This document shows positions 1-41,849 of a DNA stretch of 41,849 nucleotides, piece after piece. The translations under genes and the position numbers were made by a program. The notes beneath the pieces are model-generated. The model did not search any database, was not told where the DNA came from, and saw only the letters and a list, made by a program, of their open reading frames with translations. Position 1 is the stretch's first letter. Each line of letters starts with the position of its first letter. The DNA comes from Pelagicoccus sp. (GTDB lineage Bacteria; Verrucomicrobiota; Verrucomicrobiia; Opitutales; Opitutaceae): assembly GCA_028284635.1 (NCBI GenBank), contig JANQRJ010000078.1:1-41849 (forward strand), read 5' to 3'.

Positions 1-67
1 GCGCTTGCCGCCGCGCCGCGTTGGTTTGATCCGTTCTCTGCGGCACGGCGGCAAGCGCCGGCCCTAC
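1..67 (-). repeat. REP-type palindrome, GTAG-GGCC family, cut by window edge
   Basis: Read on the minus strand it starts with GTAG (67-64) followed by GGCCGGCGCTTGCCGCCG, and the other arm (GGCGGCAAGCGC) is at the window edge. The arms can pair into a long hairpin. It lies 25 bp past the holA stop and resembles the GTAG-GGCCC repeat near 28.0 kb. The left end is not visible. Confidence 0.6.
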
Positions 68-92
68 ATTTCCACCAGCTAACCAAGGGCAG

Positions 93-1202
93 CTACGCAG
101 CCAAACACCGGATCGCCATCGCTCTCAGAGCTTCCTCCTGTTCGTTCGGCCTTTCCACGATCTCCTCGAACGCGCGGACGAAATCCAGCTGGTGATCAAG
201 CAAGGCCTTGAGCGTGGGCAGCTTTCCCGAGCCGACCAGCTTTCCCATATACCAAAGATTCTGGGTAAAGACATTGAAGCCGCTCTTCTCGGAAAGCCCG
301 TCATAGAATTCCGAATACTTGGCCGCAGCCTTCTCGAACATCGGCTTACTGATGCCGCGACCCCCAGCCTCGATCTCGCCGCCATCCATCAACGACCGAA
401 GTTGGATGAGCAGACGGTTGCGGTTTTGCAGCGACGAGATGATCGGCCGGGCATCGTTGCCCGAGAAGAAGTGGCGGCGCAACGCGGCCAAGGTCCAGTC
501 GATGTCGCGCGAGAAAAAAGCCTCCGTCGTTTCGAAGAAATCTCCTTCGCCAAAACTCGGCGTCAGCTCGGTCACCAGCTTCGCCGTGATCTCCGCGCCC
601 TCCTTGCCCAAATAGGTGCCCAGCTTGCGGACCTCCTCGACTAGCAGACGCGTGTTGCCATTGATCTTGCCGATCAGAGCCTGGGCGGCGTCCTGAGCGA
701 TGGTTACCCCCATGCTCGCGCACTCCGCTTGCAAAGCGGCAAGCAGGGTTTCGACGCCATTGCCTTTGGCATCCATCCCACCCGAAGGGCGATAGTCGCC
801 CGTCTTCTCAAGGTACTTGGCGAAGCGCTTGCGGCGATCCACCGGAGAAGCGGAAATCAGCACGCCAGCCTCATCCGGATTCACTGTATCCAAAATCTCC
901 TTCAAATCCTCGCAGAGCTTCTGCGTGCCTTCGGCGCGACCCATCGGATTGTCCGCCAGAAAGCTCACGTCTTTAAGCCAGACTACGCGCCGTCCGCCAA
1001 ACAAGCCGAGCGTCTGCACCGCGTCGCGAAAGCGATTCACCGCCTCGGCCACCTCGTCGACCTTGCCAGCCCGGCCATTGACGATCTCCACCGAAAAGTC
1101 GTCGGCAACCTCCTGCGTCATCTCCGCCCAGATCCCGCTCGCCAAACGCGATGCCAGGTAGTCGTCCGAACCGGAAACGTAAATGAAAGGAGCTGCTGAC
1201 AT
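93..1202 (-). CDS. holA: DNA polymerase III delta subunit
   Basis: A 369-residue protein, the usual length for HolA, the clamp-loader subunit that opens the beta sliding clamp during replication. The N-terminus has the family's typical opening (FIYVSGSDDYLASRLA). It is followed by an AAA+-like domain without a working Walker A, then the three-helix lid (around GKINGNTRLLVEEVRKL) and the C-terminal helical collar (RPIISSLQNRNRLLIQLRSL). The ATG at 1202 is used; no strong Shine-Dalgarno is visible. It is divergent from the Coa1-like gene with 93 bp between them, and a REP palindrome follows its stop. The function is confidently assigned from the whole-length pattern, although sequence conservation in delta is always low. 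Confidence 0.88.
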   Translation of the reverse strand: MSAAPFIYVSGSDDYLASRLASGIWAEMTQEVADDFSVEIVNGRAGKVDEVAEAVNRFRDAVQTLGLFGGRRVVWLKDVSFLADNPMGRAEGTQKLCEDLKEILDTVNPDEAGVLISASPVDRRKRFAKYLEKTGDYRPSGGMDAKGNGVETLLAALQAECASMGVTIAQDAAQALIGKINGNTRLLVEEVRKLGTYLGKEGAEITAKLVTELTPSFGEGDFFETTEAFFSRDIDWTLAALRRHFFSGNDARPIISSLQNRNRLLIQLRSLMDGGEIEAGGRGISKPMFEKAAAKYSEFYDGLSEKSGFNVFTQNLWYMGKLVGSGKLPTLKALLDHQLDFVRAFEEIVERPNEQEEALRAMAIRCLAA

Positions 1203-1295
1203 GCCACCGAGACAAGCTCAGGCCCCCAGACGAGGAAAGCCAAAAGCGAGAGAATTGACACCGAAAGCGCTTCCCCACCAATCTACTGTCAAAAG

Positions 1296-1727
1296 ATGAG
1301 CGACTCGCGAGACCAACCCGCCAATCCGCCACGCAGCTGGTTGCGACGAAACTGGCTCTGGGCAATGCCCTCCGGCTGCCTCGTCACCCTCGCCATCCTA
1401 GCAGGTGGAATCGCCGTCGTAATCCATCTTGCCTTCTCCATGCTCAAGAACTCCGAGCCCTATGCCTTCGCTCTGGAGCTGGCCCAGGAAAACCCCGAAG
1501 TCCAAGCCGCCCTCGGCACGCCCATCGAAGCAGGCTACCTGGCAACCGGAAGAATCGATCTGGAAAACGACACCGGAGAAGCAGCGATCAACATCCCCAT
1601 CTCCGGCCCCATCGGCTCCGGCATCATCTACCTCGAAGGCGAAAAGATCGACGGCAAATGGACTTACACCACCCTCGTCGTCGAACTCGACGAAACGCTA
1701 GAGCGCATCCGGCTGGCAGACGAGTGA
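1296..1727 (+). CDS. Coa1-like membrane-anchored protein
   Basis: A 143-residue protein with a short charged N-terminus, one membrane helix (about residues 22-48, with AMPSGCLVTLAILAGG), and a small outside domain. The domain reads SEPYAFALELAQENPEVQAALG, then an AGYLATGRIDLENDTGEAAI stretch, GPIGSG and KWTYTTLVVEL. This order (helix, paired SxxY and NPxVxxxLG, GxAxxxxxIxGpxGsG, W-Y-x-L-x-V) is that of the cytochrome oxidase assembly factor 1 family, whose bacterial members are mostly uncharacterised. It stands alone, so the context gives no partner, and a role in oxidase assembly is only a family name. It is followed by a REP pair and the convergent UbiB-like gene. Confidence 0.62.
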   Translation: MSDSRDQPANPPRSWLRRNWLWAMPSGCLVTLAILAGGIAVVIHLAFSMLKNSEPYAFALELAQENPEVQAALGTPIEAGYLATGRIDLENDTGEAAINIPISGPIGSGIIYLEGEKIDGKWTYTTLVVELDETLERIRLADE

Positions 1728-1736
1728 CACCTGCCG

Positions 1737-1818
1737 GTAGCGCGGAGCTTCAGCCCGCGTCCGCGAAATATCGATCCTGCAATTTCTTCTGTGGACGCGG
1801 GCTGAAGCTCCGCGCTAC
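1737..1818. repeat. REP pair, GTAG-CGCGGAGC family
   Basis: Two inverted copies of GTAG + CGCGGAGCTTCAGCCCGCG face each other (left GTAG 1737-1740, right CTAC 1815-1818). Each copy folds alone into a bulged hairpin and the pair folds into one long stem. The spacer carries GATCCTGCAA (1773-1782), a motif seen in other REP spacers here. It sits between two convergent genes and could serve both as a terminator. Confidence 0.85.
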
Positions 1819-1826
1819 CGGTGCCC

Positions 1827-3485
1827 CTACTTCGGCGGCCCACGCAGGATATCGAAGGCCACATAGATCCCCAGAAGAAACGAAAGCACGTAGCCCACGA
1901 TTCCCAGTATCGGAAATCCAAATACGATAGGTGGTACGCCGGAGGTCACGATAAGCGAAGATGCCACCAGGAGGCAGCCGATGATGATGCCAAGGGTTAT
2001 CTTATTGCTCGCATCGCTGATCGCTTCGTCCAGATCTTCCAGTCCTCTGTGATGCAGATTGAGCTTCAACTGGCCCTTTTCCGCTCGCTTGAGCAAGCGA
2101 AGGGCTTCCTCGGGAATGGACTTCATCTGCTCGAGCCCGATGAAAAGCGCGTCCCTCAACCCCGTCGCCGCACGCTTCGGGCTTCGACGCTCGCGTATCA
2201 GTTCCTTGAGCACGGGCTCGAATTCGCCCTTCAAATTGTAATCCGCGTCGAGCTTCGTCCCCATTTCCTCGATACAGAGAATGGCCTTGGCCATCAAAGA
2301 GTAGTCGCGGGCTAGGTCCACTCCATTGCGTCCGAATACGTAGAGCAGTTTTATAATCGCCCGACCGACGTCGCCTTCGCCCGTCACCGGATCGTAGTGC
2401 TCGCTGATCGCCAGATTCACGTCGCGCTCCATGCTGCGACGATCGATCGCCTCGCCCGAATCGGCCAGGCTGATGGCGATGCGCGTAACCGCCTCGGCAT
2501 CCGCCTTCACGAAGGCGAGAAAGAGATCCACCAGCCCATAGCGCATACGCTGGGTGAGCTGTCCCGTCATGCCCCAGTCTAGCAGACAGAGGCGTCCGTC
2601 CGCCAACACTCGCAAGTTGCCCGCGTGCGGATCGGCATGGAAGTAGCCGAGGATGAGGATCTGGTTGAAAAGCGACTTCGACCCGCTGCGGGCCAGGTTG
2701 CGAGCCTGTTCGCTATCCGGGTCGATCTCGTCGAGCCCCCGCCCCTCGATCCACTCCATCACCAGCACGCGGCGAGAGCTCAGTTCGCTAAAGACTTCCG
2801 GAGCCATCACCTCTTCCGGATGAGCGTTGCGGGCGGCGAAGAAATCCAGACTGCGAGCCTCCCGCCGAAAATCGAGCTCCCGCTCCAGACTCTCCCTCAT
2901 CGCCTCGACCACCGCCGGGAGGTTCACCGGCTTCAGATCCTCCACCCGCTCGTGCGCCTGCTCCGCAAACCACATGAGAATACCCAAGTCCGCGTCGATC
3001 ACCTTCTCTAGTCCAGGACGCTGCACCTTCACCGCAACCTCCATGCCATTCGCCCTCAGACGGGCCCTGTGCACCTGGGCCATCGAGGCGCCGGCGGTCG
3101 CCGTCTCCTCGAACTCCGAAAACACGCTCTCCAAGCTCTGTCCCAAACCCTCTTCGACAATCGGTCGTATCGATTCGAAGGATACAGGCGGCACCTGCTC
3201 CCGCAACTTGCGCAGTTCCACGATCAAAGCCTCCGGAATCACGTCCGGCCGCATGCTGAGCAGCTGGCCGATCTTGACGAAGGTAGGCCCCAGCTGCTCC
3301 GCCACCATACGCGTACGCTGCCACTGGTTGTAGCGAGGCGTGCTGGCTCCGCCAAACGCCTTAAGCAAACGCGGCGGCAGGTCGAGCTTCTGCAGCAGAT
3401 CAGCAAAACCGTTGCGGGCCAGCACAGTCACGATCTCCTTGGCCCGCACCGCGTTGTGCAGAAACTCGATGGGTTTAAGCGCCAT
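1827..3485 (-). CDS. UbiB/AarF (ABC1) family atypical kinase
   Basis: A 552-residue member of the UbiB/ADCK family, atypical kinase-like ATPases needed for quinone biosynthesis or lipid handling at the membrane. Visible are the family KxGQ motif (KIGQ, about 71-74), the small-residue nucleotide loop (TAGASMAQVH in place of the usual AAASIAQVH), the lysine in VAVKVQRPG, the HADPHAGN catalytic loop and the metal-binding LLDWGMTG (Asp-Trp-Gly where most members have Asp-Phe-Gly). Two membrane helices end the protein (about 495-545), as in UbiB. No ubiquinone or menaquinone gene is next to it, so the exact pathway cannot be named. It is convergent with the Coa1-like gene, and a REP pair lies upstream of its start. 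Confidence 0.85.
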   Translation of the reverse strand: MALKPIEFLHNAVRAKEIVTVLARNGFADLLQKLDLPPRLLKAFGGASTPRYNQWQRTRMVAEQLGPTFVKIGQLLSMRPDVIPEALIVELRKLREQVPPVSFESIRPIVEEGLGQSLESVFSEFEETATAGASMAQVHRARLRANGMEVAVKVQRPGLEKVIDADLGILMWFAEQAHERVEDLKPVNLPAVVEAMRESLERELDFRREARSLDFFAARNAHPEEVMAPEVFSELSSRRVLVMEWIEGRGLDEIDPDSEQARNLARSGSKSLFNQILILGYFHADPHAGNLRVLADGRLCLLDWGMTGQLTQRMRYGLVDLFLAFVKADAEAVTRIAISLADSGEAIDRRSMERDVNLAISEHYDPVTGEGDVGRAIIKLLYVFGRNGVDLARDYSLMAKAILCIEEMGTKLDADYNLKGEFEPVLKELIRERRSPKRAATGLRDALFIGLEQMKSIPEEALRLLKRAEKGQLKLNLHHRGLEDLDEAISDASNKITLGIIIGCLLVASSLIVTSGVPPIVFGFPILGIVGYVLSFLLGIYVAFDILRGPPK

Positions 3486-3508
3486 CTATAACTCTAGCCC
3501 CACATCCT

Positions 3509-3634
3509 GTAGCCGCGTTCGTGAGTACTGAGGCGACAGCCGACAAAGTAGCGGAAAACACGCGAAAAACATGCGTTTCTCGTCTCGCGCTAGGGACATC
3601 CACATGTTTTCCGCGTTCTCACGAACGCGGCTAC
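3509..3634. repeat. REP pair, GTAG-CCGCGTTC family
   Basis: A left copy (GTAG 3509-3512 + CCGCGTTCGTGAG, then diverged) and a right inverted copy ending CTAC (3631-3634) preceded by GAACGCGG. The spacer holds a second, weaker inverted repeat (GGAAAACACGCG against CATGTTTTCCGCG). It lies between the UbiB-like gene and the phasin-like gene, both on the minus strand. Confidence 0.75.
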
Positions 3635-3657
3635 ATTGGGCGACAGCCATACGCCCG

Positions 3658-3990
3658 TCAGGAGCCCTTCTCCTCCGTCGCCAAAGCAGCTTCCTGGGCA
3701 GCCAAACGCGCCTCCAAGGTCGCGACCTTCGACTCCAGGTTCTCGATACGCTCGGCCTGGCCCTTACCCAGCTTGGCCAGCAGGGAGTTGAAGCTGGACT
3801 CCAGAGACTTGGACGCCTCCTCGAACTCCTTCTTGCCCTCCTCTGAAATCCGCTGGGCAGCTTCCTTGGCATCGCTCGCCGAGAGCTTCCCTTTCTCTAC
3901 CAGTTCGTTCAAGGCCTTCTCGGCCTTTTCCGTGGTGATCGCCGCGGCGCCAACCCCGGCCAGTACAGCTTTCTTGATAACCTCGATCAT
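3658..3990 (-). CDS. Phasin-like coiled-coil protein
   Basis: A small protein of 110 residues starting MIEVIKKAVLAGVGAA at the ATG at 3990. That start is preferred over one 14 codons upstream because it begins the conserved hydrophobic helix and has GAGG directly before it. A hydrophobic N-terminal helix (about 5-17) is followed by a segment TEKAEKALNELVEKGKLS and a long heptad-like coiled coil to the C-terminus (ERIENLESKVATLEARLAAQ). This layout is that of the short 'polyhydroxyalkanoate synthesis regulator phasin' family. No PHA synthase is nearby, so a link to storage granules is only suggested. It is divergent from the phosphatase gene with about 90 bp between them. Confidence 0.68.
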   Translation of the reverse strand: MIEVIKKAVLAGVGAAAITTEKAEKALNELVEKGKLSASDAKEAAQRISEEGKKEFEEASKSLESSFNSLLAKLGKGQAERIENLESKVATLEARLAAQEAALATEEKGS

Positions 3991-4080
3991 AGCCTCGAAC
4001 CTAGTCCTCCGAATCCCAAGTCGCAAACACAATCTGGCGCGTTGAAATCGCCCACGCTTCGCCTACTCTGCCCCGAAAAA

Positions 4081-4563
4081 ATGAAGAATCCCAGTCCCGC
4101 CATCACTTCTCTGCTCTTCGTCTGCATGGGAAACATCTGCCGCTCGCCCGCCGGGGAAAACGTCATGCGGAAGCTGCTCCAGGACGAAGGCCTCGACGAC
4201 CACGTGCTCTGCGACTCCGCAGGCACCATAGGCTACCATGCCGGCAATCCCCCAGACGCTCGCATGAGTTCTGCCGGTCGCAAGCGCGGCCTGCCCATGA
4301 GCGGTTCAGCCCGACAGGTCGCCGCCCAGGACCTGGACCGCTTCGACCTGATTCTCGCCATGGACGAGGCAAACCATCAGGATCTCATGGCACTCGCCAC
4401 CGACGAAAACCGCCACAAGGTCAAACGCTTCTGCGACTACTGTGTCCAACATTCGGATACAGAAGTGCCCGACCCGTACTACGGCGGCAGTCAAGGCTTC
4501 GAACACGTCCTCGACCTGCTCGAAGACGGCTGCGCCCAAATCCTCGCGGAAATCAAAAAGTAG
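4081..4563 (+). CDS. Low-molecular-weight phosphotyrosine / ribulosamine-5-phosphate phosphatase
   Basis: A 160-residue protein from the ATG at 4081, chosen because it places the P-loop at the family's usual distance from the N-terminus; an in-frame ATG at 4042 would add 13 residues without family similarity. The P-loop C-MGNIC-R-SP (Cys15 to Arg21) supplies the nucleophile and phosphate cradle, and DPYYGG near residue 130 supplies the general acid Asp. The next gene is a fructosamine-kinase homologue. LMW phosphatases of this class are known to remove the 5-phosphate from ribulosamine-5-phosphate adducts before such kinases act, so protein deglycation is a reasonable alternative to tyrosine dephosphorylation. 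Its TAG stop is part of a REP element. Confidence 0.88.
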   Translation: MKNPSPAITSLLFVCMGNICRSPAGENVMRKLLQDEGLDDHVLCDSAGTIGYHAGNPPDARMSSAGRKRGLPMSGSARQVAAQDLDRFDLILAMDEANHQDLMALATDENRHKVKRFCDYCVQHSDTEVPDPYYGGSQGFEHVLDLLEDGCAQILAEIKK

Positions 4564-4586
4564 CGCGGAGCTTTAGCCCGCGTCCT
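4560..4586 (+). repeat. Single REP, GTAG-CGCGGAGC family, overlapping a stop codon
   Basis: GTAG (4560-4563) followed by CGCGGAGCTTTAGCCCGCG. The TAG of GTAG is the stop codon of the phosphatase gene. Only one copy is present, without an inverted partner, in the 74-bp gap before the kinase gene. Confidence 0.8.
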
Positions 4587-4637
4587 CAATGCAAGATCAA
4601 TCCCTCGACGGACCGCCGGGCCGTCCGAACAGCTTCC

Positions 4638-5507
4638 ATGACCGACCAGTCCCACATCGAAGCCGCAATCGCCGACGCCACGAACGAGCCCTTCCACCTC
4701 GCCCACAGCCAGCCCATCGGCGGAGGCTGCATCAGCCAGGCCCAACGCATCTCCGACAGCAAACGCAGCTTCTTTCTGAAGACGAACGCCCTCGCGTTCC
4801 GCGAGAACTTCGCTGCTGAAGCGCTCGGCCTCGAGGAACTCGGCGACAGCGGAACCATTCGCGTCCCGGAGGTCGTCGCCCAAACGGAATCCGCCACCCA
4901 ATCGTATCTCATTCTCGAATACATCGAGTCCAAACCGCCTCAGCAAGCCAGCTGGACCAAGCTCGGCCAGCAGCTAGCCGATCTGCACGCGATCGAACAA
5001 GCCCGATTCGGCTGGACGCGAGACAACTTCATCGGAGCTTCCCCGCAAGGAAATCCCGTATCCGAAAACTGGATCGACTTCTTCCGAACGGCCCGACTCG
5101 AACCCATGCTGCAGCTCTGCCGAAAGCGAGGATTCGCCCTTCGAAGCGAGGCCAAACTGCTCGACGCCTTGCCAGAGCTCCTCGAAGGCCACACCCCAAA
5201 ACCCTCTTTGCTGCACGGCGACCTCTGGTCCGGCAACGTCGCCTTCGATGCGGACGGACAGCCATTTCTCTTCGACCCTGCCTGCTACTGGGGCGACCGC
5301 GAAGCCGACCTCGCCTTCACCGAATTCTTCGGCGGCTTCCCCCCTGACTTCTACGCCGCCTACCAAGCCGAGGCTTCCCTCGCCTCCGGCTACCACCGCC
5401 GCAAGACCCTCTACAACCTCTACCACTGCCTCAACCACGTCTGCCTCTTCGGAGGCAGTTATGCGGCCCAAGCCCAGACCATGGCCGACCAGCTCCTCCA
5501 CCTGTAG
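4638..5507 (+). CDS. Fructosamine/ribulosamine 3-kinase family protein
   Basis: A 289-residue aminoglycoside-phosphotransferase-fold kinase. Features in order: the glycine-rich start PIGGGCISQA, a catalytic lysine segment (FFLKTNA), the hinge LILEYIE, and the FN3K-type catalytic motif HGDLWSGN with metal-binding FDPACYWGDREAD near residues 193-225. This HGDLWSGN ... DP..YWGDRE.D combination is specific for the fructosamine-3-kinase family, whose bacterial members mostly phosphorylate ribulosamines and erythrulosamines on proteins, causing the sugar to fall off. Placement directly after an LMW phosphatase supports a two-enzyme deglycation pair. Its stop codon is the TAG of another REP. Confidence 0.88.
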   Translation: MTDQSHIEAAIADATNEPFHLAHSQPIGGGCISQAQRISDSKRSFFLKTNALAFRENFAAEALGLEELGDSGTIRVPEVVAQTESATQSYLILEYIESKPPQQASWTKLGQQLADLHAIEQARFGWTRDNFIGASPQGNPVSENWIDFFRTARLEPMLQLCRKRGFALRSEAKLLDALPELLEGHTPKPSLLHGDLWSGNVAFDADGQPFLFDPACYWGDREADLAFTEFFGGFPPDFYAAYQAEASLASGYHRRKTLYNLYHCLNHVCLFGGSYAAQAQTMADQLLHL

Positions 5508-5527
5508 CCGCGTTTGTGAAAACGCGG
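5504..5527 (+). repeat. Single REP, GTAG-CCGCGTTT family, overlapping a stop codon
   Basis: GTAG (5504-5507) followed by the perfect hairpin CCGCGTTT-GTGA-AAACGCGG (5508-5527). The TAG is the stop codon of the kinase gene. It lies 60 bp before uppP and may act as a transcript-stabilising hairpin. Confidence 0.82.
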
Positions 5528-5587
5528 AACAATACCCGCCCAATTTTGCGATTCACACGCGGACCTTAGGCAGCCACAGTCCCGGCC

Positions 5588-6376
5588 ATGTCTCTTCTAG
5601 AAGCCATCATCCTCGGCATCATCCAAGGTCTCACCGAGTTTCTGCCGGTAAGCAGCAGTGGGCATCTGGAGCTCGGCAAAGCCATTCTCGGCCTCGAGGC
5701 CAAGGAGGACGTGACCTTCTCAGTCGTGGTTCACGGCGCGACCGTGCTTTCGACGATCGTCATCTTCTGGAAGGACATTCTGGGCCTGCTTGGCGGGCTC
5801 GGCAAAAAGGGCTGGAACGACGAAAAGAGCTTCATCGGGCTTCTCCTCGTTTCCTCCATCCCGGTCGTGATCATCGGCCTGTTCTTCAAGGATCAAGTGG
5901 AAAGCCTCTTCAACGGAAACGTCCTGCTCGTCGGCGGGATGCTGCTGTTCACCGGGGGCTTGCTCGCCTTCACCTACTACGCCCCAAAGGAGGGTGGGCC
6001 CGTCACCTTGCGCTCCGCCCTGATCATCGGCGTCGCCCAAGCCATCGCCGTCGTACCGGGCATCTCGCGCTCCGGCTCGACCATAGCCACCGGACTGCTG
6101 CTAGGCGTCGACAAGAACAAGGTAGCCCGCTTCTCCTTTCTCATGGTCCTGATCCCGATCATCGGAGCGAACGCCAAAGACGTAGTTGACGGCGGCATAG
6201 CGGAGAGCTCCGTCGCGGCGCTGCCCCTCGCCGCCGGCTTCATCGCCGCCTTCATATCCGGCGCCTTAGCCTGCCGCTGGATGATCGCAATAGTGACCAA
6301 GGGCAAGCTGATCTACTTCGCCCTGTACTGTTTCGCCGCTGGCCTCGTCGCCATCGGAGCCCACTACTTGGGTTAA
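5588..6376 (+). CDS. uppP: Undecaprenyl-diphosphatase (bacitracin resistance)
   Basis: A 262-residue polytopic membrane protein with both family signatures: GLTEFLPVSSSGH near residues 15-27, holding the catalytic glutamate and serines, and PGISRSGSTIATG near residues 155-167, holding the catalytic arginine. About eight hydrophobic segments follow the BacA/UppP topology. It releases phosphate from undecaprenyl diphosphate so that the lipid carrier can be reused for peptidoglycan and other envelope polymers. It is followed after 30 bp by purN on the same strand; the two have no shared pathway, so this is probably positional. Confidence 0.95.
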   Translation: MSLLEAIILGIIQGLTEFLPVSSSGHLELGKAILGLEAKEDVTFSVVVHGATVLSTIVIFWKDILGLLGGLGKKGWNDEKSFIGLLLVSSIPVVIIGLFFKDQVESLFNGNVLLVGGMLLFTGGLLAFTYYAPKEGGPVTLRSALIIGVAQAIAVVPGISRSGSTIATGLLLGVDKNKVARFSFLMVLIPIIGANAKDVVDGGIAESSVAALPLAAGFIAAFISGALACRWMIAIVTKGKLIYFALYCFAAGLVAIGAHYLG

Positions 6377-6406
6377 AATGGCGAAGAGAATTCGAGATAC
6401 TCAGCC

Positions 6407-7015
6407 ATGGTGAAAATCGCTTTCCTCGCATCGCACGGCGGCAGCAACATGCAAGCCATCCTCGACGGCTGCGCTAGCGGCGCCATAGCGGCCGACCCCG
6501 CCCTACTGATCTGCAACAACCCAGGCGCCGGCGCTCTGCAGCGAGCCGAGCGTCACGGCATGCCGGCCCAAGTGCTCAACGCAAGAAGCCACCCCGAGCC
6601 AGCAGCCCTCGACTTCGCGATCCGAGACGCCCTGAGCGCCGCCGGAACGGAACTCGTCATCCTGGCCGGCTACATGAAGAAAATCGGCCCGGCGACACTT
6701 GCCCACTACCGAGACCGCATCCTGAACATCCACCCGGCACTCCTGCCGAAATTCGGCGGTCGCGGCATGTACGGCATGCATGTGCACGAGGCCGTGATCG
6801 CCGCAGGCGAAGCCGAGTCCGGCGCCACCGTGCACCTTGTCAACGAAGTCTACGACGACGGCCCTATTCTCCAGCAAGCACGCGTGCCCGTCCTACCTGA
6901 CGACACGCCCGAGAGCCTGCAGGCCCGCGTGCTGAAACAAGAGCACCTGCTCTACGCCGACACCCTCGCCAAAATCGCCCGAGGAGAGATCACGCTGCCC
7001 AAACCTGCTGGTTGA
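6407..7015 (+). CDS. purN: Phosphoribosylglycinamide formyltransferase
   Basis: A 202-residue GAR transformylase that transfers the formyl group of 10-formyl-tetrahydrofolate in step 3 of purine synthesis. The N-terminus has the phosphate-binding loop SHGGSNMQAI (the common form has SGxGSN). Catalytic residues are recognisable as Asn107 and His109 in ILNIHPALLP and Asp150 in VYDDGPIL. Length and full-length pattern are normal for PurN. The gene is convergent with the antitoxin gene, leaving only 9 bp between the two stop codons, so any terminator must overlap coding sequence. Confidence 0.94.
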   Translation: MVKIAFLASHGGSNMQAILDGCASGAIAADPALLICNNPGAGALQRAERHGMPAQVLNARSHPEPAALDFAIRDALSAAGTELVILAGYMKKIGPATLAHYRDRILNIHPALLPKFGGRGMYGMHVHEAVIAAGEAESGATVHLVNEVYDDGPILQQARVPVLPDDTPESLQARVLKQEHLLYADTLAKIARGEITLPKPAG

Positions 7016-7024
7016 ACGAAAGAG

Positions 7025-7351
7025 CTAGGACTCAAGCAACGCCTCTGGATGCTTCCTAGCAATCTGGAGCAGGCGTAAAGCGGCACCAGACGGGCGGCGC
7101 CTCCCCTTTTCCCAGCTGACTGCCGTAACCGTCGGAACGTTGAGCAGTCGAGCGAAAACCGGCTGGCTAACATTCAGGGATTGCCGAGCAGCGGCGATCT
7201 CCTCAGGCGTAACCTCGGGAGCTGGGTCAGGCAAGCTGACCTCGGTCGTGCGCAAGGTCACCTTGCGCTTGCCCTTGACGTGATCCTTCACGTCTTCGAC
7301 GGAAGCGATCAGGTCATCGGCGTTGAACTCGATCTCTTTTGCTTTTGTCAT
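7025..7351 (-). CDS. HigA/NadS-type helix-turn-helix antitoxin
   Basis: A 108-residue protein from the ATG at 7351. This start is preferred over the ATG at 7372 because a good AAGGAG lies about 8 nt upstream. The C-terminal half is an XRE-type helix-turn-helix (ARQSLNVSQPVFARLLNVP, then SWEKGRRRPSGAALRLLQIA), the form found in antitoxins encoded downstream of RelE/HigB toxins. The N-terminal part is charged and probably wraps the toxin. It overlaps the toxin gene by 38 bp, the usual tight coupling. It likely represses its own operon through the HTH. Confidence 0.85.
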   Translation of the reverse strand: MTKAKEIEFNADDLIASVEDVKDHVKGKRKVTLRTTEVSLPDPAPEVTPEEIAAARQSLNVSQPVFARLLNVPTVTAVSWEKGRRRPSGAALRLLQIARKHPEALLES

Positions 7352-7694
7352 TCTTAAGTCTCCTTTTCTCATAGTGCTCCTTTATCTCCTCGACCGCCTT
7401 CGCCAGCCGTTTCTTCTGCTCGGGGCTCATATCCTCGACGTCACCCTTGGTGTAAGCGTAGAAGAGGTACACAATACCATCGAGAGGAAGAAGGAGATAG
7501 ATCATCCGAGCCCCTCCTCGCTTCCCTTTGCCTTTCGCGCCATGGCGGACCTTGCGAAGTCCACCAAGTCCGGGGATGACGTCCCCGGCTTCGGGACTCG
7601 CTGCTAGATCCTGTTGGAATCGGGCATACTCGTCATCCGCCATCAAGGCAGCTATCTGTTTGGTAAAGCTTGGATGCTCGACGAAGGTCAGCAT
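7314..7694 (-). CDS. RelE/HigB-family toxin
   Basis: A 126-residue protein of the RelE/ParE superfamily. The start MLTFVEHPSFTKQIAALMAD, the central GLGGLRKVRHGAKGKGKRGG and the strand ARMIYLLLP..GIVYLFYAYTKGD are typical of HigB-2/RelE-like mRNA interferases encoded before an HTH antitoxin. The C-terminal basic tail (KRRLKNDKSKRDRVQRR) is somewhat long and encodes the overlap with the antitoxin start. The predicted activity is ribosome-dependent mRNA cleavage. Start choice at 7694 rests on the family N-terminus. Reading frame and key basic residues are intact, so it is probably functional. Confidence 0.86.
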   Translation of the reverse strand: MLTFVEHPSFTKQIAALMADDEYARFQQDLAASPEAGDVIPGLGGLRKVRHGAKGKGKRGGARMIYLLLPLDGIVYLFYAYTKGDVEDMSPEQKKRLAKAVEEIKEHYEKRRLKNDKSKRDRVQRR

Positions 7695-7826
7695 TTTTAA
7701 TGCCTTACCATGTAATATCTTTTTGTCGAGTGAAGATTATAGGAAGATTCGCTTCCCTTCTCTTGTCCGATCTTTGACGGCGGCAGCGATTAGGAGGAGG
7801 ATTAGCTCGAATCCTTTTAAAAACAG

Positions 7827-8045
7827 ATGCAACCAGTGCGCAACTTCAAGCCGAAGCCGCGGCTGGTCGATAGCAAGAGTATGCAAAAGCTCTGCATCTT
7901 CGTGGGCATGACCACCTTCAGCTATCTCGGCTGGTGGGCAGGCAGCCAGTTTGGCGGGGTGATGACCGCCTTTTTCACCAGTGGACTGCTCTCTCTGATA
8001 GGAGTCTGGGCCGGCTGGTGGAGCTTTCGGCGGTTCTTCTACTAG
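7827..8045 (+). CDS. Small two-helix membrane protein, unknown
   Basis: A 72-codon frame with a basic N-terminus (VRNFKPKPRLVDSKS) and two hydrophobic stretches (about residues 22-40 and 44-62) rich in Gly and Trp (YLGWWAGSQFGG, GVWAGWWSFRRFF). A second Met at codon 19 (7881) is an alternative start. It is not a shadow of another gene, since no other frame here makes sense. No family is recognised. It is divergent from the toxin gene and is followed directly by a REP pair, a common position just after a gene's 3' end in this window. Confidence 0.5.
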   Translation: MQPVRNFKPKPRLVDSKSMQKLCIFVGMTTFSYLGWWAGSQFGGVMTAFFTSGLLSLIGVWAGWWSFRRFFY

Positions 8046-8051
8046 GCTGAC

Positions 8052-8197
8052 GTAGCGCGGAGCTTCAGCTACAAGCCCGCGTCCGCGTTGTTTCTTATCC
8101 TCATCATCTTCTTCATCCTCATCTTTATCCTGGGATGAAGATGAGGAAGGGGAATGATGAGGGCGAATCGCGGACGCGGGCTGAAGCTCCGCGCTAC
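8052..8197. repeat. REP pair, GTAG-CGCGGAGC family, with CATC-rich spacer hairpin
   Basis: Left copy GTAG 8052-8055 and right inverted copy ending CTAC 8194-8197. The left arm has a small extra insertion (TACAAG) inside the hairpin. The spacer (about 8096-8161) is itself a hairpin built of CATC/GATG units (CCTCATCAT against ATGATGAGG). A closely similar spacer, in opposite orientation, is inside the REP pair at 23.9 kb, which belongs to another REP family. Confidence 0.82.
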
Positions 8198-8203
8198 GGC
8201 TTG

Positions 8204-9163
8204 CTACTTGCCGTCGATGGACTTGAGGAACTTGAACAGATCGCTGTCGGTAGTGAGCACGAGGGTGGTGTCGCCTTCGAGCATGGTTTCGTAGGCCTCG
8301 AGCGACTTGAGGAAGCGGTAGAATTCCACCGCGTCATCAGACTGGTTGTAGGCGGCGGAATAGATCTCCGTAGCTCGAGCGTCAGCCTTGCCGCGGATCT
8401 CTAGCACGGTTCGGTAGGCCTCGGACTCGATCTGCTGGAGGTCGCGCTCGCGACGGCCGCTGATCTTGGCAGCCTCGCCTTGACCTTCCGAACGAAAGCG
8501 GGCGGCGATCTGCTGACGCTCGGAGATCATGCGCTGGAAGATGCTGCGCTGTACGCTGTCGTGATAATTGATCCGCTTGAAGCGCACGTCGAGCAGCTCG
8601 ATGCCGAAGCCTTCGAGGTCGGCCCGGGCGGACCCGAAGATCTCTTCCTCGATGGCCACGCGGCCCTTTGCAATATCGGGCAGCTTGCCGAAGCTTTCGG
8701 TGTCCGCCGCAACGCTTTCGTCAATGGCGGGTTCGCGGCCCTTGGTCGAGCGTACGACTTCGACCAGATCGTGCTTGGCTATGGCGCTCAGAGTGGCGGA
8801 GCGCAGGATGTCGTTCAGGCGGGACTGGGCTCGACGCTCAGAGCGCAGCCGCAGGAAGAACTGCTTGGGGTCGGCGATCTTCCAGCGGGCGAAGGTGTCG
8901 ACCTCGATGAAGGTCTTGTCTTTGGTCGGCATCTCGGTGGCCTGGCCATCCCAGTCGAGTATCCGTCTTTCAATTACGTGAGGCTTCTGGATGAAGGGAA
9001 TCTTGAAGTGCAGTCCGGCCTCGGTGACCGGTTCGCCCACGACTTCTCCGAATTGGGTGAGGATGACCTGTTCGGTCTCATTGACGGTGAAGAAGGAGTT
9101 GTATGCGACAACTGCTGCGGCGAGCAGTATGATAAGAGAGGAAATAGCGGCTGTTTGCTTCAT
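8204..9163 (-). CDS. hflC: HflC, SPFH-domain modulator of FtsH
   Basis: A 319-residue membrane protein with one N-terminal helix (about 7-25), then the SPFH/Band 7 domain (VNETEQVILTQFGEVVG onward) and a long helical segment (SERQQIAARFRSEGQGEAAKI, with RERDLQQIESEAYRTV). HflC and HflK form a large periplasmic-facing cage around the FtsH protease and tune membrane-protein turnover. The motif order, RSEGQGEA and the FYRFLKSLEAYE stretch are diagnostic of HflC. It lies downstream of hflK with 24 bp between the genes, as in most bacteria. Confidence 0.92.
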   Translation of the reverse strand: MKQTAAISSLIILLAAAVVAYNSFFTVNETEQVILTQFGEVVGEPVTEAGLHFKIPFIQKPHVIERRILDWDGQATEMPTKDKTFIEVDTFARWKIADPKQFFLRLRSERRAQSRLNDILRSATLSAIAKHDLVEVVRSTKGREPAIDESVAADTESFGKLPDIAKGRVAIEEEIFGSARADLEGFGIELLDVRFKRINYHDSVQRSIFQRMISERQQIAARFRSEGQGEAAKISGRRERDLQQIESEAYRTVLEIRGKADARATEIYSAAYNQSDDAVEFYRFLKSLEAYETMLEGDTTLVLTTDSDLFKFLKSIDGK

Positions 9164-9187
9164 GTTGGCTGTCTCTGGTAGCTTTTT

Positions 9188-10171
9188 CTAGTTTTGGGGC
9201 TGAAGCTGCAGCAGGGGCAGCACAGAGCTGGCTTCGCTGTCCAGCACGACCTTCTTGTCTATCCCGGAGACGACGTCCTGCATCGTTTCGAGATACATGC
9301 GCGTCTTGGTGACATCGGAAGCTTTGACGTATTCCTCGAGCAGGGCCCGGAAGCGGGCGACATTGCCCTCGGCTTCGTTGACGCGCTTGAGAGCGTAGCC
9401 TTCGGCAGCCTGGATGGACTGCTCGGCCTGGCCTCGGGCTCGCGGGATGACTTTGTTGTACTCGCCGTTGGCGAGATTGATAAGGTTCTCGCGCTCCTGC
9501 TGGGCTTGATTGACTTCGTTGAAGGAGGGACGCACCTGCTCGGGGGGATTGACGTTCTGCAGCTCGACGCGGTCTATGCGAAGACCGAGCTCGTAGCGGT
9601 CGACCAGCTCCTGCATCTTTTCCAGGGCTACGACCGCGATCTCCTGACGGCCGACGGTGATGACCTCGTCCACGGTTCGGTCGCCCACCACGGTACGCAT
9701 GACGGATTCGGAGATGTCGCGCAGGGTGTCCTTGGGATCGCGCACCTCGAAGAGAAACTGTTTCGGATCCTGGATGCGGTACTGCACGATCCACTCCACG
9801 GTGGCGGCGTTCAGGTCGCCGGTCACCATGCTGCGCTCCATAGCTTGCTCGTTCCGGCTGGGCGAATACTGGTTGGGGTCGGTCGCCCCGGCAGTGCCGA
9901 AGCCGAATTCCTGCTTGAGCTGGCGCTGCACGGTGACCACCGAGACCGTATCGATGCCGAAGGGCAGCTTGAAGCGCAGGCCCGGCTCGACGGTGTCGAT
10001 GTACTTTCCGAAGCGAAGAACGACGCCCTGAGACTCGGCAGGGACAGTGTAGACGCTAGTGATGCCGGCCCAGACGAGCGCCACGATCGCGACAATGCCG
10101 AAGGTTCCGGAAAAGGAGCCCTTCATGTTTCGCAGATTGTCGGGGATATTGATTTCGATTCGATCTGACAT
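9188..10171 (-). CDS. hflK: HflK, SPFH-domain modulator of FtsH
   Basis: A 327-residue protein from the ATG at 10171; an upstream in-frame start at 10210 would add residues unlike the family. After a short cytoplasmic part and a membrane helix (GTFGIVAIVALVWAGITSVY), the Band 7 domain opens with VPAESQGVVLRFGKY. It contains the HflK-typical RDPKDTLRDISESVMRTVVG, LQNVNPPEQVRPSFNEV and the RARGQAEQSIQAAEGYALKR helix. The Gly/Pro-rich N-terminal region of enterobacterial HflK is missing, which is common outside gamma-proteobacteria. It is the first gene of the hflKC pair. A hairpin repeat separates it from opgH upstream. Confidence 0.92.
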   Translation of the reverse strand: MSDRIEINIPDNLRNMKGSFSGTFGIVAIVALVWAGITSVYTVPAESQGVVLRFGKYIDTVEPGLRFKLPFGIDTVSVVTVQRQLKQEFGFGTAGATDPNQYSPSRNEQAMERSMVTGDLNAATVEWIVQYRIQDPKQFLFEVRDPKDTLRDISESVMRTVVGDRTVDEVITVGRQEIAVVALEKMQELVDRYELGLRIDRVELQNVNPPEQVRPSFNEVNQAQQERENLINLANGEYNKVIPRARGQAEQSIQAAEGYALKRVNEAEGNVARFRALLEEYVKASDVTKTRMYLETMQDVVSGIDKKVVLDSEASSVLPLLQLQPQN

Positions 10172-10221
10172 AGTAGGCCGTATCGTCCAGTCGGTCTTCG
10201 CGCGGGGCAACGCTAATCGGC

Positions 10222-10303
10222 ATCTTCATCTGCTTCTGCTTCCGCTTCTTCATCCCCTTCCTTCTTTTTAGAAGAAGATGAAGAAGTAGAAGCAGATGAA
10301 GAT
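10222..10303. repeat. Inverted repeat of GATGAAG/CTTCATC units
   Basis: Arms ATCTTCATCTGCTTCTGCTTC (10222-10242) and its inverse at 10283-10303, with one mismatch and an A/G-rich versus T/C-rich loop. It ends 3 bp from the opgH stop and precedes hflK. It resembles the CATC-rich spacers of the REP pairs at 8.1 and 23.9 kb but has no REP arms. It may end opgH transcription. Confidence 0.6.
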
Positions 10304-10305
10304 TG

Positions 10306-12390
10306 TTACGCGACTTGGACGTAGCGGCGGAAGAAGGGAGCCCAGGCGGGATCCAGCTGAGACGGATCGAGCGTCCAGGCGAGGCGATGGGCTTCGAGCA
10401 TCGCATCGGGATTGGAAAGCAGGGACTTCCGCTCGTCCTCATTCAGGGCTTGCGGGCCTTCCAAAAGAAACATCAGACCGAGGTGTTCGGCGTTGCCCTC
10501 CGGGGGACTGGCATCTGCCACGGCCTCCCGAGCAAGGGTGGCTCGGATGGCATTGACGTAGGGATCGACGACCGCGTTCATAATGGCCGCTTCCTCTCCT
10601 TCGTTTTCGAAAAGCCAGTTCGTCGTCGTCAGAGTTTCCGCGAAGGCTTCCGTATCGACGAGCTCGCGAGCGGGATCTATTTCCTCGGGCGTAACCAAAA
10701 TCATCATACGCTTGAGCCGCTGGCCGAGCGAGGGCTTGCTGAAGGCCCAGGAGACTAGGGGCGAGATCGCGAGCGAACCACTCACCGGCAGCATCCAGAA
10801 AAGAAACCAGGGACTCACTTGGGCCGCCAACAGCGTAGCCACGATCCCGATCAAACTGTGAACGCCGTGCTCCGCGAGGGCATCTCTCAGTCGCAGTCCG
10901 TCGCCCGCCGAACGATTCTGCGTGGTCCAGCCGACCCCTTTTCCAAAGGCGGTGAAGAGCACGAACTTCGCGTGATAAAGCATCATGACCGGAGCGATCA
11001 AGGCGGAGCAGAGCGACTCGAGAAACGTGCCGAGCAGACAGCTAAGCATGCCGCCGAAGCGGGCAGCCCGCCCCCTACTCGAAAGCGCATCCAACAAGGC
11101 CAGGATCTTGGGCAGAAAAAGCAGGCTGAGGGTTATCGCCGCCACCAGCAGCGAATGCTGGGCCAGAGGCAGCTCGAAGAGCTTGCCGATGCCATGAGTG
11201 GGCAGAACCGAAAGATTGCTGCGCACGCGGTTGAAGACCATGATCCCGCCGAGCACCAGGAAGCAGGCCCATAGCAGCGAGGAGGCGTAGCCCATGATGC
11301 CGTTGGCCAGATGCAGGCGGCTGGCAAAGGTGAGCCCGCGCGAGAATAGCAGCCAGAAGTGCTGCATGTTTCCCTGGCACCACCGACGGTCGCGCTTGGC
11401 ATGCTCGATGACGTCCTGCGGACACTCCTCGTAGCTGCCTTCCAGATCGTGAGCCAAGCGTACCTCGAAACCGGCCCGCTGCATGAGAGCGGCCTCCACG
11501 AAGTCATGGCTTAGGATCTTGCCGCCAAACGGCTCCCGGCCAGGCAAGTCCGGCAGAGCGCAATGTTCCATGAAAGGAGCCAAGCGGATAATCGCGTTGT
11601 GGCCCCAGTAGTTGCCCTGCCCGCCTTGCCAGAAGTTCAGCCCCGAGCAGAAGACCGGCCCGTAGAAATGGTTGGAAAACTGCTGCAGCCGTCCCCAGAA
11701 GGACTCGGCGTAGACGATTTTCGGGGCGGTCTGCAGGATGCCGTAGCGTGGATTCGCCTCCATGCGACGATAGAGCTCGAGAATAGTATCCCCAGAGAGG
11801 ATACTGTCCGCATCGAGAGTGATCATGTAGCGGTAACGCGGTCCCCAGCTTTCGCAAAACTCCAGCAGATTGCCTGCCTTCTTGTCCGTATTCACTAAAC
11901 GGCGACGGTAGTTGATGCGGCCAAAGGCACCTAGATCGCGGCAAAGCGTAGCCCAGATGTGCTCTTCCTCCAGCCAGCGTTCCGGCTTGGTCGAGTCACT
12001 CAGTACGAAGAAATCGAATACATCCGAAGCTCCCGTACGCACCAGGGACTCGTACATCGTCTTGAGCCCGGCAAAGACGCGACGCGGGTCCTCGTTGTAG
12101 ACCGGCAAGACGATGGCAACGCTGCCGGGGTTCTCGTCGAGCTCCCGACCCGCATCGCGATCGCGCCGCCCGAAGCGACGTTCGCAGAAGCCAATCAAAG
12201 CATGGGTTGCGCCCCAGGCGATATTCCAGTTCAGCACGGCAAACAGGGCCGTCAACGGAAGAAGCCCTGGCACGATTCCGGACCGCCAAAGCAGATTGCC
12301 AAACAGGATAGTCGGCACCGCAGTGAACAGCACCGAAACCATAAAGAACAGCAGGCGCTGCAAATCGAAAAAGACTTTCAGACCTTTCAT
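10306..12390 (-). CDS. opgH: Glucans biosynthesis glucosyltransferase H
   Basis: A 694-residue inner-membrane family 2 glycosyltransferase that makes and exports the beta-1,2-linked backbone of osmoregulated periplasmic glucans. Two N-terminal helices precede the catalytic domain, which shows VLPVYNEDPRRVFAGL, the DxD-type LDADSIL, the OpgH motif FWQGGQGNYWGHNAIIR, HDFVEAAL and the acceptor/product motif RDRRWCQGN. Further helices and the C-terminal LVTPEEIDPARELVDT follow. Enterobacterial OpgH has about 850 residues; the missing part is its long cytoplasmic N-terminus. The separate upstream gene at 12397-12972 may replace that part. It belongs to an opgG-X-opgH operon with a 6-bp gap to X. 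Confidence 0.93.
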   Translation of the reverse strand: MKGLKVFFDLQRLLFFMVSVLFTAVPTILFGNLLWRSGIVPGLLPLTALFAVLNWNIAWGATHALIGFCERRFGRRDRDAGRELDENPGSVAIVLPVYNEDPRRVFAGLKTMYESLVRTGASDVFDFFVLSDSTKPERWLEEEHIWATLCRDLGAFGRINYRRRLVNTDKKAGNLLEFCESWGPRYRYMITLDADSILSGDTILELYRRMEANPRYGILQTAPKIVYAESFWGRLQQFSNHFYGPVFCSGLNFWQGGQGNYWGHNAIIRLAPFMEHCALPDLPGREPFGGKILSHDFVEAALMQRAGFEVRLAHDLEGSYEECPQDVIEHAKRDRRWCQGNMQHFWLLFSRGLTFASRLHLANGIMGYASSLLWACFLVLGGIMVFNRVRSNLSVLPTHGIGKLFELPLAQHSLLVAAITLSLLFLPKILALLDALSSRGRAARFGGMLSCLLGTFLESLCSALIAPVMMLYHAKFVLFTAFGKGVGWTTQNRSAGDGLRLRDALAEHGVHSLIGIVATLLAAQVSPWFLFWMLPVSGSLAISPLVSWAFSKPSLGQRLKRMMILVTPEEIDPARELVDTEAFAETLTTTNWLFENEGEEAAIMNAVVDPYVNAIRATLAREAVADASPPEGNAEHLGLMFLLEGPQALNEDERKSLLSNPDAMLEAHRLAWTLDPSQLDPAWAPFFRRYVQVA

Positions 12391-12396
12391 TGCGTT

Positions 12397-12972
12397 CTAA
12401 TGCAGGAGGTAGAGGATCAGGCCGATCACCCCAATGTAGGAAGCCCAAACCAGCAAGGCGCCTATGATCGGCCAGCGATCGATGACCCGCCACGTCTCGC
12501 CCGCCACGGCGGAGACCGGACCGAGATCGATATCGCGCGGGGTCATGCTCGTCTTGCGAAACTCCGGTCCGGTGCGCAGGTAGGAGGAACGGATCGCAGA
12601 GAGGAAGGCGGACGGCCACGGCCCGGCTTGCAGAAACTCGTTTTGCCAACGCGTCGGCAGGTCTGCCAGGAAAAGGGCAAGTCGCCCGCGCGACGCCACC
12701 TCCGACGTATCTACCCCAGCCGCCTCGAGCACGTCCTCGAACCAATCCTCGACCACTCGGTTCGCCTCCTCCATGGCAGCAACCGTCGGGCGGAGATTGG
12801 CATCGGCCGTCAGGCGCTTCGACGCCCGAGAAAGCACCAGGGCCACGAGCTGGCTTAGCAGCAGGCGATTTTGGATACGCAACGCAAAGAAGTAGCTTTC
12901 GACCCGAGCGTAGGCATCGCTCCAGTCGACGAAGCTGTCGGAGCGCGGCGCTATAAATCGGCGAGTGTCCAT
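12397..12972 (-). CDS. Unrecognised membrane-anchored protein between opgG and opgH
   Basis: A 191-residue protein from the ATG at 12972. This start overlaps the opgG stop by 22 bp; starts further upstream lie deep inside opgG. Roughly 165 mostly helical residues (YFFALRIQNRLLLSQLVALV, then EEANRVVEDWFEDVLEAAGV and a segment LFLADLPTRWQNEFLQ) precede one C-terminal membrane helix (IIGALLVWASYIGVIGLILYLL). I recognise no family. Its place between the two glucan genes and the short N-terminus of the downstream OpgH suggest it could supply the cytoplasmic N-terminal part of OpgH as a separate polypeptide, or be a new assembly partner. This is inference from context only. Confidence 0.72.
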   Translation of the reverse strand: MDTRRFIAPRSDSFVDWSDAYARVESYFFALRIQNRLLLSQLVALVLSRASKRLTADANLRPTVAAMEEANRVVEDWFEDVLEAAGVDTSEVASRGRLALFLADLPTRWQNEFLQAGPWPSAFLSAIRSSYLRTGPEFRKTSMTPRDIDLGPVSAVAGETWRVIDRWPIIGALLVWASYIGVIGLILYLLH

Positions 12973-14519
12973 TGGTAGGCCCAGATTTCCGAAGAACTCC
13001 CATCCTCGAACATCAATTGGCAGCGCATCTCCACCGGCAAGTCGGTCGGCTTGACCGAGTTGACCCGCAAGGTAGCCCGCCAAGTCCGCGCGTAGGGATT
13101 CCAAACCACTTGCTTGTCCACGATGGCGGAAGGCCCCTCCATAGCCGCGACAAGCGACGGCTCGCCCACGCCATCCGGCCCGCCCGCGAAGTCCACCACG
13201 AGAATATGGGTGCCGGGATAGGAATGGCTTTCGCCGATACGCGTGGCCACCACCCGAGCCGGCGGATAGTCGCGCGGCGCGGCGACGGAACTCCAGTGAA
13301 GCGTGTATTCGAATTCCAACGACGCGCCTTTCTCAGGCAGGACAGCCGGCTCCCAGTAGGCCACGATGTTGTCCTGAAATTCGTCTCTGGTCGGCAACTC
13401 GATCAGCTTTACGAAGCCCGGGCCCCAATCGCCCTTCGCCTCGACCCACACTGAGGCGCGACGATGGTAGAGCGCCTCCATGTCCTGATAGCTTTCGAAG
13501 TCCCGGTCTCGCTGCATCAATCCAAAACCTTCGAACTGGCTGACCTGGAAGTAGGACAGGCGAGTCTGGTCATCCAGATCCAGAGCCCGCCAGACAGGCA
13601 TCGAGCCACGCTCGAGCACCACCAAGCCATCTGAATCGTGCACTTCCGGCCGATAGTCTATCTCGAAGGCGGGACGGTTCTCCCCACGCCAGAACATGCT
13701 GGTCAGCGGAGCCACTCCGAAGCTCTCCACTTCCTCGCGCATGAAGAAACGCGCCCTCACGTCCATAGTCGTCTCCGGGCCCGGTCGGATCACAAACTCG
13801 AAAGCCCCCGTCACACTCGGGCCCTCCAGCAAGGCAAACATCCGCAGATCTCGGGAATTGGCCAACGGCTTGCCCAGCCAGAATTCCGTGAAACGCGGAA
13901 ACTCCTCCGCGCTAGCCATCCCGGAATCGATCGCCACTCCCCGGGCCGAAGTGCCGTAGGTCTGGTCGTAACCCGTTCCCCGAAAATAGCTCGCCCCCAG
14001 AAAAGAGGCGACTTCGCGATACTCCCCCTCGTTGCCCACCGAGGACGAGAGCCGAAAGCCGGTGAAATCCAGGCCGGAAGGAAGCGATTCCTCGACCGCC
14101 GGATCGCCGTAGTGGAAGAAGCTGCTCGAGAAAGGCACGTTTTGCTCGTGCGTCGGCGTAAACTCCCGAATCTTCACCCGATCCGAATGCAGAAAGCCCG
14201 GATGGAAGAAGCCGAGACCGAAAGGCAAACCCTCCGAGCGCCAGAGGTAGCTGTCATGCTTGAAGCCTATCTTGAAATAGTCGTCGTAGCTGAGCTGCTT
14301 CAACGCTTCCGGCTGGGGCCTGGGCTCGCGGTAGGCTTCCTGCGAAAGCTCGAAGGCGATCTCGGAAACGCTCTCGAAGGTCACCTCGACTCGCCGCTGG
14401 GCGTCCACCGACGTGCAGCCGGCTAGCGACAAGGCGCAAGAGACGCCAAGCATGGTCCGAGAAAGCCCCAGACGCAGGACGCGATCGAGGGACGGATTGC
14501 GGGAACGAGGATACGGCAT
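12951..14519 (-). CDS. opgG: Glucan biosynthesis protein G/D, predicted lipoprotein
   Basis: A 522-residue periplasmic OpgG/OpgD-type protein that shapes or branches the glucans made by OpgH. Family landmarks include KQLSYDDYFKIGFKHDSYLW, FHPGFLHSDRVKI, GASYFRGTGYDQTYGTSARG, FPRFTEFWLGKP and the C-terminal beta-sandwich (WRATLRVNSVKPTDLPVEMR). The signal peptide ends in a lipobox, LAGC, with Cys35, so the mature protein is probably lipid-anchored; the enterobacterial protein is soluble. It is the first gene of the operon, starting 85 bp from the end of the protease gene's coding strand, with only an AT-richer leader between. Confidence 0.92.
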   Translation of the reverse strand: MPYPRSRNPSLDRVLRLGLSRTMLGVSCALSLAGCTSVDAQRRVEVTFESVSEIAFELSQEAYREPRPQPEALKQLSYDDYFKIGFKHDSYLWRSEGLPFGLGFFHPGFLHSDRVKIREFTPTHEQNVPFSSSFFHYGDPAVEESLPSGLDFTGFRLSSSVGNEGEYREVASFLGASYFRGTGYDQTYGTSARGVAIDSGMASAEEFPRFTEFWLGKPLANSRDLRMFALLEGPSVTGAFEFVIRPGPETTMDVRARFFMREEVESFGVAPLTSMFWRGENRPAFEIDYRPEVHDSDGLVVLERGSMPVWRALDLDDQTRLSYFQVSQFEGFGLMQRDRDFESYQDMEALYHRRASVWVEAKGDWGPGFVKLIELPTRDEFQDNIVAYWEPAVLPEKGASLEFEYTLHWSSVAAPRDYPPARVVATRIGESHSYPGTHILVVDFAGGPDGVGEPSLVAAMEGPSAIVDKQVVWNPYARTWRATLRVNSVKPTDLPVEMRCQLMFEDGSSSEIWAYQWTLADL

Positions 14520-14604
14520 AAAGGAGCGAGAGGAGGTTTTGATCTGAGAAGCTATACGCGATCCTTAACCGACAATAGGTTGAATTGTTCCGCTCAGGCC
14601 AGCT

Positions 14605-17600
14605 CTATTCTGCCCCCCCCAAGTAGTACACCCCCAGACGTACGTACAGAGGCGAAACCACTAGCTCGGGCCCCACGACATAACTCAGCGAAACCTCGAA
14701 GCCCGACTCGCCGGGACCCTCCGTACGAGTGGTACGCAGTGGGAACCATTCCACGAGATCCTGGCTTATCTCCAAGCCAAACGCCACATCCCTAGCTCCC
14801 GGCCGCGCCGGAAATCTCGCCTCGAAACGAGCCCCGTCCCCCACATCAACCAGCCGCGCCTCGGGCAAAGCGCTCGGAGCAAACGGACTCAAGCCCAAGC
14901 CGTATTCCACGAAATTCGCCAGACCGTCGCCATCCGAGTCGCCATCCCAGGCCACCTGCTCCGCACTCAAGCCTGCCCCATCGAATACCACGTCTGCCCA
15001 ATCCCCGTAGTCCAACACTCCATCGCCAAAAAACCGAATCCCATCGACCCAGCCCTGCCCCGCGCTCTCCGCCGGACGATCGAAATTGATCAGCCTCACC
15101 TCAAGCTCGTGAAGCTGGTCGTCCGTCACGTCGACCGAAACCTTCACCCAGTCGCTGCTCCCATACAAACCGTTGATCTGCCGCCCGTCGCCATAGAGAA
15201 ACAGGCGATCGGAATTCGTCGGGGTCGCCAGCTTCCAAAAGAACTCCACTCGACCCGGTCCTCTCACCATCCAACGCAACTTCGAATCCTGGTCCGGGCC
15301 CAAGGACTTCGCCGTCAACGACGCCTCGCCCACGCGAGAAATCTCCGTCTCCACCTCCCACAAGCCGTCCCCCGAAGTCCAGAGCGCCGAGCCTGGCAGT
15401 CCAACCGCAGCCCCAAACTCCGGTCCCAAACGCTCCAGTCTCGCAACGCCCGAAACGCTCTCCTCAAACGCGTTGCGCGTCCGCAACGCGTATCCGCCCA
15501 GCGACGACAAACCAATTCCCACCCCAGGCAAAACCGACTCTGAAGACCAATCGCCAATCGGCTCCGACTCGAAAGACCAGCGAAACTCCATCGGCTCCGC
15601 CCCCACCATATCCGCATCGAACTCCGCCACGCCGCCCCAATAGTCTGCCACCGACTCCGGCTCCTCGTAGGCCACCGGAGAACGCAACACCCGTATCGAA
15701 TCGAGCCATACCTGTATCGGCTCCAAGCTGCCGACAGACAAGCGTCCCACCGTCCAGCTCACCGAACTGTTTCCCGCCCGGCCCAAGGGCAAAACCACCT
15801 CTACCCAGTCCGCATCGTCCCAAAACACTCGCGACTTGCCGCCCGACTCCGTCACCCGCACCCGTCCCGTTCCGCTCAAGCCGACCGCTTTCAAGCGAAA
15901 CGCCACCGCCAGCCGCTCCTCGCTCTCGAAGCTCAAATCGAGCGTCAGCGTCGAAAGCGGATCGTCCGGACCGACCGTCAACGACAAAGCATCGCCCCCC
16001 ACGAACGAATCGTCCAACACCGGCAGCCAAAACGCCCCGCTCTGGCGAAACGAACCCTGCTCCACCTCCACCGCGCCATAGAAGCCGCCGATCACCGTCA
16101 ACGCAGCCGATTGCGAAAAAACCGACGCTCCCGAAACGTCCGTCACCAGACATCTGTATTCGCCCTCCAATGACGAATCGACCTCGGTCAGGCTCAACGA
16201 GCTCGCAGTCGCGCCTGCCAGAATCTCCTCGCCCCGATACCACTGGTAGCTCAGCTCCGAAATCCCCAAGGCCTGGATCGAAAAGCTGGCCGGACTGCCC
16301 TCGATCGCCGTAACGGGAGTCGGCTGTCGGCTCACCACAGGTCCGGATTCCAGCGAGATGTCGCCCAGAACCGCGAACCCCAAAGCCGCCGTCGCTCCCG
16401 AGCTTGGCCGATACGTCCAACGAAAGACATGCGAACCCGCCCCGATCGAGACCGCCTCCCGCGAGAATACCGGCTCCGCCACTGCCGGGCCAAACGTCCG
16501 GCCCGACCAAACCGTGGAGCCGTCTTCGCTCAAGACCAAAACCGGACAGCAGCTCGTATCCTGTATCCGCCAATCGAATACCAAAGTCGCAGGACCCTCC
16601 GCCACGATCTCGAGCCAAGACTCCCCATTCGCACCCACCGATCCGCTACGCAGATCGTAGCCACCGCCAGCCCCAGGCGTCACGATCCACGGATCGCCAG
16701 GATCCATCTGCAAAATCAGGCTGCCATCGCCAATCAGCTCCCCCACGTCCTCCACTACCTCGACCTCCACAGGCACGCTCGCAGTCACGCCAAACGCATT
16801 GCTCACCTCAACTCGGTAGCTCCCCACATCCGAAAGATCCGCTGTCCCCAAATCCAGCTCCGTTCCCGTCTCGCCCGGCAGCGCCGTCGCCCCCTTGAAC
16901 CATTGGTAGCCAAGCGTTCCCGCGCCAAAAGCATCCGCCCGCAGCGTAACGGGATCTCCCAACTCGTAGACCCGCGACTCCGGCGAAGCGTACAAAACCG
17001 GCTCCGGCAGAACCTCGAAATCGTCCAGCCACAAAATCGCCCCATGCCCATAAGTGTACACGATCGAGACCTCGTGACTGCCCTCGCCCAGCCGCGCAAA
17101 CTGCCGCTGCCAGTCAGCCGTGCTGCTCAAGATCCCGACCGGATTCGAATCGACGAATAGCCGCGCCGCGCCAAAGCCCAGCGAATCCTCCTGCTTCCAA
17201 CGCCAAGCAAGATTCCCCGGTCCCTCAACCGTAGCAGTCAAACTCGCCACCTCGAAAAAGCCGCCCGCAAAAGCCGAACTCTGCAAGGCATCCACCCCAT
17301 CGTAGGTCACTACCGACTGGGAAAAGAAGTGCCCTCCGCCGCCAAGCTCCCATGCCACGCCGTCCAGATCCAGAGCCTCGTCGACGCCCGTCAAGACCAA
17401 AGCCTCGGCCGAAGCGCTGCGAGCTTCGCCCACTCCATTGCGGGCCTCCAAACGATAGCTGCCAGAGTCTTCGGCCGCAGCTTCCGGAACAACCAAAGTC
17501 CGTTCCGTCGCGCCTACGAGCGCCACGTCGTCCTTGAACCACTGATACAGCATAGGCAGCGATCCCTCCGCCACTCCAGAAAGGCGAAGTTCCTCCCCCG

Positions 17601-20442
17601 CCTTTAAAACCGTCGACTGCGGATCCTTGACGAAAACCGGCCCCACCGACGCCCGCTCCAAAGATAAAAGCGCCTCCATGCTGGAAACCGCCTGGGCCAT
17701 GAACGCATTGGAAACCTCCACCCGATAGGCACCCTCCGCCGATTCGCCCACCGACGCCAGAAGCAACTCGGGGCCATTCGCTCCCGCAATCGCTTCGTCC
17801 TCGAAAAACCATTGATACGAAATCGGCAACGCCCCCGCAGCCTCCACGCTCAAAACGACGTCCTGTCCAGGCGTGGCAACTACGCTCTGCGGCGGCACTG
17901 CAACCGATGCCGGAACCCCTGCCACCTCGATCTCCGCCACCTCGCTGCCAGCGCTGCCGAACGCGTTGCTGACAAGCGCCCTGTATCCACCAGCGTCCAA
18001 CGCATCCACATTCTCAAGCAGCAAGGTCGCCTGGTTCTCCCCAGGCAGATCCACTCCTTCGAACGACCAAGCGTAGCTCAGTCCCTCCCCCAAGGCCTGC
18101 ACCGACAGCTCGTAGGAAGCTCCCGGCCCCACCGTCGCCCCAAGCGGTTGTTCCACGATCAACGGGGCGCTCTCCGCCGCCCGAACGTATTGCAAGGCAT
18201 CCACAAACAAGGCGTCCTGTCCGGCGCTGGCCGAGAGGTCCTTCGCGTATCTCCACTCGACCTGATAGATCCTGGCCTCCTCCAGCGCCACTGTCTCGCG
18301 ACGCCAGTCCCCATTGAACGGAGCCGCAGCCACCGGCTGCCCATCGACGAAAAGCCTTCCGAAATCGAAAAACGCCTCCGAGGAAAGTCGCCAGGAAAAG
18401 CTCAGCTCGCCCGGTCCCTCGAGACGGGCCACCAGGTTCGACTCCTCGGAATCGAGAATTTCGCCCGATCGTATCGAAGTTTCCCCTACAACCGAATCGA
18501 AGTCGTAAACCTGCCACGTCGCGCTGCCATACGAAAGCAGCGAGACGAACTCGGAGTCCGCAGCCGCCTGCAAGTCCGCCTGCGGCTCGAGAGCCCAAAG
18601 CCGAGCTTGAGTTTGCGTCGAACCATCTTCGTTCTGCGCCACCACCTTATAGATCCCCGAATCGGCAGCCTCCAACGAAACGATCTCCAAACGCGATTCC
18701 GTCTCCCCATCGATCGGCGCATCCTCGAAATACCACTGGTAGCTCACCGGCGAATCGCTCATCACCTCCGCTTCCAGAACCGCCACTTGGCCAACCGGCA
18801 AAACCAGCGAGCGCGGCAAACGGCTCGTTAGCACCGGCGGAAACGGGGCCTCGGTCAAACCGAGCGACGCGGCAAGATTGGCGACCGACCCGCGATCGAC
18901 CCGACTCGCTAGGCTCTGCCGCAGGACCGCGCCGAACTTCAAGCGGTTGATCTGGTTCAGCATCGGCTCCGACCCAAACTCCGCGTAAAGCAGAGCCAGA
19001 ATGCCACTCGCATGAGGCGTGGCCATCGACGTGCCGCTCACCGTCTTGTAGGCATCCGTTTCCCCCTGCCAACACGAGAGGATACTCGAACCCGGAGCCG
19101 CGATATCCACGCTTTCAATACCGTAGTTGGAAAACCCCGACAGCTCTCCCGTTCGCGTGATCGAAGCCACCGAAAGCACGTTGGGCAAGTCGTAGTTCGC
19201 TGGATAGACCGGCTTCGCATCGTTGTCCGAACCCGCGTTGCCCGCCGCCGCCACGAAGACCACTCCAGCCTCGCTCGCCGCTTCGATCGAATCAGCCAAG
19301 GCCTGCGAAAAGCCGCCGCCGCCCCAGCTGTTGTTGAGAACGGAAGCTCCCATCTCCACGGCATAGTCCACGCAAGCCACCGCATCCGCCGTCGAACCAC
19401 TACCCGCGGAAGAAAGAAACTTCGCTCCTAGAATCCGGGCCTGCCAAGCCACGCCCACTACACCAACCCCATCGTCGCCCGCCGCTCCAATCGTGCCCGC
19501 GACATGGCTGCCGTGGCCGTTGTCGTCTAGCGGATCGCCCGAACCCGTGATCACGTTGATCCCGTGCACGTCGTCGATATAGCCGTTTCCGTCGTCGTCG
19601 ATTCCATTGTCCGCAATCTCGCCCGGGTTTACCCATACGTTGGATACGAGATCCTGATGCTGATAGTTGATGCCCGTATCGATCACCGCGACGATCACCG
19701 GACTCGCATCGCGGCGGATATCCCAGCCCTCCGGCGCATCGATATCCACATCCGCCGTTCCGCCATTCTGGCCGGTGTTGCTAAGCCCCCAGAGACTGCC
19801 ATCCAGGTAGGAAGGATCATCCGGCGCCACCATCGTATGAACGATGTAGTTGGGCTCCACATACTCGATTACATCCTCCAGAAAACCGCTGCTGCCCAGC
19901 TGCTCCAGCCCGCGCGGCACCGCATCCAGATCCGAGTCAGCCAAGGCCAGCTCGTAAACCGGCCGCGAACCCAGCTGACGCAAGACCCGCGCCCCGACCA
20001 AGCTCAACCGCGCCTCGATCTCCTCCAACGAAATCCCCGGACGAAAGCGAGCCACCACCCTATTCGCCGCCATCTCCAGTTCTTCGAAAACGACCGTCTC
20101 GCCCGTCGCCTCATCCACCCGCAGATGCTTCTCCACCCGAATCGGAAACGCGAAGTCCGGCGCCTCGAGCAAGCGAACCCTCTTCCCCGAAGCCGAGCCC
20201 CGAGGCCAATCCAGCCGCTCCTGCAAAACCGCGCTGCGTCGCTCCAAGGCGCTGGACTCCTCCAAGGCCAATCCCGCAAGCACAGCGGAGTCCGACCGCT
20301 CCGCTGCCTCAGTCGCTCTCGAAACCGGAGCAGTCTCCACCACCGGCTGGGCAAATTCCTCCTCAGCCCCAAAACGCCAAAACAGGGCGGCCAAGGCCGC
20401 CCCCAAGCAAACGCCCGAAAACCACTTTCCGATTCTCCTCAT
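14605..20442 (-). CDS. Giant secreted subtilase with seven Ig-like and five other beta modules
   Basis: About 1945 residues from the ATG at 20442 (a TTG three codons upstream is possible). A signal anchor (about 2-22) is followed by an inhibitor-like propeptide (VVARFRPGISLEEIEARLS ... VEPNYIV) and an S8 peptidase domain. The catalytic residues are Asp255 (VIDTG), His310 (GHGSHVAGT) and Ser472 (GTSMATP), with a Ca-binding DNGIDDDGNGYIDD stretch. The rest alternates Ig-like repeats (core YQW..., ending DSGxYxxxxxNxxG; seven seen) with five jelly-roll-like repeats (GPGxLxFxW, LFVD, DW, H.V.W.Y). The end has DSDGDGLANFVEYGLGLSP, typical of secreted Verrucomicrobial proteins. It is probably an extracellular or surface protease; the substrate is unknown. 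Confidence 0.9.
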   Translation of the reverse strand: MRRIGKWFSGVCLGAALAALFWRFGAEEEFAQPVVETAPVSRATEAAERSDSAVLAGLALEESSALERRSAVLQERLDWPRGSASGKRVRLLEAPDFAFPIRVEKHLRVDEATGETVVFEELEMAANRVVARFRPGISLEEIEARLSLVGARVLRQLGSRPVYELALADSDLDAVPRGLEQLGSSGFLEDVIEYVEPNYIVHTMVAPDDPSYLDGSLWGLSNTGQNGGTADVDIDAPEGWDIRRDASPVIVAVIDTGINYQHQDLVSNVWVNPGEIADNGIDDDGNGYIDDVHGINVITGSGDPLDDNGHGSHVAGTIGAAGDDGVGVVGVAWQARILGAKFLSSAGSGSTADAVACVDYAVEMGASVLNNSWGGGGFSQALADSIEAASEAGVVFVAAAGNAGSDNDAKPVYPANYDLPNVLSVASITRTGELSGFSNYGIESVDIAAPGSSILSCWQGETDAYKTVSGTSMATPHASGILALLYAEFGSEPMLNQINRLKFGAVLRQSLASRVDRGSVANLAASLGLTEAPFPPVLTSRLPRSLVLPVGQVAVLEAEVMSDSPVSYQWYFEDAPIDGETESRLEIVSLEAADSGIYKVVAQNEDGSTQTQARLWALEPQADLQAAADSEFVSLLSYGSATWQVYDFDSVVGETSIRSGEILDSEESNLVARLEGPGELSFSWRLSSEAFFDFGRLFVDGQPVAAAPFNGDWRRETVALEEARIYQVEWRYAKDLSASAGQDALFVDALQYVRAAESAPLIVEQPLGATVGPGASYELSVQALGEGLSYAWSFEGVDLPGENQATLLLENVDALDAGGYRALVSNAFGSAGSEVAEIEVAGVPASVAVPPQSVVATPGQDVVLSVEAAGALPISYQWFFEDEAIAGANGPELLLASVGESAEGAYRVEVSNAFMAQAVSSMEALLSLERASVGPVFVKDPQSTVLKAGEELRLSGVAEGSLPMLYQWFKDDVALVGATERTLVVPEAAAEDSGSYRLEARNGVGEARSASAEALVLTGVDEALDLDGVAWELGGGGHFFSQSVVTYDGVDALQSSAFAGGFFEVASLTATVEGPGNLAWRWKQEDSLGFGAARLFVDSNPVGILSSTADWQRQFARLGEGSHEVSIVYTYGHGAILWLDDFEVLPEPVLYASPESRVYELGDPVTLRADAFGAGTLGYQWFKGATALPGETGTELDLGTADLSDVGSYRVEVSNAFGVTASVPVEVEVVEDVGELIGDGSLILQMDPGDPWIVTPGAGGGYDLRSGSVGANGESWLEIVAEGPATLVFDWRIQDTSCCPVLVLSEDGSTVWSGRTFGPAVAEPVFSREAVSIGAGSHVFRWTYRPSSGATAALGFAVLGDISLESGPVVSRQPTPVTAIEGSPASFSIQALGISELSYQWYRGEEILAGATASSLSLTEVDSSLEGEYRCLVTDVSGASVFSQSAALTVIGGFYGAVEVEQGSFRQSGAFWLPVLDDSFVGGDALSLTVGPDDPLSTLTLDLSFESEERLAVAFRLKAVGLSGTGRVRVTESGGKSRVFWDDADWVEVVLPLGRAGNSSVSWTVGRLSVGSLEPIQVWLDSIRVLRSPVAYEEPESVADYWGGVAEFDADMVGAEPMEFRWSFESEPIGDWSSESVLPGVGIGLSSLGGYALRTRNAFEESVSGVARLERLGPEFGAAVGLPGSALWTSGDGLWEVETEISRVGEASLTAKSLGPDQDSKLRWMVRGPGRVEFFWKLATPTNSDRLFLYGDGRQINGLYGSSDWVKVSVDVTDDQLHELEVRLINFDRPAESAGQGWVDGIRFFGDGVLDYGDWADVVFDGAGLSAEQVAWDGDSDGDGLANFVEYGLGLSPFAPSALPEARLVDVGDGARFEARFPARPGARDVAFGLEISQDLVEWFPLRTTRTEGPGESGFEVSLSYVVGPELVVSPLYVRLGVYYLGGAE

Positions 20443-20562
20443 CGCAACCAAAGGTCAAAACCCTGCGCCCATTCAACCATCCCATCAAGTATCGTCCCCC
20501 ACGCCCCCAGCATTTAGAAGACAGGCCAAGCTTCCCGCATCCCGCTTTCCAAAGCGATTCCC

Positions 20563-20604
20563 CTGCGCAAACAAAACTTCAACGTTGAAGTTTTGTTTGC
20601 GCAG
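20563..20604. terminator. Perfect 42-bp palindrome, possible terminator of the Fic gene
   Basis: The arm CTGCGCAAACAAAACTTCAA (plus C) is followed without any loop by its exact reverse complement, centred on AACGTT at 20583/20584. Outer CCCGCTT (20541-20547) and AAGCGGG (20605-20611) can extend the stem. It lies downstream of the Fic gene and upstream of the protease start, both on the minus strand. A loopless palindrome is unusual for a terminator; a protein-binding site or a stable cruciform is the alternative. Confidence 0.55.
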
Positions 20605-20627
20605 AAGCGGGCAGCGGAACGATGGCG

Positions 20628-20697
20628 GATCCTGCAATGCCCTTCGAAGGACGCGAGCTTCGAGCTACGGTCCGACTTCGAAAGCTACGCGCTACGT
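20628..20697 (-). repeat. Degenerate REP-like sequences
   Basis: On the minus strand two GTAG-led segments occur: GTAGCGCGTAGCTTTCGAAG (20697-20678) and GTAGCTCGAAGCTCGCGTCC further along. GATCCTGCAA (20628-20637), the motif found in other REP spacers here, adjoins them. The hairpins are imperfect, so this is probably a decayed REP cluster. Confidence 0.45.
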
Positions 20698-20749
20698 TAA
20701 AAGCAGCCTGATTCCGTATAAGAACCTTCCGAGCGCCGACTTTCCAGCT

Positions 20750-21841
20750 TCACAAAAGCAGGCCGTAGCGCGTACTACGACCACCGCCTACTGGAACGAA
20801 AACCCCTAGCTCCACCAACCGTTGAAGGTCTCGCGTGGCCGTGGCCTTCGAGGTCCCGGCAATCGAAATATACTTCCGGGCGCTCATGTCTCCTTCAAAC
20901 CCATCGGGCCCTTCGTCGAGCATGCGTCTCACGACTTTCAGCTGCCGGTCGTTCAGGATATCCTTGAAGCGGTCAAAGAGCTTCGTTTTTCGCAAAACAA
21001 ACTCTACTTGCCGCTCCGCGTCTTCCTGAGCAGTCAAAGCCATCTGTACAAAATAACGTATCCACAAACTTATTTCATTCGATTTCTGAGCTTTCTCCAA
21101 AGCATCATAGTACTCTTTTTTGCTAGCTTCAATGGTTCGAGACAGGCTGAGAACTACCGGACGTCCTAAGTTTTGGGAAAGAGCCTTTTCCGATATCGCG
21201 CGACCAATCCTGCCGTTCCCGTCCTCGAAAGGATGAATGCTCTCGAAATAGAGATGAGCAATTGCCGCTCTTACGGGCGCATGAACGATGATTCGTTCGC
21301 TGAGATTGAACCAATCTACGAAACCCCGCATTTCATCGGGCACTCGGCTCGATGGAGGAGCCTCGAAATGGACTTTCATCTTTCCGTGCGGGTTCGACAC
21401 GATTTGCATAGCAGCCTCGTCCGCACGCCACGCCCCGACCTCAATGCCGCTTGAGCCCTTCATCAGCATCCTATGCCACGAAAGGAGCGTGGTCTCGTCC
21501 AAAGGCTCGGCCCACGTATTGCGTACCGCGGCCATCAACTCGGCAGCTCCCTCTGAGGCCTTGTCATTGATTCGCTCGAGTGGCTCGTTGAGACCGAGCT
21601 GATTCCGCATCGACGACATTACGTCTTGGCGGCTAAGGTATTCGCCCTCGATCTCCGAAGTCTTCAGGGCTTCGCAGATCATTATCTGCAGGATCGCTTC
21701 CATCCGAGTCGCGTCGGGCAAGCCTTTCAGCATACCGCTGACCTGGCCGGCTTTGTCGGCAAACGCAAACAAGGCGCTTTCGATCCCAGAAAGATCAAAG
21801 CGAAAGTAAGGCCAATCCGCTTGTTGCCAGTTATAGTCCAC
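20750..21841 (-). CDS. Fic-domain AMP-transferase with N-terminal inhibitory helix and C-terminal winged helix
   Basis: A 363-residue protein starting with GTG at 21841 and the family opening NWQQADWPYFRFD (DUF4172-type N-terminus). The inhibitory motif TSEIEGE (61-67) fits (S/T)xxxE(G/N) and would hold the enzyme off. The catalytic loop HPFEDGNGRIGR (203-214) is complete, so AMP transfer from ATP to a target hydroxyl is expected. The last 60 residues form a winged helix (KYISIAGTSKATATRDLQRL). The start codon directly abuts one arm of a repeated inverted sequence, which suggests self-regulation through the winged helix. No toxin partner gene is present. The target is unknown. Confidence 0.9.
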   Translation of the reverse strand: MDYNWQQADWPYFRFDLSGIESALFAFADKAGQVSGMLKGLPDATRMEAILQIMICEALKTSEIEGEYLSRQDVMSSMRNQLGLNEPLERINDKASEGAAELMAAVRNTWAEPLDETTLLSWHRMLMKGSSGIEVGAWRADEAAMQIVSNPHGKMKVHFEAPPSSRVPDEMRGFVDWFNLSERIIVHAPVRAAIAHLYFESIHPFEDGNGRIGRAISEKALSQNLGRPVVLSLSRTIEASKKEYYDALEKAQKSNEISLWIRYFVQMALTAQEDAERQVEFVLRKTKLFDRFKDILNDRQLKVVRRMLDEGPDGFEGDMSARKYISIAGTSKATATRDLQRLVELGVFVPVGGGRSTRYGLLL

Positions 21842-21913
21842 GAGCCGAATATCTCTTCACATTCGGCTCATTGCAAATTGATTCTTGAGCCAATTAGCGG
21901 TGGTATTCGGCTC
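21842..21913. promoter_or_regulatory. Two tandem inverted repeats at the Fic start, probable operators
   Basis: Pair 1: GAGCCGAAT (21842-21850) and ATTCGGCTC (21861-21869), a 10-bp gap. Pair 2: GAGCCAAT (21887-21894) and ATTCGGCTC (21905-21913). On one side an arm touches the GTG of the Fic gene, on the other an arm touches the ATG of the small Fic-like fragment. Size and spacing fit a dimeric winged-helix protein binding twice; the bound protein is inferred to be Fic itself. Confidence 0.6.
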
Positions 21914-22060
21914 ATGCAAAAGGGACACTATATCTCGATCACCAAGACTTCGCGCGCCACTGCCACGCGGGACTTGACCGATCTCGTCCAAAAAGGAGCC
22001 CTTGCCAAAACCGGCACGCTCAAGCACACTCGCTACTATCTGAAAATCGAAACGGATTGA
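21914..22060 (+). pseudogene. Fragment of a second Fic gene: winged-helix part only
   Basis: A 48-codon frame (ATG 21914) reading GHYISITKTSRATATRDLTD, then LVQKGALAKTG and TRYYLKIETD. This is the C-terminal winged helix of Fic proteins, closely paralleling KYISIAGTSKATATRDLQRL of the intact neighbour, but nearer to other family members at ITKTSRATATRDL. All N-terminal and catalytic parts are absent. It most likely remains from a deleted Fic gene. Because the start codon follows an operator arm and the frame is intact, it might also be expressed as a tiny DNA-binding protein. The gap to the sigma gene (22061-22234) holds no other recognisable gene. Confidence 0.6.
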
Positions 22061-22234
22061 TGGACCTCCACAATCGAACGGAAATCGATGCCAAGCAGGT
22101 CGTGGCCCTGAACACCATCCATAGGGGAATACCCCAGCTAGCACAACTTTTTGCCCAACTTGGAACATTGTTGTTTAGTGATTTCGCGAACCCAGGTGTT
22201 GTATTTGCGAAGCGGCAGTTCTCGCAGCTGATCA

Positions 22235-22777
22235 ATGGAACGCAAAAGTACAGATCAAGAGCAGTGGTTTATCGAAGAAGTCCTTCCTCACGAGAGGATT
22301 CTTCGGATTTGGCTCAGCCGTCGTTTTCCCACGATCAGCGACGTAGACGACGTGGTGCAAGAGACCTTCACCCGCATGCTGAAAGCGCACGAGTCCGGAC
22401 CGATCGCAAACCCTCGGGCCTACCTCTTCGTAACCGCTAAGAACTACTGCCTCAACCAACTGCGTCACATGGATTACGTGAGGCCGAAAGGATTCAGAGC
22501 CGTCGATCCCTTGAGTATCATCGACGACGTCAACAACCCTCTGGAAGCCGCCGGCCAAAAGGAAGAGCTGGCCCAGCTTGTCGAATCCATCCGCTCTCTG
22601 CCCGAGCGTTGCCGCCAAGTCGTAATCCTGCGACGGATCTATGGGTTTTCCCAAAAGGAAGTCGCCGAAAAAATGGGGATTACCGTGAAGACGGTCGAGG
22701 CGCAGAGCGCGATCGGCCTGCGCAAATGCGCCGAATACTTTCGCAAAAACGGCTATGTCTCCCGGTTCCAAGAATGA
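22235..22777 (+). CDS. FecI-like ECF sigma factor
   Basis: A 180-residue extracytoplasmic-function sigma factor. Region 2 spans about residues 14-85 (RIWLSRRFPTISDVDDVVQE, then TFTRML and NPRAYLFVTAKNYCLNQLR). Region 4 spans about 118-168 (LPERCRQVVILRRIYGFSQK, EVAEKMGITVKTVEAQ), with the recognition helix at ITVKTVEAQ. Overlap of its TGA with the ATG of the FecR gene (ATGA, 22774-22777) shows translational coupling. It presumably directs transcription of the TonB receptor downstream once released by FecR. Its own promoter was not identified. Confidence 0.92.
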   Translation: MERKSTDQEQWFIEEVLPHERILRIWLSRRFPTISDVDDVVQETFTRMLKAHESGPIANPRAYLFVTAKNYCLNQLRHMDYVRPKGFRAVDPLSIIDDVNNPLEAAGQKEELAQLVESIRSLPERCRQVVILRRIYGFSQKEVAEKMGITVKTVEAQSAIGLRKCAEYFRKNGYVSRFQE

Positions 22778-23847
22778 AAAGTTCTCACTCAAACAATAGC
22801 GAATCCGAAGAAATCGAGGAAATTGCCTCGAACTGGACGATCGCCAATGAACGCGGACTCACTCCGGAGGAACAGGACGCTTACACCCAATGGCTCAGCG
22901 AGGATCCGCGGCATGGCAAAGCGATGGCTTTCTTCCAATGGACCGCTGGCGAGTTGAACCGCCTGGCCGGTCTGCAAACCTCGTACGACGCGATGGCCGA
23001 TCCAGACTTGCCGGGAGCCAGGGATCCCTCGCAGCGAAAAGGCCATATCTGGCGGTTCCTAACCGCAAAGAGCTTCTACGGAGTCGCCGCCGTTTTCGCG
23101 ATCGCCTTGTCCGTGCTGTTTTGGCCAAGGCAGAAAGGAGAGGATCTGTTTTCCTCGGAGGAGGCGCTGAGCTTCGTAGCCCGCATCCAGCAGCAGAGAC
23201 TGGAGGACGGCTCCGTGATCGAGCTGAACCGGGGCGCCAGAGTCGAGACCAGGATCACCGCCACCGAAAGACGGGTACTTCTGTCGAGCGGCGAAGCGAA
23301 TTTCGATGTCGCCAAGGATCCGAGTCGGCCGTTCATCGTAGACGTAGGAAAGATCGACGTTCGCGCGGTGGGCACGGCATTCAACGTTCGCTACGCCGAA
23401 GATGTCGTCGACGTGATCGTCACGGAGGGGATCGTAAGCGTCGCGCCTCGCCTGCCTGAGCCTTCCAGGGAGCTCGCCGACGAGGCGCCGCAACTCGAGG
23501 TAGGGCAGCGCGCAATCATGACCCTGAAGGCCGGCAAGCCAAAGCTGGAAGTGATCTCGCTCACTCAAGCCGAGCAGGCCGAAGCTCTCCTGTGGCAACC
23601 TCGCCTGCTTGACTTCGAATCGACTCCCTTGAGCGAGATCGTCGCGGAATTCAATAGAAGCAACCCTTCCATAAAACTCGTGATCGCGGATCCGTCCATC
23701 GAGTCTCTGGAACTGAGCAGCTCTTTTTGGTCCGACAATGTAGAAGGCTTCGCCCGCATGCTGAAAGCCGGCTTCGGCATCACAGTAGAGTGGCATCGCC
23801 AGGATAAGCGGATCGTATTGCGCAAGCCGACAGAAGCGAGGCCTTAG
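22774..23847 (+). CDS. FecR-family anti-sigma / signal transducer
   Basis: A 357-residue protein from the ATG overlapping the sigma stop. The N-terminal part (IEEIASNWTIANERGLTPEE, then FRQW-like YTQWLSEDPRHGKAM) is the DUF4880-type anti-sigma region. A membrane helix follows (FYGVAAVFAIALSVLFW, about 105-122), then the periplasmic FecR domain (LEDGSVIELNRGARVETRIT, FDVAKDPSRPFIVDVGKIDV, VRAVGTAFNVRY). The C-terminal end (LDFESTPLSEIVAEFNRSNP onward) is a secretin/TonB short N-terminal-like domain that should contact the receptor's signalling domain. It relays receptor occupancy to the sigma factor. Confidence 0.92.
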   Translation: MKSSHSNNSESEEIEEIASNWTIANERGLTPEEQDAYTQWLSEDPRHGKAMAFFQWTAGELNRLAGLQTSYDAMADPDLPGARDPSQRKGHIWRFLTAKSFYGVAAVFAIALSVLFWPRQKGEDLFSSEEALSFVARIQQQRLEDGSVIELNRGARVETRITATERRVLLSSGEANFDVAKDPSRPFIVDVGKIDVRAVGTAFNVRYAEDVVDVIVTEGIVSVAPRLPEPSRELADEAPQLEVGQRAIMTLKAGKPKLEVISLTQAEQAEALLWQPRLLDFESTPLSEIVAEFNRSNPSIKLVIADPSIESLELSSSFWSDNVEGFARMLKAGFGITVEWHRQDKRIVLRKPTEARP

Positions 23848-23894
23848 CCTAGCTTTGCTAGATCATTATGTCTCCGCAGGGCCGGGCGCTCTTC

Positions 23895-24028
23895 GTAGCG
23901 CGGATCCCGCGTCCGCGGTTTCGCCCTCATCATCCCCTTCCTCATCTTCATCCTCATCCCAGGACAAAGATGAAGATGAAGATAAGAAACGTAACGGACG
24001 CGGTCCCGCTCTGCGGGATCCGGGCTAC
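23895..24028. repeat. REP pair, GTAG-CGCGGATCCCGC family, with CATC-rich spacer
   Basis: Left GTAG 23895-23898 followed by CGCGGATCCCGCGTCCGCGG; right inverted arm GGTCCCGCTCTGCGGGATCC ending CTAC 24025-24028. The spacer (about 23925-23990) is a CATC/GATG hairpin closely similar to the one at 8.1 kb although the flanking REP family differs. It separates fecR from the receptor gene, so the latter needs its own promoter. Confidence 0.8.
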
Positions 24029-24120
24029 GAAGAACACAGTACCTCAGGGGAAACCCGAGAAAGGTTGCAATAAAAAGCCGTTGCGCTAGTTTTTAGAAAC
24101 TTTTTCAAACTTTTCTTGAG

Positions 24121-24172
24121 GGAAATCGGAAAGTCGAGGTTTGGCATAAGTGACAACCCTGCAAAACCTCGA
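24121..24172 (+). promoter_or_regulatory. Candidate FecI-type promoter and inverted repeat before the TonB receptor
   Basis: GGAAAT at 24121-24126 equals the -35 sequence of the E. coli FecI-dependent fecA promoter. About 17 bp later comes GGCATAAG. A 9-bp inverted repeat, TCGAGGTTT (24134-24142) and AAACCTCGA (24164-24172), overlaps the proposed -10. It is 30-80 bp before the receptor ATG. The match is short, so this is a suggestion only. Confidence 0.35.
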
Positions 24173-24202
24173 TGCTCGTAGTCACCCCACCGCTACCCAA
24201 GC

Positions 24203-27200
24203 ATGTATCTAGCAAGCCAAACCATTGGCCGGGCACTCGCGCTTATCGCGTGCCTGCTGATGTTTTTATCTACCTCGATGTCCGCTGAAGAAATTCAGGT
24301 TTTCGACATTGGAGCAGATGCTGCTTCCAAGACGCTCAAAAGCTTCTCCAGGCAAGCGAAGGTAAGCATATTATACAGCCCCAAAGCGGTAAGAGGCATA
24401 CGAACAAACGAGGTAAAGGGACTGATGAATCCAAGCGTGGCCCTCGGGCTCATGCTCAAAGGCACCGAGCTCGCCTTCGTCGGAGACGGCGAGACCGGCG
24501 CCTTCGCAGTAAAGCGGTCAGACCCTTCGGCAGTTGCAGGACCACGCAACCAAACACTCGTACCAATGACTAAACCGCAAACCGAAAAAGACCCCTCGAG
24601 CCGCAGCAAACGAATGCTTGCCACGGCTTTGACCGCCGCCATAAGCGCGGCAGCATCCCCCGTATCTGCCCAGGATGACAATGAAGAAGATATATTCTCT
24701 CTGAGCCCGTTTGTCGTCGAAGCGTCCGAAGACGAAGGCTGGCGCTCGAACAGTACGCTGGCCGGCACGCGCTTCAAGACCCCGACCAGAGATCTGGCTG
24801 CCTCTATAGAAGTCTACACCAAGGAGTTCTTGGAGGACAATGCGATCAACAACCTCTCCGATGCTGCGCTCTACGCCAGCAATGCGGAGGGGTCCCTTGA
24901 ATATACGGACGTGGCCGACGGGGTGGACTTCGACAACGAAGGCCAACTCACCAAGCCGGGCAACCAAACGCGTGTACGCGGCCTGCGAGCTCCGGACAAT
25001 ACGCGCAACTACTTCACGGTCGCCTCCCCAATCGATACTTACAACATGGGACGTCTAACCTACAGCCGTGGACCCAATTCCATTTTGTTCGGCTTGGGAA
25101 GTCCTACGGGCATCGTCGAGTCCTCCCCCTTGCGGGCGAACTATGAGGATGGAGGCACTATAGACGTCGCGTTCGACAATCTAGGCAGTCATCGCTTCGC
25201 TTTCTCCTACAATAAGGTTTTATGGGAGGACAAGCTTGCCGTTGTCATCGCTGGCTTGAGGGACAGCGAGGAGACGATATTCCATCCTACTTACGATCGC
25301 GACGATCGATTCTACGGAGCCATAGGATTCGATCCATTCGAAGGCACGCGAATCGATATTTCCTACGAGGAGATCGATGTAGATGCCTCGCGCTCGCGTA
25401 CCTGGTACATCCCTGACCATTTGACTGCTTGGATAGATGCTGGCAGACCTTCGTACGATCCGCTCACGAGAGAATATAAGGTCGACGGAGTGGTCACGCC
25501 AGAGGCTAGCTCTGGCGCCAGGACTATCCCTTATGATGAGGTCGTGATCTTCAGCAACGCAGATGGAAGTCTGGCATCGCCGATCGGGTTTACTAGAAAT
25601 GGAGAATTTGACGGTGACGGGACCGGTGACGGGACTCTTGAGTCCAGCACTGCGCAGCTTAGGCGTAGCGCCGGCCTTCTAGAGAACTCAGGAGGGCTGG
25701 GTTTTGGGGCCAATACGAAAACCAGTCTGCTCGACAATTCCGTCTTCCCTGTGTTCTATAACTCTCAGAACAGCGTCTTTGCGGATGACGAGGCCAATAT
25801 TCTCGATATATCGCTTAGCCAGCGTATCCTAAAGGATTTGTATGTCGAGTTGGCCTACCATAACGAGAACTATCATCAGCTATTCCTCTCTCAAGGTCGC
25901 GGAGCGGAAGCCGCTCCCTTCATCGATATCAATGAAGTGCTTCTAAACGGCGAACCCAACCCGAACTTCGGGCGTTTAGCCATCTTGTCAGAGCCTTGGG
26001 GGCAGGTGGAGTCGATCGACACCGAGGTTGCTCGGGCTACTGCGTCTTATACCTTCGATTTCACTGAGAAGACCGACGGCTGGGCCCGTTGGCTGGGACG
26101 TCATCAGATCGCGCTGATGGGAGAGAAAAACGAAACGGAAATCTTACGGGACCGCATCGTCGAGCTTGTCGTCAACGATCCGACTATCGATGGCGTTCCC
26201 CTTTACGAAAACAAGGTGACCGGAGGGCGACGGATTCGGCGGGTAATATATATTGATGACCCTGCTCGGCCTGGGGAGGTTGCGGGCCTGCAGAAGCAAG
26301 TGAGACCTGATCTTCTCTCCTCCACTTGGAGCGGTCTGCTTGCCCCGGCGCCCGACGGGTCCTGGGTCCCATTTGATGGAGACGTCGTCACCCGATTTGA
26401 GCTAGGGAATGGCGCTACCGCTCATTTCAGGGAGCTTGATTCGGGTCTTGGCGTAATACAAAGCTCGTTGCTCGAAGGTCATCTCGTTTTCTCCGTTGGC
26501 TATCGCGAAGATACCACAACGCGCTTCTCAAACAATGTCCCGCGGGATCCTGAAACCGGTTTGGTGACTTTGCCTACCTCCGTCGAGATTGGTGAGGAAT
26601 TCGAGGACTACAGTTTCAAGACCAACACGCGCACCCGAGGAGTAGTTGCTCATGGAGCAGGACCTTTGAGCTTTCTCTCGGCTCACTATCAAGAGTCTAG
26701 CAACTTCAATCCGCAGCCGCTGCGCTCGATTACCGGCCGCGTCCTCGACGCCCAGATTGGCGATGGCAAGGACTACGGTTTCTCGATGAGTCTTCTCGAA
26801 AACAAGTTGAGAGTTAAGGTCAATTGGTTCGAAAACGAGCTGCAAAACGTCAACAATATCTCCGTTGAGCTTATCGCTCGCTGGAGAATCAATGGATTTG
26901 AGGCCAATATCGCTAATTTCTTTAATAGTGGCCTCGTAAATGACGTCGAGTGGAGAAAAAATATTATCGAGGAGAACGGCCTTACCTACCAGTTTCCGAC
27001 AGCTTTCACGGGTCACATGGGGAATCGTTGGAACGGCGAGCTGAACCTGCCTGCTTTGGGGACGGAATCCGATCCGACCCGAAACGTAGCCTTTCTCGAG
27101 GCTATCGGCTATACCGGACCTACTGCTCAATTCGCCAAAAGTCTCAGCAACGATACCCGATCATTTACCGATCTGACCTCGGAGGGCATCGAGATAGATG

Positions 27201-27868
27201 TCGAATATCAGATTACCGACAATTGGTTCTTGAAGGCCAATGCTTCTCAGACGGAATCCATCAATTCCAACGTAGGAACCGATGTGCTCGATTATCTCGA
27301 CTCGCGTGCAGCTCTCTATGAATCGCTGTTCCCTCACACTCAACGCCTAAGCGACGGAAGAACGTGGGAAGAGTTTTACGCGAACCGCCTCATTCTGGAA
27401 AGAGCGGAGCTGGCAAAGGACCTGGAAGGGCTTCCCAATCCGCAAATCCGCGAATACCGCGTCAACGTCAATACCCGCTACGCCTTCAACGAAGGACGGT
27501 TTGACGGCCTGACCATCGGTGGAGCTACTCGCTGGCGGTCCGCTCCTTCCATCGGCTTTTTAAGCGCGCTCAATCCTGTCACGGAAAAGCCGAAGTTCGA
27601 TGCCACTCGACCTATCGAAGGCGATGAAACCTTGGAATTCGATGCGTTTGCCAGCTACAAGTTCAAAGAGCTCTTTGGCAAGAATATCGATATGACGTTG
27701 AGGCTCAATATCCGCAATCTCTTCGACAATCGCGATCCTGTTGCTCAAGAGGCGGTAGACCGCATACCAGCCGATGAAATAGGCTCCTCTCCGCCTATAC
27801 CAGTCGTGACGCGCTACGCGCCGACTTTGCCTCGAGAGTTTATATTATCAGCGAAATTCGAATTCTAG
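24203..27868 (+). CDS. TonB-dependent transducer with N-terminal STN signalling domain
   Basis: A 1221-residue outer-membrane receptor. A signal peptide (1-28) leads to an STN domain (about 30-105: VFDIGADAASKTLKSFSRQA), which in FecA-type receptors signals to FecR. A second signal-peptide-like stretch lies inside (about 135-157: KRMLATALTAAISAAASPVS), followed by the usual Opitutia receptor start (FSLSPFVVEASEDEGW, STLAGTR). Plug-type sequence (TRVRGLRAP, RLTYSRGPNSILFGLGSPTG) and a beta-barrel ending LPREFILSAKFEF follow. The barrel part is more AT-rich than neighbouring genes. Receptor class and signalling role are clear; the imported substrate is not. Confidence 0.9.
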   Translation: MYLASQTIGRALALIACLLMFLSTSMSAEEIQVFDIGADAASKTLKSFSRQAKVSILYSPKAVRGIRTNEVKGLMNPSVALGLMLKGTELAFVGDGETGAFAVKRSDPSAVAGPRNQTLVPMTKPQTEKDPSSRSKRMLATALTAAISAAASPVSAQDDNEEDIFSLSPFVVEASEDEGWRSNSTLAGTRFKTPTRDLAASIEVYTKEFLEDNAINNLSDAALYASNAEGSLEYTDVADGVDFDNEGQLTKPGNQTRVRGLRAPDNTRNYFTVASPIDTYNMGRLTYSRGPNSILFGLGSPTGIVESSPLRANYEDGGTIDVAFDNLGSHRFAFSYNKVLWEDKLAVVIAGLRDSEETIFHPTYDRDDRFYGAIGFDPFEGTRIDISYEEIDVDASRSRTWYIPDHLTAWIDAGRPSYDPLTREYKVDGVVTPEASSGARTIPYDEVVIFSNADGSLASPIGFTRNGEFDGDGTGDGTLESSTAQLRRSAGLLENSGGLGFGANTKTSLLDNSVFPVFYNSQNSVFADDEANILDISLSQRILKDLYVELAYHNENYHQLFLSQGRGAEAAPFIDINEVLLNGEPNPNFGRLAILSEPWGQVESIDTEVARATASYTFDFTEKTDGWARWLGRHQIALMGEKNETEILRDRIVELVVNDPTIDGVPLYENKVTGGRRIRRVIYIDDPARPGEVAGLQKQVRPDLLSSTWSGLLAPAPDGSWVPFDGDVVTRFELGNGATAHFRELDSGLGVIQSSLLEGHLVFSVGYREDTTTRFSNNVPRDPETGLVTLPTSVEIGEEFEDYSFKTNTRTRGVVAHGAGPLSFLSAHYQESSNFNPQPLRSITGRVLDAQIGDGKDYGFSMSLLENKLRVKVNWFENELQNVNNISVELIARWRINGFEANIANFFNSGLVNDVEWRKNIIEENGLTYQFPTAFTGHMGNRWNGELNLPALGTESDPTRNVAFLEAIGYTGPTAQFAKSLSNDTRSFTDLTSEGIEIDVEYQITDNWFLKANASQTESINSNVGTDVLDYLDSRAALYESLFPHTQRLSDGRTWEEFYANRLILERAELAKDLEGLPNPQIREYRVNVNTRYAFNEGRFDGLTIGGATRWRSAPSIGFLSALNPVTEKPKFDATRPIEGDETLEFDAFASYKFKELFGKNIDMTLRLNIRNLFDNRDPVAQEAVDRIPADEIGSSPPIPVVTRYAPTLPREFILSAKFEF

Positions 27869-27915
27869 ACTCCGAACTAGCGAAGCATCTGCTTCAGTAA
27901 ACTTGATAATTATAG

Positions 27916-27948
27916 AGGCGCAGTGATCTTCGATCACTGCGCCTTTTT
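27916..27948 (+). terminator. Rho-independent terminator after the TonB receptor
   Basis: A 12-bp GC-rich stem, GGCGCAGTGATC / GATCACTGCGCC, with loop TTC, followed by TTTTT. It is 48 bp after the receptor stop. Confidence 0.92.
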
Positions 27949-28036
27949 CCTTCCGCTCGCTGTATTGAAAACCTTAGCTCCACTTTGTTGATTTCAGTCG
28001 CTCGGGGAGGGCGGGTGCGAATGAAATGTTGTCCTG

Positions 28037-28283
28037 GTAGGGCCCGATCGTCCCGCAAATGCGCATTGGCGTCAACTTAAGCCAAAAAGTGTCGTACTGG
28101 AGGGCAATGCTCCGTCATTGCCGCGGAGCCTACAAGGGGAATAACCGGTGCGGCAACGACGGAGCGTTGCCCTCCAAAGGATGCTTCTTACGTTAAGTTG
28201 ACGCTTATGCGCAAATGCGGGAGCCGTGTTGCAGGATCCATTCTCCTGCGGCTCCCGCGGTCGGCGGGACGGTCGGGCCCTAC
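28037..28283. repeat. REP pair, GTAG-GGCCC family, interrupted by a miniature element
   Basis: Outer arms: GTAG 28037-28040 with GGCCCGATCGTCCCGC, and GCGGGACGGTCGGGCC ending CTAC 28280-28283. Inside the right half a further hairpin (GGGAGCCG ... CGGCTCCC) surrounds TTGCAGGATC (28229-28238). The left arm is interrupted by the 146-bp element at 28064-28209; removing it with one copy of its flanking repeat restores CCCGCAAATGCGGGAGCC. Confidence 0.8.
28064..28209. mobile_element. 146-bp miniature element with inverted ends and paired REPs inside
   Basis: The ends are CATTGGCGTCAACTTAA and, inverted, CATAAGCGTCAACTTAA. Inside are two facing REPs: GGAG (28099) with GGCAATG-CTCCGT-CATTGCC, and the inverted GGAG-GGCAACG copy ending at 28175. 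The direct repeat CGCAAATGCG flanks it (28054-28063 and 28210-28219), which looks like a 10-bp target duplication, although the near-palindromic target makes the exact edges uncertain. It has no coding capacity. A second copy is at the right window edge. Confidence 0.72.
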
Positions 28284-29052
28284 CTCTGCCCATCAGAGGA
28301 CACGCTTTCAATCGCACCCGGAGAGTGCTTGTCAAAGAACCTGAGCTCGTCGATTGAGCGTCTCGCCTAATCGTTTCCCAGCAAAGAATGCTCCCGTCAT
28401 GCAATTTTTCGGACGAGATGCCAAGTCCGCCAGGCATCGGTACAGGATGGCGAGCAGCTTGCGGTAGGGCGTGGGCACGCTCACAGGTAGGTACTGGCGA
28501 AGGTGGTCGCGGGATTAGAACCGAAAAGCCCCACCAGGCGAAGAGCCGTCGAGCTCGTTGAGCTTGCACGCCTTTACCGGGTTGACCGGTCAGGGGCAAC
28601 AGCCATTCCAGCAGTGCGAAGAATTCCCTGAAGCCCTCGCCGCTGAAGGAAACGCGCGTTGGCTTTCCGGAAGGACTTCTACGGCAGACACAGTTCTGTC
28701 GAGGGAACGTATGAGACGCAGGCGCAAACAGCCTGCAAGACACAATTCTCTACACAAGTCATTGATCTAAAACATCTTAAACAAACTCTTTGGTAAGGTT
28801 ACTAAAAAGTCCGCGCACCCCGCTCCTGGCCTGCCAAACTTCGATAGCCGACGCTACGCGGCACGCGACGAATCTACGAAGATTGGCAACGCCAGAACCG
28901 AATCTCTCGAAAAAAGTGCAAAATAACCCAATAATACTACTTTACTCTTTTATTATTTAATTTTATCTTTTAGCCCTTTTCAAGAAGAGGGTCTAATATT
29001 CGCATTAGGCCTCAATTATCCACCCTTTCAGATTTCCAACCCTCCAGGAGAA
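28284..29052. other. Non-coding stretch before the rnf operon
   Basis: No convincing gene is seen on either strand. A long minus-strand open frame runs through this region and the repeats, but it has no recognisable domain and an arginine/proline/serine-rich composition expected of chance frames in GC-rich DNA; a decayed gene around 28300-28750 cannot be excluded. From 28918 to 29000 the DNA turns very AT-rich (TTTACTCTTTTATTATTTAA), the likely promoter area of the apbE-rnf operon. Confidence 0.5.
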
Positions 29053-30069
29053 GTGAAGCGAAGGCAGTTTGTTTTTGGCGTTCTCGGAGCCGCAGCAGCA
29101 GGTCTGTGCGGCGCACGCTATTTGTCGCGGTCCATGGCCGGCGCAGATTCCAGTCTCACTGGTCCGCTGGTCAAGGTGTCCAAAACTGGACAAGCCCTTG
29201 GGACAAAAGTGGTTATTTCAGTTTTTCACCGGGATTCAGCAGCAGCAAAAAGGGCGCTCGCGGAAGCTTTCGAGGCTATCGAGCAGGTCGAGCAAGTCAT
29301 GAGCCTCTACCGGCCTGAAAGCCAGTTGAGCCAGCTGAATCTCCACGGCTACCTGGCCGATCCTCATCCATTCCTCCGAGAAGTGCTAGAGAGGGCGATC
29401 CGTCTCTCCAAGCAAACCTCGGGAGCTTTCGACATTTCGGTGCAGCCTCTTTGGGCCGCCTACGAAGCGGCATCGAAGGAAGGCCGCTTGCCTACCCGCA
29501 GTGAGATCGCGAGCGCTCGGAGAAAAGTGGATTGGCAACGCATAGAGCTCTCTCCGGAGCGAGTCGCATTCGGCCAAAAAGGCATGGCTCTGACTCTGAA
29601 CGGAATCGCTCAGGGCTATGCAGCCGACGCCGCTTCCAAGGCCTTGAGGGCCCGCGGCATCCAGCAAGCCCTCATCGACAGCGGAGAAATCAGCTCCGTC
29701 GGCACCCCAGTTCAAAAGGATCGATGGACCATCGGCATCAAGCATCCGCGAGAAACGGAGGCATTCATCGGCTTCGCGGGGCTGCAAGGCCGCTGCTTGG
29801 CAACTTCCGGAGACTACGAAACCGTTTTCACCGACGACTTCGACCACCATCATCTCCTGGACCCGCATACCGGACGCTCGCCAAGCCAGCTCTCCAGCGT
29901 CGCCATCGCCGCTCCCACCGCCATGGAGGCAGATGCCTTGTCCACCGCCGTTTTCGTAATGGGCCTCGAGAGAGGCAAGGCATTCGTAGACCGCCTGCCC
30001 AACGTGGACGCCCTATTCGTCGACAAGTCGAGTCGGACCACCCGTACCTCGAACTTCCCTCTAGTATAA
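29053..30069 (+). CDS. apbE: FAD:protein FMN transferase, for Rnf flavinylation
   Basis: A 338-residue ApbE protein that attaches FMN covalently to a threonine of RnfD and RnfG outside the cytoplasmic membrane. It begins with a twin-arginine type signal (KRRQFVFGVLGAAAAGL). Diagnostic segments are MSLYRPESQLSQLN, TSGAFDISVQPLW, LNGIAQGYAAD, the substrate-binding DSGEISSVG, SGDYE and HHHLLDPHTGRSP, plus TAMEADALSTAVFVMG. The GTG start is used because it begins the signal peptide; AGGAG ends only 2 nt before it, an unusually short spacing. It is the first gene of the rnf operon, 24 bp ahead of rnfB, matching the need of its targets. Confidence 0.92.
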   Translation: MKRRQFVFGVLGAAAAGLCGARYLSRSMAGADSSLTGPLVKVSKTGQALGTKVVISVFHRDSAAAKRALAEAFEAIEQVEQVMSLYRPESQLSQLNLHGYLADPHPFLREVLERAIRLSKQTSGAFDISVQPLWAAYEAASKEGRLPTRSEIASARRKVDWQRIELSPERVAFGQKGMALTLNGIAQGYAADAASKALRARGIQQALIDSGEISSVGTPVQKDRWTIGIKHPRETEAFIGFAGLQGRCLATSGDYETVFTDDFDHHHLLDPHTGRSPSQLSSVAIAAPTAMEADALSTAVFVMGLERGKAFVDRLPNVDALFVDKSSRTTRTSNFPLV

Positions 30070-30093
30070 TCGACGTAGACGGAGGCGGTTATC

Positions 30094-30987
30094 GTGTTAA
30101 ACGAATCCACATTCTATATAGTGCTGGGAGCCCTCCTTTTCATGGGCTCTCTCGGATTCGTCCTCGCCGCAACGCTCACCGTGGCAAACAAGAAGCTGCA
30201 CGTCGCGGAAGACCCGCGGATCGACGAAGTCGAAGAGATGCTGCCGAAAACCAATTGCGGAGCGTGTGGAAGTCCCGGCTGCCGAGCATTCGCCGAATCC
30301 TGCGTCGCGGGTGACGCCAACCCCGCCAAGTGCACCGTCAGTCCGCCGGAGATGACCGCGTTTATCGCCGACTATCTCGGGGTGGAGCTCGGAGAGCAGG
30401 AGAAGATCGTAGCCCGGCTCGCTTGCGCAGGCGGCAACCACGTCGCTCGCATGCGCTCACGCTATAGCGGCCTCAAGTCCTGTCGAGCCGCGTTGGCTGC
30501 CGGCGGCGGAGGCAAGGCTTGCTCCTGGGGCTGCCTCGGGCTCGCAGATTGCGAGGTGTCTTGCGATTTCGACGCGATCCACATGGATGAACACGGCCTG
30601 CCGGTAGTCGACGAGGACAAGTGCGTGGCCTGCAACGACTGCGTAGAGGCCTGCCCCCTGGATCTCTTTTCGCTCCAACCCGTGAGCCACCGGCTTTGGG
30701 TCGCCTGCAAGAGCCTGGCCGAGGGAGACGAAGCGCTTGCCGATTGCGAAGTCGCTTGCACCGGCTGCGCCCGCTGCGCCGCCGATGCGCCAGGCGGGCT
30801 GATCAAAATAGAGAACAATCTGGCCGTCGTGGACTACACGAAAAACGCCCTCGCCACCCCTCTCCCTATCCAGCGATGCCCCACCGGCGCCATCGTTTGG
30901 CTCGAGGACCAGAAGACGACCAAAGGAGCCGCCGCCAAACGCATCATCCGCAAAACCCCGCTCCCCATCCAGTCAGACCGACTTTAG
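30094..30987 (+). CDS. rnfB: Rnf complex subunit B, electron-input iron-sulfur protein
   Basis: A 297-residue protein from GTG at 30094, with GGAGG 8 nt upstream. One membrane helix (about 8-30) is followed by the N-terminal cluster domain (Cys55, 58, 63, 80 in NCGACGSPGC). A ferredoxin-like region comes next: Cys143/147/153/157, and Cys177/180/183/187 in CVACNDCVEACP. A second ferredoxin-like pair keeps Cys222/225/228 (CTGCARC) and Cys262 (RCPTGAI). The partner cluster's ligands are gone: CAADAP replaces the usual CxxxCP and no CxxCxxC precedes CPTGAI. RnfB is the entry point for electrons from ferredoxin. Directly upstream of the pyruvate oxidoreductase gene. Confidence 0.93.
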   Translation: MLNESTFYIVLGALLFMGSLGFVLAATLTVANKKLHVAEDPRIDEVEEMLPKTNCGACGSPGCRAFAESCVAGDANPAKCTVSPPEMTAFIADYLGVELGEQEKIVARLACAGGNHVARMRSRYSGLKSCRAALAAGGGGKACSWGCLGLADCEVSCDFDAIHMDEHGLPVVDEDKCVACNDCVEACPLDLFSLQPVSHRLWVACKSLAEGDEALADCEVACTGCARCAADAPGGLIKIENNLAVVDYTKNALATPLPIQRCPTGAIVWLEDQKTTKGAAAKRIIRKTPLPIQSDRL

Positions 30988-31047
30988 CCAAACACCCTTT
31001 TTCCCACTCACTAGCAAGCATCCAGTACCCACTCACCCAATACGAAT

Positions 31048-34000
31048 ATGGTCTCTACGAAAAGCTCCGTCAAATATCCCGGAATCCCAGCTGCGATGGA
31101 TGGCAACACCGTCGTCATCATGTGCGAACGCGAATCCAGCGACGCAGCCGGAGCCTACCCAATCACGCCCTCCACTCAAATGGGCGAGTACTGGGCCGAA
31201 GAAACGGCCAAGGGCCATATTAACATCTCCGGGCATCCGCTCATCTTCATCGAGCCCGAAGGCGAGCATGCCGCGGCTGGCGTCACCGCCGGCATGTCGA
31301 TGACCGGCCTCCGCGCCTCCAACTTCTCCTCCGGGCAAGGCATCGCCTACATGCACGAGTCCCTCTACGGAGCGGTCGGCAAGCGCCTGCCCTACATCCT
31401 CAACGTCGGATGCCGAGCCATCACCAAGACCACGCTCAACGTGCACGCTGGCCACGATGACTACCATCTGATGGACGATACCGGCTTCTTCCAAGTCCTC
31501 GGGAAAAACGGACAAGCCGCCGCCGACCTCAACATCATCTCACGCAAGATCGCCGAGCTGTCGCTTACTCCCGGCGCCGTCGGCCAAGACGGTTTCCTCA
31601 CCACTCACCTCATCGAGACCTTGCTCGTTCCCGAGCGCGGTCTCATCGAAGAATACCTCGGTCGACCAGACGACCTGATCGACACGCCGACCCCCGCCCA
31701 GCGCATCCTCTACGGCGAAAAGCGTCGCCGCGTTCCCATGGTTTGGGACGTCGACAACCCAGTCCTCTCCGGCTCCGCCCAAAACCAGGACGCCTACATG
31801 CAGTCGGTCGCAGCCCAGCGACCCTATTTCTTCGAACACATTTCGGCCATCACAGACCAGTGCATGGCCGAGTTCGCCGCCCTAACCGGCCGCGAATACA
31901 AGCGCGTATCCACTTACCGCTGCGAGGACGCAGACTACCTGGTCCTCGCCCAAGGCAGCATACAAGGCACCGCCGAAGCCGTGGCCGACTACCTGCGCGA
32001 AGCGCGCGGCGTGAAAGTCGGCGTCGTAGACCTCACCATGTTCCGGCCTTTCCCAGGCGACTTGCTCGGCGATATCATCAAGGGCCGAAAAGGGATCGTG
32101 ATCCCGGAACGCACCGACCAACCTCTTGCCGAGGATCTGCCCGTCATTCGCGAAGTTCGCGCCGTCATCAGCAAGTGCCTCGAAAACGGCCTGTCGAAAA
32201 AAGGCAAGGAAGCCTACCCGGACTACGCCACGTATTCAAAACAAGGAGACGCTCCACCTCTCTACTCCTGCTCCTTCGGACTAGGCAGCCGAGACCTGCA
32301 GCCGGAAGCCATCATCGGAGCCATCGAAAACATGCTCCCGGACGGAGCCCAGAAGAAGTTCTTCTACCTCTCCATCGACTTCCTCTACAACAAGCCTTCT
32401 CCCAAGAACCAGATTCATCAGGAGCGCCTCCTCGAGGCCTACCCCGACATTGCCGAACTCGCAGTCAAGGGCAGCGAAAACCCGAACCTCCTCCCCAAAG
32501 GAGCCGTCACCGTACGCATGCACTCCGTCGGCGGGTGGGGCGCGATCACCACCGGCAAGAACCTCGCCATCACGCTCAACGAGCTTCTCGGCTACCACAT
32601 CAAGGCCAATCCCAAGTACGGCTCGGAAAAGAAGGGCCAGCCCACCACCTACTACCTCTCCGCCGCGCCGGAGCCCATCCGCATCAATTGCGAGTACCAT
32701 TTTGTGGATACGGTACTCTCGCCCGACCCCAACGTATTCAGCCACTCGAATCCGCTCTTCGGACTGAAGAAAGGCGGCACCTTCATCATCCAGAGCGACC
32801 TCGATTCGCCCGAGGCAGTCTGGCAGTCCTTCCCCGTCCACTCGCAAAAGTACATCCTCGATAACCAAATCAAGGTCGTCTATCTCGACGCCTTCAAGAT
32901 CGCCCGCGAGGAAGCAACCGATCCCGAGCTCCAGTTCCGCATGCAGGGAATCGCCTTCCAAGGCGCCTTCTTCGCCGCGTCGAATCTCATGGAAACGGCC
33001 AACTTCACCGAAGAAGGGCTCTTCAAGGCCATCCACGAGCAGATCGAACGCAAGTTCGGCAGCAAGGGCGCCCGCGTCGTCGAGGACAACATCCGCGTCG
33101 TGCGTCGCGGTTTCGACGAAATCGTATCGCTGCAGGAAATGGAAGTTTCCGCTCCGCAAAAAGCCGCCCCACGCAAGGAGACCGACCTTCCCCTCATGCT
33201 CAAGCGCACGCCGGCCAGCGACGATCCGAAGACCGACACCCACCGCTTCTGGGAGCAGACAGGAAGCTTCTATCTCGGTGGCAGACCCAACGATCACGTC
33301 GCCGACCCGTTCTCCGCCCTCGCTCTGATTCCGGCCAACACCGGGCTCTATCGCAACATGACGCAGATCCGCTTCCGCCACCCAGTGTGGCATCCGGAAA
33401 AGTGTACCGCCTGCAGCGACTGCTTCACGGTCTGCCCGGACAGCGCCATCCCCGGACTCGCATGCTCCGTTTCGGCAGCTTTCGAAACCACCATCAAGCG
33501 AGTCGTCAAGCAAGGCCATCAAGTGAAGCATCTGCACAAGGCCGTCCGTGTAGTTGAGAAGAAACTACGCGCCGCCACAAACGCGATCAACGGATCTCGC
33601 GAAGACGCCAGTATCGCGACCGCCCCGCTGATCGTCGACGCCATCTCCGACACCATCGCGGAAGCGACCGAGGACAAGGAAGCCCTCATCCAGGAGTTCG
33701 AGTGGTTCCGCGAATCCCTGGGCGACTTCAAGTTCGCCTTCACCAAACCCTACTACGACCAGCGCGAGAAAAAGCAGCCAGGAAGCGGCGGCCTCTACGC
33801 GATCACCATCAATCCCTACACCTGCAAGGGCTGCATGCTCTGCGTCGACGTTTGCGACGACGGCGCGCTGACCACGATCGAGCAGACCTCCGAGAGCGTC
33901 AGCAAGCTGGAGTCCGAATGGGACTACTGGCTCGACCTGCCGACGACCCCCAAGGACTTCATGCGCATCGACGACATCGACGAAAAGGTCGGCGCCCTCG

Positions 34001-35964
34001 AAACGATGCTCATGGACAAGTCCGTCTACCAGTCCATGAGCTGCGGCGACGGAGCCTGCACTGGCTGCGGCGAGAAATCGGTGCTCCACATTTTCACCAG
34101 CACCATCACCGCCCTCATGCAGGGCCGCGTCAAAAAGCACGTCGAATACCTCGACGAACTCATTGGCCGCGTCGAGACCCACCTCAAAGCCAAGCTTGCC
34201 GACACGGTGAACGTCGCCGACCCAAGCGCCATCAAAGCTGTCGTCGAGCGCAGTCAAGACAAGGACCTGAAGCTCTCCGACTTGGCGAACGCCCTGGACG
34301 AAGGCCAGGCAGGCTCGCCGCTCGACCAAGAGTGGCTCACCTGGATGAGCGACATCCTAGCCAAGCTGAAGGACCTGAAATGGCGCTACGAGGAAGGCAC
34401 CACTAAAACCGGCCGGGCCAACATGGGCTTCATGAACGCCACCGGATGCTCCTCCATCTACGGATCGTCGTTCCCCTACAATCCCTATCCATTCCCCTGG
34501 TCGAACCACCTCTTCCAAGACGCCGCTTCCGTTTCCCTCGGTCTCTTCGAAGGCCACATGCGCAGCATGGGGGAAGGCTTCAAGGCCATCCGCATGGCCG
34601 AGTCCGAATTGGCAGGCGAACAGGACTTCAAGAAAATCGAAGCCGATCTGCAGTACTTCAACTGGGAGGCCTTCACCGACGAGGAATACCTGCTCAGCCC
34701 GCCGGTCGTGGCAGTCGGCGGAGACGGGGCGATGTTCGACATCGGCTTCCAAAACGTCTCCCGCGCCCTCATGTCAGGACGTCCCATCAAGATCTTCGTC
34801 CTCGATACCCAAGTGTATTCAAATACTGGAGGCCAAGCCTGTACCTCCGGCTACATCGGACAGGTTTCCGACATGGCTCCCTACGGAAAGGCTTGGAAAG
34901 GCAAGACCGAGGTTCGCAAGGAGATGGCCCTCATCGGAGCCGCTCACCGCACGGCATTCATCCTGCAAGGCAGCCTCGCCAACTACACGCACCTCATCGA
35001 AGGCTACATCGACGGCATCAACTCCCGCCGCCCCGCCCTATTCAGCATATACTCGGTCTGCCAGCCCGAACACGGCGTATCGGACGATGCCACCATGTTC
35101 CGCAGCAAAATGGCCCTCGAATCGCGAGCGTATCCACTTTTCCGATTCGATCCCGATGCAGGCGAATCCTGGGAAGAGTGCATAGACATGGAAGGCAACC
35201 CCTCCATGGAGGACGACTGGCCCGTCTACAAGCTCGAGTACCAAGACGACGACGGCAACCAGCAGACCATGGAGATGCCCATGACCTTCGCCGACTTCGC
35301 GGTGGGCGAAGCGCGCTTCCGCAAGCACTTCCGCGTCGCGCCCGCCGACACTTGGAACGATAACATGGTGCCGCTCTCCGAGTTCATCGACATGGAGGAA
35401 GACGACCGCGAAGGCCTCTTCCCCTACATCTGGTCGGTCGATCGCAAGAACCGCCTCATGCGCGTCCTCGTGGCCGAAGAGCTGGTGCGCTCCACCGAAG
35501 AGCGCCGGGACTACTGGCGTACGCTCAAGGGACTCGCGGGACTCTCTGGCAAGGTAGATCCGGAAGCGATCGCCGCTCAGGTCCGTGGCGAAACCGCTCA
35601 AAAGCTGGCCCAGGGGCTCATGTCCATGCTCGCCGGCGACGGAAGCGCCTCCCTGCCGATCGATCTTCCAAGCGAACCCAACGGATCCGCGGCACCCGCG
35701 GCCACCGCCACTGGCTTCGAGCCCGCTTGGATCGACCGGAACGAATGCACCGCTTGCGACGAATGCATAAACATCAACTCGAAGATCTTCAAGTACGACG
35801 AAGACAAGAAGGCCTTCGTCGACGATCCTCGCGGCGGACCCTACAAGGACATCGTGCGGGCCGCAGAGAAATGCACCGCCCAGTGCATCAACCCAGGCAC
35901 TCCCGCCAACCCCGACGAAAAAGGACTCGATAAGCTGATCAAGCGCGCCGCCAAATTCCAATAG
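31048..35964 (+). CDS. Giant pyruvate:ferredoxin oxidoreductase with fused ferredoxin
   Basis: A 1638-residue single-chain 2-oxoacid oxidoreductase; typical homodimeric PFORs have about 1200. The start has the YPITPSTQMGEYW motif. The middle has the gamma domain (MHSVGGWGAITTGKNLA). Two ferredoxin motifs follow (Cys786/789/792/796 and Cys926/929/932/936), about 130 residues apart, more than usual. The TPP domain has CTGCGEKS (Cys1004/1007), an extra segment of about 95 residues, NATGCSSIYG, GGDGAMFDIG and YSNTGGQACTSG. The extra C-terminus ends in another ferredoxin domain (Cys1567/1570/1573, Cys1609/1613). It should oxidise pyruvate to acetyl-CoA and CO2. Located inside the rnf operon, so its electrons likely go to Rnf. 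Confidence 0.9.
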   Translation: MVSTKSSVKYPGIPAAMDGNTVVIMCERESSDAAGAYPITPSTQMGEYWAEETAKGHINISGHPLIFIEPEGEHAAAGVTAGMSMTGLRASNFSSGQGIAYMHESLYGAVGKRLPYILNVGCRAITKTTLNVHAGHDDYHLMDDTGFFQVLGKNGQAAADLNIISRKIAELSLTPGAVGQDGFLTTHLIETLLVPERGLIEEYLGRPDDLIDTPTPAQRILYGEKRRRVPMVWDVDNPVLSGSAQNQDAYMQSVAAQRPYFFEHISAITDQCMAEFAALTGREYKRVSTYRCEDADYLVLAQGSIQGTAEAVADYLREARGVKVGVVDLTMFRPFPGDLLGDIIKGRKGIVIPERTDQPLAEDLPVIREVRAVISKCLENGLSKKGKEAYPDYATYSKQGDAPPLYSCSFGLGSRDLQPEAIIGAIENMLPDGAQKKFFYLSIDFLYNKPSPKNQIHQERLLEAYPDIAELAVKGSENPNLLPKGAVTVRMHSVGGWGAITTGKNLAITLNELLGYHIKANPKYGSEKKGQPTTYYLSAAPEPIRINCEYHFVDTVLSPDPNVFSHSNPLFGLKKGGTFIIQSDLDSPEAVWQSFPVHSQKYILDNQIKVVYLDAFKIAREEATDPELQFRMQGIAFQGAFFAASNLMETANFTEEGLFKAIHEQIERKFGSKGARVVEDNIRVVRRGFDEIVSLQEMEVSAPQKAAPRKETDLPLMLKRTPASDDPKTDTHRFWEQTGSFYLGGRPNDHVADPFSALALIPANTGLYRNMTQIRFRHPVWHPEKCTACSDCFTVCPDSAIPGLACSVSAAFETTIKRVVKQGHQVKHLHKAVRVVEKKLRAATNAINGSREDASIATAPLIVDAISDTIAEATEDKEALIQEFEWFRESLGDFKFAFTKPYYDQREKKQPGSGGLYAITINPYTCKGCMLCVDVCDDGALTTIEQTSESVSKLESEWDYWLDLPTTPKDFMRIDDIDEKVGALETMLMDKSVYQSMSCGDGACTGCGEKSVLHIFTSTITALMQGRVKKHVEYLDELIGRVETHLKAKLADTVNVADPSAIKAVVERSQDKDLKLSDLANALDEGQAGSPLDQEWLTWMSDILAKLKDLKWRYEEGTTKTGRANMGFMNATGCSSIYGSSFPYNPYPFPWSNHLFQDAASVSLGLFEGHMRSMGEGFKAIRMAESELAGEQDFKKIEADLQYFNWEAFTDEEYLLSPPVVAVGGDGAMFDIGFQNVSRALMSGRPIKIFVLDTQVYSNTGGQACTSGYIGQVSDMAPYGKAWKGKTEVRKEMALIGAAHRTAFILQGSLANYTHLIEGYIDGINSRRPALFSIYSVCQPEHGVSDDATMFRSKMALESRAYPLFRFDPDAGESWEECIDMEGNPSMEDDWPVYKLEYQDDDGNQQTMEMPMTFADFAVGEARFRKHFRVAPADTWNDNMVPLSEFIDMEEDDREGLFPYIWSVDRKNRLMRVLVAEELVRSTEERRDYWRTLKGLAGLSGKVDPEAIAAQVRGETAQKLAQGLMSMLAGDGSASLPIDLPSEPNGSAAPAATATGFEPAWIDRNECTACDECININSKIFKYDEDKKAFVDDPRGGPYKDIVRAAEKCTAQCINPGTPANPDEKGLDKLIKRAAKFQ

Positions 35965-36004
35965 CGGGCCGCGTACCATGAAAGCGAATACAATAAGAAA
36001 TCCG

Positions 36005-36118
36005 AAGGGGAGCGCCCGCGTCTCGCGGGCTCGCTTGGGCGTCTCGCCCAAGCGACTCAGGTCAGATCGCTTGAGGCGAGACGCCTCAAGCAGCCCGCGA
36101 GACGCGGGCGCTCCCCTT
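36005..36118. repeat. Four-hairpin REP cluster, GGAG-GCCCGCG family, within the rnf operon
   Basis: Outer 27-bp arms (36005-36031 and 36092-36118) are perfectly complementary, and each also folds alone as GCCCGCG-TCT-CGCGGGC preceded by GGAG. Inside are two more hairpins: CGCTTGGGCG-TCT-CGCCCAAGCG (36032-36054) and GCTTGAGGCG-AGA-CGCCTCAAGC (36069-36091). It fills the gap between the pyruvate oxidoreductase and rnfC. In RNA it would be very stable and may set differential stability of the operon's two halves. Confidence 0.85.
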
Positions 36119-36135
36119 ATTATATAAGCCCATCC

Positions 36136-37506
36136 ATGCTCGGATTCCTCTCCAGTTTCGGCAAACGCGACACCTTTCCTCATGGGATTCATCCGGATGA
36201 GAACAAAGGGCTGACCGCTCATATCCCGATCCGACGCCTGCCCTTCGCCCCGCAGCTTGTCCTGCCGCTCTCCCAGCATTTTGGAGCGCCTTCCGAGCCC
36301 ATCGCGCACCCAGGACAAGAGGTCGTGCGCGGCGAGCCCATCGCCACCGCGAAAGGATTCATGTCCGTGCCCCTGCACGCGCCGGCGACGGGCAAAATCA
36401 AGGGGATCGAGCTCATGCCTACCGCCAAGGGCCCAAGAACTCCCGCCATCTTGCTGGACGTCTATCCAGGCGACAGCCAGGAAGTGCGCTACGAGGCTGA
36501 GCGAGACGTCGATCAAATGACCCAGCAGGAGATCGTGCAAGCCGTGCAGGACACCGGCCTCGTCGGTCTCGGCGGAGCCGCGTTTCCAACGCACGTCAAG
36601 CTATCCCCGCCCAAGGAACATTCGGTTCACACCGTCTTGATCAACGGCTGCGAATGCGAACCCTTCCTCACTACCGACCACCGCGTCATGCTCGAGCAAA
36701 CCGAGGAGCTGATCACGGGCACGCGGATCCTGATGAAAGCGCTAGGCGCAACCAAGGCCATCATCGCCACAGAGGACAACAAGCTGGACGCGGTCGAGGC
36801 AATCCAAGCCGCCCTGCCGCAAGGCTCTCCCATCGAGGCCCGAGCCGTGCAAACCAAGTACCCGCAAGGCGCCGAAAAGATGCTGGCCAAAGCCCTGCTC
36901 GGGCTCGAGATACCCTCCGGCGGATACCCGTCATCCGTGGGCGTAGGCGTCTTCAACGCCGCCTCGACTGCTGAGCTAGGCGCCCTGCTTCCCCTTAGCC
37001 AAGGGGTTATCGAGCGGGTCGTCACCGTAACCGGCCCAGGTATCGAAAAACGCGGCAACTACATGGTGCCCATCGGCACGCCGATTCGCTTCATCCTGGA
37101 GCGCCTCGGGTTTCGCGGCGACGCGAGCTGCCTGATCATGGGAGGACCCATGATGGGCAACTCCGTCTCCTCGCTCGACGTGCCGATCACCAAAGGCTGT
37201 GGCGGACTGCTCGTATTGACGGAGTCGATACTCGAATCCCAGCTGGAGCAGAAGGTCTACCCCTGCATCAGCTGCGGCCAGTGCCTGGAAGCCTGCCCCA
37301 TGCTTTTGAATCCCTCTCAACTCGGAAAGCTGGCTAACAAGCACCGCTACGAAGAGATGCAAAGCGACTTCCACCTAAACGACTGCTTCGAGTGCGGCTG
37401 CTGCAGCTACGTCTGCCCAAGCGGCATTCCCCTCGTCCAATACTTTCGCATAGCGAAGTCGAGCAACCGCGAAAAAGCCATGCGGGAAAGGGCCAAGGCT
37501 TCATGA
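36136..37506 (+). CDS. rnfC: Rnf complex subunit C
   Basis: A 456-residue peripheral subunit that binds NAD(H) and FMN and delivers electrons to NAD+. The N-terminal FPHGIHPDENK and VLPLSQHFGAPSEPI barrel-sandwich part is followed by the Rossmann-like NADH/FMN domain (DTGLVGLGGAAFPTHVKL, INGCECEPFLTTDHR), the SLBB part (YMVPIGTPIRFIL), and two C-terminal [4Fe-4S] motifs, CISCGQCLEACP and CFECGCCSYVCP. Length fits the family. It is the first gene after the four-hairpin repeat, and its stop overlaps the rnfD start (ATGA). Confidence 0.94.
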   Translation: MLGFLSSFGKRDTFPHGIHPDENKGLTAHIPIRRLPFAPQLVLPLSQHFGAPSEPIAHPGQEVVRGEPIATAKGFMSVPLHAPATGKIKGIELMPTAKGPRTPAILLDVYPGDSQEVRYEAERDVDQMTQQEIVQAVQDTGLVGLGGAAFPTHVKLSPPKEHSVHTVLINGCECEPFLTTDHRVMLEQTEELITGTRILMKALGATKAIIATEDNKLDAVEAIQAALPQGSPIEARAVQTKYPQGAEKMLAKALLGLEIPSGGYPSSVGVGVFNAASTAELGALLPLSQGVIERVVTVTGPGIEKRGNYMVPIGTPIRFILERLGFRGDASCLIMGGPMMGNSVSSLDVPITKGCGGLLVLTESILESQLEQKVYPCISCGQCLEACPMLLNPSQLGKLANKHRYEEMQSDFHLNDCFECGCCSYVCPSGIPLVQYFRIAKSSNREKAMRERAKAS

Positions 37507-38558
37507 GCGCGCCCGCCCAAAGCGTCACGCTGCGCACGTCCCCACACCTGAGGAGCGTGCCCGCAGTGCCCGACATCATGCGCAACGTAGTGTATGCGCT
37601 GATACCGATTTGCCTGTTTTCCGTCTACCAATTCGGCATCAGCGCGCTCGCTCTCCTACTGACCTGCACGCTTTCCTGCCTCGCCACCGAGCACGCCATC
37701 TGCCGCTTGTCCGGCAAAGGCAGCACCGTCAACGACTGGAGCGTCACTATCACCGGCCTCCTGCTAGCCCTGACCCTCCCTCCCGGATTTCCGCTCTGGA
37801 TGGCGGCAGTCGCCTCCATAGCCGGCGTCGGCATAGGCAAGATGTTCTTCGGCGGTCTCGGATACAACGTCATGAATCCAGCCCTCATCGGACGCGCCTT
37901 TGCCCAGGCCGCCTTCACCGTGCCCATGACCACTTGGGTGCCCTTCATGGCAGCAAACCGGTTTACCGATTTCATTCCCTCGACCCTGACTCTGCCCTTT
38001 TTACGTCCCGCCCCCATCGATGGATGGCTCGCATCGGCCAACGTCGACGGATTCACCGGAGCCACGCCCTTGGCGTTGATGAAATTCGAGCAAGTATCCA
38101 CTGATCCAGTACAGCTCCTAATTGGATCCACGGCTGGCTCCTCAGGCGAAGGCTCCGCTCTGCTCATCCTTCTGTGCGGACTCTATCTCGTCGTGCGAAA
38201 AATGATGGACGCGCGCATCGTCGTCAGCGTGCTGACCGTCGCCTTTCTTACTTCTGGGATCTTCTACCTCATGGCCCCAGACAAGTACCCCGGCCCGATC
38301 TTCATGCTGTGCTCGGGCGGACTTATGCTCGGGGCCGTCTTCATGGCGACCGATATGGTAGCCTCTCCCGTCACCTCGCTAGGCATCTGGATCTATGGGG
38401 GACTTATCGGATTCATCACCGTCATCATCCGACTCTTCGGAGGACTGAACGAAGGGATAATGTATGCCATCCTCCTCGCCAACGCCTGCTCCCCCCTGAT
38501 CACGACTGTCACCCAGCCACGTATCTACGGAGCTGTAAAACGGAAGGCCTCCTCATGA
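37503..38558 (+). CDS. rnfD: Rnf complex subunit D, FMN-carrying membrane subunit
   Basis: A 351-residue protein from the ATG overlapping the rnfC stop; longer open sequence upstream is inside rnfC. It shows RTSPHLRSV near the N-terminus, up to ten membrane helices, GYNVMNPALIGRAF and the flavinylation motif DGFTGATP with Thr188 as expected FMN acceptor. The end has YGGLIGFITVIIRLFGG and a segment EGIMYAILLANACSPLI. RnfD forms part of the ion-pumping path. Translation is coupled to rnfC and to rnfG by 4-bp overlaps. Confidence 0.95.
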   Translation: MSAPAQSVTLRTSPHLRSVPAVPDIMRNVVYALIPICLFSVYQFGISALALLLTCTLSCLATEHAICRLSGKGSTVNDWSVTITGLLLALTLPPGFPLWMAAVASIAGVGIGKMFFGGLGYNVMNPALIGRAFAQAAFTVPMTTWVPFMAANRFTDFIPSTLTLPFLRPAPIDGWLASANVDGFTGATPLALMKFEQVSTDPVQLLIGSTAGSSGEGSALLILLCGLYLVVRKMMDARIVVSVLTVAFLTSGIFYLMAPDKYPGPIFMLCSGGLMLGAVFMATDMVASPVTSLGIWIYGGLIGFITVIIRLFGGLNEGIMYAILLANACSPLITTVTQPRIYGAVKRKASS

Positions 38559-39256
38559 GCGGAAACGAAGCAGCCTCTCCTGCCCCTCCCGTCATGCCGA
38601 AGAGCAGCCGGTTGATCGCCGCTCTCGCCATCATCGCCATGGTCTCCGGTTTGCTCGTGGCTATGACCTTTCAAGTAACAGCCCCGCGCATTGCCCTGAA
38701 CAAGCAGCGAGCCCTCGAAAAAGCCATCTTCTCCGTGCTTCCCGACGCCTCCGTCCACGCAAACTTCTCGGCCAAAGACGGAGCGCTGGAGCCCTTGCCC
38801 GCCGACGCCTTCGCCGAAGCGAATCTGTTCGCCGGATACGACGAAGAAGGTCGGCTCGTAGGCATAGCGACCGAAGGCTCCGCCCGCGGCTATCAGGATG
38901 TCGTCCGCATCCTATACGCCTATTCGCCAGAGAGCGAGTGCATCGTCGGCATTACCGTCCTGCAAAGCTCGGAGACTCCCGGCATCGGAGACCAGGTCGA
39001 AAGCGATCCTGCCTTCCTGCAGAACTTCGATTGTCTCGACGCTAAGCTCGATGCGGAAAAATCCCGCCTCGCCCACGAGATCGTGACCGTCAAAAACGGC
39101 AAGAAAACGCAACCGTGGGAAATAGACGGCATCTCCGGGGCAACGATCACTTCCGTCGCTATAGGCGCCGCCCTCAACCAAAGCGCCCAAAGCATGCTGC
39201 CTCTAGTCCAAGCGAACCGCGATCTTCTCGCCGCCAAGGAAGGAGCTGACCAATGA
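38555..39256 (+). CDS. rnfG: Rnf complex subunit G, FMN-carrying periplasm-facing subunit
   Basis: A 233-residue protein from the ATG overlapping the rnfD stop. One N-terminal membrane helix (about 20-40) is followed by an FMN-binding domain with [31 protein letters not shown] and the flavinylation motif [13 protein letters not shown] acceptor Thr197. The FMN is added outside by ApbE, encoded in the same operon. Lengths and motifs are ordinary for RnfG. Confidence 0.95.
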
Positions 39257-39900
39257 GCCAAGATCCCCGAGCGCCCGCGGAGCTTTCATGGGAAACCCTC
39301 ACGCAGGGCGTCTGGAAAGAAAACCCGGTCTTCGTCATGCTGTTGGGCCTTTGCCCCGTGCTTGCGGTCACCAATACGGCCAGCAACGCGCTCGCCATGG
39401 GGCTGGCCACCACCTTCGTACTGTTGTGTTCGGGCGTATTGGTTTCCCTGTTACGCAAGCTGATTCCGAAACAGGTGCGCATCGCGTGCTATATCATCAT
39501 CATCGCAACCTTCGTCACCATAACCGACTACGCAATCCAGGCCATCAGTCTGGACATCTACAAAGCGCTAGGTGCCTTCATCCAGCTCATCGTAGTGAAT
39601 TGTGTGATACTCGGACGAGCCGAAGCCTACGCGTCGAAAAACAAAGTGGCCAATGCTTTCGTCAATGCCCTCGGCATGGGAATCGGCTTCACCCTCGCCC
39701 TGCTTTGCCTCGGCATCGTGCGCGAAGTGTTCGGATTCGGCACGCTATTCGGCATCGATCTATTCGGACCCAACTTCCAGCCATGGGCCGTTTTCGCCCT
39801 GCCCCCGGGCGGATTCTTCGTTCTCGCCTTCTGGCTATTCCTATTCGCCTACGTCCGCCAGCGACGCAACCCATCCAAGGAAGAAGAACATGCAGCCTGA
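39253..39900 (+). CDS. rnfE: Rnf complex subunit E
   Basis: A 215-residue integral membrane protein with six hydrophobic helices and the RnfE/NqrD signature segments: [59 protein letters not shown]. One of the cysteines in GLCPVLA and [10 protein letters not shown] helps hold the membrane [2Fe-2S] centre shared with RnfA. Its start overlaps the rnfG stop (ATGA) and its end overlaps the rnfA start by 11 bp. Confidence 0.95.
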
Positions 39901-40471
39901 TTCCCACGCCTTCATCTTTCTCAACGCGTTTTTGATAAACAACTTCGTGTTGGCCATGTTCCTGGGACTCTGCCCGTTCCTCGGCGTTTCGGGCAAGGTC
40001 AAGACCGCATGGAACATGGGCCTCGCCGTCGTATTCGTGATGCTCGTAAGCTCCATGTGCGCCTACGGCATCAATATCATTCTCGTCCGTTTCGAACTCG
40101 AGTTCCTGCGCCTCATATCCTATATAGCAGTCATCGCCTCCTCCGTGCAATTGGTCGAAATGTTCATCAAGAAATTCAGCCCCGCCCTCTTCCGCACCCT
40201 CGGCATATTCCTGCCGCTCATCACCACCAACTGCGCGATCCTCGGACTCGCCCTTTTCCAGACGAACCGCTCCTACGATTTCACGCAAAGCCTCGCCTTC
40301 AGCTTAGGCGCCGGCGCCGGGTTCGCCCTCGCCCTCGTCCTCATGGCCGGACTGCGCGAGAAGCTGGAACTCGCCGACATCCCCGATACCGTAACTCAAG
40401 CCGCCCTCAGCCTCATGCTCGCCGGTATGCTCTCCCTAAGCTTCATGGGCTTCGCCGGTCTCGGAGGGTAA
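39890..40471 (+). CDS. rnfA: Rnf complex subunit A
   Basis: A 193-residue integral membrane protein, the exact usual RnfA length, from the ATG at 39890; GGAAGAAGAA precedes it. It shows [40 protein letters not shown] and [16 protein letters not shown]. The cysteines in GLCPFLG and TTNCAILG match the RnfA/RnfE centre ligands. It has inverted topology relative to RnfE, and the pair form the core of the ion channel. A 41-bp gap with no clear hairpin leads to the small cysteine protein. Confidence 0.95.
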
Positions 40472-40512
40472 TGTAAACGAAGAATGAAGAACGAAGAATT
40501 TTATAGACCCAG

Positions 40513-40707
40513 ATGATCGTAAAACTTCTCGTATCTATTATTCTAATACTCGGACTTCTCTCCGGTTGGATCCTGGTACAGCATCTAGCTCGCACCTTCG
40601 CGGCTCGCCACCCCGAACTCGGTCCCGCCCGCGAGGAAGGCGGCAGCTGTCTCCTGTGCCTCTGCGGAAAAAACGGCAATTGCCCAAAGAAAAACAAGAC
40701 CCCCTAA
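40513..40707 (+). CDS. Small one-helix protein with four clustered cysteines, possible Rnf maturation factor
   Basis: A 64-residue protein: one N-terminal membrane helix (about 4-26) and a short soluble tail with Cys46, Cys49, Cys51 and Cys57 (SCLLCLCGKNGNC), followed by a basic end. The design (helix plus a Cys-rich tail, encoded with an Rnf/Nqr-type complex) recalls NqrM, which helps insert the iron centre between NqrD and NqrE; RnfE/RnfA hold the equivalent centre. The sequence itself is not clearly NqrM. The frame sits between rnfA and the reductase gene, same strand, with gaps of about 42 bp. It is most likely real; the function is inferred from layout. Confidence 0.72.
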   Translation: MIVKLLVSIILILGLLSGWILVQHLARTFAARHPELGPAREEGGSCLLCLCGKNGNCPKKNKTP

Positions 40708-40749
40708 CCCTCCAGCCCTCCCCACCTTCAGCCATCAGCCTTATAAACA

Positions 40750-41610
40750 ATGAAACTCGCAGAATACGACATCAGCCACCCCTTCACCGCGACGGTTATG
40801 AAATCCGAGCGTATCACCAACTCGAATACCGCAGAAGTTAGACATATCGACCTGAGCGTGCGGAACGAATCCTTCCATTTCATAGAAGGACAAAGCGTCG
40901 CCGTTCTCGCTCCAGGCTCCGAAGCCTTCGGCAACGAGCGGCACGTACGACTCTATTCGATCGCCAGCTCCCGCGAAGGTGAAGGCAGCAAGCCCGACGA
41001 AATTTCGCTCTGCGTCCGCCGCTGCTTCTATATCGATCCCGTCAGCGGAGAACGCTATCCTGGCCTCGCCTCCAACTACCTTTGCGATCTCAAACCAGGC
41101 GACACCATCGAAATGGCTGGTCCCTACGGAAGACACTTCATGCCCCCACGCGACTCCTCGCACAACCTGCTGATGATCGGCATCGGGACGGGCATCGCGC
41201 CGTTTCGGGCCTTCATGAAACACATCTACGAAGACCGCAAGGAATGGACAGGCAAAGTCAGGCTCTTTTACGGAGCCCGCACCGGGATGGACCTGCTCTA
41301 CCAAAACGAGCAGAACCAAGACCTGGCCAACTACTACGATCAAGACACTTTCAAGGCATTCGAGGCAGTCAGCCCACGCCCCCATTTCGACGAACCCGTC
41401 GACTTCGATCGCACCTTCGTCGACAATGTCGAAGAAGCCTGGTCCATGATAAAGGATCCCAATACCCATGTGTACATCTCCGGTATCAGCACGCTCGAGG
41501 AAGCTCTTGACCGAGCCTTCGCCAAGGCCGCCAGTTCCGCCGAGGCATGGGAAACTCTAAAAGCCAAGATTATCGAAGACGGCCGCTGGTCCACCCTTCT
41601 CTACGACTGA
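40750..41610 (+). CDS. Plant-type ferredoxin-NAD(P)+ reductase
   Basis: A 286-residue flavoprotein. FAD-binding motifs are RLYS (67-70) and CVRR (88-91), the latter in the spot typical of plant-type FNR. The nucleotide domain has IGIGTGIAPFRAFMKHIY (about 143-160), LFYGARTGMDLLYQNE and VYISG, and the chain ends TLLYD with a near-terminal Tyr that could stack on FAD. It exchanges electrons between ferredoxin-type carriers and NAD(P)H; NADP preference is typical for the family but cannot be read here with certainty. As last gene of the rnf operon, it may connect the same electron pool to NADPH. Confidence 0.87.
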   Translation: MKLAEYDISHPFTATVMKSERITNSNTAEVRHIDLSVRNESFHFIEGQSVAVLAPGSEAFGNERHVRLYSIASSREGEGSKPDEISLCVRRCFYIDPVSGERYPGLASNYLCDLKPGDTIEMAGPYGRHFMPPRDSSHNLLMIGIGTGIAPFRAFMKHIYEDRKEWTGKVRLFYGARTGMDLLYQNEQNQDLANYYDQDTFKAFEAVSPRPHFDEPVDFDRTFVDNVEEAWSMIKDPNTHVYISGISTLEEALDRAFAKAASSAEAWETLKAKIIEDGRWSTLLYD

Positions 41611-41642
41611 TAAGCGTTAAGAGAAAGTCCACTGGTGTTGTC

Positions 41643-41753
41643 GTAGCGCGGATCCCGCAGAGCGGGACCGCGTCCGCGTCGTGCAGGATCAAACGCCGTA
41701 GCCGCGTTCGTGAGAACGCGGGAAACCATTGCGGACGCCGGTCCCGCTCTGCG
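41643..41753. repeat. Composite REP cluster (GTAG-CGCGGATCC and GTAG-CCGCGTTC families), interrupted
   Basis: GTAG 41643-41646 with CGCGG-AT-CCCGC-AGA-GCGGG-A-CCGCG; then GTGCAGGATC (41681-41690); then a different REP, GTAG 41698-41701 with CCGCGTTC-GTGA-GAACGCGG; then the inverted partner of the first (GGTCCCGCTCTGCG, ending 41753). The partner is cut off before its GGATCC...CTAC by the miniature element that begins at 41754. It follows the reductase stop by 32 bp. Confidence 0.8.
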
Positions 41754-41849
41754 CATAGGCGTCAACTTAACGGAGGAAGCATCCTTTGGAGGGCAACGCT
41801 CCGTCGTTGCCGCGCCGGTTATTCCCTCTGTAGGCTCTGCGGCAATGAC
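41754..41849. mobile_element. Second copy of the miniature element, truncated by window end
   Basis: It starts CATAGGCGTCAACTTAA and continues through GGAG (41788-41791) and GGCAACG-CTCCGT-CGTTGCC, then CCGGTTATTCCC. It matches the reverse complement of the copy at 28064-28209 with few differences, so the two copies are in opposite orientation. Its far end lies beyond the window. Confidence 0.75.

Follow-up and report, generated by a model that had tools for sequence, protein, structure and literature searches.

The window, i.e. the whole 41,849-nucleotide stretch of Pelagicoccus sp. contig JANQRJ010000078.1 analysed here, carries on its forward strand, between positions 29053 and 41610, a run of ten genes in the order apbE – rnfB – PFOR – rnfC – rnfD – rnfG – rnfE – rnfA – small protein – FNR. 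This is the order given in a preliminary description of the sequence, and both the open reading frames and the family profiles agree with it, including the placement of a pyruvate:ferredoxin oxidoreductase (PFOR) homologue between rnfB and rnfC:

29053..30069 (+), apbE, FAD:protein FMN transferase (PF02424, E 4.3e-72)
30094..30987 (+), rnfB, polyferredoxin subunit with a conserved C-terminal extension (PF04060, RnfB models)
31048..35964 (+), long single-chain PFOR homologue, 1638 aa (PF01855, PF17147, PF01558, PF02775)
33457..33822 (+), stretch of PFOR insertion 1, about residues 804-925, between the two internal ferredoxin motifs
34078..34434 (+), stretch of PFOR insertion 2, in the TPP domain, about residues 1011-1129
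35635..35712 (+), PFOR linker, residues 1530-1555, probably disordered (pLDDT <50)
35713..35961 (+), PFOR tail, tethered ferredoxin I-like domain, residues 1556-1638
36005..36118 (no strand), palindromic dispersed repeat between PFOR and rnfC
36136..37506 (+), rnfC (TIGR01945, 479.9 bits, cut-off 245.95)
37503..38558 (+), rnfD (TIGR01946, 285.7 bits)
38549..39256 (+), rnfG (PF04205 above cut-off; TIGR01947 90.5 bits, below the cut-off of 102)
39253..39900 (+), rnfE (TIGR01948, 233.5 bits)
39896..40471 (+), rnfA, start codon near 39899 (TIGR01943, 234.7 bits)
40513..40707 (+), 64-aa Cys-rich small protein with a hydrophobic N-terminus, without family match
40750..41610 (+), ferredoxin-NADP reductase-like (FNR), PetH/BoxA-like (family profile matches)

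Nine of the ten genes match a family in profile searches, the exception being the 64-aa ORF, and the Rnf gene set is complete (rnfA, B, C, D, E and G, with RnfG recognised through Pfam). ApbE would presumably flavinylate RnfG and RnfD. To judge by its sequence the small protein is possibly an NqrM-like maturation factor: the window's own copy has no match to NqrM (PF04400), and one of four scanned homologues (locus L047) matches it weakly (E 0.0026, below cut-off). An FNR homologue is found at 38 of the 56 testable loci in relatives and gives no match at 18; where present, as in many of these operons, the FNR-like gene offers the PFOR tail an alternative partner. The 171 bases between PFOR and rnfC contain a near-perfect palindrome of 114 nt, which belongs to a repeat dispersed in this genome. 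Because this repeat lies there, co-transcription across the gap is not certain, and the palindrome could uncouple the expression of PFOR and rnfC. A role as a specific regulator was rejected, given its dispersal in the genome, an effect at the transcript level being possible. Promoter-like sites number 5 (3.3 expected) and terminator-like ones 17 (14.0 expected), both near chance, and Rfam found nothing above gathering scores over positions 28000-41849.

The PFOR homologue has the Pfam domains POR_N, PFOR_II, POR, Fer4 and TPP_C, followed by a C-terminal Fer4_13. Residues T40, R123, D1226 and N1259, which we take to be the substrate/TPP positions, and C1004, C1007, C1134 and C1338, presumably the proximal-cluster cysteines, are invariant across 82 tail-bearing, 15 unlinked and 5 canonical PFORs. 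With its catalytic positions thus conserved, the active site appears intact, and pyruvate is the probable substrate. Since the protein scores 386.4 bits against TIGR02176, the canonical PFOR/NifJ equivalog model, whose cut-off is 911.35, we file it as a divergent PFOR homologue and not as an equivalog. The two insertions had been estimated at about 75 and 95 residues, and our measurements come close: the spacing between the two ferredoxin motifs has a median of 126 residues in the 82 tail-bearing sequences versus 44 in the 5 canonical PFORs (about +82), and the corresponding TPP-domain stretch 119 versus 17 (about +102). What did not survive is the idea that they are Rnf-linked parts. Both are equally present in all 15 of the long, tail-less PFORs without rnf that we compared, all from the window's order and one from the window's own genome, and as Rnf-specific docking parts they were therefore rejected.

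The C-terminal extra domain of the 1638-residue protein fared better, being recognised by its Fer4_13 match, its invariant cysteines and a ferredoxin-like predicted fold. The tail had been placed at Cys1567-1613; C1567, C1570, C1573 and C1609 are indeed invariant in 82/82 tail-bearing sequences, and are the predicted ligands of a single [4Fe-4S] cluster, but Cys1613 is not conserved (52/82). In the predicted structure the tail follows the low-confidence linker that joins it to the PFOR core, and residues 1520-1560 are Ala/Gly-rich throughout the family. Both the sequence and the predicted fold resemble Desulfovibrio africanus ferredoxin I (1fxr, 1dax), which is a free protein there and a covalent domain here. 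The tail-bearing PFORs form a monophyletic clade, and the tail is absent from 15/15 unlinked long PFORs and 5/5 canonical ones. It is the tail, rather than the insertions, that tracks rnf linkage. It was also considered whether the tail docks electrostatically on the basic C-terminus of RnfB; this is unsupported, the tail not being strongly acidic (median charge -1).

The gene order is more than chance, dozens of genomes having it too. In the 80 best relatives, which span nine nominal phylum-level groups, rnfB lies directly upstream of PFOR in 71 (6 without it, 3 without a readable flank) and rnfC directly downstream in 75 (1 without it, 4 without a readable flank); both flanks are occupied in 68. 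In 274 genomes of one class, a set that overlaps the 80 relatives (e.g. the centre genome) and in which scoring was limited to the two best candidates of each genome, a tail-bearing PFOR occurs in 15, and all 15 adjoin rnfB and/or rnfC. Such recurrence in distantly related bacteria suggests that PFOR and Rnf work as one unit. The linked operon is also carried by named isolates, Pelagicoccus mobilis (L053), Thiocapsa roseopersicina (L083), Allochromatium humboldtianum (L093) and Thiothrix caldifontis (L073), which makes a PFOR-Rnf module directly testable. Four tail-bearing PFORs, from one Halobeggiatoa (L064) and three Acidobacteriota (L222-L224), lie away from rnf. The three Acidobacteriota loci have no rnf within 9-10 kb upstream or in the readable downstream sequence (1.3, 6-9 and 2 kb), and all three genomes have rnfC homologues elsewhere; at L049, L050, L090 and L109 it is rnfB that is located elsewhere in the genome. 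While the insertions are as common in PFORs without rnf as in those with it, the C-terminal domain, these four exceptions apart, is not (0/15).

Among 288 genomes of the window's phylum the RnfB proteins of the PFOR type are a discrete group, with 64-74% identity in other genomes versus at most 41% for the other matches. Their C-terminal extension, a segment unstructured by itself, bears a motif found by a strict pattern in 65/73 PFOR-type RnfBs and in none of the 8 Kor-type or 23 canonical loci. In the phylum sample two close RnfBs, L168 and L169, are not flanked by a PFOR. Loss of RnfB cluster II was also tried as a marker for linkage to PFOR. Across 72 aligned RnfBs of the PFOR type (16 of them read by eye) Cys stays below 30% in every cluster II Cys column, but of the 19 readable canonical RnfBs of the phylum, taken as a control, only L179 has the cluster in full (L171 and L191 are unreadable there), and the marker was rejected.

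Some genomes possess korAB operons in which rnfB is flanked by PFOR relatives, X and Y, that have lost the active site and are predicted from their sequences to be catalytically dead. In 5/6 cases Y keeps all 8 medial and distal cluster cysteines and none of the 4 proximal ones, and X keeps all 4 tail cysteines in 3/3. That only the wire and the tail have been kept is what a relay or docking role predicts.

In textbook systems a soluble ferredoxin carries electrons from PFOR to RnfB, and Rnf meets its substrate through this diffusing carrier. Compared with the single-chain PFORs of D. africanus (1b0p/7plm) and Moorella thermoacetica (6cin), the window protein is some 400 residues longer, adds the two insertions and a tethered ferredoxin, and is encoded inside rnf. 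The known Rnf complexes 7zc6 and 9eri, which we take to be those of C. tetanomorphum and A. woodii, have the same six subunits as found here, and RnfB aligns over residues 13-272; the differences are the PFOR between rnfB and rnfC, the specific C-terminal extension of RnfB and, with respect to 7zc6, the missing terminal cluster II cysteines. In tubeworm symbionts and Thioflavicoccus, rnf lies within rTCA clusters containing 2-oxoacid:ferredoxin oxidoreductase genes and has been proposed to serve CO2 fixation (PMC6315080, PMC11636981). The portions of these two papers drawn on here describe korABCD with Hdr-Flx and rnf, and mention neither a PFOR placed between rnfB and rnfC nor any tethered ferredoxin or dead relatives of PFOR. 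Nor is the PFOR-in-rnf arrangement mentioned in the portions used of PMC11636981, PMC3534657, PMC6315080, PMC4914600, PMC6593406, PMC12174285, PMC11889175, PMC13274419 and PMC10288369. No description of it appeared among the matches listed in the open-licence literature, supplements aside, and a prior description is possible.

We consider it rather probable that the products of the operon form a dedicated pyruvate/Rnf electron-transfer module, a sort of PFOR-Rnf electron wire. The PFOR homologue would move electrons through its internal [4Fe-4S] clusters to the tethered ferredoxin I-like domain, and the tether would let this domain shuttle between the distal cluster of PFOR and RnfB, which is where ferredoxin electrons enter Rnf according to PMC11889175. 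RnfB would exchange electrons with the PFOR homologue in preference to free ferredoxin, and the remainder of Rnf would couple them to NAD(H) and ion movement. The net reaction would be pyruvate + CoA + NAD+ <-> acetyl-CoA + CO2 + NADH, linked to ion transport and able to run either way. We infer the tail's role as carrier to RnfB, a physical contact between PFOR and Rnf, and the substrate, ion and direction of the module. The arrangement may perhaps serve to prevent a very low-potential carrier from losing electrons to oxygen in hosts that are aerobic or facultative. A bolder version, to which we give a little less than an even chance, makes PFOR and Rnf one membrane-associated, ion-translocating pyruvate:NAD+ oxidoreductase in which tethered ferredoxin replaces the free one. 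It would run both ways, as pyruvate-driven pumping or as ion-driven fixation of CO2 into pyruvate, with the PFOR body docked on RnfB/RnfC, and a sister machine, probably for 2-oxoglutarate, would use the dead X and Y as scaffold and wire joining KorAB to Rnf.

Alternatively, the main job of the module could be the reverse one: Rnf, using an ion gradient and NADH, would reduce the tethered ferredoxin, and PFOR would be a pyruvate synthase carboxylating acetyl-CoA. This is possible, if somewhat doubtful. The window's genome encodes an E1_dh protein of 387 aa (296 bits), whose size is PDH-like, as well as a longer one of OGDH-like type; with a PDH-like E1 present, pyruvate oxidation probably has another route. 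Isocitrate lyase has no match in the same genome, which likewise speaks for synthesis, as do the aerobic or facultative habit of the Pelagicoccaceae (PMC10288369) and the precedent of Rnf running backward (PMC12174285, PMC11889175). However, the glyoxylate-bypass argument is not general, because a full-length isocitrate lyase occurs in 11 of the 34 tail-PFOR genomes searched, with no match above cut-off in the Verrucomicrobiota/Kiritimatiellota and Acidobacteriota hosts among them. The E1_dh matches, present in 34/34, mix PDH, OGDH and others. Moreover, many purple and colourless sulfur bacteria are able to ferment stored carbon, which favours the oxidative direction. Gene content is not decisive for direction, and in this host ion-driven pyruvate synthesis and pyruvate-driven pumping are about as plausible as each other.

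Another explanation is mere co-regulation, PFOR and rnf sharing an operon as both handle ferredoxin, with a soluble ferredoxin carrying the electrons and the tail serving as an extra partner or stabilising domain. Operons of functionally linked, non-interacting enzymes are common, and some tail-bearing PFORs do lie away from rnf. It nevertheless seems unlikely, given that the tail is confined to a nearly always linked clade in which its four cysteines never vary, and that the predicted-dead PFOR relatives beside korAB and rnfB retain clusters and tail. Finally, the tail might serve the PetH-like FNR encoded at 40750-41610, which would yield a pyruvate:NADP+ oxidoreductase and leave Rnf to draw on the reduced carrier in parallel; this is very improbable, as the FNR match is missing from nearly a third of the testable loci whereas rnf is rarely missing.

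If the PFOR-Rnf electron-transfer module is real, it would be a widespread, phylum-crossing Rnf with its own dehydrogenase and carrier, in other words a redox pump with direct coupling to a carbon reaction. This could account for the way in which a very low-potential carrier is handled in aerobic or facultative bacteria, and could provide an ion-gradient-driven route from CO2 to pyruvate.

The operon of the window has the order put forward in the preliminary description, with the homologue of pyruvate:ferredoxin oxidoreductase (PFOR) lying between rnfB and rnfC:

29053-41610, + strand: operon apbE, rnfB, PFOR homologue (1638 residues), rnfC, rnfD, rnfG, rnfE, rnfA, small protein, FNR-like gene
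40513-40707, + strand: small Cys-rich protein of 64 residues, between rnfA and the FNR-like gene

The window's genome stands near Pelagicoccus, and the gene order is identical in P. mobilis (L053; Verrucomicrobiota, Opitutia, Pelagicoccaceae in the NCBI taxonomy), whose PFOR is 84% identical. The small Cys-rich protein has a homologue at 41 of 56 testable loci, and a distant resemblance of one homologue to NqrM suggests a role in maturing the [2Fe-2S] cluster of RnfA/E. PFOR and rnfC are separated by a near-perfect palindrome of 114 nt (36005-36118), which has at least 82 matches in the genome (both strands counted) and looks like a mobile palindromic repeat; the 171-nt PFOR-rnfC spacer is predicted to fold at -122.5 kcal/mol. 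The operon also lies between the arms of a 100-nt inverted repeat (28114-28213 and 41750-41849, 93% complementary, 13.5 kb apart). Since the genome has at least 40 near-full copies of this repeat, and several of them lie at the ends of contigs, the contig seems to be broken within a repeat.

The PFOR-rnf arrangement is real and widespread. Relatives were sought in contigs, one genome per species, and among the best 80 of 560, rnfB lies within 2 kb upstream of PFOR in 71, rnfC within 2 kb downstream in 75 and both together in 68; other genomes with PFOR between these genes, for which the preliminary description had proposed a search, are thus numerous. Upstream rnfB is missing in 6 (one, L069, has only 475 bases of flank) and downstream rnfC in 1, flanks below 400 bases being untestable (3/80 for rnfB, 4/80 for rnfC). 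By record title, the linked loci belong to Verrucomicrobia, Kiritimatiellae, Spirochaetaceae, Proteobacteria (mostly Gammaproteobacteria), Acidobacteria, Hydrogenedentota, SAR324, KSB1 and Calditrichota. A Bacteroidota plasmid record (L034) has rnfC downstream of PFOR and rnfB at the cluster's far end; a Gemmatimonadota one (L035) has rnf genes on both sides.

The extra C-terminal ferredoxin domain (the tail) was borne out: Cys1567, 1570, 1573 and 1609 are invariant in 82/82 tail-bearing sequences (at least 1600 residues, the groups being split by length; 78 of the best 80 loci, the window, L118, L034 and L035, with the truncated L054 and open-ended L101 left out). They are absent from 15/15 long PFORs unlinked to rnf and 5/5 canonical PFORs, comparison groups that are narrow because every member belongs to a relative of the window's genome. 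Positions that PFOR structures associate with TPP, pyruvate and the proximal cluster are invariant in all three groups. Tail-bearing sequences have 122-128 residues between the internal ferredoxin motifs, as against 120 for the unlinked and 44 for the canonical ones; the TPP-domain stretch measures, in the same order, 100-125, 123-127 and 17. Since unlinked long PFORs share both lengths, the two insertions, once proposed as part of the rnf link, are instead a mark of a long-PFOR family.

The window's genome itself carries an unlinked, tail-less long PFOR of 1539 residues (L116:11402-16021, contig C64) with both insertions and no rnf nearby; its relatives occur in many genomes of its family. 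In the 57 genomes compared as relatives of the window's own, tail-bearing PFORs number three (those of the window, G004 and G006), each rnf-linked, and rnf was found at 0/16 tail-less long PFOR loci (L003, L007-L021; short flanks). Other long-PFOR relatives (L208-L211, L233, L235-L237; ORFs of ~650-1230 aa, best matching window PFOR residues 5-813) are possibly split or shortened forms, with no rnf in their short flanks.

Because the best-80 set was picked by similarity, we added two drawn genome samples, which overlap genomes already counted and in which two candidates were scored per genome. In the class of genome G079, 15/274 genomes have a tail-bearing PFOR (11 full length, 4 fragmented), with at least one rnf neighbour in 15/15 and both rnfB and rnfC at 9 of the 11; L195 reaches the contig end, and L199 has no rnfB within 1.5 kb. 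In the phylum of G069 there are 6 in 199 genomes, three linked and three unlinked. For the unlinked Acidobacteriota loci L222-L224, rnfC homologues are located elsewhere, in one genome after a 462-residue piece akin to the predicted-dead PFOR copies described below. In Halobeggiatoa (L064) the tail-bearing PFOR is likewise unlinked, and a PFOR-type rnfB lies by itself on another contig, with no other rnf genes in 17.8 kb. The proposed tie between tail and rnf therefore holds in that the 15 unlinked long PFORs lack the tail, but not at L064 and L222-L224.

An RnfB match was present in 133 of 288 genomes of the window's phylum; 9 matches, the window's among them, have at least 64% identity and 125 others at most 41%. 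In the 30 loci read, PFOR adjoins 7/9 close RnfBs (exceptions L168, L169) and 0/21 others. The C-terminal extension of the PFOR-type RnfB is conserved, with a strict motif in 65/73, as against 0/8 Kor-type and 0/23 canonical loci; seven of the remaining eight are near variants by eye, Gemmatirosa L035 being the clear exception. An alignment of 60 sequences shows no variation at Gly278, Arg286 and Pro291. Modelled alone, the extension is unstructured (pLDDT about 45-56), which can be compatible with a binding motif. Cluster loss in RnfB, tried as a signature of PFOR linkage, failed its control with canonical RnfBs. Of the 19 canonical RnfBs of the phylum that could be read (L172-L190), 18 lack, partly or wholly, the terminal cluster II ligands that the RnfB of 7zc6 has.

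A second RnfB, of 51-56% identity, occurs in 6/42 genomes or records searched. It belongs to a related system with korAB and two PFOR relatives, X and Y, which the loci show in whole or in part. L153 has the complete order korA-korB-X-rnfB-Y-rnfC, as does L152 apart from two small ORFs that separate X from rnfB; L150 and L151 run from korA through Y, where the stretch stops, and L114 carries rnfC-D-G-E-A further along the same contig. L155 has rnfB-Y-rnfC at a contig end and L154 rnfB only, while the class-of-G079 sample gave X-rnfB-Y in L207, X-rnfB-Y-rnfC from L218 plus L216, and Y alone in L217. One Calditrichales genome carries the korAB-rnfB (L151) and PFOR-rnf (L114) operons in tandem. 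The matches of KorA and KorB are to ordinary two-subunit 2-oxoacid oxidoreductases, with 2-oxoglutarate as the inferred substrate.

Y is homologous to PFOR residues 17-1521 and X to 1166-1637, tail included. Five of six Y sequences keep 8/8 medial/distal cluster Cys and 0/4 proximal ones; these five have lost Asn1259 and four of them Asp1226 (the L150 Y aligns too poorly to judge). X keeps the four tail Cys in 3/3 and misses Cys1134, Cys1338 and Asp1226 in 3/3, that of L152 retaining Asn1259. In a FastTree phylogeny the tail-bearing PFORs are monophyletic (support 1.0), with Y, on long branches, as sister (0.83). X and Y are predicted to be dead as enzymes; that these neighbours of rnfB lost catalytic residues yet kept the cluster wire or the tail is, in our view, the strongest hint that the body of the long PFOR may serve Rnf as a relay or docking platform.

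In A. woodii, according to excerpts of PMC11889175, ferredoxin is thought to dock near RnfB clusters B1-B2, and the mobile, basic RnfB C-terminal region is a proposed 'fishing hook'. PFOR's own ferredoxin, on a flexible arm, would suit such an entry point. The module is open to both directions, pyruvate oxidation or synthesis, either of which Rnf can serve. In the window's genome, E1 proteins of the PDH/OGDH type and the lack of any isocitrate lyase match tilt towards pyruvate synthesis at times; yet 11 of 34 genomes searched have isocitrate lyase, so that either direction stays plausible. In tubeworm symbionts, rnf genes are reported to form part of the rTCA clusters (PMC6315080), and in those of Riftia a 'PFOR-like' gene is reported to fall together with a korAB (PMC11636981); the latter pair could be the Y/korAB system. 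The open-licence literature searched, supplements outside its scope, yielded no description of a PFOR that is encoded between rnfB and rnfC and has a ferredoxin tethered to it: the parts are known, and relative to that literature the arrangement is new. Functional coupling of PFOR and Rnf is likely, and physical coupling plausible.
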